Virus record (IMG/VR): IMGVR_UViG_3300033064_003504
Span: 1-47,502 of that record
DNA from: a virus
DNA length: 47,502 nucleotides
Reading direction: 5' to 3' (one strand)
Shown: positions 1 through 47,502 of the stretch, piece after piece
How positions within the stretch are numbered: the stretch's first letter is position 1
Layout of the letters: each line of letters starts with the position of its first letter
Program-made: the position numbers and the translations under genes
Notes under the pieces: model-generated
What the model saw: the letters and a program-made list of their open reading frames with translations, nothing else
What the model was told of the DNA's origin: nothing
Databases searched by the model: none

Positions 1-141
1 CTTTAGCTTTTCCTCCCATCTTGCCGAGAAGGTCTTCAAAGAATCCCATAGTCTATTGTAGTGTTGCCTGAATTTGATCAGCTTGAGCATTCTCACCAGC
101 AGCTCTGAGCTTTTTAATAAGATCCAATCTTGAAGCTCTTA
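1..141. repeat. Left copy of the 141-bp end overlap
   Basis: Bases 1-141 are identical to the last 141 bases of the window. The overlap runs through the start of the 1378-residue ejection-type gene and the end of the 386-residue gene, so both are intact only when the ends are joined. A perfect overlap of this length is what a de Bruijn assembler with k=141 leaves on a circular contig. The molecule therefore closes on itself, as expected for a circularly permuted, headful-packaged phage genome. A true 141-bp terminal repeat is possible but less likely. Confidence 0.95.
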
Positions 142-1213
142 TCTCAACACCTTCATCTGCAGACACTGGTAATCCAAATCCACGTGCCTTAAGAATTCCT
201 TCATTCTGTAGGTCTCCATCACCCCCTGGTACAGGCTGGATAACCCTTGCCCTTGGATTCTTTGCTATATCTGGATTATTTTTGACAATATCGGCAGCAT
301 CACCTCGCAAGATCCTCTCCTCTCTTTCTGTTGGTGGTCGATTGCCATGTGATTCCATAAAGTCATCAAATAGAGCCTGATACACACTCTCTTGCTGCGT
401 AGAGATCCCTCCAGCCTTTGATCGAATCTTTGCAAGGCGCTCACGCTCCTTAATCCTATCGAGTCGCAACTGTGCAATATTATCCTGATCACCTCCAATG
501 CTTTCTAGTTGTTCGATCTGACTGTCGATCCCATCAATACGCGACTGAGCTGTATTAATCTGATTCTCATTTGCAGAAAACTCCTTGTCAATTTGAGCCT
601 CTGCAGATGCAAGTCTTGATGTACGAACCTTTGTGAGATCCTGTATAGAATTTGAGAACACTTGCATCTTCGAAGCCATTGCCCTCTGCTGCAAGGCAGG
701 TGGAAGAGCCATGATCTCTGGATCTGTTTCTAGTAGAGACTGTGCAGTAAATGCCTGCATGCGTAACTGCAGCATGCGTTCATCGATACCAGATACTGGA
801 TCAAGCTCCTTTAAGCGCTTCGCCTTATGTTCCTCTTTATTAAATGAGGATAGTCGTGCGAGCTCAGCTGTTGCCTCCTGTGAGCCTTTGAATAGTGCCT
901 GCTTAGCACCGACCACATTTGATAGGTTCTGCTCTTGTGCGCCAAAGGCTGCCTCAGTTTGCACCTCTTGAGATGCAGTGTCTGGAGCAAGGTCTGGTGG
1001 ATTGAATACTTTATCTATAACAGAAGGATCTGTAGCCTGTGCAGCCTTTCCTGCCTCAGTATTAAATACCTTGCTATGCATTGCTGCAGCAATGTTCCCA
1101 GGATCTGACGGAGCAAGACCTGTCTTACCCGCCGTGTTACTAGCTAGCTTTGTGGATAGTGCAGGATATTTCTGTGCAAATCCGATGCCGAATGATTCTG
1201 CTAATTCTGCCAT
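53..1213 (-). CDS. Coiled-coil virion protein, probable ejection or internal protein
   Basis: 386 residues, rich in Ala, Gln, Glu and Lys, with long predicted helices (about residues 100-290) and no membrane segment or enzyme motif. It lies between a 332-residue coiled-coil protein (1 bp away) and the 1378-residue ejection-type protein, which starts 3 bp after its stop. Three consecutive large helical proteins at the end of a P22-like virion operon match the position of the P22 ejection proteins gp7, gp20 and gp16, but no sequence similarity can be shown here. The start codon has an ACCCC motif 9 nt upstream and no Shine-Dalgarno site. The role is inferred from position. Confidence 0.7.
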   Translation of the reverse strand: MAELAESFGIGFAQKYPALSTKLASNTAGKTGLAPSDPGNIAAAMHSKVFNTEAGKAAQATDPSVIDKVFNPPDLAPDTASQEVQTEAAFGAQEQNLSNVVGAKQALFKGSQEATAELARLSSFNKEEHKAKRLKELDPVSGIDERMLQLRMQAFTAQSLLETDPEIMALPPALQQRAMASKMQVFSNSIQDLTKVRTSRLASAEAQIDKEFSANENQINTAQSRIDGIDSQIEQLESIGGDQDNIAQLRLDRIKERERLAKIRSKAGGISTQQESVYQALFDDFMESHGNRPPTEREERILRGDAADIVKNNPDIAKNPRARVIQPVPGGDGDLQNEGILKARGFGLPVSADEGVEIRASRLDLIKKLRAAGENAQADQIQATLQ

Positions 1214-1214
1214 A

Positions 1215-2213
1215 TTAGATGCGGGGTAAACTAGGAAGTCTTAAATTTCTTCTTTTAGGCTTTTCTAATGCTGGAAGTCTTGGGTTTCGAGTTGTCTCTG
1301 CGACTGCTGGCTCTACAGTATCACCATTACCTACTCTGAGATTTCGCACCCTCTGTATAGGATCTACGTCTGCCACTGGCGATACAGATGTTTCATCTAC
1401 TGCTGGTAGGCTACCAGGATCAACTGTCTCTGGCGTCAATGGAGTATTTACCCTTGGGGACAAGGTACTATCACCAGCTATTTCACCTTGCAATGCAGTG
1501 ACGGCAGCCTGCCTCGATACAAGTTCGTCAGCTTTCTGACGCTCTGCGACAAGTTTCCTTTGTGCTATGTCACGTTCTGTTCCCACCTGTGCAGATTCTA
1601 GATTCTTTGTTCCAAGAGCTAGAGATTCTTCACCCTGTCGAAGGTCAATCCCCGCTGTAAGATTCGCTTTTTCTATTGCATCTTCTTTTTCATTAATGAT
1701 CGAGTCTGCAATCTTTCGCATTGCTCCAGAGTCTCCAAGGCCTCTGTCTTGTATACTGGTGAATGCACGCGTAAGACTTGATACAGAATCGCTATCGAGC
1801 TTATCTAGCTTTCCAGCGAGACTCTCTGCCTCATCCTCTTTAAGGAATTGGAATTTTTGATTGAGAGTATCAAGCTTTCCCTTTAGTACTGTTCGTGCAT
1901 CTGTAAGCTCCTGTTCAAATGGAATGTCGACGAGAGCGTTAGCTCTCTCCTGGAACTGTGCACCGAGAGCTTTCTGATCTTTAGGTTCTAGTAATTCCCA
2001 CTGTTGCAGGAAATCTGTCACAGTACCAAACTGTAGTTTTAAATTAGGGTTTGATTCCATTTCTTGCATAGCTTCAGCCTCTAACTGCTCTAGTCGAGCC
2101 AGTGCCTCTGCAGTAAATTCTACACCTGGGTCTGTCTGAAGTTTATTTTCTGCTCTATCAAGAAGCCTTTTCTCTCTTCGCCTCTTGATGGATGGCTTTG
2201 TATTCTTCGGCAT
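1215..2213 (-). CDS. Coiled-coil virion protein, probable ejection or internal protein
   Basis: 332 residues, strongly helical and charged, with heptad-like stretches at about residues 20-230. The C-terminal third is Pro, Val and Arg rich and looks disordered. There is no enzymatic motif. It begins 4 bp after the RusA-like gene and ends 1 bp before the 386-residue gene, so the group is co-translated. Position after the adaptor, stabilisation and lysis genes suggests an internal or ejected virion protein. The function is inferred only from context and composition. Confidence 0.7.
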   Translation of the reverse strand: MPKNTKPSIKRRREKRLLDRAENKLQTDPGVEFTAEALARLEQLEAEAMQEMESNPNLKLQFGTVTDFLQQWELLEPKDQKALGAQFQERANALVDIPFEQELTDARTVLKGKLDTLNQKFQFLKEDEAESLAGKLDKLDSDSVSSLTRAFTSIQDRGLGDSGAMRKIADSIINEKEDAIEKANLTAGIDLRQGEESLALGTKNLESAQVGTERDIAQRKLVAERQKADELVSRQAAVTALQGEIAGDSTLSPRVNTPLTPETVDPGSLPAVDETSVSPVADVDPIQRVRNLRVGNGDTVEPAVAETTRNPRLPALEKPKRRNLRLPSLPRI

Positions 2214-2217
2214 GTTC

Positions 2218-2703
2218 CTACTCTACACTAGGTTCACTGCCTTCCGACAGACAATCCGCTTCCTCCTTGTCGATGGCTTTTGCGTCTGCCAGTATTATGA
2301 GATATATATCTATACGTGGTTCCTCGTCATCATAGCACCAGAACTTCTGTACCCCTTCCCCTGAGACGTACTTATCCTCTCCAAATAGTGCATCTTTCAC
2401 TGCCTTCGTAATGTTATCGCTATCCGGTTTTGCTTGATGAATACTCCCTGCTAGAGCATCACGCTTCTTCTGGGACCAGGATTTGGCCATTCTGATGTGA
2501 GAAAATATAAACATGTTGTACACAAATTGTGCATCTATCTGCTTATCCTTATCTCCTGTAGCACAAAGTCGAGCCTGATCACACCAGTCTCTGTACTTTT
2601 GAACACAAGGGCGCACATCATCACCAGAAAGCCACTTGTCAGATTTCTGCCAGGTGGGCTTCCCGATGGGATCTCCTATGATGGAGAATGAACTTCGAAT
2701 CAT
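2218..2703 (-). CDS. rusA: RusA-like Holliday junction resolvase
   Basis: 161 residues with the RusA layout: an N-terminal GDPIGKP segment (residues 10-16) and the acidic motif KPDSDNITKAVKDAL at about residues 92-106, whose aspartates correspond to the metal-binding residues of RusA endonucleases. RusA proteins resolve Holliday junctions and can trim branched concatemers before packaging. It overlaps the preceding membrane-protein gene by an ATGA stop-start, so translation is probably coupled. Its place among virion and lysis genes, not replication genes, fits a late role in debranching DNA for packaging. Confidence 0.8.
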   Translation of the reverse strand: MIRSSFSIIGDPIGKPTWQKSDKWLSGDDVRPCVQKYRDWCDQARLCATGDKDKQIDAQFVYNMFIFSHIRMAKSWSQKKRDALAGSIHQAKPDSDNITKAVKDALFGEDKYVSGEGVQKFWCYDDEEPRIDIYLIILADAKAIDKEEADCLSEGSEPSVE

Positions 2704-2987
2704 CCGATCTTGTCGGCAACTTTAAATCCAATACCAACTACGCCAGAAGCTACTGCTCCAGCGACAACACCGTCTGCGAGAAGGAATACAATTCCAAGTA
2801 CAGTATCGGGGAATGCGCCTGTGTATAGGGCAAGGAATATAGATAGAACAACTCCTGTACTCATAGATAGATTAATCTTGGTACGAAGAGGGATGTTCGT
2901 AGTGTTACCGTTTGTGTAGTAGTCCATGAGGAACTGTAGGACGAATGGAATTGATCCTGCTACACCGATAGTTACGAGTGTTTCCAT
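2700..2987 (-). CDS. Small multi-span membrane protein, candidate holin
   Basis: 95 residues with about three hydrophobic stretches (residues 5-22, 45-62 and 65-87) and a short charged C-terminus. It lies directly downstream of the amidase gene, the usual holin-endolysin pairing, so a holin that opens the inner membrane for the amidase is the best guess. Its start has ACCCC 7 nt upstream, preceded by a T-run. No holin family signature can be asserted by eye. The small membrane protein at 31032 and the anchor at 28411 are alternative holin candidates. Confidence 0.6.
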   Translation of the reverse strand: METLVTIGVAGSIPFVLQFLMDYYTNGNTTNIPLRTKINLSMSTGVVLSIFLALYTGAFPDTVLGIVFLLADGVVAGAVASGVVGIGFKVADKIG

Positions 2988-3004
2988 AGAAATGGGGGTA
3001 AAAA

Positions 3005-3553
3005 TTATGGACGAAGATATTGTTTCAGTCGCTCAATGAAGCGAATAAGAGTATTTAGTCTAGGTGGCTTTACACGATGTATAGCCGCCTCAGCTATTTT
3101 CAATCTCTTGCCTAAGTATTCCCTATGTAGATCTTCCATAAGGGTCCTTGCATCGAATCCAGGGCATTTGGTGGATTTTAAATCTCTGTGTCCAAGTGGG
3201 ATTATTGCATGCCCCTGATCTTTAAGCATTACCCATAGTTCGATTAGGGTTTTTAGTTGTTTCTCGTTTGGCATTATTCCTGTTTCATAGTCAAACTCTC
3301 CAGAAATGCAAACAGCGACACCGTTCAAATTGCAGTACTCCTCACTGCATAGAGCCTTAGTATGCGCTCCGACATCCTCAAGAGCTCTGAACTGTTTCAG
3401 CTGTCCATCATCCTCAATCAAATATTGATACCCACCGTAGAATCCAAGAGAGCTTTTTGGGAACCCCTGACTATGATGATAGCTATTAATCTTGTGGAAC
3501 TGTGGGCCCGGAGAGGAGTCACCTGACTGGTGGACAATGAAATACTGCTTCAT
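3005..3553 (-). CDS. N-acetylmuramoyl-L-alanine amidase, T7-lysozyme type endolysin
   Basis: 182 residues of the Amidase_2 family, cutting the bond between MurNAc and L-Ala in peptidoglycan. Putative zinc ligands are His8 (FIVHQSG), His122 (LGHRD) and Cys130 (TKCPG), which match the T7 lysozyme numbering. The motifs GGYQYLI and GAHT lie between them. Residues after about 145 form a basic helical tail ending KQYLRP, possibly for wall or membrane binding. There is no signal peptide, so export probably needs a holin such as the next gene. This is one of three peptidoglycan-cutting genes in the genome. Confidence 0.88.
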   Translation of the reverse strand: MKQYFIVHQSGDSSPGPQFHKINSYHHSQGFPKSSLGFYGGYQYLIEDDGQLKQFRALEDVGAHTKALCSEEYCNLNGVAVCISGEFDYETGIMPNEKQLKTLIELWVMLKDQGHAIIPLGHRDLKSTKCPGFDARTLMEDLHREYLGKRLKIAEAAIHRVKPPRLNTLIRFIERLKQYLRP

Positions 3554-3565
3554 ATTCGTAGTATA

Positions 3566-5350
3566 TCATCTAATGATGCCTGCGAAATAGGTGAATTGTA
3601 TCATCTCGATTGGAGCAACTGCCACAGAACTAGATTCTGTAATAGTGTAGTCGATATGTTTTCCTGTACCCTCAGCCAAAGATGGGTTGTTCTTGATTCT
3701 AAATCTTCTGAATTTATTACCCGTACTTGGGTCATATGTGCCAAGTAAATTATTGATTGCGCCAGTGGGCGTATTGTTGACTTCTGTGTTTACGGTCACA
3801 GTGGTTGTGGTCCCGGATGGACCAGTAGCTAAGTTCATGCTGTACCATTTTGTATCATCTCCAAACTGCTCAAACTGTAGTCCACGACGGGTAATCGTCA
3901 TTGCGATAGCAGTCCCATCGTCATCATTCCCTGAATAGAAGGTATACACTTGTCCGTTGTCATCAGCCCCTCCATTCAGGAATCCATTCAATAAAGTGAG
4001 TACATATGGCAGCTGTGCAGCGGGCCTTGCTTCGGAGTGCCAAATCCATTCTTTGAAGTCTGTGCGCTCTGAGGCTTCCATATTTAAACATAAATATGTA
4101 TCATCAGATCGTGCTATTACATATATTCCATCAAGAGTTATTCCGGCGCACAAGTAGTTTGCTGAAGCACTCAGACTTTCTTGTACATAGTTCTTTGATA
4201 GTGTTAGAGATTTCACTTCTCTATCTCGAGCATTCAATACTTCTGGTGTAATGGCCTTGATCTGGTTATTGTTATTCATAAATATCTGCATCGTGTTACC
4301 GATCGATGTGTAGTTATTTACCATCTCAGGTCTGTTTGTTCCTTCATTCTCCATAATGAGTTTCAACTTCCAGGTTGCTGGATCAGTACCCACAAGGGCG
4401 TATGTACGTGTCCTCTCATAGATAATACAGATATCATCTGTATATCTTTTACAAAGGAATACACTACCAGGAATATCCATATATGCATTCTTGCTGAAGT
4501 TATCCCCATTATTAAGATCTGAATACCGTACCCTATTTCCTGACCAGGATAGAACCCTTCCTCCAAACTCTTCGATTCCAGTGGATGCGTAGCTATTCAC
4601 TCCAACATTGTCTAGTCGATCATACCCGTCTGTCATAGTTGTAGTAGAGATTGTAGCTATGCAGCGTCCAGGGTTGAATTTTGCATACTGACCACCGCCA
4701 GCTACATACATATTATTACCAGCAGATTTTATTGTAATAGTTGTAGTGTTCGGAGGAGCTGCATCAAGAGGGTCATCAGCAGAGAGAGTTAGAACACTAG
4801 CTGTATTTGCCAGAACAACCTTCTTCTCAACTCTTCCTGATCCATAGTCAACCGTGAGAATGGCTCCCACAAGAGCATTGACTACTTGAGATGTATTAGT
4901 CGTAAGCGTAACAGACGTTGTTGTAGATGCGCCTGTAGCCGTATCAGAAATGTTAATCGTTGCATCGTAGGTATTCTCTCCATTCATTTCCACAAAGTAG
5001 GATCTACTCGTTGGAAATGATACATTCTCTGTATGGTTCCTCCAGCCTCCGAGAAGTGAGCTGTAGAAGTACATCACTCCAGATGATTGCTTTGCCATAG
5101 TGAAATCTGTATCAATAATTCCTGTAACCTCATAGAGTCCATACACCTTGCTTCCTGTAGCATGCGTAACCGACTGATACTTAGCGGTACCCTTCCTTTT
5201 TTGCAGCCTTGAAAGGTCTGAGCTCACATTAATCAATGAGTCAAACTGCTTAGGTTTCTTACTGATTTCACCCGCCCTATCTGAAACTTGACCATAGAAT
5301 TTTTGTATGGTCTGCTCACTCATTCCCGGAGCTGCTCTAACTGGAGACAT
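3566..5350 (-). CDS. P22 gp10-like stabilisation/tail hub protein
   Basis: 594 residues of mostly beta structure. A central stretch (around residues 225-300) has the pattern seen in P22 gp10-type packaged-DNA stabilisation proteins: GGRVLSWSGNRVRYSDLN, followed by ICIIYERTRTYAL and repeated blades. Such proteins form a propeller-like ring that plugs the portal and joins the tail needle and spikes. It sits after the gp4-like adaptor gene, as in podoviruses. The assignment rests on pattern and gene order, not on measured similarity. The preceding gene ends 9 bp upstream. Confidence 0.65.
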   Translation of the reverse strand: MSPVRAAPGMSEQTIQKFYGQVSDRAGEISKKPKQFDSLINVSSDLSRLQKRKGTAKYQSVTHATGSKVYGLYEVTGIIDTDFTMAKQSSGVMYFYSSLLGGWRNHTENVSFPTSRSYFVEMNGENTYDATINISDTATGASTTTSVTLTTNTSQVVNALVGAILTVDYGSGRVEKKVVLANTASVLTLSADDPLDAAPPNTTTITIKSAGNNMYVAGGGQYAKFNPGRCIATISTTTMTDGYDRLDNVGVNSYASTGIEEFGGRVLSWSGNRVRYSDLNNGDNFSKNAYMDIPGSVFLCKRYTDDICIIYERTRTYALVGTDPATWKLKLIMENEGTNRPEMVNNYTSIGNTMQIFMNNNNQIKAITPEVLNARDREVKSLTLSKNYVQESLSASANYLCAGITLDGIYVIARSDDTYLCLNMEASERTDFKEWIWHSEARPAAQLPYVLTLLNGFLNGGADDNGQVYTFYSGNDDDGTAIAMTITRRGLQFEQFGDDTKWYSMNLATGPSGTTTTVTVNTEVNNTPTGAINNLLGTYDPSTGNKFRRFRIKNNPSLAEGTGKHIDYTITESSSVAVAPIEMIQFTYFAGIIR

Positions 5351-5359
5351 GGACTAATC

Positions 5360-5701
5360 CTATGCTAATTCTAGGAATGCTGCTAGGGGGAGTACTTCAC
5401 TAGGAATCATATTTTTCTTATCGAGCTCTAGAACTTTATCCTTTAAGAACTTCAGGAATTCATATTTTACTTCGTATGAAATACTTACCTCTGCCTGCTC
5501 TGTATTCCAGCTAACTCCACCCTGTTCATTCACATGCAGCTTCAACCTTTCCCTCTCTAGGTCATTAATCTCTATCATTTTTTCATTATCTTTTATTATT
5601 TTCCAGGTCTGTAAATTTGCAGACTGCACACCCTTGCAAATAAGAAGTGCACCATATTTCTGTGAAAAATCCCAAGAAACTTTCATGAATCTATTATACA
5701 T
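5360..5701 (-). CDS. Small conserved-looking virion-operon protein, unknown function
   Basis: About 113 residues from the ATG used here. A GTG three codons earlier and an ATG five codons later are also possible. The protein is charged with helical segments (about residues 30-60 and 80-110) and has no membrane segment. It lies between the gp4-like adaptor and gp10-like genes. A small tail or head-tail accessory protein is plausible from position only. Confidence 0.6.
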   Translation of the reverse strand: MYNRFMKVSWDFSQKYGALLICKGVQSANLQTWKIIKDNEKMIEINDLERERLKLHVNEQGGVSWNTEQAEVSISYEVKYEFLKFLKDKVLELDKKNMIPSEVLPLAAFLELA

Positions 5702-5721
5702 ATGGATCACTCTCTTACAAG

Positions 5722-6390
5722 CTAATAATATCCAAGGCTTCCTGCAAGTCTATTCTCTCTCTGATTTGCATCAGGATCCATAGTCTGTGCGAATTGAGGT
5801 GATGTCTCCTGTCTCTCGTACATCTCTCTTGCTGTAGCAAGTCTTCGATCAAAGCGTACTCTGCGCTTCTCTGCCATATCATCAAAGCTTGACCCCTGAT
5901 CTTCGAAGTATAGCTGAGCGCCCTTGTAGGCAATAAGATCTCTGAATTCAATAGGGTATAGTGGCTCATCAGTAGCTGTAGCACCCATCAGAGTCCTCTC
6001 TGTGTCGTAGAAGTATATCGTTGTACTGGCCAGTGCATTCCCTGCCTTCATCATCTGGACCTTGCTCTTCCCTGAAGCAATATCGTAACCCTCTCTGTAA
6101 TATCCAGTAGAGTATCTCTTTTGATTCACAGTAATATTCTCATATCGAAGCTCATCAGAATCCTCTAAGCGTAGATTCTCTAGCCAGCTGACTGGCAATA
6201 GAAGTATCCCAGATGAGTCTGTTACTGCAGATTGACGTCCTTTTGCAAATCGCTCTGGCTCAAAAGCATACCAGAGAGGCAGGAGCTCAAGCTCTGCATT
6301 GTCAAGGTAGTAATCTTGATCAGCCTCAACCGTTAAACCGCCATCGGTCTTACGTTGGATGCTCACCCGAAGATCTGCTCTATCTGTCAT
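5722..6390 (-). CDS. Head-tail adaptor, P22 gp4-like candidate
   Basis: 222 residues. The N-terminal half is beta-rich and the C-terminal third is helical (DDMAEKRRVRFDRRLATAR, then a flexible Asn/Gln tail). Size and helical C-terminus resemble P22 gp4-type head completion/adaptor proteins that dock on the portal. It immediately precedes the gp10-like gene, as in P22-like tail machines. The start is preceded by ACCC. The call is an inference from gene order and general shape. Confidence 0.5.
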   Translation of the reverse strand: MTDRADLRVSIQRKTDGGLTVEADQDYYLDNAELELLPLWYAFEPERFAKGRQSAVTDSSGILLLPVSWLENLRLEDSDELRYENITVNQKRYSTGYYREGYDIASGKSKVQMMKAGNALASTTIYFYDTERTLMGATATDEPLYPIEFRDLIAYKGAQLYFEDQGSSFDDMAEKRRVRFDRRLATAREMYERQETSPQFAQTMDPDANQRENRLAGSLGYY

Positions 6391-6438
6391 GAATGTACTA
6401 TAGGGTAATTTTCAAGATTCTTCTCATCATTCGATTTC

Positions 6439-8076
6439 CTAGAACATAATAAGAAAACTAGCTGCGTTAGTCACCGGCAATCCTACGACTGTAAATGTTC
6501 CAGATGATGTAAATGTATGGATTGTGCTACTGCCGTCAGTACTTTTTGTACCCCCTGTGCAAACACCAAAGTTTGCAGTGATATATCGGATAATTACTAT
6601 ACCAGATCCGCCTGCGCTACCTGCTTGCTGTCCTCCAGTTCCAGATCCACCACCACCTCCGGATCCAGTATTTGCATCGCCAGCATTAGATGCACCACCA
6701 GAACCTGATCCATCCCCTCCAATTCCACTAGATCCTCCAGCACCTCCAGTGTTTGAAGAGCTACGAGCACCTCCTCCAGCACCTGCTGCATAGGTAACAG
6801 ATGACCCTGTGATGCTATTTGCTGTTCCAGCTCCTCCAGCTCCACCATTATCTCCAGATCCATTTGCACCAACTGCACTAGATCCACCACCACCACCACA
6901 GCCATCATTTCCAGATCCTCCAGTACCAGAAGTTCCACCATCAAATCCAGGAGAACCAGTTCCTCCGGCACCCTGTCCAGCATTGGATCCTCCACCTCCT
7001 CCAGACCCACCATTTGAACCAGAGCGATTTGTTCCACCAGATCCTCCTCCTCCCCCTCCAAGTGCTGTGACTAATCCAGTCACAGCAGAATCTACACCAT
7101 TAACACCCCTTGCCGATGTTGTAGAACCAGCACCGCCAGCACCTACAATCACCTCATATGCTCCATTACTTACGTCATTTGCTAATGTATAATCAAGTTC
7201 ACCTGCACCTCCACCTCCCCCCATATCATATCCACCTCCACCTCCACCTCCAACAGCAAGAATATCAACTGATTCTGTTATTAGTTCTACAAGTCCAAAT
7301 GTCCCACTCGAGTTAAATGTATGAACTGTATTTGCCCCATCGGTCGTTTTAGTCCCACCAGTACATGTGCCAAAGTCTGCGGTGACATATGAAATTATTA
7401 CTACCCCAGAACCTCCATCTTTACCATCTATAGACCCTCCTGTTCCGCTACCTCCACCACCACCACCTCCTAAATTGTTTGTACCAGCCACACCAGCTCC
7501 AGTTCCCGTACCTGCACCGCCACCACCAGTTCCTCCTGCACCACCTGTCTGACTTGTTGACCTAGCACCACCACCACCTCCACCTGCATAAGTTACAGAG
7601 ATACCGCTAATTGTGTTGGCTGTTCCTGCTCCACCTGCCCCACCATTGTCCCCAGAAGGTGCGACTCCATTACCTGTTGATCCTCCTCCTCCACCACAAC
7701 CATCATTCCCTACTCCACCTGTGCCAGAAGCTGCTCCATTACCACCTTGTGTTCCTGTACCACCTGTTCCTTGTGCCCCATCTGAACCTCCTCCACCACC
7801 ACATCCCCCTCCTGTACCGTTTATTGTTCCTCCTCCTGATCCTCCACCACCTCCACCACTTGCAGTAATTGTAGAAAATATGGAATCACCTCCTATGTCT
7901 CCAGGTGTAAGATCTACAGTTTCCCCTGTGCCTCCTGCACCTACTGTTACGGCATAGTCTCTATGGACTACAGCGAATGCTGCATCATATTGATATCCTC
8001 CTGCGGCTCCTCCACCTCCCATGTTGCGACCTCCTCCACCGCCACCGCCGATGACTAGAACTTTAACATTTCCCAT
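6439..8076 (-). CDS. Duplicated glycine-rich adhesin/fibre tip protein
   Basis: 545 residues made of two tandem glycine-rich modules of about 265 residues. Each starts with a short beta strand and a run of Gly, passes through long Gly/Ser/Thr tracts, and ends with a capping motif (FGTCTGGTKTTDG, then HTFNSSGTF in the first; FGVCTGGTKSTDG, then HTFTSSGTF in the second). Gly-rich domains of this type form polyglycine-II-like sandwiches in phage receptor-binding tips. It follows the repeat-containing fibre gene by 11 bp. The long ORFs on the other strand here are shadows of the Gly codons. Confidence 0.75.
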   Translation of the reverse strand: MGNVKVLVIGGGGGGGRNMGGGGAAGGYQYDAAFAVVHRDYAVTVGAGGTGETVDLTPGDIGGDSIFSTITASGGGGGGSGGGTINGTGGGCGGGGGSDGAQGTGGTGTQGGNGAASGTGGVGNDGCGGGGGSTGNGVAPSGDNGGAGGAGTANTISGISVTYAGGGGGGARSTSQTGGAGGTGGGGAGTGTGAGVAGTNNLGGGGGGGSGTGGSIDGKDGGSGVVIISYVTADFGTCTGGTKTTDGANTVHTFNSSGTFGLVELITESVDILAVGGGGGGGYDMGGGGGAGELDYTLANDVSNGAYEVIVGAGGAGSTTSARGVNGVDSAVTGLVTALGGGGGGSGGTNRSGSNGGSGGGGGSNAGQGAGGTGSPGFDGGTSGTGGSGNDGCGGGGGSSAVGANGSGDNGGAGGAGTANSITGSSVTYAAGAGGGARSSSNTGGAGGSSGIGGDGSGSGGASNAGDANTGSGGGGGSGTGGQQAGSAGGSGIVIIRYITANFGVCTGGTKSTDGSSTIHTFTSSGTFTVVGLPVTNAASFLIMF

Positions 8077-8087
8077 AATTACTCAGG

Positions 8088-9500
8088 TTAAGCTTCTACA
8101 GAAGTGGCTACACAACCCCATTTTGATGTCACTGTGTCGTAAATAAAACCGACAGTTAGCACTTTGCTTAATGTAGTTGTCGTAGGAAGCGCTGTACCCT
8201 TTGCCTCAAAGGAAGCTCCCCAGGTAATAGCTCGTGCAGTTGCATCATCCTTAATACGGATAATCAGCTTATCAAAGTTTGTAGGTGTCCCAGTTAGGTT
8301 GGTTGTCATTGATGTAATCGCTACAGCGAGATCTGTAATAGTGACAGCATCACAGTTGTCAGTATTAATTGTAGGGGTTCCAGAACTGGCAATTGTAGTA
8401 ATTCTAGGAGTGAATCTCTTATTCGTAAGGGTCTGTGTAGTTGTAACTCCTACCGCACCAAGAGTGGTCAGCATCGCTGCTGTAGTTGCGTCATCTAACA
8501 CTGTACGAGCTGCTGCTGTGAAGTCTGTAACCGATGCAGTACCTGATCCTGTGAAGTACGGTAGTTTATCAGCTGCACTTGTTACCCCTGCAATTGCCCC
8601 TAGGTTTGCATCATATGCTTGTACATCGGTTCCGATTACAAGTCCAAGGGTTGTCCTCATGGCAGCCGTAGATGCGTCATCCATAAGAGATCGTCCCGTT
8701 GCTGTAAAGGTAGTAAGTGCTGCTGTACCTGATCCTGTGAAGTATGGGAGTGCATCAGCTGCACTAGTGAGTCCTGCAATAGCAGCAAGCTCCGCATCGT
8801 ACGCCTGTACGTCAGTTCCAATAGCAAGTCCAAGAGTTGTACGCATTGCAGATACTGAAGCGTCGTCCAGTACGGTTCTAGCAGCTGCTGTAAATGTAGT
8901 AACTGATGCTGTACCTGATCCTGTGAAGTATGGGAGTGCATCAGCTGCACTAGTGAGTCCTGCAATAGCAGCTAACTCAGCGTCATATGCCTGTACGTCA
9001 GTTCCGATCACAAGTCCGAGTGCAGTTCTAGCGCCTCCTGCTGTAGATGATCCAGTTCCTCCATCGGTTACAGGAATATCTGTTCCTCCTACTCCATAGT
9101 AATCAGTCCCCTCTACGGCAATGGAGAGCACACCTGTTGTTGTTGTATTCTTTACAAGCCCTGTGGCTAGAGCCCCTAAAGCCTGTTCATTCGTTAATGT
9201 TCCATTCGCCACCTGTACAATATATGTTGCATTGCTCGGCGCACCTGTGGAGGCTAGAGCTAATCCAATTTCCTGTAGAGCTGTTTCAAGTTCTGTTCCT
9301 GTAAAATATAAACCCGCATCAGCAATAGGAATATCAACTGCAGATACCTGGTTCGTTCCTGTACCCCAGTCAATATGGGTATCATCCACCGAGTTAGCGG
9401 CTAGTCCAGATGAAACCACCCGAAGGGCTACATTTCCAGATCCATCCAGTGCAAATGCTCTAAATAGAAGATCGTTGAGTTCATTACTTGGTAGGGCCAT
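8088..9500 (-). CDS. Tail fibre with three 62-residue repeats
   Basis: 470 residues. The middle holds three copies of a 62-residue unit with IGTDVQAYDAELAAIAGLTS, then LPYFTGSGTA, then TTFTAAARTVLDDAS. This alternation is familiar from trimeric tail-fibre shafts of many phages. The DNA repeat period is 186 bp, with the same phrase at 8539, 8725 and 8911. The C-terminal 110 residues are non-repetitive and beta-rich, probably a cap or receptor-facing domain. It lies just upstream of the Gly-rich adhesin, so the two may form one appendage. Confidence 0.8.
   Translation of the reverse strand: MALPSNELNDLLFRAFALDGSGNVALRVVSSGLAANSVDDTHIDWGTGTNQVSAVDIPIADAGLYFTGTELETALQEIGLALASTGAPSNATYIVQVANGTLTNEQALGALATGLVKNTTTTGVLSIAVEGTDYYGVGGTDIPVTDGGTGSSTAGGARTALGLVIGTDVQAYDAELAAIAGLTSAADALPYFTGSGTASVTTFTAAARTVLDDASVSAMRTTLGLAIGTDVQAYDAELAAIAGLTSAADALPYFTGSGTAALTTFTATGRSLMDDASTAAMRTTLGLVIGTDVQAYDANLGAIAGVTSAADKLPYFTGSGTASVTDFTAAARTVLDDATTAAMLTTLGAVGVTTTQTLTNKRFTPRITTIASSGTPTINTDNCDAVTITDLAVAITSMTTNLTGTPTNFDKLIIRIKDDATARAITWGASFEAKGTALPTTTTLSKVLTVGFIYDTVTSKWGCVATSVEA
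8535..9030. repeat. 186-bp tandem coding repeat in the fibre gene
   Basis: Three near-identical copies at 186-bp spacing, marked by GTACCTGATCCTGTGAAGTA-like phrases beginning at 8539, 8725 and 8911. The last two share about 65 identical bases. The period is exactly 62 codons, so unequal recombination would keep the frame and change shaft length. Confidence 0.85.
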
Positions 9501-9549
9501 ACGAACAGTATGCCATTAATCTACTAGCAATGTATATGCAATGCGCTTC

Positions 9550-9726
9550 CTATGAGGATATAACAATCCTTAATTGATTACTAGAAGTAATTACTCGTCG
9601 CATTAGATCAGACAGCTCACCATCTGTAATAGGGTTATCCCCAGATACCTCATCGGTACTCAATGAGACAGTGCCATTGTTATCTATAAGTGCAGGATGG
9701 ATAAGGTTATTCAACATTGGCTTCAT
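9550..9726 (-). CDS. Small protein between coiled-coil and fibre genes
   Basis: 58 residues from the ATG at 9726, which overlaps the end of the 173-residue gene by 20 bp. A second ATG lies three codons later. The protein is polar and acidic in the middle (TDEVSGDNPITDGELSDLM). No family is recognised. The frame, overlap and position in a tightly packed operon support a real gene. Confidence 0.5.
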   Translation of the reverse strand: MKPMLNNLIHPALIDNNGTVSLSTDEVSGDNPITDGELSDLMRRVITSSNQLRIVISS

Positions 9727-10228
9727 CGTGTAAGGAGATATCAATACTTGCAAACATATCATGAAACTTCTGCTCAATAGCATCAGGGTTTCTCATGTGT
9801 GCAGATATGTAGTCTTGGAATTCTCTCAGTACAATAATAAGGCTCTGCATCTTTGGCATCTTCGATTCCATTTCAGCTTGTATTCTTTTATTGACAGTGT
9901 TCTCATTACGCATTTTAGCACTCAGGCTTTCTAGCTTCACAACCTCAGCCTCTGTAGCTTCATGCAGAGTCTTTTCACGATCATTCTCTTTTGTAATCCT
10001 CTGAAGAATCCTTGCATTGTCAGTCTTCATTACATTGAATTCATTCAGCTTGCCTTCGATCAAAACAGCTGCATCATTTAGCCGTTCCTCTCTACTTGTA
10101 ATCCTTTCTCCTATCACATCTAGATTCTCATACATCTTATCTAAACTCTTTTGTTGTGCATGCAGCTCTTCTTCCTTAGATTTTACACTAAGTTCTCTTT
10201 CTGCAATGCTTTTTTCGTTATGAGGCAT
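9707..10228 (-). CDS. Coiled-coil protein, unknown function
   Basis: 173 residues, almost wholly coiled coil (about residues 5-130), with Glu/Lys heptads and no cysteine. It follows the longer coiled-coil protein at 10256-11188 and precedes the fibre genes. It may be a fibre-attachment, head or assembly accessory protein. It is one of the few genes here with an AGGA-like Shine-Dalgarno remnant before its ATG, next to an ACCC. Confidence 0.65.
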   Translation of the reverse strand: MPHNEKSIAERELSVKSKEEELHAQQKSLDKMYENLDVIGERITSREERLNDAAVLIEGKLNEFNVMKTDNARILQRITKENDREKTLHEATEAEVVKLESLSAKMRNENTVNKRIQAEMESKMPKMQSLIIVLREFQDYISAHMRNPDAIEQKFHDMFASIDISLHDEANVE

Positions 10229-10255
10229 GATGGGTGTTCCTGGTAATAAATAATC

Positions 10256-11188
10256 CTACGCCTTATTCCTCTCATTGAGTGCCACAGCCTTTGAAACCAT
10301 CTCCTCACACTGCTTCTTGTATGCATGTATCTTTACAAATTCATTCTCATTGTCTTCTTTACGCTTTTCAAGTTTCATTTCTTCAAGTGAAACACGTGCC
10401 TCTCTATCTGCGTGTGCCTTTCGTGACTGCTCTAAGGATTTTCTCTCTCTAATCTGTGCCTCTAGAAGATCTGCAAGTTCAGTCTTATCCCTAAATCCCT
10501 TTACATCAAGCTCAAGAAGTAGTTCTCGGAGTGGAACATCTCTGCGATCACCTGGAGTTCCCACCTCATCATGAGCCACATGCTTGACCTTTGCCTCCTC
10601 CTCTTTTATCTTTGCCTCTCTTTCTGCTGCTGCCTTATGTGCAGCCTGTTTCTCTGCGGTCTTTCGGTTTATCTCTGCATCTTCAACTTCCTTCTTTGCC
10701 CTTGCATCTGAAGAATTACGCTCGTCTTCTTTCCTTTTCTCATCTTCCCTATCAGCCTTAGCAATCCTTTCTTCATCCTCTCTACGCCTCTTAAGTGCAG
10801 CTTCTTCCATAACCCTTGACTCTTCGGCTTTTCCTTCATCAGATAGCTCATCTATATCTGTCTCACTCACCTCTGGCTCAGAGCCAGTAGCAGGGTCAGA
10901 CCCTTCACTTGCATCAGATCCATCAATAGGGTCCTCTCTTAATTCCTCCTCTGTAGCAGCTACAGTTTCAGCTCCTGGCTCAGGCTGATTACCCGGAGCG
11001 CCTGAAGAGTTACCATCCCCAACTGTTCCTTCGGCAAGAGGCTCTTCTGTTTCAGATTCAAAGTGTGCAATTGCAGCAGCTTTTAAGACAGGCTTTCCAT
11101 CTGTAGTATTAAATTCAACTTCAGATTTCGTAAGATATTCTTGTAGCTCTGTAATATTCATGATCTTGATTTCTGATAGCTTTGTCAT
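10256..11188 (-). CDS. Highly charged coiled-coil protein of the virion operon
   Basis: 310 residues. Residues 9-35 resemble a short SAP/HeH-like helical hairpin (ITELQEYLTKSEVEFNT). Residues 45-110 are acidic and disordered, and 115-300 form a long Glu/Lys/Arg coiled coil. Near residue 225 a second SAP/HeH-like segment appears (LRELLLELDVKGFRDKTELA). Such hairpins occur in small phage head proteins, but the function here is unknown. The start has ACCCCC upstream. Confidence 0.6.
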   Translation of the reverse strand: MTKLSEIKIMNITELQEYLTKSEVEFNTTDGKPVLKAAAIAHFESETEEPLAEGTVGDGNSSGAPGNQPEPGAETVAATEEELREDPIDGSDASEGSDPATGSEPEVSETDIDELSDEGKAEESRVMEEAALKRRREDEERIAKADREDEKRKEDERNSSDARAKKEVEDAEINRKTAEKQAAHKAAAEREAKIKEEEAKVKHVAHDEVGTPGDRRDVPLRELLLELDVKGFRDKTELADLLEAQIRERKSLEQSRKAHADREARVSLEEMKLEKRKEDNENEFVKIHAYKKQCEEMVSKAVALNERNKA

Positions 11189-11272
11189 TTGTAGTTGGGG
11201 GTAATAATATTCACATAGTACACGAATCTATTAATCTAGCGATAGCCCTGATGGGTAGCCTACTTCCTATGC

Positions 11273-11503
11273 TTACTTTTTCCAGGGACAAGTAAAACCA
11301 GAGAAGCACTGACGAGGCACTGTCTTCCTCTTTAATTCAATCTCCTCCTCAATCTTATGGATTGTCTTTTCCACTATATTTTCTTTCACAGAAGAGAGGA
11401 CCGCATCGCGATCCCCTTTCTGTTTAGCATTTGCCTTATTTTGATTATCAATGTACTTCTTGGCATTTGCTCTATGTTGTGACTGAGTGACCATCCTGGT
11501 CAT
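11273..11503 (-). CDS. Small basic protein directly after the coat gene
   Basis: 76 residues, Lys/Arg/Gln-rich helical N-terminus, ending CFSGFTCPWKK with two cysteines. Its ATG overlaps the coat-protein stop (TAATG), indicating translational coupling. No family is recognised. A minor head or DNA-contacting protein would fit. Confidence 0.55.
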   Translation of the reverse strand: MTRMVTQSQHRANAKKYIDNQNKANAKQKGDRDAVLSSVKENIVEKTIHKIEEEIELKRKTVPRQCFSGFTCPWKK

Positions 11504-12825
11504 TATGCCACAGCTGGACCAGTAATACCATCCAAACGAATTGAGCTCTTCGCATTTAGCAACGCTAGGTTACCAAAGATGAGGAACGCAAACTCGTAGT
11601 TTAGGTATCCAGCAAGGCGCTGTCCGGACACTCCACTTTGAAGGAGTGCATCAGGAGCGAACATGAATGGAGCCATCTCACCGTACATGAATCCATTTGG
11701 ATCAATAAGGTAAGCAACACCATCCTGCACCATATCATCGATAAGGAGAGGAGTAGCACCGTCTGGAGAGAAGAAGGTTAGGCCTTCGATTCCACCAGAA
11801 AGATTTCCTTCGAATCTGCTTGGGTCATACTGCTTATTAGTAGTCATGAGCCCAGAGATACGCTGCCAGGTTGTGCTATTACACATCCAGAACAGAGCAG
11901 ATGGATCTGACGCATATCGGCGAGCCTTTATGTGTGCAGATGTAAGAGTAGACAAAGCTACTGTACCAACAGAAGTCGTAGGAGTTGGAACGAACCATGA
12001 GTTTCCAGATGATCGATCAACACCTTGGATTGAAGTACCAGTTGTGTCCCCTAGAAGGGAGTGTAGACCAGTAATTTCTCTCCAGGTAGCTGAAGTGTAC
12101 ACACTCTTTCGGACAATAAGGTGGTTGTCTGTAAGAGATACGTTCGCAGTAGACTCAAAGATTACATCATCAGTGATTGAGCTGACAACCACATCAACAT
12201 AACCAGAACCAGCTACGATCTGAGCACGTGTACCGACCCAGAGTTCATCACCTTCTGCAAGGTGCTGAGTTGGAACTACCTCTGCTGTACCACCGTGATC
12301 TACGGTAATAGTAGTGTCAGTAGTCACTGTACCGTTTATGACACAGAGAACACCTTCCTGGCGTCCTACGATCATACGGTTCATCTCGAGGTGGATACGC
12401 TCTGCAGCACCGACTGCATTTTCAGTAACTTCATTTGCAAGAGCTTTCTTGTCATCCTGCGTAGTAACGATCAATTGCAGTGTTGGCTGGAAAGAACCTT
12501 GAACGAACTTGGCGAAAGCCTGAGACTCTTTGCTGTAGTATCGACCGACAGCAAGAGCTTCGTTTTCACCAGCAGCACGAATACCACCACCGAAGCGAGT
12601 AGTTTTGTGCTTAACTTCGAAGTCGTATTTCATAGACATACGCTTCACTTTCTGGACGCGCGGCGTCATTGGAGAACCTGTTCCACGTGAGACTTCAGGC
12701 TTTTCCATACCAATTGCACGAAGCATTGGCATGTCCATAGCCATTCTCCAGAAGTTCAACTGGATCTCTGGCACAATGGTTTCCCGAAACATCACCGCGG
12801 AGCGGTCTGATAGTTGTGTAGGCAT
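11503..12825 (-). CDS. Major capsid (coat) protein, P22-like position
   Basis: 440 residues from ATG 12825. A GTG 12 codons upstream is open, but the ATG has the ACCCC motif 9 nt before it. The mixed alpha/beta composition, lack of cysteine-rich or membrane regions, size, and place directly after the acidic scaffold and portal all fit a HK97-fold coat protein. Residues about 150-260 hold a beta-rich insertion like the extra domain of P22-type coats. The C-terminus reads FAFLIFGNLALLNAKSSIRL, typical of the P-domain end. The call comes from gene order and protein character. Confidence 0.8.
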   Translation of the reverse strand: MPTQLSDRSAVMFRETIVPEIQLNFWRMAMDMPMLRAIGMEKPEVSRGTGSPMTPRVQKVKRMSMKYDFEVKHKTTRFGGGIRAAGENEALAVGRYYSKESQAFAKFVQGSFQPTLQLIVTTQDDKKALANEVTENAVGAAERIHLEMNRMIVGRQEGVLCVINGTVTTDTTITVDHGGTAEVVPTQHLAEGDELWVGTRAQIVAGSGYVDVVVSSITDDVIFESTANVSLTDNHLIVRKSVYTSATWREITGLHSLLGDTTGTSIQGVDRSSGNSWFVPTPTTSVGTVALSTLTSAHIKARRYASDPSALFWMCNSTTWQRISGLMTTNKQYDPSRFEGNLSGGIEGLTFFSPDGATPLLIDDMVQDGVAYLIDPNGFMYGEMAPFMFAPDALLQSGVSGQRLAGYLNYEFAFLIFGNLALLNAKSSIRLDGITGPAVA

Positions 12826-12869
12826 CTTAATTGTGGGGTTAGTAGATTGGGATATTGTCACCCAGTAGA

Positions 12870-13736
12870 TTATTCATCGAATGATGCATCTACCTTAGCC
12901 AGAAGCCTATCCATTGAACCTGCACGATCACCTGGATTCCATAGGGTCTCATCAGCTTCAGATGTTTTCACATTTCCGCCTCCACCTTTTGGAACTTCTG
13001 GTGCACCCTTCTTCTTTTCAACCTTCTTCACTGTCTTGCTACCTGCAGAGATCAGCTTAATGATGGCCTTATAGTCAAGGGAAGCACGTGCTTGGATTCT
13101 AGGGTTGTCACTTTTAGACCATTTGTCGACACGTGCCATGATCTCCTTTTCAGTAAGATCAGTCTTCGTCTTCTTCATAACGGCTAATAGATCCGCCCTA
13201 TCCTTCGCAAGGAATTCAGTTTCCTGAATTGACTTTACGGAGTTTTGCATCTTCGATACTCCTTCGATATCAAGTCCTAGTGACTTTATGAATTTCTTTC
13301 CCTCAGCAATCTGCTCAGGGGAGTACCCGTCTTTAAGGAGTTTTTCATCTGTCTTATCCTTATCAGACTTTGTGCTGTCCTTTGCCGCAGCGATCTGCGC
13401 CTTTAATTCAGCAATCTCAGTGTCTCTGATATTCTTGTCGCTAACGAGCTCCTTAATACGCTTCTGTGAACGATTCGGTTTCTTCTCTTCTTCCTCTTCA
13501 TCGAGGTCGTCGAGATCATCTTCATCGTCTTCATCGTCGTCATCAGAATCTTCGTCATCATCAAGATCATCTTCAGCATCTTCAGAATCGTCCGAGGTAT
13601 CGCCCTCGTCGGCGGCATCCGATTCCTTTTTAGCTTCGGCCTCATCGGCCTTTTCTTTTTCGACGATAGCGATGTCGTCTTCTGCTGCAAGTGCTTCTTC
13701 AGCCTTTGCTGCAAGTTCCGCTCTAATATCTGCCAT
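12870..13736 (-). CDS. Scaffolding protein, strongly acidic
   Basis: 288 residues. Residues 35-80 are an extreme Asp/Glu tract, residues 85-130 a charged coiled coil, and residues 200-240 basic. An acidic N-terminus and helical C-terminus just upstream of the coat gene are the usual picture of a podovirus scaffold that guides coat assembly and then leaves. A head protease is not apparent. The start has ACCCC 9 nt upstream. Confidence 0.75.
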   Translation of the reverse strand: MADIRAELAAKAEEALAAEDDIAIVEKEKADEAEAKKESDAADEGDTSDDSEDAEDDLDDDEDSDDDDEDDEDDLDDLDEEEEEKKPNRSQKRIKELVSDKNIRDTEIAELKAQIAAAKDSTKSDKDKTDEKLLKDGYSPEQIAEGKKFIKSLGLDIEGVSKMQNSVKSIQETEFLAKDRADLLAVMKKTKTDLTEKEIMARVDKWSKSDNPRIQARASLDYKAIIKLISAGSKTVKKVEKKKGAPEVPKGGGGNVKTSEADETLWNPGDRAGSMDRLLAKVDASFDE

Positions 13737-13895
13737 AATGGTATGGGGGTAGTGCCACGTTTTTTAATGAGGGAACGATCCTCTCTGGCGGGAAGTATAA
13801 GGAGTATTGTTGATTGGATTGGCCTATGGATGAATGAACAATACCTAAAGAGTACATACAACTCTTGTAAGAGTACTAATCAATCCACTTCACTA
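13737..13895 (-). promoter_or_regulatory. Portal-scaffold intergenic region with inverted repeat
   Basis: This 159-bp gap is the largest inside the head genes. It holds a perfect inverted repeat, ACTCTT-GT-AAGAGT at 13861-13874, plus a further AAGAGTAC at 13848-13855. The same AAGAGTAC string is part of the promoter-operator at 26243-26271. On the minus strand a TTACAA box lies 17 nt before TAGGTA, a weak promoter-like pair. It could be an extra entry point giving more scaffold and coat than portal. Confidence 0.4.
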
Positions 13896-16070
13896 CTACT
13901 GATTCATACCTGGGATCGGCTGTGCAGCTCCTCCGAGTGCAGATGCAGCCTGATCAAGTCCAGCTGGAACCTCTGGAGCCTCATTACCCTGTGCTTCAGA
14001 TTCACCCTGTCCACGCATGAATTCCTCTAGGTTTCCTGGAGCTTCTGGATTTCCTCCATCACCCATGCCCTTTTGCATAAGCATTGCATGTTTCTGAGCC
14101 TGTGCGTTCAATAGCTCTGACGCTCTCTGATCACCATTCTCCATCTTCTCCTTTGCTTTCTTGGCATAGAAGTCCTTCAGGAATTTATGTGGATCAGTCC
14201 GTGTGACAGATACAGCTTCCCCTTCCACGATGAGCATAGCCTTACCCTCTGCAATGATCTGCTGTGGATTACGCAAGGTCTTAAGCTTTCGAACCATCTC
14301 TCTTCCAGCTCCTATATCGATAGTATCGAGGATCACAGAGTCCATCACAGGATTCATTCCAGGCTGCCATCCAGTATTAAGGATCTGTACGAGGAGCTCC
14401 TGCTTATGGATACTCTTGAAGAATGGACCAACGACGATCTCTACATCCACACGCATGAATGGGCGAATAATAACTACACCATTATCATTAGTGATTGTGT
14501 CCTCATCATCATCAATATCTCTATCGACGTCATCTGTAAGATCTAGATTGTCCTTGAATCTCTCTCCGATAACCTTAATCTCTTTTGACTCACCAGTATT
14601 TTCATCGTATCTGTACAGAGTTTGAACCTCATCCCAGTTGTCAGACATGATGCGTAGCATCTTTATAGCAACCCTCTCAAGGCAGAGCCTGAAGTTGTCG
14701 ACATCGTCAGAGCTGTTCTGCTCATCGAGTGCAGAGCTCTGTGCGAGAGCCTTTCCAGAGGTATCCCCTGATGGCATGTTCCCGAGAGTGGCACTATGAA
14801 CACCTGTGATTTCCTGGTACTCAGCCTTAGCATTCTGTAGATGTGTGAAGTGTGTACTAGGCAGAGGGTGCATCGGAAGCTGTACAAGATCACCTGGCTG
14901 TGCCTCAATAACCTGAGCACCTATTCCTCCTACAGGAATAGTGATTCCCTTCTTTGTGACGATCCATCGACCCTGACCAAACATTCCAACGTAGGCCTCA
15001 ATAGTAGAGAATACGCTATCGATAGATTTACTTGGATCCACCCAGTCAATACATGGAGGCCTTGCATGGAAGTCCTCATCATCCTTTGGAGAGAATGAGT
15101 CAAAAATATCTGAGAGGTATGGATAGTCAATCTCCTCACGGTAGATCACTGGAGATGCACCACCGTCTGGAGCCTCTACTACAACCTCATGAAGGATGAT
15201 GTTCTTTGACTTTGTGACCATGACAGTATTCTCTTCCATGATTGGATCTCCAGCGTCATCTACTCCGTTCTGGATCTCCTCTACAGTTTCCTCTTCATAA
15301 TCTCTAGACACGATACGGAATCCGTAAATTGTATTGATTGTTCGCCTTGTATCCCTGCTCTGGCCTGTCTTCCCTTTCAGGAACTGTTCCTGCAGTCTTG
15401 ACTCAGCAAGCTTCTGATCTGGAGAAAGTTTCAATGCCTTTGCAGCAGGGTATGTTTCCTCGAGCCAGTCGATATGCTTCGGCAGAGAAATACAAAGCCA
15501 TCGCTTATCACGAATAGCTTCTGCAGATGGATCACTGTATACATCCCAGAGAGAGTAAGAATCAAGAACGGGTAGATTCAGTTCATCATCAAACCTCATA
15601 TACAGGAGTCGACGCCCCTGCTTATATCCAGATCGAATTGCTCTCTTCATCTCTCTCTTTACGGACCGCTCCGAATCACCTGACCCTGACCAGATATGTT
15701 GCAAGGCAGCATCTGCAGCTTCTATCTCTGCATCAGAGACATTACTGAGTTGCGACTTACGAGGATTCCATCGTGGATCATTTGCTGTGAGTCGTGTAGT
15801 GATCACAGACAATGTGATCGGCCAGAGGTTTACCGTCCTCCAGATCTGTCCAGGGAGCAGTGCATGCTCTTTAAACATTCCTTCCTTTGTGACAGAGACT
15901 CTATGGTTTCCATCTGCAAAGTTCATACAGACAGCAACCTGACCTTCCCAGAGAGGACGCTCATCTTTACAGGATTCTATATAGCGACGCCATCTAGCCT
16001 GAATAGCTTGATCTTTAGCGATCTCTTTCGAGGCTTCACTATTGCCAAAGATGTCATTAATAAGAGACAT
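13896..16070 (-). CDS. Portal protein, P22-like
   Basis: 724 residues. The N-terminal helical region, the W-rich motifs around residues 80-105 (WRTVNLWPITLSVITTRL, then NDPRWNPR), a middle segment with YQEITGVHSATLGN (about 415-430) and a long C-terminal helical/Gln-rich tail agree with large P22-type portals. The portal dodecamer is the DNA entry channel and docks terminase and the tail adaptor. The start overlaps the preceding gene by TAATG. Position just ahead of scaffold and coat supports the call. Confidence 0.8.
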   Translation of the reverse strand: MSLINDIFGNSEASKEIAKDQAIQARWRRYIESCKDERPLWEGQVAVCMNFADGNHRVSVTKEGMFKEHALLPGQIWRTVNLWPITLSVITTRLTANDPRWNPRKSQLSNVSDAEIEAADAALQHIWSGSGDSERSVKREMKRAIRSGYKQGRRLLYMRFDDELNLPVLDSYSLWDVYSDPSAEAIRDKRWLCISLPKHIDWLEETYPAAKALKLSPDQKLAESRLQEQFLKGKTGQSRDTRRTINTIYGFRIVSRDYEEETVEEIQNGVDDAGDPIMEENTVMVTKSKNIILHEVVVEAPDGGASPVIYREEIDYPYLSDIFDSFSPKDDEDFHARPPCIDWVDPSKSIDSVFSTIEAYVGMFGQGRWIVTKKGITIPVGGIGAQVIEAQPGDLVQLPMHPLPSTHFTHLQNAKAEYQEITGVHSATLGNMPSGDTSGKALAQSSALDEQNSSDDVDNFRLCLERVAIKMLRIMSDNWDEVQTLYRYDENTGESKEIKVIGERFKDNLDLTDDVDRDIDDDEDTITNDNGVVIIRPFMRVDVEIVVGPFFKSIHKQELLVQILNTGWQPGMNPVMDSVILDTIDIGAGREMVRKLKTLRNPQQIIAEGKAMLIVEGEAVSVTRTDPHKFLKDFYAKKAKEKMENGDQRASELLNAQAQKHAMLMQKGMGDGGNPEAPGNLEEFMRGQGESEAQGNEAPEVPAGLDQAASALGGAAQPIPGMNQ

Positions 16071-16357
16071 TAGATTTGATTGCGTAAGTTCTGCATAGCA
16101 TCATCAGATAGATTATCTGGAACACTGGGGCCATCATTAGGGTCCAGTTGAATCTCTGCCTTTTCCTGTTCATCTGTAGATTTAATAGCTTCTTTCATTG
16201 CGCGAATCTGAAATGGATCACTGGACTTTTTAAACATAGCAAGATTCAGGATCATTTCCTGCTGCACTTTTACAGTTTTATATGAGAAGTAAACCACAAT
16301 TCCGATGCCCGTGACCTGTACTACACCGAGAATAATGATAGCTATTATCGTTGACAT
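16070..16357 (-). CDS. Small membrane protein at the head of the virion operon
   Basis: 95 residues from ATG 16357. One N-terminal transmembrane segment (about residues 3-25) is followed by a charged cytoplasmic domain. An open frame extends 17 codons upstream, but that part is not hydrophobic and would overlap the XRE promoter. The stop overlaps the portal start. The function is unknown. An N-anchored single-span protein here could be a spanin- or superinfection-type protein, but there is no direct evidence. Confidence 0.6.
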   Translation of the reverse strand: MSTIIAIIILGVVQVTGIGIVVYFSYKTVKVQQEMILNLAMFKKSSDPFQIRAMKEAIKSTDEQEKAEIQLDPNDGPSVPDNLSDDAMQNLRNQI

Positions 16358-16417
16358 GAATTCATGATAGCAGTAATCACTGGAACAATGCCATGTAATG
16401 CAGTACACTACCGGTTG
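16358..16417. promoter_or_regulatory. Divergent control region between XRE gene and virion operon
   Basis: 60 bp separate the XRE gene (+) and the virion operon (-). AATGC occurs twice as a direct repeat 10 bp apart (AATGCCATGTAATGC). No strong -35/-10 pair is visible on either strand. An operator for autoregulation by the XRE protein would be expected here, but this is inference. Confidence 0.35.
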
Positions 16418-16792
16418 ATGGTATCAAATTCATATCACCTGGTTAAAGTTTATCGTCTTCGATCAAGTATGACTACAATCAGTCTTGCAAAGCGCGCGAA
16501 GCTGACCCCGAGAATAATTCACATGATAGAAAAGGATCCAGATTACAACCCTACAAGGAGAACAATGATTCAATTAAGTGATGCGCTAGGTGTTCCTCCG
16601 AGTGTACTCTTCTTCCCTGAAGAGGAGCTCGACAAGAGACAGATGATCAGCACACTGGTTCTTTTTTGCATGGAAAACCTCAACATAGATGAAGCAGATG
16701 TCCTAAGGACCTTGCAAAATATGTCCCTTAACACACATCCAGTGCTTTCTCCTTCTGATACTCATACTCCGCATCTTCCAGCTGCTTCATAA
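16418..16792 (+). CDS. XRE-family helix-turn-helix regulator
   Basis: 124 residues. A Cro/C1-type HTH covers about residues 5-60: helix 2 with SLAKRAKLTPRIIHMIEKD, then the typical NPTRRTMIQLSDALGVPPSVLF end. The rest is a short, partly disordered tail. The start chosen keeps helix 1; a longer frame to 16364 is possible. Its last 65 bp overlap the end of the terminase gene on the other strand. It is the only recognisable DNA-binding regulator in the genome, so it is the prime candidate for the operator described at 26243, 31300 and 36108. Confidence 0.75.
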   Translation: MVSNSYHLVKVYRLRSSMTTISLAKRAKLTPRIIHMIEKDPDYNPTRRTMIQLSDALGVPPSVLFFPEEELDKRQMISTLVLFCMENLNIDEADVLRTLQNMSLNTHPVLSPSDTHTPHLPAAS

Positions 16793-19256
16793 ATGCCCTT
16801 GGAGTCCTTGGAATGATAGGATTTGAATCCTCTTCGCTGAACAATGGGGCTGCACAGGACAAGATTAGGTAACGTAATGCATCCATAGCATGATCGCAGT
16901 TACTTGTCAAGACTCCATTAGCATAGTACATACCATTAGCAGTTTTCAAGTTGTAAACTGGCTTCTTTCCTTGTCTTGTGTCCTGCACTGATAGTACACG
17001 CCCCTGGACAATGTTGTGATGGATTATTTTTGTGAACATATTTCTTTTTACCGCATGTTTTACAGATTCTCCATTCATAGTATCTATTCTCTTTATTATA
17101 TTGATTAGATCTACAGTTTGAATTGCAGAATGCTGGAGGTCTCCACTTTCTAACGATCTTGGATTTAAATTCTTTATTACAGAATTTACAAATATACGTT
17201 TTAAGTGGCTTCTCGTTTTGATGAATTCTTGTATGGTCTGCAATATCGAGACACATAAGATTTTGAGGATGGTTATTAAGAGAATTACCGTCCTCGTGAT
17301 GAATCTGACACCCTGTAGGAATTTCTCTCTTATAAACCTTTTTCCATAGCTCAACATGGTACCTCTTTTTTGTGGAAGTGTTGACAAAATAGTCTCTTCT
17401 TGATCTTCCTGATTTTGTATCAGGAGCATCTGGATAACGATAATACACAACTCCGTCAAGCCAGACTTCTTCCCTTGATCCATGGGCATCGCTTCTTTGT
17501 TTTCTATTACGCATATATGATCATTGTATTTTATGTCACTCATAGCAGTCAACCCTTTTCCTATAACAAAAACCTGATGACCTGGAGTCGCTTCAAGTGT
17601 AGTATTCTTTGTTTGTATAATCATTGTTTCTTCAACACCTGTACAGTTAGACTCTAGTACTTCAGTGAATCCTCCTGCGCTCAACACAAAATCTCCCACA
17701 GAAACATCTGATATACTTTTTTCTCCAGAGTTGGTAATTACATTGACATTTTTAGGAAAACATTTCTTAATCGGGACTTCATACAGAGATTGATCGAGAG
17801 TCCCTACTCTTTCCTTTGGCCAGCGATACAGATCAAACTCCTCTCGGGTTTTAATGCAGTCCTTTGTAATGAATAGCCTTGGTGATCCAAGCACAGATTC
17901 CCCGTCCTCAGTTCTCTTATATGGATTCGGATGCATAGGATCCCACTGCAGGTACTCCTTCATACGCGCTAGACCTGAAGCAATATCATTCTGCGTTCCA
18001 GGACGACAGATAACCTTGTGCCTTCTGAAGTCATCGGCAATAGAGTATCGGTGCTCCTCTCCTGGCTTGTAGATAAAGTTCACCTGTGTCTTATTGAAGA
18101 TACTCGGGTCTGGGAACTTGATGTACACATAACCATCTGAGTCCATCGGTGCGTACTCATGGAGCCACATAGAAGCTTCTTTAATAGGGCAATCCCTTCT
18201 ATAGAATTCCCGGAAGACCGTGAAGTTGTTGTCATGATCCTGATTCACAAAGAGGAATACCATAGGGTTGGTCTGACCGTAGTCCATACAGATATCGAAG
18301 TTCTTGAAATCTTGACTATGGATCATATTGAGATTCTCATGGTATTCACCATAGACTTTTCCAGTAGAGAAGATGAAGGCTTCCTCTGGTTCTGACGGAT
18401 AGAGCTCAGGCATACGTTCTCGCAGCTCATACTTCTTATGGTCCCACCAGAGCATCTGCTCCTTTGAGAGAGGTGTTCCATCAGAGTTTCTGTACTTTGC
18501 TTCAATCACCTTACATTCATCTGGGAAGAATAGCCTGTCATCTGACTCCCAGTGTGTTGCATTCTGTGGATCATCGAACCAGGGGAAGAAGAGAGGTAGC
18601 CATTCTGGCTTCTCTCCTGACTGTAGTATATTCCAGTTATTCATGAAGGTTCGCTCAAACCAATTTCCTCTACCGTTGGCCGTAGACTCGCACAAACAGA
18701 CGTTTCCAGGCGATAGAGATTCAAGGGAGTCCTGAAACTTTGCCTCATCTTCGAAGTATGCAATCTCAGAAAAGTGAAGGTACGTCGGTGTCATACCTCG
18801 GGCTTCAACGTCAATGGAGTACTTGGATCCAGTGCGCTTCACTACGATCTCTGACTTCGTGGTGTACTCGAGCTCGGGCAAAAGACTTGGATTCGTATCC
18901 TGCAGAGTCTTAATGGCGAAGTTCGGGATATCATGGAACAGCTCTGTCACTGTCTGCTTACGGTGAGCAATGGAACGACACATCTGGTTCGGGCTGTATA
19001 AAGCCTTGTCCAGGAGATAGATAGCGATCCCTGTGGTTACTCCGAGCTTACGTGGCTTCAGGATGATGACGCGCTTATGGCCATCCTCTAGAGCCTGATA
19101 GATAATCCTCTGTGTCCTATTCGGGACAAAGATGATACGTCTACCCTCAAGCCCTCTGTTCTTTGTTCTGATACTGTATAAATTATTGAGTCGCCAGTAT
19201 TGATCTCCGGCAATTCTCTCGAGAGCCGACTGCTGATCCACCTGTGCATCTTGCAT
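16728..19256 (-). CDS. terL: Terminase large subunit, intein-containing precursor
   Basis: 842-residue precursor; 554 residues remain after removal of the intein (residues 499-786). ATPase motifs: Walker A-like KPRKLGVTT (67-75), Walker B-like YLHFSEIA (about 159-166), motif III CESTANG (189-195). The RNase H-like nuclease begins at DICMDYGQ (Asp325), and its last catalytic motif DHAMDALRY follows the intein. The protein translocates DNA into the prohead and cuts concatemers. A TTG six codons upstream is open, but TTG and its neighbours form an extended -10 (TGCTATACT), so the ATG at 19256 is preferred and the mRNA would be leaderless. Confidence 0.92.
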   Translation of the reverse strand: MQDAQVDQQSALERIAGDQYWRLNNLYSIRTKNRGLEGRRIIFVPNRTQRIIYQALEDGHKRVIILKPRKLGVTTGIAIYLLDKALYSPNQMCRSIAHRKQTVTELFHDIPNFAIKTLQDTNPSLLPELEYTTKSEIVVKRTGSKYSIDVEARGMTPTYLHFSEIAYFEDEAKFQDSLESLSPGNVCLCESTANGRGNWFERTFMNNWNILQSGEKPEWLPLFFPWFDDPQNATHWESDDRLFFPDECKVIEAKYRNSDGTPLSKEQMLWWDHKKYELRERMPELYPSEPEEAFIFSTGKVYGEYHENLNMIHSQDFKNFDICMDYGQTNPMVFLFVNQDHDNNFTVFREFYRRDCPIKEASMWLHEYAPMDSDGYVYIKFPDPSIFNKTQVNFIYKPGEEHRYSIADDFRRHKVICRPGTQNDIASGLARMKEYLQWDPMHPNPYKRTEDGESVLGSPRLFITKDCIKTREEFDLYRWPKERVGTLDQSLYEVPIKKCFPKNVNVITNSGEKSISDVSVGDFVLSAGGFTEVLESNCTGVEETMIIQTKNTTLEATPGHQVFVIGKGLTAMSDIKYNDHICVIENKEAMPMDQGKKSGLTELCIIVIQMLLIQNQEDQEETILSTLPQKRGTMLSYGKRFIREKFLQGVRFITRTVILLITILKILCVSILQTIQEFIKTRSHLKRIFVNSVIKNLNPRSLESGDLQHSAIQTVDLINIIKRIDTMNGESVKHAVKRNMFTKIIHHNIVQGRVLSVQDTRQGKKPVYNLKTANGMYYANGVLTSNCDHAMDALRYLILSCAAPLFSEEDSNPIIPRTPRAFMKQLEDAEYEYQKEKALDVC
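16936..17514 (-). CDS. HNH homing endonuclease nested out of frame in the intein
   Basis: 192 residues, in the -1 frame relative to terL. The HNH core is GCQIHHEDGNSLNNHPQNL (about 81-99), followed by DHTRIHQ. Two Cys4-type zinc fingers follow (CKFC with CNSNC; CKTCG with a Cys pair near the end). The last roughly 20 codons are dual-coded with intein block F. A TGA lies three codons before the ATG, so it is not a simple frame continuation. A promoter-like TTGACT-18-TACAAT ends 8 nt before the ATG. This is the likely agent of intein mobility. Its fold is clear; independent expression is inference. Confidence 0.88.
   Translation of the reverse strand: MRNRKQRSDAHGSREEVWLDGVVYYRYPDAPDTKSGRSRRDYFVNTSTKKRYHVELWKKVYKREIPTGCQIHHEDGNSLNNHPQNLMCLDIADHTRIHQNEKPLKTYICKFCNKEFKSKIVRKWRPPAFCNSNCRSNQYNKENRYYEWRICKTCGKKKYVHKNNPSQHCPGACTISAGHKTRKEASLQLENC
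17523..17552 (-). promoter_or_regulatory. Candidate leaderless promoter for the nested HNH gene
   Basis: TTGACT (17552-17547), 18-bp spacer, TACAAT (17528-17523); each box has five of six consensus bases. Transcription would begin at or next to the HNH ATG at 17514. It lies inside intein coding sequence, so it must satisfy two constraints at once. Confidence 0.55.
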
Positions 19257-19264
19257 ATATGGAG

Positions 19265-19273
19265 AGTATAGCA
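19265..19273 (-). promoter_or_regulatory. Extended -10 promoter of terL
   Basis: TG-C-TATACT on the minus strand, ending 8 nt before the terL ATG at 19256, with no recognisable -35 box. The spacing predicts a leaderless mRNA. TGC-TATATT at 31395 and TGC-TATTAT at 36165 share the same extended -10 form. Confidence 0.5.
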
Positions 19274-19281
19274 AATCGGAA

Positions 19282-20442
19282 ATGGAATTAATATATGAAA
19301 TGCTCTCACCTATGTATGGTGAACTTATGGGCTTAACCGATTTAGAAAATCAGAAATTCGATGACGACGGCAATGTGAAAACGCGGCCATCATCAGGAAT
19401 CACAAGTATAGTGAATAGCACAGCAGTATTACTTGCTGCAGGGGCTGTATACACTGGAATCTGGGAAGATGTTGATGATTATAATGCAGTTATTGTCGCC
19501 GTAAAGACAGATCAGAATGGTACATTCAGTGTCCAGTTCTCACCAGATGGAATAAACCAAGACTCTACACTCACTCGTTATTACAGGACCAATCAGATTG
19601 AACCACCTCATAGATTTACCGTTACACGTAAATATGTTAGGGTAGTCTTTACGAATACCAGTGCTTCAGATCAAACATATCTACGTCTACAGACAATGTT
19701 TGGAATCAAGGGGGATCTAAATGCACCTACGGACTCCATACTTGCACAGGACTTTGATGCTATTGTTGTACGTCCAACCAATTATAACGCTGAGGTAGCC
19801 CTAGGGCGAAGGCAAGGTGCAACACTCTGGAATAAGTTTGGATACAACTCAGATGTAGATATAGGAACAGAAGTTATTGCTTCATGGGGAGGAACATTTG
19901 TTCCAATGACAACAGCCAGGACTCTATCAGTTGTATCAACTGACGCAGCAGATGATGGTTCCCCAGCAGGAACAGGAGCTAACAGTATTATTATCTATGG
20001 TGTAGACGCAAACAGACAGGCTCAGACAGTTGTTGTAACAATGAACGGTACAACACCAGTCGTTACTACAGAGACATGGCTTGGTGTAAATCGTTTATCT
20101 ATATACATATCTGGCACAGGAAAGGTAAACGCAGGAACAATAACAGCTACAGCTACTACAGATTCAACAATACAAGGACAGATACCGATAGGAGTAGGAA
20201 CATCACAACAATGTATATTCTTCACACAGTTAGATCATCAGGCTATTACTGAATGGCTTACATTGAACACACTAAAGCAAGCAGGAGCTAACCCCGTAGT
20301 AACAATTAAAGGATGGGTGTATTCAGCAGTCTCCAATTCAAAATACGAAGTAGTAAGACATTCTATAGACACTGCCGTAGAGAACCATGTTGAACTAAAT
20401 CCACCACTCCCATTCCCAATAGGTGAAAGATCATGCTTCTAG
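19282..20442 (+). CDS. Virion structural protein ending at an amber codon
   Basis: 386 residues, beta-rich, Thr/Val/Asn-rich, with repeats of strand-turn elements such as LGVNRLSIYISGTGKVNAGTITATATT and a C-terminal segment YEVVRHSIDTAVENHVELNPP. It looks like a phage surface or tail-associated protein. It stands alone on the plus strand, divergent from terL by a few bases. The frame continues past the TAG for 26 more sense codons to a TAA at 20521, and the extension reads as a natural continuation of the last beta-strand. Starts at the 7th or 11th residue are also possible. Confidence 0.7.
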   Translation: MELIYEMLSPMYGELMGLTDLENQKFDDDGNVKTRPSSGITSIVNSTAVLLAAGAVYTGIWEDVDDYNAVIVAVKTDQNGTFSVQFSPDGINQDSTLTRYYRTNQIEPPHRFTVTRKYVRVVFTNTSASDQTYLRLQTMFGIKGDLNAPTDSILAQDFDAIVVRPTNYNAEVALGRRQGATLWNKFGYNSDVDIGTEVIASWGGTFVPMTTARTLSVVSTDAADDGSPAGTGANSIIIYGVDANRQAQTVVVTMNGTTPVVTTETWLGVNRLSIYISGTGKVNAGTITATATTDSTIQGQIPIGVGTSQQCIFFTQLDHQAITEWLTLNTLKQAGANPVVTIKGWVYSAVSNSKYEVVRHSIDTAVENHVELNPPLPFPIGERSCF

Positions 20443-20523
20443 CTAGAGGCTACAACAGATAAAGCAGACACTATTGTCAATGCACGATTTAGCTTGATTG
20501 AGGTTCGGGATGCTGATGCCTAA
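20440..20523 (+). other. In-frame extension after amber codon
   Basis: TAG at 20440-20442 is followed in frame by 26 codons (LEATTDKADTIVNARFSLIE, then VRDADA) and TAA. The expected residue at the TAG is aromatic or polar (SCF-x-LEATTD), and TGG to TAG is one base change. Other genes here end at TAG, so a genome-wide amber reassignment is unlikely. Readthrough, a recent nonsense mutation or an assembly error remain. The extension overlaps the 3' end of the convergent gene by 35 bp. Confidence 0.5.
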
Positions 20524-20908
20524 TAATATAAAGCCGTATAGCCTCATAGTTGATCTTATCAATACAGTTGTCATCCTGATGGCAGTTCTTTTCTCTTGAG
20601 ATCTTCAGAGCAATAAGGACCTGAGAAAGGATCACCGGATCTATTCCATCGTCCCCGAAGTTTGCCTTATAGATGTAACAGGTGTCCTGAAAGTTCTCTA
20701 GAACCTCTCCATACTTCTCTCCGCGTTCATCTGCGATATCTGCAGCTTCACGTAGAATTGGACCGTAAGAGGCCACTTGTTTCTCTCCTTCAAAACATTC
20801 CTTACAACTATTTCCATTAAGGTCACTATAGATATGATTACCTTTGGGTAGAATTTTTTCACATGATATACATTCTGAATTATTTCTTGATTCTCTTGCT
20901 GCGGTCAT
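20489..20908 (-). CDS. Phage protein with Cys4 zinc finger and DUF6378-like domain
   Basis: 139 residues. The N-terminal third carries CISC and CKEC pairs (about 14-37), a probable zinc ribbon. The rest reads GEKYGEVLENFQDTCYIY, then ISREKNCHQDDNCIDKINYEAI, the pattern of a small phage family (DUF6378-like, helical, acidic residues as in MazG-type folds). It may act on nucleotides, but that is not shown. The ATG overlaps the exonuclease stop (ATGA) and ACCCC lies 7 nt upstream. It is the last gene of the replication/recombination unit. Confidence 0.6.
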   Translation of the reverse strand: MTAARESRNNSECISCEKILPKGNHIYSDLNGNSCKECFEGEKQVASYGPILREAADIADERGEKYGEVLENFQDTCYIYKANFGDDGIDPVILSQVLIALKISREKNCHQDDNCIDKINYEAIRLYIIRHQHPEPQSS

Positions 20909-21594
20909 ATTAAGTGGGGTAAATAATGTTTAATAGATTTAAAAATACTCTTATCGAAGTCATCCTGCTGCAGTACCCAGGATATATAGTCAGTAGGCAG
21001 ATCGATGATCTTCTTCCCTCTGTGCTTTCCGAAGGGCATAGTTTCTGGGATGCCGTTGCTGATCTCTAACCACTTGGCAATTGTTTCATCGTCAGTAATA
21101 CCAATGTCTTGTTGAATTTTCAACATATGAGCGAAGAGTCCGATCATTACCATAACGTCACCCAGGGCATCATGCGCCTTCAGATCTTCATCTGGTACAG
21201 GGAATCCAATACGATCTTTCAGGTCCTGCAGCTTATGATTTGGCTCTCCTCTGAGTACATGACGTGCGACCTTACAGGTACAGATGTGTTGTGCAGGAAC
21301 GATACCTTCCTGAGCCAGCACCTTTAGGTCGTAGTCCGCATTATGGCAGACGACGATGCTCTCCTTAGCGAGATCTTGTAAATCATAGAAATGATCCGAC
21401 CCCGGGAATAACAACTTATCTTTTAAGGACTCCATGCTAATCCCGTGCACCTTCTCAGCACCTTCTTCTATTGGTTCAGTAGGAAGGAAGTATTCCATAC
21501 AGCGTTCCCCTGTTGGATGATGCTCCCAGGCAAGCTGAATGAGCCTGTTATGTGTGAAGCCTGTAGTTTCTGTATCAAGGAAGAGTAGGTTCAT
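20905..21594 (-). CDS. DnaQ-like DEDDh 3'-5' exonuclease
   Basis: 229 residues from ATG 21594. That start is fixed by an ATGA overlap with the upstream gene, and a longer frame is ignored. ExoI motif FLDTETTG (Asp7, Glu9), ExoII HNADYD, ExoIII KAHDALGDV (His and Asp) give the DEDDh set. The C-terminal about 45 residues carry MPFGKHRGKKIIDLPTDYI, a DUF3820-like module often fused to such nucleases. It removes nucleotides from DNA or RNA 3' ends. With no phage polymerase visible it may proofread for the host enzyme or act in recombination. Confidence 0.85.
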   Translation of the reverse strand: MNLLFLDTETTGFTHNRLIQLAWEHHPTGERCMEYFLPTEPIEEGAEKVHGISMESLKDKLLFPGSDHFYDLQDLAKESIVVCHNADYDLKVLAQEGIVPAQHICTCKVARHVLRGEPNHKLQDLKDRIGFPVPDEDLKAHDALGDVMVMIGLFAHMLKIQQDIGITDDETIAKWLEISNGIPETMPFGKHRGKKIIDLPTDYISWVLQQDDFDKSIFKSIKHYLPHLI

Positions 21595-21812
21595 CGTGTG
21601 TAGGGAATAAGAACGAATGCTAGAGCATTGACGCTTATGAGACAGAAGAAGTATAAGAGACAAGCCCTCCAGAGAGAGTACTGACTAAATGGACCAGGAA
21701 TATAGGACCTGGATAAATGCCAGCCAATAGGGAATCCGGCAAGCCAGAGAACTGTAGATAGCGTCTGAAAGATGTATACGAATGCCAGTGATATAAATTG
21801 AGTATCGTTCAT
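21591..21812 (-). CDS. Small two-span membrane protein
   Basis: 73 residues with two hydrophobic helices (about 8-28 and 48-68). It is joined to its neighbours by ATGA overlaps on both sides, so translation is coupled. The function is unknown. It might tether the replication complex to the membrane, but this is only a guess from position. Confidence 0.6.
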   Translation of the reverse strand: MNDTQFISLAFVYIFQTLSTVLWLAGFPIGWHLSRSYIPGPFSQYSLWRACLLYFFCLISVNALAFVLIPYTR

Positions 21813-22012
21813 ATGTTCTTGAGGGAATTAATTAAGCGATTATTAGCATGACATGCCTGTACAAGGAGCGCCTGCGTAAGTAGATCTGGATCCTTTGCCA
21901 CTAGAGCCTTGAGCTCATCAGATAGAACGAATATGGCACGTTCATGTATCTCCTCTACAGGGGACTGCTTAACCTTTACTGGTCTCTTCTTCTGCTGTGG
22001 ATTCTTAGTCAT
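21809..22012 (-). CDS. Small hypothetical protein
   Basis: 67 residues, basic N-terminus (KKRPVKVKQ) and a helical C-terminal half. No family recognised. Its stop overlaps the next start. A 51-bp gap separates it from the ATPase gene upstream. It belongs to the replication/recombination operon. Confidence 0.55.
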   Translation of the reverse strand: MTKNPQQKKRPVKVKQSPVEEIHERAIFVLSDELKALVAKDPDLLTQALLVQACHANNRLINSLKNI

Positions 22013-22063
22013 AGTATGAAAAGTAGAAAATAAATGCGAATATTATACCAATAAGAGCTTCCA

Positions 22064-23299
22064 TTATTCTTTACTGGAATCGGATACAACCTCTCCATCT
22101 TCAATAACAAACCCCATTTCTCCTGAATCGTCAACCATCTCGACGAACACCTGGAAGTCATGTGCCTGAGCCATCACTCCTAAGGCCTTTAAATTATCTT
22201 TGTCTAGCAAGGATCCATCCTTGACTATCATGACCCTTAGATCGGGATTCTGGGACATACCGATGGCAGTACTCACTTTGATCTGTTCTGAGGAGGACAG
22301 CTGACCGAATGGAATATCTCTAAATGTGACCTCATCACCTACAAGGGAAAGCCCTTCTACTGGCATCTCAGCCTTATCTAAGGCATCGAGCTTCTCCTGG
22401 TCCAGCTTCTTTATGAAGGCAGTTCCAGAATCATACTTGTCAGCCTGCTCCTTGTACTCTGCAGTGAGTTTCTTCTGATCTTTCTTAATTCTTATATTTT
22501 TATTAACTAATTCAGCATTATCAATTTCATCCTGGATAACTGATAGATCTTTTTTCACCCTACCAGCCATGTAATCTTTTGCATCCGTCTGCTTCGCTTT
22601 GGCAATTTCAAGTGCATCTTCTAATTTTTCGACCTCTGCTGTCGCATCTCGTAATACTGATACACCCTTATCAAAGTCATAGTTATTATCGGTTTGCTCC
22701 TGATTCTGCTTCAATAGATCCGCTACTACCACCTCTTCATCAGGAGTATTACTCGGGAAGTCTGGAAGTGACTCAACCGCACCCTGTAAGCGATCACGCT
22801 CACGGCCTATGTCTGTACGCTTAGCAAAGACCTCTGCACGTTTTGCTTCATGCTCATCAAGGTCGATCTCAATATCTACAATAGAGAGGAGTAGCTCCTT
22901 CTGATCTTTCATCTTCATTCGGGTGAACTCTAGAGGATCGAAGCTGAGATCTCCGAGGATCTGATCGAGCATCTTCTGTGGAGAAGAGAACTTCTCCCCT
23001 TTAGATCCAATGACAGAGAGTGATTCCTTTCCTCCGGCTATCCAAGTTCGACGGACTGTATAATCATCGAGCTCTACCTCTACCCAGGCTTTCTTCTCTC
23101 CATATCTTACAGTCTTTGTCGTAAGCCTAGCGACATCTGACTTACTCCCGCCAAGAGCGAGGACCATAGAATTGATCAGTGAGCTTTTACCCTCACCATT
23201 TTTTCCAGAGATGATGATGGTGTTACCCTTTTCATCTAGGGAGATGTCGAATAGCTTCATTCGCATCATATTCTCGCCGCGTAGTGCATGTACTTTCAT
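22064..23299 (-). CDS. RecF/SMC-type recombination ATPase
   Basis: 411 residues. Walker A is SGKNGEGKSS (31-40). A long coiled-coil hairpin (about 150-300) is followed by an ABC-like signature region (FGQLSSSEQIKVSTAIG) and a Walker B-like LRVMIVKDGSLLD. This is the compact SMC/RecF arrangement of phage recombination ATPases that partner a nuclease, as in SbcCD or T4 gp46/47. The PD-(D/E)XK nuclease two genes upstream is the obvious partner. The usual Asp-Glu of Walker B is replaced by Lys-Asp. Confidence 0.82.
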   Translation of the reverse strand: MKVHALRGENMMRMKLFDISLDEKGNTIIISGKNGEGKSSLINSMVLALGGSKSDVARLTTKTVRYGEKKAWVEVELDDYTVRRTWIAGGKESLSVIGSKGEKFSSPQKMLDQILGDLSFDPLEFTRMKMKDQKELLLSIVDIEIDLDEHEAKRAEVFAKRTDIGRERDRLQGAVESLPDFPSNTPDEEVVVADLLKQNQEQTDNNYDFDKGVSVLRDATAEVEKLEDALEIAKAKQTDAKDYMAGRVKKDLSVIQDEIDNAELVNKNIRIKKDQKKLTAEYKEQADKYDSGTAFIKKLDQEKLDALDKAEMPVEGLSLVGDEVTFRDIPFGQLSSSEQIKVSTAIGMSQNPDLRVMIVKDGSLLDKDNLKALGVMAQAHDFQVFVEMVDDSGEMGFVIEDGEVVSDSSKE

Positions 23300-23316
23300 A
23301 CTGTAGATTAGAAAAA

Positions 23317-23598
23317 TTAAATAAAAATAGTATCGCCTTCTGTCCAGGCAACAGATTCCTGATTGTATGTTTCTCGTACACGTTTAATTAAATGCTTCAA
23401 GGCATCAATATTCTTATCCTCTATCGTAAAAACGAAAGCAGCATTCTGCCAGGTCTGCCAGTTTTCAGATCCTGCCTTAAAGTGCATCTCTGCACAGCAA
23501 TCATGCACTGCGTTCCTTATAGCCCCAAAGAAGTCTGACCAGTCTCTCTGCGAGAGCTTATCATCTGAATTGCCGATCTGGACCGTGATTGTTTTCAT
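23317..23598 (-). CDS. Small hypothetical protein between nuclease and ATPase genes
   Basis: 93 residues starting MKTITVQIG at 23598. A longer frame exists, but only this ATG has an ACCC motif upstream. Mixed alpha/beta, with SDFFGAIRNAVHDCCAEMHF and a Trp-rich middle. No family recognised. Sandwiched between the nuclease and the ATPase it could be an accessory subunit. Confidence 0.6.
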   Translation of the reverse strand: MKTITVQIGNSDDKLSQRDWSDFFGAIRNAVHDCCAEMHFKAGSENWQTWQNAAFVFTIEDKNIDALKHLIKRVRETYNQESVAWTEGDTIFI

Positions 23599-23608
23599 AA
23601 TAATAGGG

Positions 23609-24646
23609 TTAAGGAATGGTAATTTTAGTAATCGTCTTCTTGGCAGATGGTATTGGTTCACCAGATTTCTGTACGACAGAAGTTTCAATAATAGCTTTCT
23701 TTTCTAAAGATGTTGTAGATAACTCTGTACCAGTATGCTCATGTTTATATTCTGGCCTCTTCGCCCAGGCAGGGGTCTCATCCTCCTCCAGGAACTTTCC
23801 ATCCATAGCAGGCTGATCCAGACGAAGCATATCCTCAACTTCAAAGACGCGACGGCAGGACTTAATCTCTCCCCAGGTCCTGACTCCGCTTCGCATCGAG
23901 GACTTCTGATTAGTACGATTCCAGATCCTTTTAGCTGCAAGGAAGTCTTCGAAGTGTTCATCGAGCTCCTGTTCATCCTGACACATCTCGAAGAGGTAGT
24001 TCTTTCTATCGATACCACCGAAGAGGAGAACCCCTACTGCATCGATCTCACCTTCCCCCATCTCCATCCAGGATCTCCTGTAGGCTCCCAGCTGTCCCCA
24101 GAAGGAATCATATATACTCTTTCCCGTCTTAAAGTCCACCATGACTCTAGCAGAGCCGAAGTGCCCCCCAGTGACAATGATATCTGTCGTTCCTGCGAAC
24201 CAAAATTCCCAGGAGTAGAGGGTACACTCAAGCGCAGGTTTACCCGTCAGACGATTAACGAGTGTCGGGTAGCCCATATCAGCATGCCACTCCTTAAAGG
24301 ACTCAAGCCTTCTCCATTCATCGTATGCAAGCATGTCATCATCTCTATGGAATTCTTTTTTATACTCATGAAAGCTCAGGACCTCTCCTTTCACAATGCG
24401 TTCAATGTGCTGATGAACACGTGATCCACGTGCACCTCCTGCATTACGAGCTGAAACAGCATCTCCATATGTCTTCTGTTTAGCGAGCCACTCCATGAAC
24501 TCTCGACCCTTTGGCCAGACGCCTAGCAGCGTAGTCACGCTCGGAGCCTGATCATCAGTGATCTCAATACGCTTCTCTTCAAACCAGATGTCCTTGTCTG
24601 GCATATTGTAGAATCGTTCGCCGCTGGTTGGTGAGAATGTGTACAT
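23609..24646 (-). CDS. PD-(D/E)XK nuclease, Cas4/RecB-like
   Basis: 345 residues. Catalytic motifs: Glu140 (ALECTLYS), GTTD (Asp155), DFKTGK (Asp171 and Lys173), then a QLGAY helix (Gln185, Tyr189), the standard RecB/Cas4-type core. The C-terminal about 80 residues look disordered and Thr/Lys rich. It probably resects double-stranded ends for recombination with the SMC-like ATPase. Its leader can form a hairpin that hides the CCCCC motif next to the start. Confidence 0.85.
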   Translation of the reverse strand: MYTFSPTSGERFYNMPDKDIWFEEKRIEITDDQAPSVTTLLGVWPKGREFMEWLAKQKTYGDAVSARNAGGARGSRVHQHIERIVKGEVLSFHEYKKEFHRDDDMLAYDEWRRLESFKEWHADMGYPTLVNRLTGKPALECTLYSWEFWFAGTTDIIVTGGHFGSARVMVDFKTGKSIYDSFWGQLGAYRRSWMEMGEGEIDAVGVLLFGGIDRKNYLFEMCQDEQELDEHFEDFLAAKRIWNRTNQKSSMRSGVRTWGEIKSCRRVFEVEDMLRLDQPAMDGKFLEEDETPAWAKRPEYKHEHTGTELSTTSLEKKAIIETSVVQKSGEPIPSAKKTITKITIP

Positions 24647-24656
24647 AATTTTAGAA

Positions 24657-24711
24657 GGGGGTCTACGCAGGAATTCAAAACCTTGTGAGCTTTACAGTTA
24701 TCACGACCCCC
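24657..24711 (-). promoter_or_regulatory. Leader hairpin masking the nuclease start signal
   Basis: On the minus strand GGGGGTC (24711-24705) is complementary to GACCCCC (24663-24657), 7 bp closing a 41-nt loop. The CCCCC arm is the C-rich motif 10 nt before the nuclease ATG. If that motif acts in initiation, the hairpin would switch translation off. Confidence 0.45.
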
Positions 24712-24730
24712 AGGGGATAACATATTAAAT

Positions 24731-26002
24731 CTACCAGCCTTCTGGCCCATCTTTCTTCTCTTCTGAAGGTTCAGTCTCAGTATCATCCATAAACTGCTTC
24801 AGCTTAGGATCTTCCATCTTCTTTTCCATGTCAGCTGCATCTGCATGCGCTACCTCTGCAGCGATCTTTGTTGCATCACCGACTCCAGACTCCTCGATGT
24901 ACTCTTTAGTCTCCTTGTTCTGCTTAATGGCCTCCTTCTTATTGCGAGGCTTCTGGCTATGGTCTGGCTTCTCAATCTCTTCCTTTGGGGTTACTACCTC
25001 AGCCTCTACAGGCGTAGGACCTTCAAAGTCTTTAGCAATGTCATCGACAGTTTCAGCCTTAGTGACCTCTGCAATCTCTGGAACTACTTGCCCCTCTTCT
25101 AGCTTTGGAAGGCTGTCCTGCTGTGTAAAGACTCTTGGATTAGCGACGAGGTATGAAATATGACGAGGATCGAAACAGATGATTGAACTCTTGTCTTCTG
25201 TATTACCCCAGGCTCTTGATGTCTTGAAGGCAAACTTCTGCTGAAGAGTTTCTGTAAGAGAAAGGAGTGAGTCATCGATCAATTCCTTCTGATCTGCACC
25301 AACACGGCCAGAGATTTCAAACCCCTTGATGAAGTCCGTAGAATTATCGAAGGCTGGCTTTGAGAAGAATCGAATCACGTGAGAGAACATCACCTTTGCT
25401 CCGGCCTCCTTGTAACAGGCAGGCTTTACAGAATGGAATGACTCTGCGTCTGCCTCACTGAATCCGAGAGGCTTGAACTTCTTATTTTCACATCCTGTAT
25501 TGTCTGTGGCTGCGAAGTTGAACTTGTAGACCTCTCCATCATAGAGAACGTACGCTACATACTTTACTCCAAGATCTGTATGTGAGGTGTCCTTTAGATG
25601 CTTAATAGACATGTCTGGCTCTGCCTTATTCATATAGGGGAGGCAGGCAACGATCTGATCCTCTCCTGTAGAGCGATCAAATAGGACGATTGGATCAAAG
25701 TTGCTCCTGTACTCACTAGAGCTAAAGGTGGTTTCTCCTGCTGCCTTATCGTAGAACTTCAAGTGCTGTGCGTCCCGGAGTACGATACCGAGGAACTCGT
25801 TACCGATATCAGTGAAGATAGGGTCTTCACCCTGCTCGACGTTTCCATCGAATACGAAGAAGTTTCCTACTGGAATACCCTGTGATCGTGCATCCTTCTG
25901 AAGATCAATACAGAGTCTGATCTCTTTCATCTTTGGATAGCTGCCCTGGCTCTTATCGGCGTACTCTGCGTAGCCGTCAACTGGAAGTAATTCTTTTGTC
26001 AT
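24731..26002 (-). CDS. Unknown replication-module protein, possible DNA-binding
   Basis: 423 residues. Residues 1-290 are a mixed alpha/beta domain with several beta strands and no enzyme motif. Residues 290-423 are low-complexity, acidic and Lys-rich (EEIEKPDHSQKPRNKKEAIK, then an acidic tail EEKKDGPEGW). It is abundant-looking, first large gene after promoter 26243 and upstream of nuclease and ATPase. A single-strand-binding or annealing role is possible given the place and acidic tail, but no family is recognised. Confidence 0.6.
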   Translation of the reverse strand: MTKELLPVDGYAEYADKSQGSYPKMKEIRLCIDLQKDARSQGIPVGNFFVFDGNVEQGEDPIFTDIGNEFLGIVLRDAQHLKFYDKAAGETTFSSSEYRSNFDPIVLFDRSTGEDQIVACLPYMNKAEPDMSIKHLKDTSHTDLGVKYVAYVLYDGEVYKFNFAATDNTGCENKKFKPLGFSEADAESFHSVKPACYKEAGAKVMFSHVIRFFSKPAFDNSTDFIKGFEISGRVGADQKELIDDSLLSLTETLQQKFAFKTSRAWGNTEDKSSIICFDPRHISYLVANPRVFTQQDSLPKLEEGQVVPEIAEVTKAETVDDIAKDFEGPTPVEAEVVTPKEEIEKPDHSQKPRNKKEAIKQNKETKEYIEESGVGDATKIAAEVAHADAADMEKKMEDPKLKQFMDDTETEPSEEKKDGPEGW

Positions 26003-26035
26003 AATTGTGTCTGGAAAGTATTAAAAGTAAAAGGA

Positions 26036-26212
26036 CTATACATGTTTTTCTGGAAACATTTGCTTGTGGGTTTGCACGATTGCATACCTAGCTGCAACAG
26101 AATCATACTGCACAGCAGGTCCGGTCTTATCGTGCTTCTCCCAGAGCTCTTGGGCTATACTCTCGAGCATGCCCTCATGAGGGTCTTTTAATATACAGTG
26201 GAAATCTTTCAT
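26036..26212 (-). CDS. Small first gene of the replication operon
   Basis: 58 residues (MKDFHCILKDPHEG, then helical to PEKHV). ACCC lies upstream of the ATG, and it is the first gene after the promoter-operator at 26243-26271. No family recognised. A small early regulator or host-takeover protein would fit its place. Confidence 0.55.
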   Translation of the reverse strand: MKDFHCILKDPHEGMLESIAQELWEKHDKTGPAVQYDSVAARYAIVQTHKQMFPEKHV

Positions 26213-26242
26213 ATTTATTCAGTGGGTAATGATTGTAGGAGA

Positions 26243-26271
26243 ACCATACAAGAGTACTCCAAGTTAAGCAA
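26243..26271 (-). promoter_or_regulatory. Promoter-operator of the replication/recombination operon
   Basis: On the minus strand TTGCTT (26271-26266), 17-bp spacer, TATGGT (26248-26243). Inside lies CTTGGAGTACTCTTG, two CTTG(G) elements 11 bp apart. The same arrangement is found at 31300 and 36108. It lies immediately downstream of an intrinsic terminator, as expected for the start of a new unit. Confidence 0.65.
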
Positions 26272-26283
26272 GCAAATACTCTT

Positions 26284-26310
26284 GAAAAAACACCCGATTG
26301 TAGTCGGGTG
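26284..26310 (-). terminator. Intrinsic terminator of the lysis/envelope operon
   Basis: On the minus strand a perfect 7-bp stem, CACCCGA paired with TCGGGTG, with a 6-nt loop, is followed at once by six T residues. It ends the unit that starts at 31300 and lies 50 bp after the last gene. Confidence 0.85.
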
Positions 26311-26359
26311 CTTCTTCTGCTTGTAACCGCTCAGAATAATGTAATTCTATAGAATATGA

Positions 26360-26713
26360 TTACCCCTGTCGAGATGCATCGTATTTATCCTGCTGTGACT
26401 TGATCCAGACCTTACGATCTTCTGATTCTGTACTATCCAGCTTATGTTTAGTGGACTGCATGAGTGCACGCTTACTCATACGTGTAACTATTATCCTATT
26501 GAATGGCTTAAGTGTCTGCTTCTTAATATTGGTCGGTACACGTGTACTGACAGCCCGGAAGCGCTGCCTAGCCGGGATAGTCTGAGGGACTGGCTTTGCT
26601 ACTTCTGTAGCTTCCTGTAGGCAGACGACCTCTCTGCCGTTTCTAAAGAGTTGTCCATCAGGACATGCGGGGACCGTGAGTCCGAGGGCAACAATGAATA
26701 AAGATTCAAACAT
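26360..26713 (-). CDS. Secreted or inner-membrane small protein, last gene of lysis unit
   Basis: 117 residues with a short hydrophobic N-terminus (about 1-17, signal-like, with cysteines at about 17 and 31), then a basic, Gln- and Arg-rich body. The start has a TCCC...CCC leader. Next to the M23 peptidase and near membrane-anchored amidase, it might be a spanin-like or periplasmic helper. No family recognised. Confidence 0.5.
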   Translation of the reverse strand: MFESLFIVALGLTVPACPDGQLFRNGREVVCLQEATEVAKPVPQTIPARQRFRAVSTRVPTNIKKQTLKPFNRIIVTRMSKRALMQSTKHKLDSTESEDRKVWIKSQQDKYDASRQG

Positions 26714-26728
26714 AAAAGGGTTGGGAAA

Positions 26729-27442
26729 TTATAAAGAATGCAAATATTTAAGGGGGTTGATCCACCCCATCATACCATTTCCTCCGTTCATTACCTCACA
26801 GGGGTGAGTAGTCTGATCACCATCATCACAGAACCAGAGGAACCGGAGTCCGAAGTGTAGATGCGGAGCTGAAGAGAATCCAGTGTCACCGACAAGGCCG
26901 ATGACATCCCCGGAGCGTACGACCTGCCCCTCCTTTACATCTACTCTGCTCAGGTGAGCGTACACTGTCTCGTACCCTGCATCGCCATCACGGATACGGA
27001 GCTTGATATTGTTGCCGTAGCCCACCTTGCCATGAACACTATTCTTATGACTGGACCTTGTAGCGAATACAACTCCATCATGTGCCGCGTATACTCGATC
27101 ACCTTCATCAGCTAACCAGTCGATTCCAGGGTGTCCCCCGAGGCCCATACCTCCGTATGCCTTTATATGAGGTGTGATTCCATAGCCCTGTGTCTGAATC
27201 ATGTCCGATAATAAAAGGGGAGGGCTCAAGCGAGCCTCCCCTTCATAAAATGCCTGTGGCGGTCTGTTCATCTTATCGTACTTATCTCGTAAGTACCTTC
27301 CCTGTAACTCTTGTATTGTAGCCTCTCTATGAATGTTCTGTATCCTAATCTCGGCATACTGCTGCTCTATATCTTGAGCGTATAGTAGTACCGTGAGCAT
27401 GGATGCAAATAAAAGATTTATTAAGAAGAGAGTGAATTTCAT
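26729..27442 (-). CDS. M23 metallopeptidase (peptidoglycan endopeptidase)
   Basis: 237 residues. N-terminal signal or anchor (about 3-22, ending in a cleavage-like YAQ). Motifs HPGID (zinc His and Asp) and HLHFGL with GDTGFSSAP before it, the LytM/M23 signature, at about 125-210. It cuts peptide cross-bridges. Exported because of its N-terminus, it could act from the periplasm at lysis or on the particle at entry. It starts 3 bp after the amidase gene stop and has ACCC upstream. Confidence 0.88.
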   Translation of the reverse strand: MKFTLFLINLLFASMLTVLLYAQDIEQQYAEIRIQNIHREATIQELQGRYLRDKYDKMNRPPQAFYEGEARLSPPLLLSDMIQTQGYGITPHIKAYGGMGLGGHPGIDWLADEGDRVYAAHDGVVFATRSSHKNSVHGKVGYGNNIKLRIRDGDAGYETVYAHLSRVDVKEGQVVRSGDVIGLVGDTGFSSAPHLHFGLRFLWFCDDGDQTTHPCEVMNGGNGMMGWINPLKYLHSL

Positions 27443-27445
27443 ACT

Positions 27446-28782
27446 TTATGGGTGAATTATAGATACTGTAGGGTTCTCTGGAACCCCTGTCGAGCGTATG
27501 CGATTCAATCCGTCTTGCCCAACGCCGCTCCAAATATCAAGACGAACTCTTTTTAAGTTTTCGTCAATCATACCTCCACGATCCCAACAGGTAAAGGTCT
27601 TGTCGTTGATAACGAACTTGGTACGGAATGGGTATTCAGGAGGACAGGCGACTACCTTGTAAGCATCGTTACTTGTGAGCTTGTACGTTGATGCTGTAGA
27701 TAGACAGTCACCTTGGCAGTTCACCTTGAAGTCTAGGATGTATCCGTTGAATAGGTCTTCTCTTTGTATGTGCTTGTATGCGTACTCTTTGCTAATAGCA
27801 TAGAACGATATACCCATCATCGCATTTTTGTATATAACAGTATCTCCATCTAGGTACATCTGACCGTTAGCAAGCATCTCGTCTACATCCTTTGGTAGAC
27901 CACTCTTTCTAAAGTAAGATGTTTGGTTCGGTAGTGGAGTGTAGTACCGAGAGAGTACGAAGGTCTTCTCTGGCTCTGGAAGTTTCACTGGCTTACTGAT
28001 GTCCAGCTTGTATATCCACTCATTGAATTTAAGGCCCGCGCACTGTGTCGGTGATGACTCTCTATGAGCTTTGATGTCCTTAATGTCATAGAGTGACACT
28101 ATGTTACCTAAAAGAGTTTTAAGGGCCTTTATTTGCCTCGGATTCGGCATCTCATCTGTAAAGTCTCCAGCGAGAACGATCTGCACAGATCGGAGGTTGT
28201 CTTCCTGATTACGTGTGCAACCGGCACGATGATTCAGATTGTGCACTGCAATGGTTTCTCCGGTGGAACCAATGAAGTAGTGATAGCAGATGAATACACC
28301 TGGCCTGAGCTTTGACTCTGGGTAGTATGTTTTGTGCTGATTACTCACAGCGGTAAACTGCTCTTCTTTTTTGCTACCGGTATGATGAATGATGATGGTA
28401 TCGATGGGAGCTACTCGCTCCCTCCTACTAAAAAATCAGCAGTGATAGCGAAACAGTCTGCAATGCTCATGTAGAGAGGTGCTCCTGCCATCCAGTTGGC
28501 TGACTTCTTCAGCTCCTGACATTCTGCCTGATTACCGGAGTGACATTTCTCCTCTCGAACGCGAACCGTATTACAGGCGTCCTCCTGCATCTTTGTAAAC
28601 TTCTGCTCTGGAGTTTCTGCAAAGGCAGTGTATACCTTTCCTGAGAGACCGATGACAGTGAAGAATCCAAGGATTCCAAGTAGAACGTATCCTGCAAGCT
28701 TGCCGAGGGTGTCGTATTCTGATAGTGATTTCTTCTTCTTGAATGTTCCATTGTTGTTCTGGTTGTATTTAGTGTGTCTCAT
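27446..28782 (-). CDS. Membrane-anchored amidase with 3D domain, made by -1 frameshift
   Basis: Predicted 445-residue fusion: residues 1-118 from the anchor gene, then a -1 shift at 28435-28429, then the amidase. The amidase frame has no ATG, GTG or TTG before its zinc motif IDTIIIHHTGS, so the core begins upstream of any start codon and must be reached by frameshifting or a rare start. Further parts: AHRESSPTQCAG (His and Cys ligands), and a 3D-type C-terminal domain (CWDRGGMIDENLKRVRLDIW). The product would be anchored by one transmembrane helix (about 28-48). The GTG at 28348 removes the first zinc ligand and is not a plausible start. Confidence 0.75.
28406..28435 (-). promoter_or_regulatory. 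Programmed -1 frameshift signal
   Basis: Slippery heptamer T-TTT-TTA in the anchor frame (28435-28429), 6-nt spacer, then a perfect hairpin GGGAGC-gagta-GCTCCC (28422-28406). This is the canonical X-XXY-YYZ plus stem layout. The -1 frame after it is exactly the amidase frame, and the zero frame ends at a TAG inside the hairpin. Confidence 0.75.
28411..28782 (-). CDS. Single-span membrane protein (zero-frame product of the frameshift gene)
   Basis: 123 residues, ending DFLVGGSE at TAG. Cytoplasmic basic N-terminus (about 1-25), one transmembrane helix (about 28-48), then an extracytoplasmic segment with several cysteines (about residues 69, 79, 87 and 109) that could form disulfides. Most ribosomes should stop here, giving an anchor without amidase; a fraction would continue into the amidase. 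A regulator or partner of the fusion, or a holin-like protein, is possible. Confidence 0.65.
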   Translation of the reverse strand: MRHTKYNQNNNGTFKKKKSLSEYDTLGKLAGYVLLGILGFFTVIGLSGKVYTAFAETPEQKFTKMQEDACNTVRVREEKCHSGNQAECQELKKSANWMAGAPLYMSIADCFAITADFLVGGSE

Positions 28783-28850
28783 AATATTGAAGGGAAGGGG
28801 TTGAAAAGTGTCCGGTGATGTGGCCGTTGTTTTTCATATGTAGTGTGTAA

Positions 28851-29318
28851 CTACAGTTTAGGTAGGGTAATTATGTGTCTTGGTGTTGTGTCTATCTCTT
28901 CGATTTCAGGTTTTGTCTCAAGGATCTGCTCAAGGCCAGAGAGTCCTGCAACCTTCGTGATCTCTGCCATAAGGGTTCTACCTGCCTCTTCTGGGGTCAT
29001 TCCAAGGTGTGTAACACCGTCCTTGGCTGTCTGACGAATCAGATGCCCGATCATATCAATAGTGTTTGGAGGGCTTCCCATGCTTGAGAGTGTTCCAGCT
29101 CCTGGCTCTTCAGATGTACTGATGTACAGAGAGCTTACGACCTGCAGCCAGACTTCATCACCAAACTCCGCCTCGAAGTCCTTTGCGACCTGTACATGCC
29201 AGGCGAGTAGGCGCTTCTCTACAGCCTCAGTAGTGAGTGCTGCATTCTTGATAGCATTCTTCATCTTGCGTTGCCTCTGTGGCTTCTTATGTGTTGTCTT
29301 GTGAGGGTTTTTACCCAT
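28851..29318 (-). CDS. Hypothetical protein of the lysis unit
   Basis: 155 residues, basic N-terminus (KTTHKKPQRQRKMKNAIK) and a helical, mainly acidic body. CCCCC lies close before the ATG. No family recognised and no membrane segment. Confidence 0.6.
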   Translation of the reverse strand: MGKNPHKTTHKKPQRQRKMKNAIKNAALTTEAVEKRLLAWHVQVAKDFEAEFGDEVWLQVVSSLYISTSEEPGAGTLSSMGSPPNTIDMIGHLIRQTAKDGVTHLGMTPEEAGRTLMAEITKVAGLSGLEQILETKPEIEEIDTTPRHIITLPKL

Positions 29319-29336
29319 AGGGTTTGGGGGAAATGG

Positions 29337-29417
29337 TTATTCTAAGTCTTCAAAGGGATCAAAGTCTTCATCAATATTCTTCTTCAGAAACTCTAGGAGT
29401 TTTTTTAGTAAAGACAT
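29337..29417 (-). CDS. 26-residue acidic amphipathic peptide
   Basis: MSLLKKLLEFLKKNIDEDFD, then PFEDLE. The first 15 residues form an amphipathic Lys/Leu helix and the rest is acidic. It starts 21 bp after the Cys-rich small gene in the same operon. Small size makes it uncertain, but the composition is not random-looking. Confidence 0.4.
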   Translation of the reverse strand: MSLLKKLLEFLKKNIDEDFDPFEDLE

Positions 29418-29438
29418 CCTTTAGATAGTACCAGAGTT

Positions 29439-29615
29439 TCATCGGCATCGTTGGCAGTCGCAGGAATTAGTCCTAAAGCAGCGCCTGCGAGTACGCTTTG
29501 CCTTAGTAGCCTCTTTTCTCTTACGGATAGTTTCTACAGGGTCCTTGCCGGTGTTGCCTGGGAGGTTGTAGGTTTGGCTCAAAGTGTTGCCTGGGAGGTT
29601 GTAGGTTTGGCTCAA
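29439..29615 (-). CDS. 58-residue basic Cys-tail protein with 11-residue repeats
   Basis: From a TTG that overlaps the stop of the preceding gene (TTGA). It reads two copies of an 11-residue unit, (M/L)SQTYNLPGNT, then GKDPVETIRKRKEATKAKRT and a tail with four Cys (CFRTNSCDCQRCR). The basic body and Cys cluster suggest nucleic-acid or metal binding. The frame is open, the repeat is exactly 33 bp and the coupling is good, but TTG is unusual. Confidence 0.5.
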   Translation of the reverse strand: MSQTYNLPGNTLSQTYNLPGNTGKDPVETIRKRKEATKAKRTRRRCFRTNSCDCQRCR

Positions 29616-29629
29616 AGTGTTATCTGGGA
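29551..29629. repeat. 33-bp tandem repeat, 2.4 copies
   Basis: Identical 33-bp units at 29551-29583 and 29584-29616, then a partial copy to 29629 with one mismatch. The unit is 11 codons, so it encodes LSQTYNLPGNT in the small gene on the minus strand. The stop of the upstream gene lies in the repeat. Confidence 0.9.
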
Positions 29630-30103
29630 AAGGATTTTGTCTGCTGCTTCAACAACTGGCTGCTCATTAAATCTCTCTCCGTCTATCTTTAATTGATTTA
29701 TCCACTCCTTCATCATTCCATGCTCTATGCGTAGTGTTTCGTTCTCTTTGTTTACATATTCTATTCTCTCTTTTGCCATTTGATTAACATGGTCATAATC
29801 TTCCGATAGGGCTATGAAGGCTTCTGCGATTTCATTTGTGTCAATAACATAATTCTCTTCTCCATACGTTAATTTCATATAGGGTATAGCTTTTATCTTC
29901 TTCAGCACCTCACCTGTATCGCTTAAAGGTGTACTGACTTTTGGGTTTTCTTGTAGTTGTATAAAAGCTTCTGCTACTTCATGCATATCATAACAAAGCT
30001 CTTGTTCTCCCTGTATGATTCTATGTTTGATTTCTCCTTTCTTGAGGAACTGTTTAGCCTTTGCCAGTGTATCGCCGTTGGTGTCTCTAGGGGTAGGGTT
30101 CAT
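29612..30103 (-). CDS. Hypothetical protein with internal duplication
   Basis: 163 residues from ATG 30103, fixed by an ATGA overlap with the preceding gene. Two similar halves: ELCYDMHEVAEAFIQLQENP and ENYVIDTNEIAEAFIALSED, so a duplication of about 55 residues. A coiled coil follows (about 105-145). No function recognised. Confidence 0.6.
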   Translation of the reverse strand: MNPTPRDTNGDTLAKAKQFLKKGEIKHRIIQGEQELCYDMHEVAEAFIQLQENPKVSTPLSDTGEVLKKIKAIPYMKLTYGEENYVIDTNEIAEAFIALSEDYDHVNQMAKERIEYVNKENETLRIEHGMMKEWINQLKIDGERFNEQPVVEAADKILSQITL

Positions 30104-30324
30104 TGGGATTCTATTTTTTGTAATAATAAACAAATAGCTTCTGCACCTCGTGCCATCCAAGCACTGCCAAACTCATGAGTTTTTGACATTCTCACAAGCT
30201 CATCAGCAATACATAATGCATTCATTGGAAATTTTTTATTAAGTAAATCCTCTACTTCCATTTCCGCACCCATGGTTAAGTTCGCTAACTTCGTTATAGT
30301 TTTTCTGCTGTGGCTCATAAACAT
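30100..30324 (-). CDS. Small hypothetical protein
   Basis: 74 residues, helical, with two Cys. It is coupled to the next gene by ATGA. A second ATG two codons in is equally possible. No family recognised. Confidence 0.5.
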   Translation of the reverse strand: MFMSHSRKTITKLANLTMGAEMEVEDLLNKKFPMNALCIADELVRMSKTHEFGSAWMARGAEAICLLLQKIESQ

Positions 30325-30374
30325 AGTAGGTTAAATAGTAGAAGTTTCTATGCCTTGTGCTTTAGTTATAGTGT

Positions 30375-30569
30375 TCATAGTGGCTTGTTGGTAGGTGCAA
30401 TTTTCATATCTCCACATTTTTTACAGAAAATAACTATTTCTTCTTGTTTAGTTACACCAGTGTGATATCCCGATGCAGTAGATAAATAATCATTGAATGG
30501 TACTTCTAAAACTCTTTTAGTGTCAATGTAGTTGTGGCTACATTTTGTCTCTGGTGTAGTGGTATTCAT
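30375..30569 (-). CDS. Small protein with Cys/His pairs
   Basis: 64 residues with CSHNYID near the N-terminus and CKKCGD near the C-terminus, a possible zinc ribbon of the CxH...CxxC type. ACCCC precedes the ATG. The function is unknown. Confidence 0.55.
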   Translation of the reverse strand: MNTTTPETKCSHNYIDTKRVLEVPFNDYLSTASGYHTGVTKQEEIVIFCKKCGDMKIAPTNKPL

Positions 30570-30595
30570 ATAGGGGTGGGTTATTGGGAGATAGA

Positions 30596-30820
30596 TTAGT
30601 TGGTTTCAATAAGGAAGTAATGCCAAACATACCTAACCTTTTTTGTTCTAAGTGGGCCACCACCACTGCCCCCTCCGCTATTTGGCTTACAGATACAATT
30701 CTTATTAGAGTATGAGCAGAATGGACAAAGATGTTCTTCAACTTCTTCTACCTTAGTAGATAGGAATATAGCCCCTTCTGGGATCTCTACGCCTGTAGCA
30801 TATTTATATACTTGTTTCAT
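30596..30820 (-). CDS. Small zinc-finger-like protein
   Basis: 74 residues. CPFCSYSNKNCICK (two Cys pairs) is followed by a Gly/Ser linker. Beta-strand N-terminus (YATGVEIPEGAIFLSTKVEE), a form seen in other small phage zinc proteins. AACCC precedes the ATG. Confidence 0.55.
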   Translation of the reverse strand: MKQVYKYATGVEIPEGAIFLSTKVEEVEEHLCPFCSYSNKNCICKPNSGGGSGGGPLRTKKVRYVWHYFLIETN

Positions 30821-30850
30821 GACTTATAAGGGTTAATAAATAGGGGTGGG

Positions 30851-30976
30851 TTATCGGGAATCAATCAGTAATGAAGTAGCGATGATAGCTTTCTCATTAC
30901 TCTTAATAGATATATTGCACAACTCTATGAGCTTATCTATTTGTGCCTGTTTGGTTTCACATGCTTTGCAGCTCAT
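30851..30976 (-). CDS. 41-residue peptide
   Basis: MSCKACETKQAQIDKLIELC, then helical to LLIDSR. CxxC at the start, then a short amphipathic helix. CCCC lies 8 nt before the ATG. The unit and start signal fit its neighbours. Confidence 0.5.
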   Translation of the reverse strand: MSCKACETKQAQIDKLIELCNISIKSNEKAIIATSLLIDSR

Positions 30977-31031
30977 GACTTAAAGGGGAAAGTGGATAAG
31001 GATGCTTCTTCGGATGGGGTTAGGTGTTTCA

Positions 31032-31208
31032 TTAGAATCGGTTTTTAAAATAAGTAACTGTGAATATTCCAATAATAATAATTGCTACAATAGTAAGTGC
31101 TGCACCAATGAACATAAGTACACCCTCTGCAAATTCGTTTACTTGACCCACTGTAATGTCTGGGATCTTCTGTAGTGCCTCTGATATTGTTGTGTCGTTA
31201 CTCATCAT
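31032..31208 (-). CDS. Small single-span membrane protein
   Basis: 58 residues, one transmembrane segment (about 31-53, GVLMFIGAALTIVAIIIIGI). Two ATG codons in a row at 31208 and 31205. It is the first full-size gene after promoter 31300. Small, one span and in a peptidoglycan-hydrolase operon, so a holin-like or pinholin role is possible. Confidence 0.6.
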   Translation of the reverse strand: MMSNDTTISEALQKIPDITVGQVNEFAEGVLMFIGAALTIVAIIIIGIFTVTYFKNRF

Positions 31209-31235
31209 TGCTCTTGGTTAAGGAGTAGAACGGGG

Positions 31236-31292
31236 TTAGGGCTTTCTTTGCAATCTCTCTAGCTCTTCGATCAGGGATTGTAGGGTTTCCAT
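31236..31292 (-). CDS. 18-residue leader peptide, predicted leaderless
   Basis: METLQSLIEELERLQRKP, an amphipathic helix. Its ATG lies 7 nt after the -10 of promoter 31300, the spacing expected for a leaderless transcript. A leader peptide could couple translation to the structured operon downstream. Very short, so real expression is uncertain. Confidence 0.35.
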   Translation of the reverse strand: METLQSLIEELERLQRKP

Positions 31293-31299
31293 ACCTCCA

Positions 31300-31328
31300 A
31301 GTGTACACCAAGAGATGACCAATGTCAA
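31300..31328 (-). promoter_or_regulatory. Promoter-operator of the lysis/envelope operon
   Basis: TTGACA (31328-31323), 17-bp spacer, TACACT (31305-31300), close to consensus. The spacer carries TTGG twice, 11 bp apart (TTGGTCATCTCTTGG), as in the promoters at 26243 and 36108. Confidence 0.75.
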
Positions 31329-31394
31329 CCCTAAATCTCCTTTCTGACAAGGTGAAGTTTACTGCCTAAATGCCCTCTTGTATTGCCTGAGAAG

Positions 31395-31403
31395 TGCTAT
31401 ATT
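31395..31403 (+). promoter_or_regulatory. Extended -10 promoter of the small plus-strand operon
   Basis: TG-C-TATATT, 29 bp before the ATG at 31433. No clear -35. The leader TTATTTCCCCAG carries the C-rich motif. Confidence 0.55.
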
Positions 31404-31432
31404 CTTAAGTTATTATTTCCCCAGAAAATCTT

Positions 31433-31708
31433 ATGAGTACTTTAGCTAGACAAAAGGTTTCAAACGGCACTGCGCCTAGTGAATCCTGTGACTCCATTGA
31501 TCGCGTATCGGTTGATGAGTTTCTCATTAAGTATACAAACACAGCGATTGTATACGCTGACATTTTTAAGGTCCCTAGTACGGACGATCAGGATGTACTT
31601 GCCGCGGGCGCTTCAGCAGGCGAGCACGTTAACGTGGTCCTTGCAGCCGGTAGCTCTGACCTGACGGCACAGCCGATAGTTACTTCCGCATTACTCATCA
31701 TTGAGTAA
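31433..31708 (+). CDS. Small paralogue 1, likely virion protein
   Basis: 91 residues, beta-rich. It has the same plan as the next gene: MSTxxxRQ start, VYADIFKVPSTDDQDVLAAG, ending in AQPIVTSALLIIE. No membrane segment. The pair looks like small decoration or surface proteins. TTTCCCC leader upstream. Confidence 0.6.
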   Translation: MSTLARQKVSNGTAPSESCDSIDRVSVDEFLIKYTNTAIVYADIFKVPSTDDQDVLAAGASAGEHVNVVLAAGSSDLTAQPIVTSALLIIE

Positions 31709-31734
31709 TCCTATTTACTTTTCCCAGAAATCTT

Positions 31735-32016
31735 ATGAGTACACAATTAACACGACAAACACTCTTCGGGGTTCCAGAGCAGACAGTGCGTGTCATTAAG
31801 ACATTCAACATTGATGCAGATGAACAGTTCTGTACATATATCCGTAATGGCGCCGTTCAGGGTGATGTATTCTCTGTACCAGATCCAGATGATGTAACCA
31901 CTCTTGAGACAATTGATGCTCTCGCTGAAGGTGACTACATCGATATTGTATTCGCTCCTGCTGCTACAATCTCAGGACAGCCAGTAATCTCTGCTGCTAC
32001 CGTTGTAGCAAACTAA
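31735..32016 (+). CDS. Small paralogue 2, likely virion protein
   Basis: 93 residues, a divergent tandem copy of the preceding gene (QGDVFSVPDPDDVTTLETID, then IDIVFAPAATISGQPVISAA). Duplication followed by drift is clear at protein level. The shared TTTCCC-AGAAATCTTATG leader was duplicated too. Confidence 0.6.
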   Translation: MSTQLTRQTLFGVPEQTVRVIKTFNIDADEQFCTYIRNGAVQGDVFSVPDPDDVTTLETIDALAEGDYIDIVFAPAATISGQPVISAATVVAN

Positions 32017-32044
32017 CCGTTTCCCCTTTTTACCCCTCTATATT

Positions 32045-32671
32045 ATGACTTCTATAGCACTTATCTTCTTTTACTTCACTGCGTACTTCATTGCTCCCGG
32101 GAGCTTGACTGATACTACACGGTTCGAGTACGGACCTGGCCACAGGATGCGTGACTTCGCTTACGTTGACACTTGTACTGGCTCTGGCTCACAGCCGTCC
32201 TGCGCCCATAAGGGTAGTTCTACGGTCTATATTGGAAACCTTCCACTCCTTGCCGATGCAATCGGTACTGGATCTAGTACTGTAACCTCTACAGGACCTA
32301 CGGGAGTAGCTGGAACACAGTACTCTGCTATCTGTATCCCTAACCCATTCCGTAAGCAAGGGACTGGAACAGGTACGAACTTCTTCAATACCGGCTCCGG
32401 TGTTGTAATGAGGCTTGTTTATTCCAACGTGAAGAACCCTGCTGCTGCCTCTGGCGATATTGGATTCGTTCAGTCATGTAACTCCGGTACTGGAGATACA
32501 CTACTTGCGAACCTCTCTACCGTTACAGGTGCGACAGTATCCTTTGTGCCTACTGCAACAAACGGTAACTGGAACGGCTGGGACTTCATTAAGCTCGGTA
32601 TGAGTACCGATCCTACACCTTCATTCCGTGCAAGGCTTTACATTGAGGCCCTCGGAGTCGGAGAAAAATAG
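32045..32671 (+). CDS. Secreted or surface beta-rich protein
   Basis: 208 residues. A hydrophobic N-terminus (about 1-17) could be a signal or simply buried; then a Thr/Ser/Gly-rich beta body with Cys pairs (TCTGSGSQPSCAH) and a C-terminal MSTDPTPSFRARLYIEALGV, a concanavalin- or lectin-like strand pattern. Last gene of a three-gene operon followed by a terminator. Probably a virion surface or adhesin protein. Confidence 0.55.
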   Translation: MTSIALIFFYFTAYFIAPGSLTDTTRFEYGPGHRMRDFAYVDTCTGSGSQPSCAHKGSSTVYIGNLPLLADAIGTGSSTVTSTGPTGVAGTQYSAICIPNPFRKQGTGTGTNFFNTGSGVVMRLVYSNVKNPAAASGDIGFVQSCNSGTGDTLLANLSTVTGATVSFVPTATNGNWNGWDFIKLGMSTDPTPSFRARLYIEALGVGEK

Positions 32672-32696
32672 TCTTAAGACATCCTTTTAACACTAC

Positions 32697-32728
32697 AAAA
32701 AAGCCTAGTCGCATTGACTGGGCTTTTT
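32697..32728. terminator. Bidirectional intrinsic terminator
   Basis: 10-bp stem AAGCCTAGTC / GACTGGGCTT (one T-G pair), loop GCATT, flanked by A-run 32697-32702 and T-run 32724-32728. It ends the plus operon from the left and the minus operon from the right. Confidence 0.85.
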
Positions 32729-32751
32729 GTAAAGACTGCATTTTAACGCTA

Positions 32752-32937
32752 CTAGACACAGGCTTGAACTCGATTAAAAAACTGGTTCGGAGTCATCTCT
32801 TCTGTAAATTCTGCATTGAGCGTGTCGCGTACGCAATGCACTGATCTTCGATGACTAATACTTGTGAAGAGATGCACGGTAAGTGATACGATCATCATGA
32901 TCTGAAATGCTTTTACACCTGTTGATGTTTCTGACAT
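32752..32937 (-). CDS. Small single-span membrane protein
   Basis: 61 residues, transmembrane segment about 8-27 (GVKAFQIMMIVSLTVHLFTS), then charged tail. Last gene of the minus operon before the terminator. Unknown function. Confidence 0.5.
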   Translation of the reverse strand: MSETSTGVKAFQIMMIVSLTVHLFTSISHRRSVHCVRDTLNAEFTEEMTPNQFFNRVQACV

Positions 32938-32989
32938 TAGAATGAGAGGAAAAGAAATAGAAAGCCGATGGAGTAGTAGAGGTTGCGCA

Positions 32990-33673
32990 TTAGAATGGTA
33001 GGTCCTCTTCTTTTATATCTGAAGTCATGACTGGCTCTTCTATTTTCTCTTCTTCTATTGGCTCTGGCGTAGGCTCTGGCCTTGGATGCATACTCAGTGG
33101 CATAAGTACACCTACAGCATCCTGATTACTTCCTACTTTCGCTCTCATTATGAGAGGTGTAGTACTATCTGTGACCTCAATTTCAACGTAATAATTCTCT
33201 ACAGCATGTTTTTCGAAATACGCTGCCATATCTTTTAGATACTTTGCACTGACTGCAATTCGTACCTTTGGTTCACCTGATGGAATTATCTGCTTATAAT
33301 CGGGATATTTTCCTTCGATTGCCCTTGCTGAAACATCATCAATTGTTTCTAAATCTGACGTTTTCAAGTGTACCGACATATCATCAATAGAAACAGAAAC
33401 ATTGTGCAAGCATTGCAAGGCACACTTTTTTGGTATGTTTGCCCTTGCCTTTGCAATGGCTACAGTTGGAATAATGACGCTACCTTCTCCTGTAGACTGT
33501 AGTTGTACTGGCATATCATCCGGATTAATTACTGGATGCGATACTTCTAAAAGTCTGTAAGAATCGGTAGCAACCGATACTGTATCAGTGACATAAACGC
33601 CAGTAAGTATTGGCCGTGTCGGACTGCCTGATGCGTGACTCATAACGTCAAGTGATGCTTTAGATAAAAACAT
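32990..33673 (-). CDS. Beta sliding clamp-like protein with SSB-type tip
   Basis: 227 residues from ATG 33673, with ACCCC 8 nt upstream; the longer frame lacks this. RPILTGVYV...VATDSYRLLEV (about 20-45) and EGKYPDYKQIIPSGEP (about 120-135) are the patterns of DNA polymerase III beta subunit domains; the end QDAVGVLMPL matches the clamp C-terminus. It is short (host clamps about 370 residues), so it has about two of three domains. A Pro/Glu linker leads to an acidic end KEEDLPF, like the SSB tip. It may tether host polymerase and SSB-binding proteins at the phage fork. Confidence 0.75.
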   Translation of the reverse strand: MFLSKASLDVMSHASGSPTRPILTGVYVTDTVSVATDSYRLLEVSHPVINPDDMPVQLQSTGEGSVIIPTVAIAKARANIPKKCALQCLHNVSVSIDDMSVHLKTSDLETIDDVSARAIEGKYPDYKQIIPSGEPKVRIAVSAKYLKDMAAYFEKHAVENYYVEIEVTDSTTPLIMRAKVGSNQDAVGVLMPLSMHPRPEPTPEPIEEEKIEEPVMTSDIKEEDLPF

Positions 33674-33756
33674 AATATGAAGGGGTAAATAGTAGGAAGT
33701 GATAAATTTGGCATCTCTCATGGCTCTGTAAGGCTTTAGAATATTTTTTAGGTATG

Positions 33757-33936
33757 CTAGTACCTTTCCATACGTAAGAATTTTTCTATTGCGTAGAATG
33801 CGTTGGTTTGTTTATTTTTCTGTACTGGCCTTTGTGTCAGCTCGGCTGCAACTGTAGCATTGTATAATTCTCTTAAGGCGCTGAATAATTCAACATCGTA
33901 TTGATGACCGCTAGCAATGTAGTATTTGCATTCCAT
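33757..33936 (-). CDS. Small hypothetical protein
   Basis: 59 residues starting MECKYYIASG; a longer frame would overlap the upstream gene. CTCCC leader before the ATG. Helical body, no family recognised. Confidence 0.5.
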   Translation of the reverse strand: MECKYYIASGHQYDVELFSALRELYNATVAAELTQRPVQKNKQTNAFYAIEKFLRMERY

Positions 33937-33958
33937 ATTTTTGTCTGGGAGTGAGTAA

Positions 33959-34264
33959 TTAAAGGGCTTTGGCTTTTGCAATGGCTTTACGGGCTTCTGA
34001 CATATTCACGCCAGTACGCAAGTGCGGGAAGTCGTTTATCTGTTCAAGTATGTCTTCTAACTGGAAGAGTAGTTCTGGAGCTGCTGCAATGAGCTGATCA
34101 TTTAGACGGTCACGCTCTTGCTCTTCAAAAGACATGTCTGGAGTACTTCCAGTGTAACAAGAATGTATTGTAGCAATGATGGTTTCATCGTTACCGATTA
34201 GTAATTGCTGATCATGACGGTACTCTGTTTTCCAAGGTGCCGGTGTGTGCGTAGTGTCTCTCAT
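33959..34264 (-). CDS. Conserved phage hypothetical (TPAPW...IAAAPELL family)
   Basis: 101 residues. HTPAPWK near the start and LIAAAPELLFQLEDILEQI then ARKAIAKAK are the hallmarks of a very common small phage protein family with unknown function. ACCCC 8 nt upstream, preceded by an intercistronic hairpin. Confidence 0.75.
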   Translation of the reverse strand: MRDTTHTPAPWKTEYRHDQQLLIGNDETIIATIHSCYTGSTPDMSFEEQERDRLNDQLIAAAPELLFQLEDILEQINDFPHLRTGVNMSEARKAIAKAKAL

Positions 34265-34285
34265 GTATTAAAGGGGTAAAAATAA

Positions 34286-34318
34286 AGGCCTAAGCCCTAG
34301 CAAGTAGGGCAAAGGTCT
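34286..34318 (-). promoter_or_regulatory. Intercistronic hairpin 1
   Basis: Inner stem GCCCTA/TAGGGC, AA-AA internal loop, outer stem AGGCCT/AGGTCT (one mismatch), followed on the minus strand by T-run and ACCCC. One of five similar elements before successive genes. Confidence 0.6.
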
Positions 34319-34634
34319 ATACTCTTTTCAGTAATGGTACATTATTCTGTACCAGTGTTTTTGTACGCTTCTCATGCTTCTGACGTAGCAGTTCAATATC
34401 ACCATCGACATAGTTCTTTGCCTCTTGGATACAAGTATCATAAGGATACTCATGGCCACTGGCATAGCATTCAATGTCTTCACCTGTAGGTGATTCTACC
34501 CTTGTAGAATAAAAGTTATTGTAGCAACATGCTTCTATATATTCCCTATCATCGTAATTCAGTTGACCTAAATATTCATCGTGTTCAATGAGTATCTTGT
34601 AGCCGAGATATGTTTCTTCATGTAATGATTCCAT
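34317..34634 (-). CDS. Small hypothetical protein
   Basis: 105 residues from MESLHE at 34634. Tyr/Glu-rich, with CYASGHEYPYDTCIQEAKNYVD. ACCCC motif upstream. Acidic, no family recognised. Its stop lies in intercistronic hairpin 1. Confidence 0.6.
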   Translation of the reverse strand: MESLHEETYLGYKILIEHDEYLGQLNYDDREYIEACCYNNFYSTRVESPTGEDIECYASGHEYPYDTCIQEAKNYVDGDIELLRQKHEKRTKTLVQNNVPLLKRV

Positions 34635-34656
34635 TGTATTAAAGGGGTAAAAATAC

Positions 34657-34688
34657 AAGCTCAGGGGCTACGGGTAGCCCGAGAGTCT
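34657..34688 (-). promoter_or_regulatory. Intercistronic hairpin 2
   Basis: Inner stem GGGCTA/TAGCCC, AG-GA internal loop, outer stem AAGCTC/GAGTCT. Same architecture as hairpin 1 with different, compensated bases. T-run and ACCCC follow. Confidence 0.6.
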
Positions 34689-34695
34689 GGATTCT

Positions 34696-35079
34696 CTATT
34701 CTCCCCAGTCATAAAGGGGCTTTGTTTCTCGGGCTATGTCAACTGCTGTTTCATTTGATACTTCTTTTAGTAAGGTATAAAGCTCGTTTTCCTCATAGTC
34801 TCCCTCGCTGCACTGATAAAGGAAACAGCGGAGCCGGTGGAATACTGCAATATTGAGAGCATTTTCATGAAACGATGATCTTTCTACGGGGATATGGTCG
34901 TATTTTGTAGGGCTCATGTCATTATCTCCATATCGAGCTTTTAAGGCTTGCACGTTGAGAGTATGGAGCTTTTCTCCTAGTTCCTCGGGCGTATCGGTAC
35001 CGCCTTTGCCTGCTAGCTTCTTTTGTGCGACTAGATCAATGGCTAACTGTGGAATGTTATCGTGATAATATGCTGACAT
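34696..35079 (-). CDS. Hypothetical early protein
   Basis: 127 residues, helical, acidic (EGDYEENELYTLLKEVSNET). CTCC leader. No family recognised. Confidence 0.6.
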   Translation of the reverse strand: MSAYYHDNIPQLAIDLVAQKKLAGKGGTDTPEELGEKLHTLNVQALKARYGDNDMSPTKYDHIPVERSSFHENALNIAVFHRLRCFLYQCSEGDYEENELYTLLKEVSNETAVDIARETKPLYDWGE

Positions 35080-35101
35080 AGTGTAATGGAGTAAAAAATA
35101 C

Positions 35102-35133
35102 AGGTGCAGGGACTCTTGAGAGTCCGAGCGTCT
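35102..35133 (-). promoter_or_regulatory. Intercistronic hairpin 3
   Basis: Inner stem GGACTC/GAGTCC with loop TTGA, AG-GA internal loop, outer AGGTGC/GCGTCT. A T-run and ACTCC follow on the minus strand. Confidence 0.6.
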
Positions 35134-35138
35134 GGCTT

Positions 35139-35444
35139 CTATTCTCCTTGGATGAAACGCATTGCGCCTTTTGTAATGCCTCCCATTAACTCTTGTTCGC
35201 TTGCACTCATTGAATGCCAGAGGGCTAGTAATTCGCTTGTTTCGTAATTGTCACGGTTTGCAACGTTGTAAATGCAACCGCCACAATTCTCTTCTAGTAT
35301 CTGCTTATAAACGGGATGCGCTTTAATAGTGTTCATTGTACTAACGGGATCATTTCTATGATCTGGGCAATTGATATTTACGCCGTCCGGATCAAAACAT
35401 CTAGTACATGAACCTTCAGAACATAGTCTGGTAACTATAGCCAT
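35139..35444 (-). CDS. Hypothetical Cys-containing early protein
   Basis: 101 residues with Cys clusters (CSEGSCTRCFDPDGVNINC, then CGGC), a likely zinc-binding site, followed by helices. ACCCC 8 nt before ATG. No family recognised. Confidence 0.6.
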   Translation of the reverse strand: MAIVTRLCSEGSCTRCFDPDGVNINCPDHRNDPVSTMNTIKAHPVYKQILEENCGGCIYNVANRDNYETSELLALWHSMSASEQELMGGITKGAMRFIQGE

Positions 35445-35465
35445 AAATGAAAGGGGTAAAAATAC

Positions 35466-35496
35466 AGGCCTAAGCCCCTGATAGGGGCAAAGGTCT
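35466..35496 (-). promoter_or_regulatory. Intercistronic hairpin 4
   Basis: Inner stem GCCCCT/AGGGGC, AA-AA internal loop, outer AGGCCT/AGGTCT as in hairpin 1. T-run and ACCCC follow. Confidence 0.6.
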
Positions 35497-35815
35497 AGAC
35501 TCTATTGTCTAAAATGTAATTAAGATTATTGTATCCTTGCTCTATGCCTTGAATACTTGCTATCTGTCTAGCCGTGTCGCTTGGATAGCCCGCATCGGTA
35601 ATTGCTCTTAATATCATTATTTGCATCGTATTCGGGAAGCCAGTAAGGAACTGCATAACCTTGCCGTAACTGTCCTTTGTGGTCTGCTGATCAGCGTTCC
35701 ATTTAAGAGTGCTTACAAGCTCTTTAGCTTCTGGTCGTATCATATCAACGGCCATATTGAACTTGACGTTTAAGCGGTCAAGCTCGGCTTGTGGTAATGT
35801 TTTTGCGTCTACCAT
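35495..35815 (-). CDS. Hypothetical early protein
   Basis: 106 residues, all-helical. No family recognised. ACCCC 8 nt before ATG. Confidence 0.6.
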   Translation of the reverse strand: MVDAKTLPQAELDRLNVKFNMAVDMIRPEAKELVSTLKWNADQQTTKDSYGKVMQFLTGFPNTMQIMILRAITDAGYPSDTARQIASIQGIEQGYNNLNYILDNRV

Positions 35816-35836
35816 AGGTTTAAGGGGTAAAAATAC

Positions 35837-35871
35837 AGAATGGGACGCGTTAACGGGTACGCGCCCTATCT
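35837..35871 (-). promoter_or_regulatory. Intercistronic hairpin 5
   Basis: Stem GGG-a-CGCGT / ACGCG-CCC with a bulged A, flanked by AGA and TCT. T-run and ACCCC follow. The most diverged copy of the element. Confidence 0.5.
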
Positions 35872-35874
35872 ATA

Positions 35875-35952
35875 CTATCTTTCAAGTAATAGCTCTCGGC
35901 TCTCTATTGCATCTATTGCAAGGATCATATTTATCTCTTCTGCGTTGTACAT
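35875..35952 (-). CDS. 25-residue first peptide of the early operon
   Basis: MYNAEEINMILAIDAIESRE, then LLLER. Helical and acidic. CCC motifs before the ATG. First gene after promoter 36108. Confidence 0.4.
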   Translation of the reverse strand: MYNAEEINMILAIDAIESRELLLER

Positions 35953-36107
35953 GGGAAGGATGGGAAAGTAATTAAGATAATGGGTCGTATGATGGTTCGA
36001 GCATGGTTCGTACCTCTTCACGGTCTACAGAGTCAAAAATCTTGTTTAGCTAGTATTGCGGGACTAGTGGCCTTGCCTATATGTGAATGAACTTATTAAC
36101 TAACCCA
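35953..36107 (-). other. Untranslated leader of the early operon
   Basis: About 150 bp between promoter 36108 and the first peptide. It contains ACTAGT...ACTAG inverted repeat (about 36050-36075) and a 10-codon ORF (MLEPSYDPLS) with GAGG before its ATG. Nothing else recognised. Confidence 0.4.
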
Positions 36108-36136
36108 AGTATACACCAAGAGTAATCCAAGCGCAA
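36108..36136 (-). promoter_or_regulatory. Promoter-operator of the early operon
   Basis: TTGCGC (36136-36131), 17-bp spacer, TATACT (36113-36108). The spacer contains CTTGGATTACTCTTGG, a perfect CTTGG direct repeat with 11-bp period. It shares 14 of 15 bases of the CTTGG...CTCTTG block with the 26243 promoter. Confidence 0.75.
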
Positions 36137-36164
36137 GGGTAAATTGGTAATTATCTTTTTATTC

Positions 36165-36173
36165 TGCTATTAT
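36165..36173 (+). promoter_or_regulatory. Extended -10 promoter of terS, predicted leaderless
   Basis: TG-C-TATTAT ends 7 nt before the ATG at 36181. Divergent from promoter 36108, so both share the operator region. Confidence 0.55.
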
Positions 36174-36180
36174 TGGATAT

Positions 36181-36822
36181 ATGCAAGAGAATCGACTAAT
36201 ACACAAGATAGGTGGCAATCCCTATTCAATACGGGATGTAAATCATGGACTGGATGAGATGGTGGCCGATGAAAAGGCCGGTAAGAAGCTTGCACCCGCT
36301 AAAAGAACAAAAGCCCATGAAACTGCAATAGAGGCCATGAGCCATGCAGTGCCAAAAAAGTATACTGATATGCCTATCGCGCACGTTAAGAATGGTCGAC
36401 CAACTGACTATAGGAAGGAAATGGGCTTAATTATGTATGAGATGCTTATTGACCCTAAACGGTGCTGGACTCTTAAAAGTATATCGGCTGTTATGGGAGT
36501 GTATGAAACAACTATGCATCGCTGGATACAAGCTAATGAGGATCTACAGTATTACATACATGCGGGAAGAGCTATTCAAGAGACTAATTTTGGATCTATG
36601 TTATTACACGGGTTCAAGTATTCTTCTGGCGTTGAGTATATCCTTACAAACTTGCATGACTGGACTAGTAAACAAAAGACTGAACACGCAATAGACCTCA
36701 ATAGCGCAATTGCTGATCAAGAGAAGCTGAGGCGTGAACAAGATGAAGAGATGCGCGATACTGAGGCAAGGCGCGTTGACTGGAAATCTAACGATATAGT
36801 AGACAGTATTATTGACGTTTAA
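36181..36822 (+). CDS. terS: Probable terminase small subunit
   Basis: 213 residues. A basic N-terminal half leads to KNGRPTDYRKEMGLIMYEML, a helix-turn-helix (WTLKSISAVMGVYETTMHRWIQ, about 95-120), then LHGFKYSSGVEYILTNLHDWTSK, the pattern of small terminases that bind DNA and present it to TerL. The C-terminus is a charged helix. It lies 17 kb from terL, which is unusual. A transposase- or regulator-type HTH protein is the alternative. Confidence 0.7.
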   Translation: MQENRLIHKIGGNPYSIRDVNHGLDEMVADEKAGKKLAPAKRTKAHETAIEAMSHAVPKKYTDMPIAHVKNGRPTDYRKEMGLIMYEMLIDPKRCWTLKSISAVMGVYETTMHRWIQANEDLQYYIHAGRAIQETNFGSMLLHGFKYSSGVEYILTNLHDWTSKQKTEHAIDLNSAIADQEKLRREQDEEMRDTEARRVDWKSNDIVDSIIDV

Positions 36823-36920
36823 ATGGCTAGTGTAATGATGCTGTAACCGGTGAGGGCTGAGAGTAGGCCAGTGAGTAGTGCTGTACCTAAGAAGAACGTG
36901 TATAGAGATAGTTTGATCAT
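36819..36920 (-). CDS. 33-residue membrane peptide
   Basis: MIKLSLYTFFLGTALLTGLL, then SALTGYSIITLAI. Almost wholly hydrophobic. It overlaps the end of terS by 4 bp, convergent. ACCC in the leader. It follows a strong promoter at 36951. Toxin-like or membrane-active peptide is possible. Confidence 0.5.
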   Translation of the reverse strand: MIKLSLYTFFLGTALLTGLLSALTGYSIITLAI

Positions 36921-36950
36921 GTATGTATGTGGGTATGTTATAATATAACT

Positions 36951-36979
36951 ATTGTATCATGTTTTGTTTGGTGTGTCAA
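36951..36979 (-). promoter_or_regulatory. Strong sigma70 promoter
   Basis: TTGACA (36979-36974), 17-bp spacer, TACAAT (36956-36951), 11 of 12 consensus bases. It drives the 33-residue peptide and can run antisense into terS. Confidence 0.8.
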
Positions 36980-37386
36980 GTTATACTAGCGAAAGCTTTG
37001 TGTGTGCCTGACGCGCGTGCAAAGTATGGCATAATGCTACTTTATGGCTAGTCATGGGCCATATGCAAGATAATGCTGTTTATCCTCACACCCACCATAT
37101 GCACTTATTGGCTACATATAGCCAAATACCCTGCATTGACCATAGTGCGCGCACTCATGGCATGCCTACGTACACCCTATTTTGTGCATATTTAAGGAGT
37201 GTCATTGAGATATGCATAGAGGTATACCAGATTCGGAAACCCTTTTAGGTATATACTACCTTCCTTTATCTATAACTACATGTGAGTCATACATTTCCCC
37301 ATTCTGAGAAGAATTTTTTTGGATTCTCCAGGAAAAACCAGATAGTGAAAAAATCCTGGCTGAAAAATGAGACACGATATATTGAC
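36980..37386. other. Non-coding region with palindromes and ATATGCA repeats
   Basis: About 400 bp without a convincing gene. CATATGCA at 37060-37067 and 37096-37103, ATATGCAT at 37210-37217, TGCATA at 37185-37190. Perfect palindrome AGTGCGCGCACT (37144-37155) and GGCATGCC (37159-37166). From about 37300 it is A-rich with CCAGGA/TCCTGG repeats. Iteron-like repeats and palindromes suit a replication origin or control locus. Confidence 0.45.
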
Positions 37387-37503
37387 CTATAGGCTTGATA
37401 CAGCCAACATAAGAGCCCAGAAGAGTAAGACAGCCAGATAAATGATGAATGTTTCTACTGACTTCTTGGCTAACCTAAGCGATAATCTCTTTGTTTGACT
37501 CAT
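37387..37503 (-). CDS. 38-residue single-span membrane peptide
   Basis: MSQTKRLSLRLAKKSVETFI, then IYLAVLLFWALMLAVSSL. Basic N-terminus then one transmembrane helix (about 19-37). No clear start signal. A small membrane-active protein. Confidence 0.45.
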   Translation of the reverse strand: MSQTKRLSLRLAKKSVETFIIYLAVLLFWALMLAVSSL

Positions 37504-37535
37504 GTGAATCGAGAGAAATAGAGTAAAATAATCTA

Positions 37536-37662
37536 GTCTTAAAAAATCCAGACCGCTGACGCTCAGTACCGCTGACGCTCGGCCGGCTAACGCCTTACCC
37601 CCTCCTCGGACAGACTCGCTAGACGCGACTCGTCGGGGCGTACCGACTGCTGGATTTTAGAC
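37536..37662. ncRNA. GC-rich structured element flanked by inverted repeats
   Basis: Arms GTCTTAAAAAATCCAG (37536-37551) and CTGGATTTTAGAC (37650-37662) pair over 9 continuous bp plus GTCT/AGAC. Inside are two copies of ACCGCTGACGCTC (37552-37564, 37568-37580) and ACGCC-CCCC / GGGGCGT. GC content jumps from AT-rich flanks. Could be a structured RNA, an origin or a mobile cassette. No coding frame. Strand not determined. Confidence 0.5.
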
Positions 37663-37834
37663 GATATTTACTATTTTGTAAACTATAACGAATTGACAAA
37701 AAAAAGAAAACTACAAATAGTAACCAAACCTCTTTTTCTCCACCGAAAAACGCTGCCGCAGCAGCACAGTAAAATAGGTCTATCCGCCAATCCATGCCAA
37801 AAAACTAAATTAAACATCAGTCAATACAATCAAC

Positions 37835-37863
37835 TTGCACTAATCCAAGATTCAACCTACTAT
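37835..37863 (+). promoter_or_regulatory. Promoter of the chaperonin operon
   Basis: TTGCAC (37835-37840), 17-bp spacer, TACTAT (37858-37863). The spacer contains TAATCCAAG, also found in the early promoter (36123) and upstream of dnaB (42873). A second candidate -35, TTGACA at 37692, has no good -10. Confidence 0.6.
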
Positions 37864-37892
37864 CTACCATGTAAATTTTCCCCTTTCAGTAT

Positions 37893-38435
37893 ATGTCACA
37901 AAAAGCTTCCGAACTATTTGAAGAATTCACAAACATCACCGACTTATTAGATTCCGGCACCTCTTTAAAGGATTCCGACCGTCAGAACATCCTCGCCCTC
38001 TGGGGCAAAATGGTCGATAAAAAGAATTCTGGTCCAGTATCAGCGATATCAACATACAAAGTCTCTTATATAGAGATTTCTGTAAAGACTCCATTTGTAG
38101 TATCTGGTAAGCCAGTAAGGATCTCAGAACATGAACACCTTGTTCATCTGGAATTAGAGAAGTCAAACCCAGGAATCCTCAGTTTATACGAATCTGCGAG
38201 ACTCCTTGTTCACCAGCTAAACGACTGTATAGAGGTTTTACAGGCAGTACTATCTGAGATGCCACAAAACTGCAATATTGGAGACATGTCCGCGGGGCAG
38301 ATTGCGAAGGAGATGAAGCCTAAAAAGAAAGCAGCTCCTGTAAAGCGTCAGATAGAGGATACTGTAGAGACAAGGGTTCCAATAGAAGAGGAAGAGCCAG
38401 TAGAATATAAATCATCTTTATCTAAACTCCTTTAA
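37893..38435 (+). CDS. First gene of chaperonin operon, unknown
   Basis: 180 residues. Helical N-terminus, a beta central part (YKVSYIEISVKTPFVVSGKP), then long helix, and a Lys/Glu-rich tail. CCCC 9 nt before ATG. The function is unknown; the link with GroES/GroEL suggests a host-takeover or folding-related role. Confidence 0.65.
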   Translation: MSQKASELFEEFTNITDLLDSGTSLKDSDRQNILALWGKMVDKKNSGPVSAISTYKVSYIEISVKTPFVVSGKPVRISEHEHLVHLELEKSNPGILSLYESARLLVHQLNDCIEVLQAVLSEMPQNCNIGDMSAGQIAKEMKPKKKAAPVKRQIEDTVETRVPIEEEEPVEYKSSLSKLL

Positions 38436-38453
38436 AGGATCCCCCAAGAACCT

Positions 38454-38864
38454 ATGAACCTAGAAAAAACAATCAAACCTCAAGGAGTACAGATCCTCGT
38501 AATGCCAGTAGAGGAGGGCAGTAAGACCGCATCAGGTCTTGTCGTTAAGACTGATAAGCCGACTGGAAAGGCTCCGAAGATCGGGGAGATTATTGATATA
38601 TCTCGTTATATGAACAGAGTATTTGAGAACTTTAAAACAGTAGAACAGATGGGATCAGCGTTTATATCTCCAGAATTTAAAATTACAATCCTGTGCAAGG
38701 GCGACATCGTCATATTTGCCGAGTACGCCGGAGATGATATCGAAGTAAAGGATCTAGACACCGACAAGATGGTCAAATTAAAGCTTATTCCAGCCGAGAA
38801 TATCCTCGGAACTATTTCCAGTACCCCCCAGAAACATGCAAGCAAAGAAGATAGTAAAAAGTAA
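38454..38864 (+). CDS. groES: GroES-like co-chaperonin
   Basis: 136 residues against about 97 for host GroES. GroES fold signatures: IKPQGVQILVMPVE (start), mobile loop EEGSKTASGLVV (about 20-31), KGDIVIFAEYAGDDIEVKD (about 80-98). About 30 extra residues (ISRYMNRVFENFKTVEQMGS region) lie in the roof loop, and a Lys/Ser tail follows. It caps the GroEL ring. The gene overlaps groEL by 29 bp and has CCCCC upstream. Confidence 0.85.
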   Translation: MNLEKTIKPQGVQILVMPVEEGSKTASGLVVKTDKPTGKAPKIGEIIDISRYMNRVFENFKTVEQMGSAFISPEFKITILCKGDIVIFAEYAGDDIEVKDLDTDKMVKLKLIPAENILGTISSTPQKHASKEDSKK

Positions 38865-40470
38865 AGACTGCAGAGCCGCGATTCTTTCCGGTGTAGAGCA
38901 GTTATATAGTCCAGTAGCGTCTACACTAGGTCCAAAGGGCCGCAACATCATTATCGAAGGGCCCAATGGCCGTCCGACCGTCACGAAAGATGGCGTCACT
39001 GTTGCCGAGGAGATTGAACTTCCAGATCCGATCGAGAACCTCGGGGCGCAGCTTGTAAAGGATGCCGCTCGGAATACCAATGCACTTGCTGGAGATGGAA
39101 CTACTACGGCTACAATACTTGCGTATCACATGATGAAGGGGAGTTTAGAGTTTCTCGGGAAGTCTGCAAATCCTATTCTGATCAAGCGTGGTATGGACAA
39201 GTGTGTTGCGCTTATCGCTGCCGAGCTAAAAAAGATGGCAAAGCCAGTGGAGTCGAAGGATGACTATGAGGCCGTTGCGACTATCTCTAGTCAGGATCCA
39301 GAGATCGGAAAGATGATTGCCGATGTGATCGACGAGGGTGATGATGATGGCGTTGTCATTATTGAGAAGGGTCATGGCATGGGCCTTGAGAGCCGATTTG
39401 TGAAGGGGATGCAGTTTGAATCAGGATATCGCTCTGCATACTTCGTGAATAACACTGACAATATGACCGTTGAGCTAGAGAATTGTGCAGTTATAGTGAC
39501 TTCTGCACGTATTACGAATATCAATCAGATCTTACAGATGCTCGAGGGGCTCGCGCAGAAGCAGCTTAAGAATGTTGCTATCATCGCAGATGACTTCGAG
39601 CCAGAGGTTCTCGAGGTTATGATTCTTAATAAGAGGGCAAATATGATGAGCCCTGTTGCGATAAAAGCTCCAGGGTACAAGAAGAATGAGGTCTTAAAGG
39701 ATATTGCAGTCTCTACAGGGGCTACATTCCTTTCTCAGGAGGAGGGATCTCCAGTTGAGAAGGGTCGACTTGACGATGTCGGATACTGTAAGAAGCTCAC
39801 AGTGACAAGGGATCTGACCACTATTACAGAGGGCACTAGTGATCATGAGAGCCTCAAGGCACGTATCGATGAGATCAAGGCACATGTAAAGACACTAGAG
39901 AGTGAGTACGATATAGAGCAGGCCAGTAAAAGAATCGCTCGTCTAACTTCCGGTATCGGGATCATTTCCGTCGGAGGTGCTACAGAGGTAGAGGCTACAG
40001 AGCGCATGCACCGCGTTGAGGATGCCCTCTCTGCGGTCCGAGCAGCGTCTGTCGAAGGAATAGTACCTGGAGGAGGTACGGCTCTTATACGGGCTGCAAG
40101 TCTTGTTGAGAAAAGCAGAGGGCCAAGAGAAGGAAATATCGACGAGGCTGCCGGCTTCACTATTGTATTAGATGCAATCACAAAACCTCTTTCAATCATC
40201 GCAGAGAATGCAGGAGAAGATGTACTAGTAGTCTTAAAGAAGGTACAAGAAGGGAAAGATAACTACGGATTCAATGCGCTGACAGGGGTCTACGAAGATC
40301 TCCTTCTCGCAAGAGTCATTGATCCGACCCTGGTCACAAGATCTGCACTAGAAAATGCGGCCAGCGTTGCTTCTATGTTCGTTACCCTTGAGGGAGCTAT
40401 TACGAATATTCCACTTAATACTCAAGAGAAAGCTCTTCAGGCCATGATGGGTCCGAGGCAGCCAATGTAA
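38836..40470 (+). CDS. groEL: Phage GroEL chaperonin
   Basis: 544 residues, full-length. ATP site LGPKGRN (31-37), DGTTTA with Asp87, catalytic-type Asp396 (RVEDAL), GIVPGGGTAL (408-417). The usual C-terminal GGM repeats are absent (ends MGPRQPM). ATP-driven folding cage, with the adjacent GroES. Phage chaperonins usually fold coat proteins. Start ATG is inside groES, with ACCCCCC upstream. Confidence 0.95.
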   Translation: MQAKKIVKSKDCRAAILSGVEQLYSPVASTLGPKGRNIIIEGPNGRPTVTKDGVTVAEEIELPDPIENLGAQLVKDAARNTNALAGDGTTTATILAYHMMKGSLEFLGKSANPILIKRGMDKCVALIAAELKKMAKPVESKDDYEAVATISSQDPEIGKMIADVIDEGDDDGVVIIEKGHGMGLESRFVKGMQFESGYRSAYFVNNTDNMTVELENCAVIVTSARITNINQILQMLEGLAQKQLKNVAIIADDFEPEVLEVMILNKRANMMSPVAIKAPGYKKNEVLKDIAVSTGATFLSQEEGSPVEKGRLDDVGYCKKLTVTRDLTTITEGTSDHESLKARIDEIKAHVKTLESEYDIEQASKRIARLTSGIGIISVGGATEVEATERMHRVEDALSAVRAASVEGIVPGGGTALIRAASLVEKSRGPREGNIDEAAGFTIVLDAITKPLSIIAENAGEDVLVVLKKVQEGKDNYGFNALTGVYEDLLLARVIDPTLVTRSALENAASVASMFVTLEGAITNIPLNTQEKALQAMMGPRQPM

Positions 40471-40511
40471 TATTAGTCTCACTGAATTTTTATCAACTTC
40501 ACAAAACCATT

Positions 40512-40868
40512 ATGTCAAACTTACAAGTAGACCGAGAACCAACCGCAGAAGATGCGCATGCAATAATCGAGCTCGGAGGAATCCGATCAGCTCTATATGA
40601 AATAAAGAAGAGAGCAGAAGCATTCCGTAATACAGATCACGGGAAAGCGGCAGCTCGCGAGATCTCTCTACTCATTACCGAAGTTCAATCCGCTCGTCAC
40701 TGGGGAGGAGAGTGTCTCTCGCATTACCCTACCAGATACCGTGTGACAGATAATCCAGAGGATCCAGGGTCTGAGTCACAAGTAAGAACAGCACAGCTAT
40801 CAGATTGCAATCCTAATAATGTTGAAAATATAGAGCTTTGCGGAGACTGTGTTAAATGTAACTCTTAA
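40512..40868 (+). CDS. Hypothetical protein with Cys tail
   Basis: 118 residues. Helical hairpin (residues about 20-75, REISLLITEVQSARHWGGECL) and a C-terminal CxxC (CGDCVKCNS). The hairpin only loosely resembles the Acb2/Tad1-type helical hairpin proteins that sequester cyclic nucleotides, and this is not a claim of function. It follows groEL by 41 bp. Confidence 0.5.
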   Translation: MSNLQVDREPTAEDAHAIIELGGIRSALYEIKKRAEAFRNTDHGKAAAREISLLITEVQSARHWGGECLSHYPTRYRVTDNPEDPGSESQVRTAQLSDCNPNNVENIELCGDCVKCNS

Positions 40869-40888
40869 TTATATTCACCTATAAAACT

Positions 40889-41116
40889 ATGGACGATTCA
40901 ATCGACACACAGGACGAAGGCGAGACAATCGCCTGCGTAGACTGTAAGGAAAACTTCATCTTCACTGACGGAGAGAAGGAATTTTATGAGTCAAAGGGGC
41001 TCACTGTACCGAAGCGCTGTAAGCCCTGCCGAGCAGAGAAGAAGCGTAAGAATGAAGACAAAGCCTTTAATAACAAGGCGAAAGAATCTGGATATTCAGA
41101 CTTAGATAGCTTCTAA
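40889..41116 (+). CDS. Small zinc-ribbon protein
   Basis: 75 residues. CVDC (16-19) and CKPC (41-44) with EKEFYESKGLTVPKR between, the pattern of the short zinc-ribbon family PF13451 (zinc-trcl type). Lys-rich tail. Function unknown; may bind nucleic acid or protein. Last gene of the chaperonin operon. Confidence 0.75.
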   Translation: MDDSIDTQDEGETIACVDCKENFIFTDGEKEFYESKGLTVPKRCKPCRAEKKRKNEDKAFNNKAKESGYSDLDSF

Positions 41117-41302
41117 TTCCGCTCTAGTTCTATTGATATATGAAAGAGGTGTCACAGTATATGTGCCCTCTTTTGCTTTTGCAGTACTTGTGCGTAGATG
41201 CATAGCGCAGAGATCTACAAATGGCTGGAATGATCCTCTAGCCTTGATAAGCATTCTGTGGCTGGCATTGATCGGGCAGTCGCCCATCTGACATATTGAC
41301 AT
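41102..41302 (-). CDS. Small Cys/His-rich protein
   Basis: 66 residues with CQMGDCPINASH and DLCAMH, a possible zinc site. TCCC before ATG. Its end overlaps the convergent zinc-ribbon gene by 15 bp. No family recognised. Confidence 0.55.
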   Translation of the reverse strand: MSICQMGDCPINASHRMLIKARGSFQPFVDLCAMHLRTSTAKAKEGTYTVTPLSYINRTRAELEAI

Positions 41303-41349
41303 AGGTTTACTGGGAAGAAGTAATTCGAAGTCTGATAATATGGTCTGTT

Positions 41350-42702
41350 CTACCAGGGTAGTTTTTTGGAATCTTTCCTGTCACTCGTTGCTGGTTCAAC
41401 CTTCTTCGGCTTATTGATTACAAAGGCTCTATCCTCCTCTGTCATTAAAGACTTCTTCTTCTCGAACTTCAACCTAGTGTATCCTGTAGCCCCATGTCTA
41501 TTCTTTCGAAGCACCCACTCAATCTCTCCGATAGGATTTTCAACCTTCATAGCCTCTTTCATTGTCATCGCCTCACTCGAAAGTTCCTCTTTAGCGTTCG
41601 GATTGTGAAGGAAGGTGATCTGGTCAGGGTCCTTTTCTCCTCCTCCATAAAGGTCCGAGAGTCGTGGCTGTCTTTCAGCTTTGTCTTTTTCTACATCTCT
41701 GTTTAATTGCCAGAGTAGAATAATTGGCTTCCCTGCTTCCATTGCAGCATTCTTTAAATCTCGAGATATATCGTTCGCTTTCTGTACCGAGTTCTCTTTG
41801 CTCTTCGAAGAGATTAGACCGAAGTAATCGATAATGATTACCTGTGCTGGTGTCGTATAGATCTGCTGTAGAATACCCGAAATGTCGTCATTATGGTACA
41901 TATACCAGGGCGTCTGTATTCCACGTACAAGTGCCTCTCCTTTTTCGAGTACCTCATCCTTATCAGTCTCATAGTATGCAGAGAGCATTCTTTTTAGTAC
42001 CTGCTTCTGGCTCATCTCTAGGGAAATGAATAAGGGGGGGACGCCAGCCTTCAAGAAGTTTGCCATCATCGTACTAGCCATAGCAGATTTACCCACTGAA
42101 GGACGGGCAGCAATGAGGAACACCCAGCCAGCCTCTAGGCCTCCATCAAGGATTGCATCCATGTCAGCAAATCCTGTAGGTATCTTTTCATCAACAGTCA
42201 GGAGATCCTTGATAATCGCATCCTTGTCCATCTCTACTGCCCTAGGAATAATCTCTGCAATCTTACGGCTTGCTTCAGCAATGAGTTGCGGAAGCTCCGT
42301 GACATCATGATCATTATCTGCACCGATCTCAGCCAGTTTCTGTCCAGCCTTGATCGCGCAGCGCTTGCTGTACTTGTCTTGAATAACGCGCACTGCACTC
42401 GGGGCAAGTGACACACTCACGACCTTATTTGTTAGATCCATTAAAAAGTCAACACCACCAATCTTCTGAACCTCTTGCTTATCAGCAAGGGCGCTACAGG
42501 CCTCAATAAAATCTGGTTCCTTTCCGGCTTCCTGTATCTCTTGCAGTGTCTTATAGATCAGTGCATAGGTCTTATCGTAGAAGTGCGCGGGAGTCAGCAT
42601 CTTTAGATACTGAGATTCTCCCATCATAATACATCCAAGTATCGTGTACTCAGATTCCGAAGAGTGCGGAAGCATTGCCGTTGCTGTAGGTTTCTTAGGC
42701 AT
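41350..42702 (-). CDS. dnaB: DnaB-type replicative helicase
   Basis: 450 residues. N-terminal DnaB domain (SESEYTILGCIMM, about 15-110), linker, RecA core with Walker A AARPSVGKSAMAS (198-210) and Walker B VIIIDYFGLI (288-297); PTGFADMDAILDGG precedes. It opens the fork for the host or phage polymerase. No dedicated loader or primase seen. The leader is highly structured (42726-42834), and no C-rich motif precedes the ATG. Confidence 0.93.
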   Translation of the reverse strand: MPKKPTATAMLPHSSESEYTILGCIMMGESQYLKMLTPAHFYDKTYALIYKTLQEIQEAGKEPDFIEACSALADKQEVQKIGGVDFLMDLTNKVVSVSLAPSAVRVIQDKYSKRCAIKAGQKLAEIGADNDHDVTELPQLIAEASRKIAEIIPRAVEMDKDAIIKDLLTVDEKIPTGFADMDAILDGGLEAGWVFLIAARPSVGKSAMASTMMANFLKAGVPPLFISLEMSQKQVLKRMLSAYYETDKDEVLEKGEALVRGIQTPWYMYHNDDISGILQQIYTTPAQVIIIDYFGLISSKSKENSVQKANDISRDLKNAAMEAGKPIILLWQLNRDVEKDKAERQPRLSDLYGGGEKDPDQITFLHNPNAKEELSSEAMTMKEAMKVENPIGEIEWVLRKNRHGATGYTRLKFEKKKSLMTEEDRAFVINKPKKVEPATSDRKDSKKLPW

Positions 42703-42725
42703 GAATCAAATGATTCAGCCTCACT

Positions 42726-42834
42726 GAGCCCTCTCGCGTCTACGCACTTGTCTCGTAGCTAAAAGGCGACCAAACCTCGCGAGAGGGTTCGGTAAGGCCG
42801 CAAAATATAATCGATGGATAGGCGGTCTGGTCGC
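42726..42834 (-). ncRNA. Pseudoknotted leader of dnaB
   Basis: A 13-bp stem (GAGCCCTCTCGCG 42726-42738 with CGCGAGAGGGTTC 42778-42790), an inner hairpin CTACG/CGTAG (42740-42744, 42754-42758), and an 11-nt block GCGACCAAACC (42766-42776) in the loop that pairs 10/11 with GGTCTGGTCGC (42824-42834) outside. This gives an H-type pseudoknot. A GAATC/GATTC hairpin then abuts the dnaB ATG. Riboswitch or protein-binding leader is likely. Either strand could fold; context favours minus. Confidence 0.6.
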
Positions 42835-42872
42835 ATGAGAATTACTATACACAAAAAAATCAGGAATGGAAT

Positions 42873-42881
42873 TAATCCAAG
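42873..42881. promoter_or_regulatory. TAATCCAAG operator-like motif upstream of dnaB
   Basis: Exact copy of the 9-mer found in the early promoter (36123) and the chaperonin promoter (37841). TATAGT lies on the minus strand downstream of it (42844-42849), without a clear -35. Confidence 0.4.
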
Positions 42882-42911
42882 TTGCGAACTAGTCCATCTA
42901 ATGGAGTAGTG

Positions 42912-43274
42912 CTATATTGCCTTCAAGATCAGTCCGACAATTCCTACAATCATTGCACTTGAGGTTATTCCCATCACCCAGAGCATAAGCTTCATCTTCA
43001 ATTGAATTTCAAATATTGCCTTACAGATCAATGGAATTCTATTGGTATCGATGTATCTCGTAGGATCTTCTCCGAGTGCGTCGGCTACAATCACTTTTAA
43101 TGCTGTCTTTATAGACTTCATATTCTTATCATTGTTCTCATCAATTCTTTTCCCCAGGTGAAAGATTACATTCTCCTGAATCCCCTGCCTATCATCCTGT
43201 GAAAGTTTTGATTCTAAGCCCATAGGAAAGAGTATACGTTGTAGACGCCAGAAATCATAAGTACTATGTTTCAC
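42912..43274 (-). CDS. Small membrane protein after the ejection-type gene
   Basis: 120 residues from a GTG whose G is shared with the preceding TAG (TAGTG overlap). Charged helical N-terminus, C-terminal transmembrane helix (about 97-118). It may help DNA entry or lysis. Last gene of the long virion operon. Confidence 0.65.
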   Translation of the reverse strand: MKHSTYDFWRLQRILFPMGLESKLSQDDRQGIQENVIFHLGKRIDENNDKNMKSIKTALKVIVADALGEDPTRYIDTNRIPLICKAIFEIQLKMKLMLWVMGITSSAMIVGIVGLILKAI

Positions 43275-46200
43275 TACTGTAATGGAGGAAGTGGAGGAAG
43301 TGGCGGGAGTGGAGGAAATTTAGATGTATTTGATTGTGCGTTCAGTGGCGTATTGACAGATCTATCCGATTCAAATCCAAGATCATATGGCAAAAATTGA
43401 TTCATCCAGTTTCTTTCTGTTGAGTATGGCTCTAGTAAAAAGGTTCCACCCGGAGTAGAGCGTAACAATGGATCAAGGAAATTACTTTGCTTTCTATACA
43501 TTTTGTCGATCCCCTTGTTCAGCCAGCGATTAAAACCGCTCAGTGGCACCACCTGAGATGCAGAGAATCCAAGTGACCCCTTTAGTTTATAGTCAATGTC
43601 TCCAGACAGCACAGAGAAGAAGTTGCTCATTCCAGTTAAAGCAGTCTGTGATCCTATAAATTTCACAAGGTCAATAGCTATCCCTGCAGCCATCTTTGCT
43701 TTGGTTTCATCTTCCGCATGCTCGGCCATAGAGGCTGGTATTGCCAGTGGCAATGCGAATGGACCGAAATACCACATCGGCACCCATACGTTTCCAATTT
43801 GTACTGACCAGGGCTTTTTACCTGAATCGTAAAATTCATCTCTGTCGGCTCTAGACTTAGGAGGATTGGCTGTCGTCTTACCTTCTAATGCCATCAGTCC
43901 ACCCACTGAAGATACAAACATTCCGAGTGTTGCCTTAGCGATTCTTTCATTGGATATCTGACCACCAAGTAATCCAACAGGGGTAAGGTCCAATGAGAAC
44001 TTTGCAATGTTCGCAGGTGTAGTAATGAATGGATTCAGTACGGAGATCACAGGTCCGACAAATGGTTTGTTTCTAGCCGACAGAACTATCTCAACACCAG
44101 AGTCAATTAATCGTGTTGCATAAGAATTATCTACATTCGACGAGTCTGGCTTATTCCTAAAGGTATATTTTTTTGCAGCCTCTTCTGCAGCCTTTTGAGC
44201 CTCCTCTATCGAGAAGCCATTTTGCCTTTTAATAGAATACTCTCCCGCAGATAATAGTGTCATACTAAATCTGTCAGCTGCTTCCATTGCCCTTATTACA
44301 ACAGTTAAACCCTTGGGAAGGTTTCTCTCCTTTGCAATTCTAATAAGCTCTGGGGCATTAGTACTACTCTCTACATTCCATATCTTCCCCTTTGTCCAGG
44401 ACTCCTTCATAGCCTTCACCGCTTCTGGGTACGATTCGATGACATTCCTATAGTATTCAGGTACATTCTTCAGATAAGCCTCCCGCTGTCGCCCCTTCAT
44501 ATTCTGTACAAGTGTATCTGATACACTCTGCCATCCAAGGATTGCAGGCCTCGTAACAAATATTTGCACAAGGTTTCCTACGATGTTTCTCTCTTGAGAT
44601 TGGGGACTGCTCAACATATTCTGGTACCTAAAAGCATTAAGCTTATCTTTTAACGATGGTTTAATACTCTCCTGAATAACCCCTACCATGTCATCATAGA
44701 TAGATTGCTTTTCTGTAATGGATTGAGCATTCTGAATCTTTTGTGCAAGCCCATGTATTCGTCGAAGTTGATCTGTGTCCAGAGTACTGATCCCTAGTTT
44801 CGCCCTAGCGATATCACCGTAGTCCTCTTTAGTAAGAGCCCCGATATTACTAAGCTTTTGTATCTTTTCTAGATACGTTTGCTTTACCTTTGGATCCTTT
44901 GCCTTCTGAGCTAATAGCTCTAAAGCTTTCTTCTTTGCGGTATTGATTTTATCAGACAGCTGACGATCGACCTTTGCTGCTACAATCCTTGCATCAGACT
45001 TACTCATACCTAGTTCGGTCAATGACTTGATAACAGATTCCTTGTCGAGGTTCTGGTTCTTTAGACTCTTCTTTATTATCTTTGATATGCTCAAGTTTTT
45101 ATCTTTCATTATCTCTTTTGTTGCACTAGAAAGGGTTTTATTAGCAACGGGTATATCGTATTTCGTATTCACAAAATCATCGATACCCTTTAGCATTGAC
45201 GGATCATTTGCATACTTCTTTCGTAGTATATCCTGAGCCTCCAGAAACGCCTGCTTTCCCTCATAACTATCTCCAAATACTTCCTTGATAGTATCTACTG
45301 CTTTTTTTGGAGTTCCTTTTTTTGGCTGAATGATATCCTCTCTCACTTTTTTAGTAAGCTCCTTAAGTATCAAGTCAACAGACTTTGGCTTCTTTGGCTT
45401 GGAAAGACTTTCTACAGATCGCGATAGTTTCTTTCCCCTAGTATCAACCTCTGTTTCATCTATCATATTTTTTACAATAGTATCTAGATCACCCCTTCCA
45501 ACCGATGGCTCTGCATTTAATACATTCTCTACCTCTGTCGCAACTTTATTAATTTTCTTTCCTTGAACCCTGGTAGATTCTACCTCAACACCAGTCTCTA
45601 TCTTTCGTGTTATCCAGGCAGGGGATCTTTTATGCCACTGACCCAATATCTGTATAAACCTACCTGCAGACCTTGCCTCTGGATCTACTTGATTAATAGC
45701 ATCCATTGATAAGTCGAGCATCATATTTGACTCCTCTGTAGTACTTGCCTTTAACGCAAGGTCTTCATAATGTTTTGATAGACGCATTCCAGATGCAGCC
45801 TTGAATTCATTGGTTGGTTTTTCAGATGTTAATTCAGCCCTTAATCCTTCAACACCCTTCGTTTTCAGGACATTGTCTGCATAGTCTAGGGCCCCCTGGT
45901 TAGGAGAAACTTTGTATGTCTGAGGATCTTCTGCCTTTGCCTTAGTCTTCAGTCCTTCAGATGTGGCAGCTGACGTTTGTACTGTCTTTAGGAACCCACG
46001 CTTCTTTTCACTAACTGGCCTAGCGGGGTTTGTCTCAGGGCTTACATTCGGTCCGTCTAATCCTGCAGGGCGAGATTCTCCAGAGGTTGCCCCTTTCGTT
46101 TTTGGATTTTGTACAAGTAGCTTATCCCCTCCAAGCTGAGTCTTCATCTCTTTTAATGCCTTGTCATACAATTTTTGTACTGCCATAGGATCCCCGCGTA

Positions 46201-47410
46201 GGTGTTGTGCATTAGCAACAATATCCTCTGCATGCTGCTTCGCTATTTTTTGAGCTTCTTTGAATCCTTTAATTTCTGCAGTCGTCTGTGTCCCCTGTGC
46301 TGCAGCTCCTACAAGGCCCATTCCAGCATTCATCATTGCATCTACATCACTCATCCCCATATACTTCGCAGCTAAATAATCACTAATAGGAGCTATGGCC
46401 GCATTCGCTTTCCATCCAAATGGAAGTAGAACAGATGGAGATGCAGCAATATTCCTAAGCCATTCCTGCTTACTCTGCTCATCCTTAAGAGCAATAAAGG
46501 ACGTACTAGCTAATTGAGCTGCAGCATTTTCAAGAATATTTGCAAGATAAACTCCACCCTTACTTCCTGTGGCAGCCTTGCCAGCTGTAGCGGCACCACG
46601 CATCTTTATGATCCAGGGTATAGCTCTCACTGCTTTTACCGCAAGTACTGCAGGGACCATTGATTCTACAATAGTCTCTCCTAGCATGCCCACTGTTCGT
46701 GCAACAGGGTGAACACCGGCATCACCTGTCATCATTTGTACCTGTGAAAGTCTATCAGGTGCGTTTTTCTCCAAGAATTTTGTAAGATTCTCTATTGCAT
46801 TCTCAGGGGCAATATCAATATTGCCACGTTTCCCTGTCAATACAGACGCGGCAAGGTCAGCCGTACTTAGCGCAGAGGCTCCAGCCTGCCTGAAACCCTG
46901 TTCTATAGAACCCTTTCCTACACTACCTTCGAATGTTGCAGTAATTAATTTGTTTACAGCCTCTTCAACCATCTGAGAAGTATCTCCTGTTTCATAAACT
47001 TCTGGGTCTATGAACTTTTGAATATTCTTATTGTTATATTTAGATAGGAAATGTTCTTCAACAAGTGGGTTGATATCCATCTGTGACCTTTTTAATGCTT
47101 CTTGCATAGGCGTTTGCTTTGGTGTAGAAGCCTTCTCCTGTGCTGTTGGCATACGCAGACTCGTATTGCCAAACTTTGGGACAGGATCATCTTTCAGGAA
47201 TTTTTCTTTAATATTTTTCATAGGATCTTCTGGCTGCCTATCTCCTGTTATGTTAAATGTAGTGACCTCTTCCATAGGGGCCCCTCTATTTATTATAGGA
47301 CTTGCAACAGGAGCTGGAGTCATATTGGGAGCCGGAGTCTGGTTCGGCTGTAGTGGATTAGCTTTAGCTTTTCCTCCCATCTTGCCGAGAAGGTCTTCAA
47401 AGAATCCCAT
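43274..47410 (-). CDS. Very large ejection/internal virion protein with polyvalent-protein domain
   Basis: 1378 residues. Start near 47410 (equal to base 49 in the left overlap). Central region: AFRYQNMLSSPQSQERNIVG, then YRNVIESYPEAVKAMKE, then ARNKPFVGPVISVLNPFITT, patterns of the large polyvalent-protein-associated (LPD) domains seen in big phage internal virion proteins. Long helices from about 250-900. C-terminus PPLPPLPPLPPLQ. No RNA polymerase or muramidase motif. Probably delivered with DNA into the cell. Confidence 0.75.
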   Translation of the reverse strand: MGFFEDLLGKMGGKAKANPLQPNQTPAPNMTPAPVASPIINRGAPMEEVTTFNITGDRQPEDPMKNIKEKFLKDDPVPKFGNTSLRMPTAQEKASTPKQTPMQEALKRSQMDINPLVEEHFLSKYNNKNIQKFIDPEVYETGDTSQMVEEAVNKLITATFEGSVGKGSIEQGFRQAGASALSTADLAASVLTGKRGNIDIAPENAIENLTKFLEKNAPDRLSQVQMMTGDAGVHPVARTVGMLGETIVESMVPAVLAVKAVRAIPWIIKMRGAATAGKAATGSKGGVYLANILENAAAQLASTSFIALKDEQSKQEWLRNIAASPSVLLPFGWKANAAIAPISDYLAAKYMGMSDVDAMMNAGMGLVGAAAQGTQTTAEIKGFKEAQKIAKQHAEDIVANAQHLRGDPMAVQKLYDKALKEMKTQLGGDKLLVQNPKTKGATSGESRPAGLDGPNVSPETNPARPVSEKKRGFLKTVQTSAATSEGLKTKAKAEDPQTYKVSPNQGALDYADNVLKTKGVEGLRAELTSEKPTNEFKAASGMRLSKHYEDLALKASTTEESNMMLDLSMDAINQVDPEARSAGRFIQILGQWHKRSPAWITRKIETGVEVESTRVQGKKINKVATEVENVLNAEPSVGRGDLDTIVKNMIDETEVDTRGKKLSRSVESLSKPKKPKSVDLILKELTKKVREDIIQPKKGTPKKAVDTIKEVFGDSYEGKQAFLEAQDILRKKYANDPSMLKGIDDFVNTKYDIPVANKTLSSATKEIMKDKNLSISKIIKKSLKNQNLDKESVIKSLTELGMSKSDARIVAAKVDRQLSDKINTAKKKALELLAQKAKDPKVKQTYLEKIQKLSNIGALTKEDYGDIARAKLGISTLDTDQLRRIHGLAQKIQNAQSITEKQSIYDDMVGVIQESIKPSLKDKLNAFRYQNMLSSPQSQERNIVGNLVQIFVTRPAILGWQSVSDTLVQNMKGRQREAYLKNVPEYYRNVIESYPEAVKAMKESWTKGKIWNVESSTNAPELIRIAKERNLPKGLTVVIRAMEAADRFSMTLLSAGEYSIKRQNGFSIEEAQKAAEEAAKKYTFRNKPDSSNVDNSYATRLIDSGVEIVLSARNKPFVGPVISVLNPFITTPANIAKFSLDLTPVGLLGGQISNERIAKATLGMFVSSVGGLMALEGKTTANPPKSRADRDEFYDSGKKPWSVQIGNVWVPMWYFGPFALPLAIPASMAEHAEDETKAKMAAGIAIDLVKFIGSQTALTGMSNFFSVLSGDIDYKLKGSLGFSASQVVPLSGFNRWLNKGIDKMYRKQSNFLDPLLRSTPGGTFLLEPYSTERNWMNQFLPYDLGFESDRSVNTPLNAQSNTSKFPPLPPLPPLPPLQ

Positions 47411-47502
47411 AGTCTATTGTAGTGTTGCCTGAATTTGATCAGCTTGAGCATTCTCACCAGCAGCTCTGAGCTTTTTAATAAGATCCAATCTTGAAGCTCT
47501 TA
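47362..47502. repeat. Right copy of the 141-bp end overlap
   Basis: Identical to 1-141; see the left copy. Joining the two closes the circle and completes the 1378-residue and 386-residue genes in one operon. Confidence 0.95.

Follow-up and report, generated by a model that had tools for sequence, protein, structure and literature searches.

The window, by which we mean the whole 47,502-nt stretch that was analysed (IMG/VR virus record IMGVR_UViG_3300033064_003504), carries on its minus strand a gene for the phage terminase large subunit (terL; PHROG terminase large subunit, E = 5.9e–19), whose reading frame passes without an internal stop codon through an intein placed at a motif of the nuclease domain. 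The gene and its intein are laid out as follows:

16728–19274, minus strand: terL reading frame (N-extein, intein and C-extein), 848 codons plus stop
17763–19274, minus strand: TerL N-extein, comprising the ATPase and the greater part of the nuclease domain, with ...VPIKK at its end
16899–17762, minus strand: intein of 288 codons, Cys1 to Asn288
17760–17762, minus strand: intein Cys1
17508–17762, minus strand: N-terminal Hint half (blocks A and B), by profile match and structure model
17577–17588, minus strand: TxxH motif of block B (TPGH)
17010–17507, minus strand: stretch open in two frames, giving low-confidence filler in that of the intein and the HNH enzyme in the –1 frame
16899–17009, minus strand: C-terminal Hint half, with blocks F and G and the final residues ANGVLTSN
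16936–17009, minus strand: stretch shared by intein block F and the coding of the HNH C-terminus
16899–16901, minus strand: intein Asn288, followed by the +1 Cys
16731–16898, minus strand: TerL C-extein, starting with the +1 Cys of CDHAMDALRY (nuclease motif)

The hallmarks of cis-splicing are present, namely Cys at position 1, TPGH in block B, and a C-terminus in which the terminal Asn of ...TSN is followed by Cys. The Pfam Intein_splicing profile matches both intein ends (E = 1e–7, just under the curated cut-off), and comparison of the intein profile with the gp41-1, DnaX and DnaB inteins finds similarity at its two ends only (E about 1e–19). An AlphaFold2 model, built without the last two residues of the intein, gives pLDDT values of about 96 for both Hint halves and mostly about 50 for the filler between them; Foldseek with this model returns gp41-1 as the best match, and also DnaX and DnaB inteins. 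Block F is divergent, and the penultimate residue is Ser where most relatives have His; the penultimate His of block G is usual rather than universal, the residue varying among active inteins, and we do not treat the Ser as disqualifying. An Rfam scan of 16700–19300 gave no match to group I or group II introns, and on the absence of such a match together with the open frame we reject a group I intron. The canonical large-intein layout, with the endonuclease in frame between the Hint halves, is absent, the HNH gene of the window lying in the –1 frame, as is the fractured split-intein layout, the terL frame being continuous. At the 3' end of terL, a convergent and overlapping ORF (16364–16792, plus strand) appears helix-turn-helix-like by eye.

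The second gene is read from the same strand, within the intein:

16936–17514, minus strand: nested HNH endonuclease gene, ATG start, 192 aa plus stop, frame –1 relative to terL
17221–17358, minus strand: HNH core (H53 ... H72 H73 D75 N80 N81 N85 H94 H98)
17113–17190, minus strand: first zinc ribbon (C109 C112 / C130 C134)
16996–17064, minus strand: second zinc ribbon (C151 C154 / C169 C173)
17523–17552, minus strand: TTGACT-18-TACAAT, a pair resembling a promoter that ends 8 nt upstream of the HNH ATG (weakly supported)

The nested ORF matches Pfam HNH_3 above the curated cut-off (E = 1e–7) and the PHROG HNH endonuclease family (1.5e–15), and its structure model has a mean pLDDT of 90.5; Foldseek with this model gave no confident match, the best being I-HmuI (E = 0.2). 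In an alignment of 67 sequences the HNH core residues occupy invariant or near-invariant columns and the eight zinc-ribbon Cys residues invariant ones, and the window's enzyme keeps every invariant HNH and zinc residue.

Over 17009–17514 neither the HNH frame nor the intein frame contains a stop codon, the third sense frame having 24 and the antisense frames 6–13. When the HNH amino acids are held and synonymous codons are sampled at the local G+C content, 5.4 stops are expected in the intein frame, and a stop-free frame has P = 0.0004. The preliminary description of this DNA had proposed a terL frame open through 288 intein codons, a middle portion without intein character, a full 192-residue HNH/zinc-finger enzyme in the –1 frame, absence of stops from both frames, and dual coding of block F; its coordinates hold, and each of these points is upheld by the results above.

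Relatives were collected by HNH similarity from three IMG/VR profile scans, one scan of GTDB genomes, and phage records, and were dereplicated at 90% to 193 loci, which are related, so that the counts are not numbers of independent events. A continuous intein with an out-of-frame HNH gene (hereafter nested) was found at no fewer than 125 dereplicated loci, mostly of phages, 120 in the phase of the window and 5 in the other; in 26 of the 193 the intein is split or broken and the HNH lies between its halves, in 36 the HNH gene occurs with no detectable intein, and 5 are incomplete. An in-frame HNH was seen once, in the dCTP deaminase of Aphanizomenon phage CL131, and is a distant HNH. The 152 loci with an HNH and both intein halves thus divide into 125 nested, 26 split or broken, and 1 in-frame. 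The first nested relatives were 'terminase large subunit' proteins of Rhodobacteraceae phage LS06-2018-MD07, Acinetobacter phage Highwayman and Tetrasphaera phage TJE1, and one metagenome contig likewise has the HNH out of frame and the intein open. The extein is nearly always TerL (Terminase_6N, Terminase_3), with the intein at or within a few residues of the same nuclease motif, and Cys1, TxxH, the terminal Asn and the +1 Cys/Ser are retained almost everywhere. One nested-HNH intein (L173, 2728–4758) lies instead in a DegT/DnrJ/EryC1 aminotransferase, so the design is not tied to TerL. The five other-phase loci (L187, L225, L226, L230 and L252) may reflect an independent origin or a phase shift. 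At another locus (L124, 1368–3427) a single TerL seemingly holds two successive inteins, in each of which an HNH is nested out of frame.

Split inteins with an HNH gene or its remnant inside also occur in terminases of cultured phages (L093, Lactobacillus phage CL2; L096, Brochothrix phage BL3; L097, Vibrio phage 1.238.B), and in three nested cases from cultured phages (L004–L006) the annotation gives terL only, leaving the nested gene hidden. On a tree of the HNH proteins, which omits the window because its HNH match, split by a missing segment, fell below the coverage filter, and on which some metagenomic 'free' calls may conceal divergent inteins, the nested, split and free states switch repeatedly; the nested state changes 17 times, at least 8 of these being forced by well-supported branches. 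Nothing closely related to the intein or the TerL of the window itself turned up in a pattern search, so that the evidence on selection and homing comes from relatives only.

The window-type intein frame had no stop in any of the 70 nested copies of the first survey (5.9 under the synonymous null), a result that is partly definitional since the nested class requires an open intein frame; what is informative is therefore the number of loci in that class and its contrasts with the other classes. The same frame in other copies of the HNH family averages 8.4 stops in split and 6.3 in free-standing genes. An NTA codon (Leu/Ile/Val) preceding A or G in the HNH frame would put a stop into the intein frame; the count is 0 of 961 for nested copies, 58 of 146 for split ones and 57 of 213 for free ones. 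For the five other-phase loci it is their own intein frame that lacks stops, the usual frame having 6–10. The chance of a stop-free intein frame is typically about 0.0025 per locus, yet 125 of the 152 loci with both intein halves are nested. The suggestion of the preliminary description that the dual-frame arrangement would be a distinct way to build a mobile intein is supported: on a search of relatives it recurs, nearly always in TerL, and nested copies show the opposite stop pattern to split and free ones.

In 11 disjoint close pairs, substitutions were distributed 225/165/406 over HNH codon positions 1/2/3, HNH-frame identity was equal to or greater than that of both other frames in every pair, and the identity of the filler in the intein frame resembled that of the third, non-coding frame. 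Taken with stop avoidance, the pLDDT values and the end-only profile matches, these substitutions show that the DNA between the Hint halves encodes a protein in the HNH frame and, in the intein frame, filler kept clear of stops, the former under protein-level selection and the latter selected only against stop codons. Stops or indels in homologues, which had been named as counting against the proposal, occur only in a few damaged copies: at L002 (4467–5189) a stop breaks the HNH frame and the intein frame is still open, which looks like the stage of the homing cycle in which the endonuclease decays and splicing is retained, and at L045 (4100–4215) an 11-bp duplication (GGGGGTTTGTT) shifts the intein frame, through recent damage or assembly error.

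A recent gain is indicated in Acinetobacter phage Highwayman, whose terL contains the complete element and otherwise shares 98.9% identity with the terL of phage Acba_21, which is empty. The N-extein DNA of the two is 99.4% identical, with many further Acinetobacter phages matching closely, and flank identity is 100% over the 300 nt upstream of terL and 99.5% in the portal gene. With the element removed, 15 of 1302 nt distinguish the two terL genes, 10 of them falling between –25 and +12 of the junction, and the differences include two amino-acid changes, one being the native Leu to the +1 Cys that splicing needs. The DNA of the 981-bp Highwayman element was absent from every other phage record searched. 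The pattern fits recent homing with a short co-conversion tract. Acinetobacter phage BP10, which has a free-standing HNH upstream of terS that is 50% identical to the Highwayman HNH, was dropped as the empty-site partner in favor of Acba_21, its TerL being only 27% identical.

In textbook mobile inteins the endonuclease is an in-frame domain. The 'fractured genes' of Dassa et al. (2009; cited in PMC3653736) are reportedly split inteins whose halves flank a free-standing endonuclease; they resemble the present case in that the endonuclease has a gene of its own, placed where an intein usually holds its endonuclease, a form shown by split loci of the surveyed terL genes (L093, L097), and differ in that the intein frame of the window and of 124 other loci is unbroken, so that a single chain would splice in cis. 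The nearest solved splicing domains, by sequence as well as fold, are those of gp41-1 and of DnaB- and DnaX-type inteins, the structures solved being those of mini-inteins or split inteins in which no endonuclease gene is nested. HNH genes that stand free next to terminase genes (Acinetobacter phage BP10, Pseudomonas phage PAE1, Salmonella phage Shemara) belong to the same family, at about 36–50% identity to the Highwayman copy, but are not in inteins and have stops in their other frames.

Splicing and endonuclease activity have been shown experimentally for mycobacteriophage TerL inteins (PMC5050341), which lie in the ATPase domain and have the endonuclease as part of the intein, whereas ours lies at the nuclease motif with the enzyme in another frame. 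Closest in gene arrangement is the ShiLan element, an HNH/zinc-finger gene lying out of frame in mycobacteriophage DNA methylases with the host frame open and with a homing-like distribution; no splicing domain is detectable in it, and its authors were unable to assign it to either inteins or introns (PMC11855218). Its HNH is in the same phase as that of the window (the 'third frame'), as we confirmed in Starcevich, but the insert in the window has both Hint halves with their catalytic residues, so that the host protein could be restored. Searches of an open-access library found no description of a continuous intein with an endonuclease in another frame; a preprint (10.1101/2025.01.02.630785) may overlap, since as cited in PMC11855218 it concerns actinobacteriophage inteins with 'non-canonical architecture' and may describe similar cases. 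On present sequence comparisons, the intein with an out-of-frame endonuclease appears to be a widespread and largely overlooked mobile-intein design.

Several other explanations were weighed. Sequencing or assembly indels might have displaced an HNH that is really the in-frame domain of a normal intein, and the duplication that breaks the intein frame of L045 is a change of that kind, but such an account needs two compensating errors per locus in 125 loci, finished genomes of cultured phages included, and must face an HNH frame with its own start and with its own stop inside block F, and an intein frame purged of stops; we reject a sequencing slip because the arrangement recurs, and give it next to no credence. 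Ribosomal frameshifting by –1 from terL, yielding a TerL-IntN-HNH fusion, would agree with the –1 frame of 120 of the 125 nested copies, yet that bias is explained by the expected stops being about a quarter of those for the other phase (null 5.9 versus 21). Frameshifting is very unlikely because in the window a TGA in the HNH frame, 9 nt before the ATG, confines any shift to the inside of the HNH N-terminus; against it also stand the five loci in the other phase and the Shine-Dalgarno sequence that about half of the nested copies have at the internal start.

The penultimate Ser and the divergent block F would suit a ShiLan-like insertion that does not splice, with TerL retaining the insert or with the terL of the window dead; we think this improbable, given that the Hint halves, Cys1, TxxH, terminal Asn and +1 Cys are all in place in a predicted fold like those of the gp41-1 and DnaB inteins, and that a 288-residue insert at the nuclease motif DHAMDALRY is expected to disrupt TerL. 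The nested HNH might alternatively be an overprinted fossil, a relic that is no longer made, as the want of a Shine-Dalgarno site in the window and the broken HNH frame beside an open intein frame in L002 might suggest; the intact set of invariant HNH and zinc residues in the window, the protein-level selection on the HNH frame in close pairs, and the recent gain in Highwayman make this unlikely.

We therefore favor, as very probable, a mobile intein at the nuclease-domain motif of a phage TerL, with the homing endonuclease encoded by a gene of its own that overlaps it. This reading draws on the two open frames, the conserved catalytic residues, the recurrence, the substitution pattern and stop avoidance, along with one recent gain of a whole element, with junction co-conversion, in a relative; from these we infer splicing, cleavage and the start signal used in the window. 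Ribosomes on terL would read through in the intein frame to give TerL-N, N-Hint, a filler of about 165 residues, C-Hint and TerL-C; the Hint halves would fold together, excise the filler plus themselves, and join TerL. Internal initiation in the other frame would give the HNH/zinc-ribbon enzyme from the same DNA, the enzyme would cut intein-less terL alleles, and repair would copy in the whole element, including the +1 Cys.

On a broader reading, about which we are evenly divided, overlapping-frame inteins would be a major, overlooked class of phage mobile element, bridging free-standing homing genes and split inteins: a free HNH would enter a mini-intein, the host frame would be purged of stops for cis-splicing, and loss of that purge together with a new start would give a naturally split intein, some lineages gaining a promoter for a terL-independent, leaderless mRNA of the enzyme. 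In the arrangement described here one DNA stretch does two jobs, in a frame selected for its enzyme and a frame selected merely to stay open, and the 125 loci, with two phases and with split and free-standing sister forms, make a large natural set for the study of overlapping genes. Two old questions also become testable, namely by what route inteins acquire endonuclease genes and from what source split inteins of the gp41-1 kind originate. ShiLan, as published, may stand at one end of this continuum.

How the HNH enzyme might be started is a sub-question of the overlapping-gene reading rather than a competitor to it. The preliminary description had given the nested gene its own leaderless promoter, the TTGACT-18-TACAAT pair. 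The pair is at the position claimed, but the 3-kb region has 6 such pairs against 6.8 in shuffles, so that by itself it is not above chance, and under the synonymous null it has p = 0.19; it can be called suggestive only. The HNH of the window has no Shine-Dalgarno site upstream, which is usual for the genes of this phage.

Among relatives a Shine-Dalgarno sequence lies within the intein coding just before the HNH start in 60% of 70 nested loci, against 21% of control windows, and in 50 of the 118 loci of a larger nested set. In these 118, with intein amino acids held fixed for the null, –35/–10 pairs matching at least 9 of 12 positions just before the start occur in 17 loci against 4.8 expected (maximum 12 in 100 draws), and pairs matching at least 10 of 12 in 10 loci against 1.0, several of the promoter-bearing loci being closely related. 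At 10 loci exactly 6 nt separate the –10 from the start codon, and promoter and Shine-Dalgarno sequence tend to exclude each other (Fisher P = 0.03); smaller peaks of promoter-type motifs, arising from the coding, are present at other distances. One of the two best leaderless-type promoters in the set, TTGACG-16-TATAAT-6-ATG, is that of the aminotransferase intein L173. A leaderless mRNA from an own promoter thus fails to stand out in the window but is indicated in a minority of the family, about half of which has a Shine-Dalgarno sequence instead, and we advance it only tentatively for the nested HNH.

Shine-Dalgarno sites are at background level across the genes of the window. A TTTACCCC-like motif, absent before the nested HNH, lies about 13–16 nt before the start codon of many of them, and may be an unusual start signal or a short-leader promoter. 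It has 9 exact copies against 0.76 expected (0 of 100 shuffles), with sites for example at 34650, 34279, 35459, 35830, 33688, 20922, 1229 and 3001 (minus strand) and 32030 (plus strand).

Follow-up and report, generated by a model that had tools for sequence, protein, structure and literature searches.

A phage clamp homologue of one and a half domains with an SSB-type C-terminal tip

Introduction

The protein encoded on the minus strand from 33673 to 32990 of the window, which is the whole stretch of DNA analysed here (a virus contig from IMG/VR, 47,502 bases long), raises the question of what a small phage relative of the bacterial beta clamp (DnaN) might do with a C-terminus of the type found on single-stranded DNA (ssDNA)-binding protein (SSB). 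If this tip works, the clamp pocket and the SSB tip, two recruiting hubs of bacterial replication, would be combined in one small phage protein, which would then be a natural bifunctional probe of replisome recruitment. The tip aside, the protein belongs to a large and mislabelled family of 1.5-domain phage clamps; how these could close a standard ring is not obvious, and how they work is a testable question. No report of an SSB tip on a clamp, or of 1.5-domain phage clamps, was found among open-access papers.

A phage relative of the bacterial beta clamp

The gene is present in a single copy within the record and encodes 227 amino acids that end ...PVMTSDIKEEDLPF, with KEEDLPF as the final residues before the TAA stop codon (32990..32992, minus strand). 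A TTTACCCC motif (33682..33689, minus strand) supports the start at 33673: it ends 8 nt before the start codon, a spacing common to many genes of this phage. The original prediction of a clamp homologue is borne out by matches to phrog_3007 (E 2.7e-19, residues 17-196, against a profile of 190 positions), to phrog_947, annotated as ‘DNA polymerase processivity factor’ (E 2.6e-15), and to the central beta domain in Pfam, DNA_pol3_beta_2 (E 3.3e-4, which lies below the curated cut-off); solved beta clamps are also matched in phmmer, the best at 7.4e-5. By sequence and predicted fold, the protein (hereafter the window clamp) is a relative of the bacterial beta clamp.

In the predicted structure, which was computed from a 40-row alignment (mean pLDDT 80, pTM 0.67), three beta-alpha-beta-beta-beta half-domains are seen with inner helices at residues 5-16, 70-78 and 143-156; three inner helices correspond to three half-domains and thus to 1.5 clamp domains. 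Superposition with VIA-align places residues 1-195 on residues 127-311 of beta (E. coli numbering), the best match being the 7evp clamp (Z 11.8, rmsd 2.9, 175 aligned residues), and weak Foldseek matches to PCNA were also obtained. The profile of the short-clamp family described below aligns with E. coli-type beta at 136-304 and then, with its last 60 positions, at 313-366, and Pfam domain-3 matches in relatives cover profile positions 68-121. As judged from these alignments, the core consists of domain 2 followed by a half-domain similar to the C-terminal half of domain 3, so that the protein has neither domain 1 nor the N-terminal half of domain 3. The domain 2 equivalent (residues 1-131; 33281..33673, minus strand), delimited by profiles, model and superposition, comprises two half-domains with the first two inner helices and the pocket residues L23, T36, R40, L41 and P124. 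The third half-domain (residues 132-196; 33086..33280, minus strand), delimited by sequence and model, carries the remaining inner helix and closes with VLMPLSM, where E. coli beta has VVMPMRL. That the clamp is reduced had been predicted correctly; the count of about two of the three clamp domains was too high, the actual content being about 1.5 domains. With three half-domains only, the window clamp is not a DnaN in the sense of three clamp domains per subunit.

Shorter subunits of the clamp fold, of which more copies are needed per ring, are also known from PCNA and T4 gp45. These have two complete domains, in contrast to the 1.5 domains of the window clamp, which is much closer to beta by sequence. 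Bacterial DnaN shares the homologous fold and the pocket region with it, but its three domains are complete and it carries no acidic tip.

The peptide pocket

The beta clamp binds peptides in a pocket between domain 2 and its C-terminal MPMRL sequence. At eight of the 17 pocket positions, the window clamp has the same residue as E. coli beta, compared with about 18% identity overall (P 0.004-0.008). The shared positions are L155, T172, R176, L177, P242, V360, M362 and P363, and alterations are found at G174S, H175Y, R246 and R365S. The pocket columns T36, G38, H39, P124, M191 and P192 are among the most conserved in the family alignment. The pocket residues have been partly kept, and the pocket may still be able to bind clamp-binding peptides.

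A widespread family of short phage clamps

A tblastn search with one Vibrio short clamp matched 195 phage records, and a scan of viral contigs for short clamps gave 483 confirmed candidates, 80 of which were kept. Hundreds of members from viral contigs make this a widespread clade; its proteins are 170-245 residues long and nearly all terminate at MPxRL. In a tree, the window clamp falls inside the short clade (support 0.98), apart from full-length DnaN and nearest to L099 (0.82), a grouping that is somewhat biased because the tree alignment was fitted to the short-clamp profile. The short clamps of PHROG 3007, for example Vibrio phage 1.087.A gp54, Gordonia phage Ebert gp49 and Bcep781 gp15, likewise comprise domain 2 plus one half-domain and have the conserved pocket columns and an MPxR-type end in common with the window clamp, at identities of only about 23-30%. 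Unlike the window clamp, they finish at MPxRL, a few residues beyond it or in short unrelated ends, and lack the linker and SSB tip.

These short clamps carry the label ‘RusA-like Holliday junction resolvase’ in PHROG 3007 and, through PHROG, in RefSeq (NC_070804.1, NC_005887.1, NC_070846.1). The label is evidently wrong, since Pfam RusA matches neither the window clamp nor nine of its relatives and the short-clamp family profile finds E. coli-type beta at E ~1e-28. The depositors of Burkholderia phage Bcep781 had annotated gp15 as a ‘DNA Pol III b subunit fragment’, and the phage studied here encodes a separate RusA at 2218-2703 (phrog_140). In several related phages, the short-clamp gene lies in or near DNA-metabolism genes. 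Some phages, Vibrio R20L (L013) among them, encode a short clamp and, a few genes away, a separate SSB with a DDDIPF tip; we conjecture that a nearby SSB gene of this kind would offer a source for the tip fusion.

The linker and the SSB-type tip

The clamp core is followed by the 25-residue linker PRPEPTPEPIEEEKIEEPVMTSDIK (residues 197-221; 33011..33085, minus strand), evident from sequence and model, and by the tip EEDLPF (residues 222-227; 32993..33010, minus strand). Both elements had been foreseen: the linker is rich in Pro and Glu, and the tip shares with the SSB C-terminus (SSB-Ct, DFDDDIPF) the terminal Phe with its free carboxylate, the penultimate Pro and the acidic residues. Bacterial and phage SSBs likewise have a disordered linker leading to acidic residues, I/L, P and a terminal F. 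In the model, the tail has no secondary structure and a pLDDT of 62-83. Partners of SSB bury the terminal Phe of SSB-Ct and hold its carboxylate, affinity drops when this Phe is missing or the Pro is changed to Ser, and docking requires a linker of 11-20 residues (PMC10164576), a minimum that the linker of the window clamp exceeds. The protein thus has an SSB-type tip, that is, acidic residues, I/L, P and a terminal F on a sufficient linker. In contrast to SSB, the tip is carried by a clamp; Pfam, PHROG and the model gave no OB fold or ssDNA-binding domain in the protein, the whole core of which has the clamp fold.

A chance origin of the tip is unlikely. An ending of three acidic residues, I/L, P and F is expected about 5e-7 times per gene at ordinary composition and about 4e-6 at the composition of the linker itself, and among the 52 likely genes of the window only the clamp gene has an SSB-type tip. 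Viral contigs were also searched for EEDLPF followed by a TAA stop, which gave at least 61 non-redundant proteins. The commonest families among those listed are ssDNA-binding (PHROG 4932, 44, 378, 7778 and 18154), and their Pfam matches include DUF3127 (at least nine), SSB (at least six), DUF669 (at least four) and gp32 (at least three), as well as Erf and primases. A GroES and a nucleotide hydrolase are exceptions among the listed proteins, so the end is not exclusive to ssDNA-binding proteins. This viral GroES (L126:1016-1330) ends NEESEEDLPF and so has an SSB-type tip, perhaps by chance.

The tip is found in one of the 99 clamp ORFs compared. The original prediction had named relatives without the DLPF end as the finding that would refute it, and all 98 relatives examined, mostly below 35% identity, do lack this end. 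As these are all distant, the tip can be no more than a gain of this lineage and is not a family trait. The original prediction is supported in part, and its proposal that the tip could hijack many host proteins stays a hypothesis. Close relatives of the window clamp were not found in the viral_contigs search, where DnaB and SbcC-like queries gave none either, and a motif-based scan recovered no kin of the phage. Among the listed matches to a pattern of MP, some 20-30 residues and an acidic-PF end, no clamp with the tip was present. The combination of a short clamp and an SSB tip is real and so far known from one virus only. A genome scan with the window clamp picked up DnaN genes via the peptide KYPDYKQI, most of them from Patescibacteria (candidate phyla radiation); the ends of these proteins are ordinary, and the matches are a weak, pattern-biased hint at the host.

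Possible functions of the tipped clamp

Among the genes of the window, Pfam and PHROG identify a DnaB (41350-42702), an epsilon-like exonuclease (20905-21663), an SbcC-like ATPase (22064-23299) and a second exonuclease (23609-24646), and the phage also encodes a P22-type portal. Pfam and PHROG recognised neither an SSB nor a polymerase or clamp loader among the genes of this possibly incomplete record, so that host proteins are probably used, although the phage may encode an SSB or polymerase beyond the ends of the record. The explanation that we favour, with a confidence that stops somewhat short of an even chance, is that the reduced clamp is an accessory protein of replication or recombination, the tip of which docks host SSB partners. 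The clamp core would sit at phage DNA or on proteins with clamp-binding motifs, for instance the polymerase or the clamp loader of the host. The EEDLPF tip on its flexible linker would at the same time bind one or more host SSB partners in the pocket that receives SSB-Ct. Candidates for these partners would be the clamp-loader chi subunit where present, primase, PriA, RecO and proteins of the RecQ/RecG type, which would thereby reach phage forks or recombination intermediates. Expression of the protein, its oligomeric state and its binding to DNA are inferred as part of this explanation. Clamp homology, the grouping with short phage clamps, the excess of identical pocket residues, the non-random tip that is unique among the window genes, its terminal Phe and penultimate Pro, the prevalence of ssDNA-binding proteins among the listed viral proteins with this end, the length of the linker and the replication gene set speak for this explanation; the tipless distant relatives, the altered pocket residues and the doubt over ring formation by 1.5-domain subunits speak against it. 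Other proteins of the window contain a few loose matches to clamp-binding motifs, which were not judged to be above chance.

The loss of the canonical ring interfaces (domain 1 and half of domain 3), with the pocket side kept, would also suit a soluble or open competitor that does not encircle DNA, the pocket of which soaks up host clamp-binding peptides and the tip SSB partners, so that host replication or repair is slowed. We consider such a competitor unlikely, as the short-clamp clade is widespread and the gene lies in or near DNA-metabolism genes in several related phages. It is similarly improbable, in our view, that the tail is a neutral, disordered acidic extension with a fortuitous likeness to SSB: all six tip positions fit the SSB consensus, at the low chance expectation calculated for the linker composition, even though an acidic tail in itself raises the odds of an SSB-like end, the 98 other clamps have no tip, and viral proteins as unrelated as GroES and a nucleotide hydrolase also end EEDLPF.

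EEDLPF also fits a clamp-binding hexapeptide, QxxLxF (for example QVELEF at the C-terminus of pol III alpha), except for the change of Q to E. The tail could in principle be a degenerate version of this motif that binds the pocket of its own or a neighbouring subunit, regulating access or holding the oligomer together, or that binds the host clamp. The partly retained pocket and the tail pLDDT, which is not very low, would agree with this; however, the tail lacks Q, which is conserved more strongly than any other residue of the motif, D-L-P-F with its terminal Phe free is closer to SSB tips, and the listed viral proteins with this end are mostly ssDNA-binding, which leaves self-binding with little probability. 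A further model starts from the 12 inner helices of known clamps (2 x 6 or 3 x 4). With three inner helices per subunit, a ring would need four subunits, and, should the half-domains alternate up and down, it would have two-fold axes and two identical faces. That the short clamps form such a face-less ring of four subunits, to which the window member adds up to four SSB tips as a hub for SSB partners replacing a phage SSB, is a speculation that we regard as very improbable.

Other features of the phage genome

Beside the second exonuclease gene, a 423-aa protein with an acidic tail ending DGPEGW is encoded at 24731-26002 (minus strand). No family or relatives were found for it, and its single-sequence model has a pLDDT of 35; it is possible that it is an unrecognised ssDNA-binding protein.

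The motif upstream of the clamp gene is part of a wider pattern. A C-rich TTT(T)ACCCC sequence is found 7-9 nt before the start codons of many genes, for example at 33682-33689, 34280, 35460 and 35831 on the minus and at 32029 on the plus strand. TACCCC precedes 11 of the 52 likely genes, compared with a background of 0.5%, and of the nine TTTACCCC octamers, eight immediately precede a gene start and one precedes an in-frame ATG. No enrichment of Shine-Dalgarno motifs is seen upstream of the window genes (6 of 52, compared with 17% at random). The TTT(T)ACCCC motif may be an unusual translation-start or promoter signal.

The large terminase subunit (16728-19274, minus strand) is split by an intein-like Hint region, which spans residues 518-790 and matches Pfam Intein_splicing at E 8e-7. 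The phage also carries its own GroES/GroEL pair (38454-40470, plus strand), the GroEL of which shares about 40-44% identity with GroEL proteins from other phages and from bacteria.
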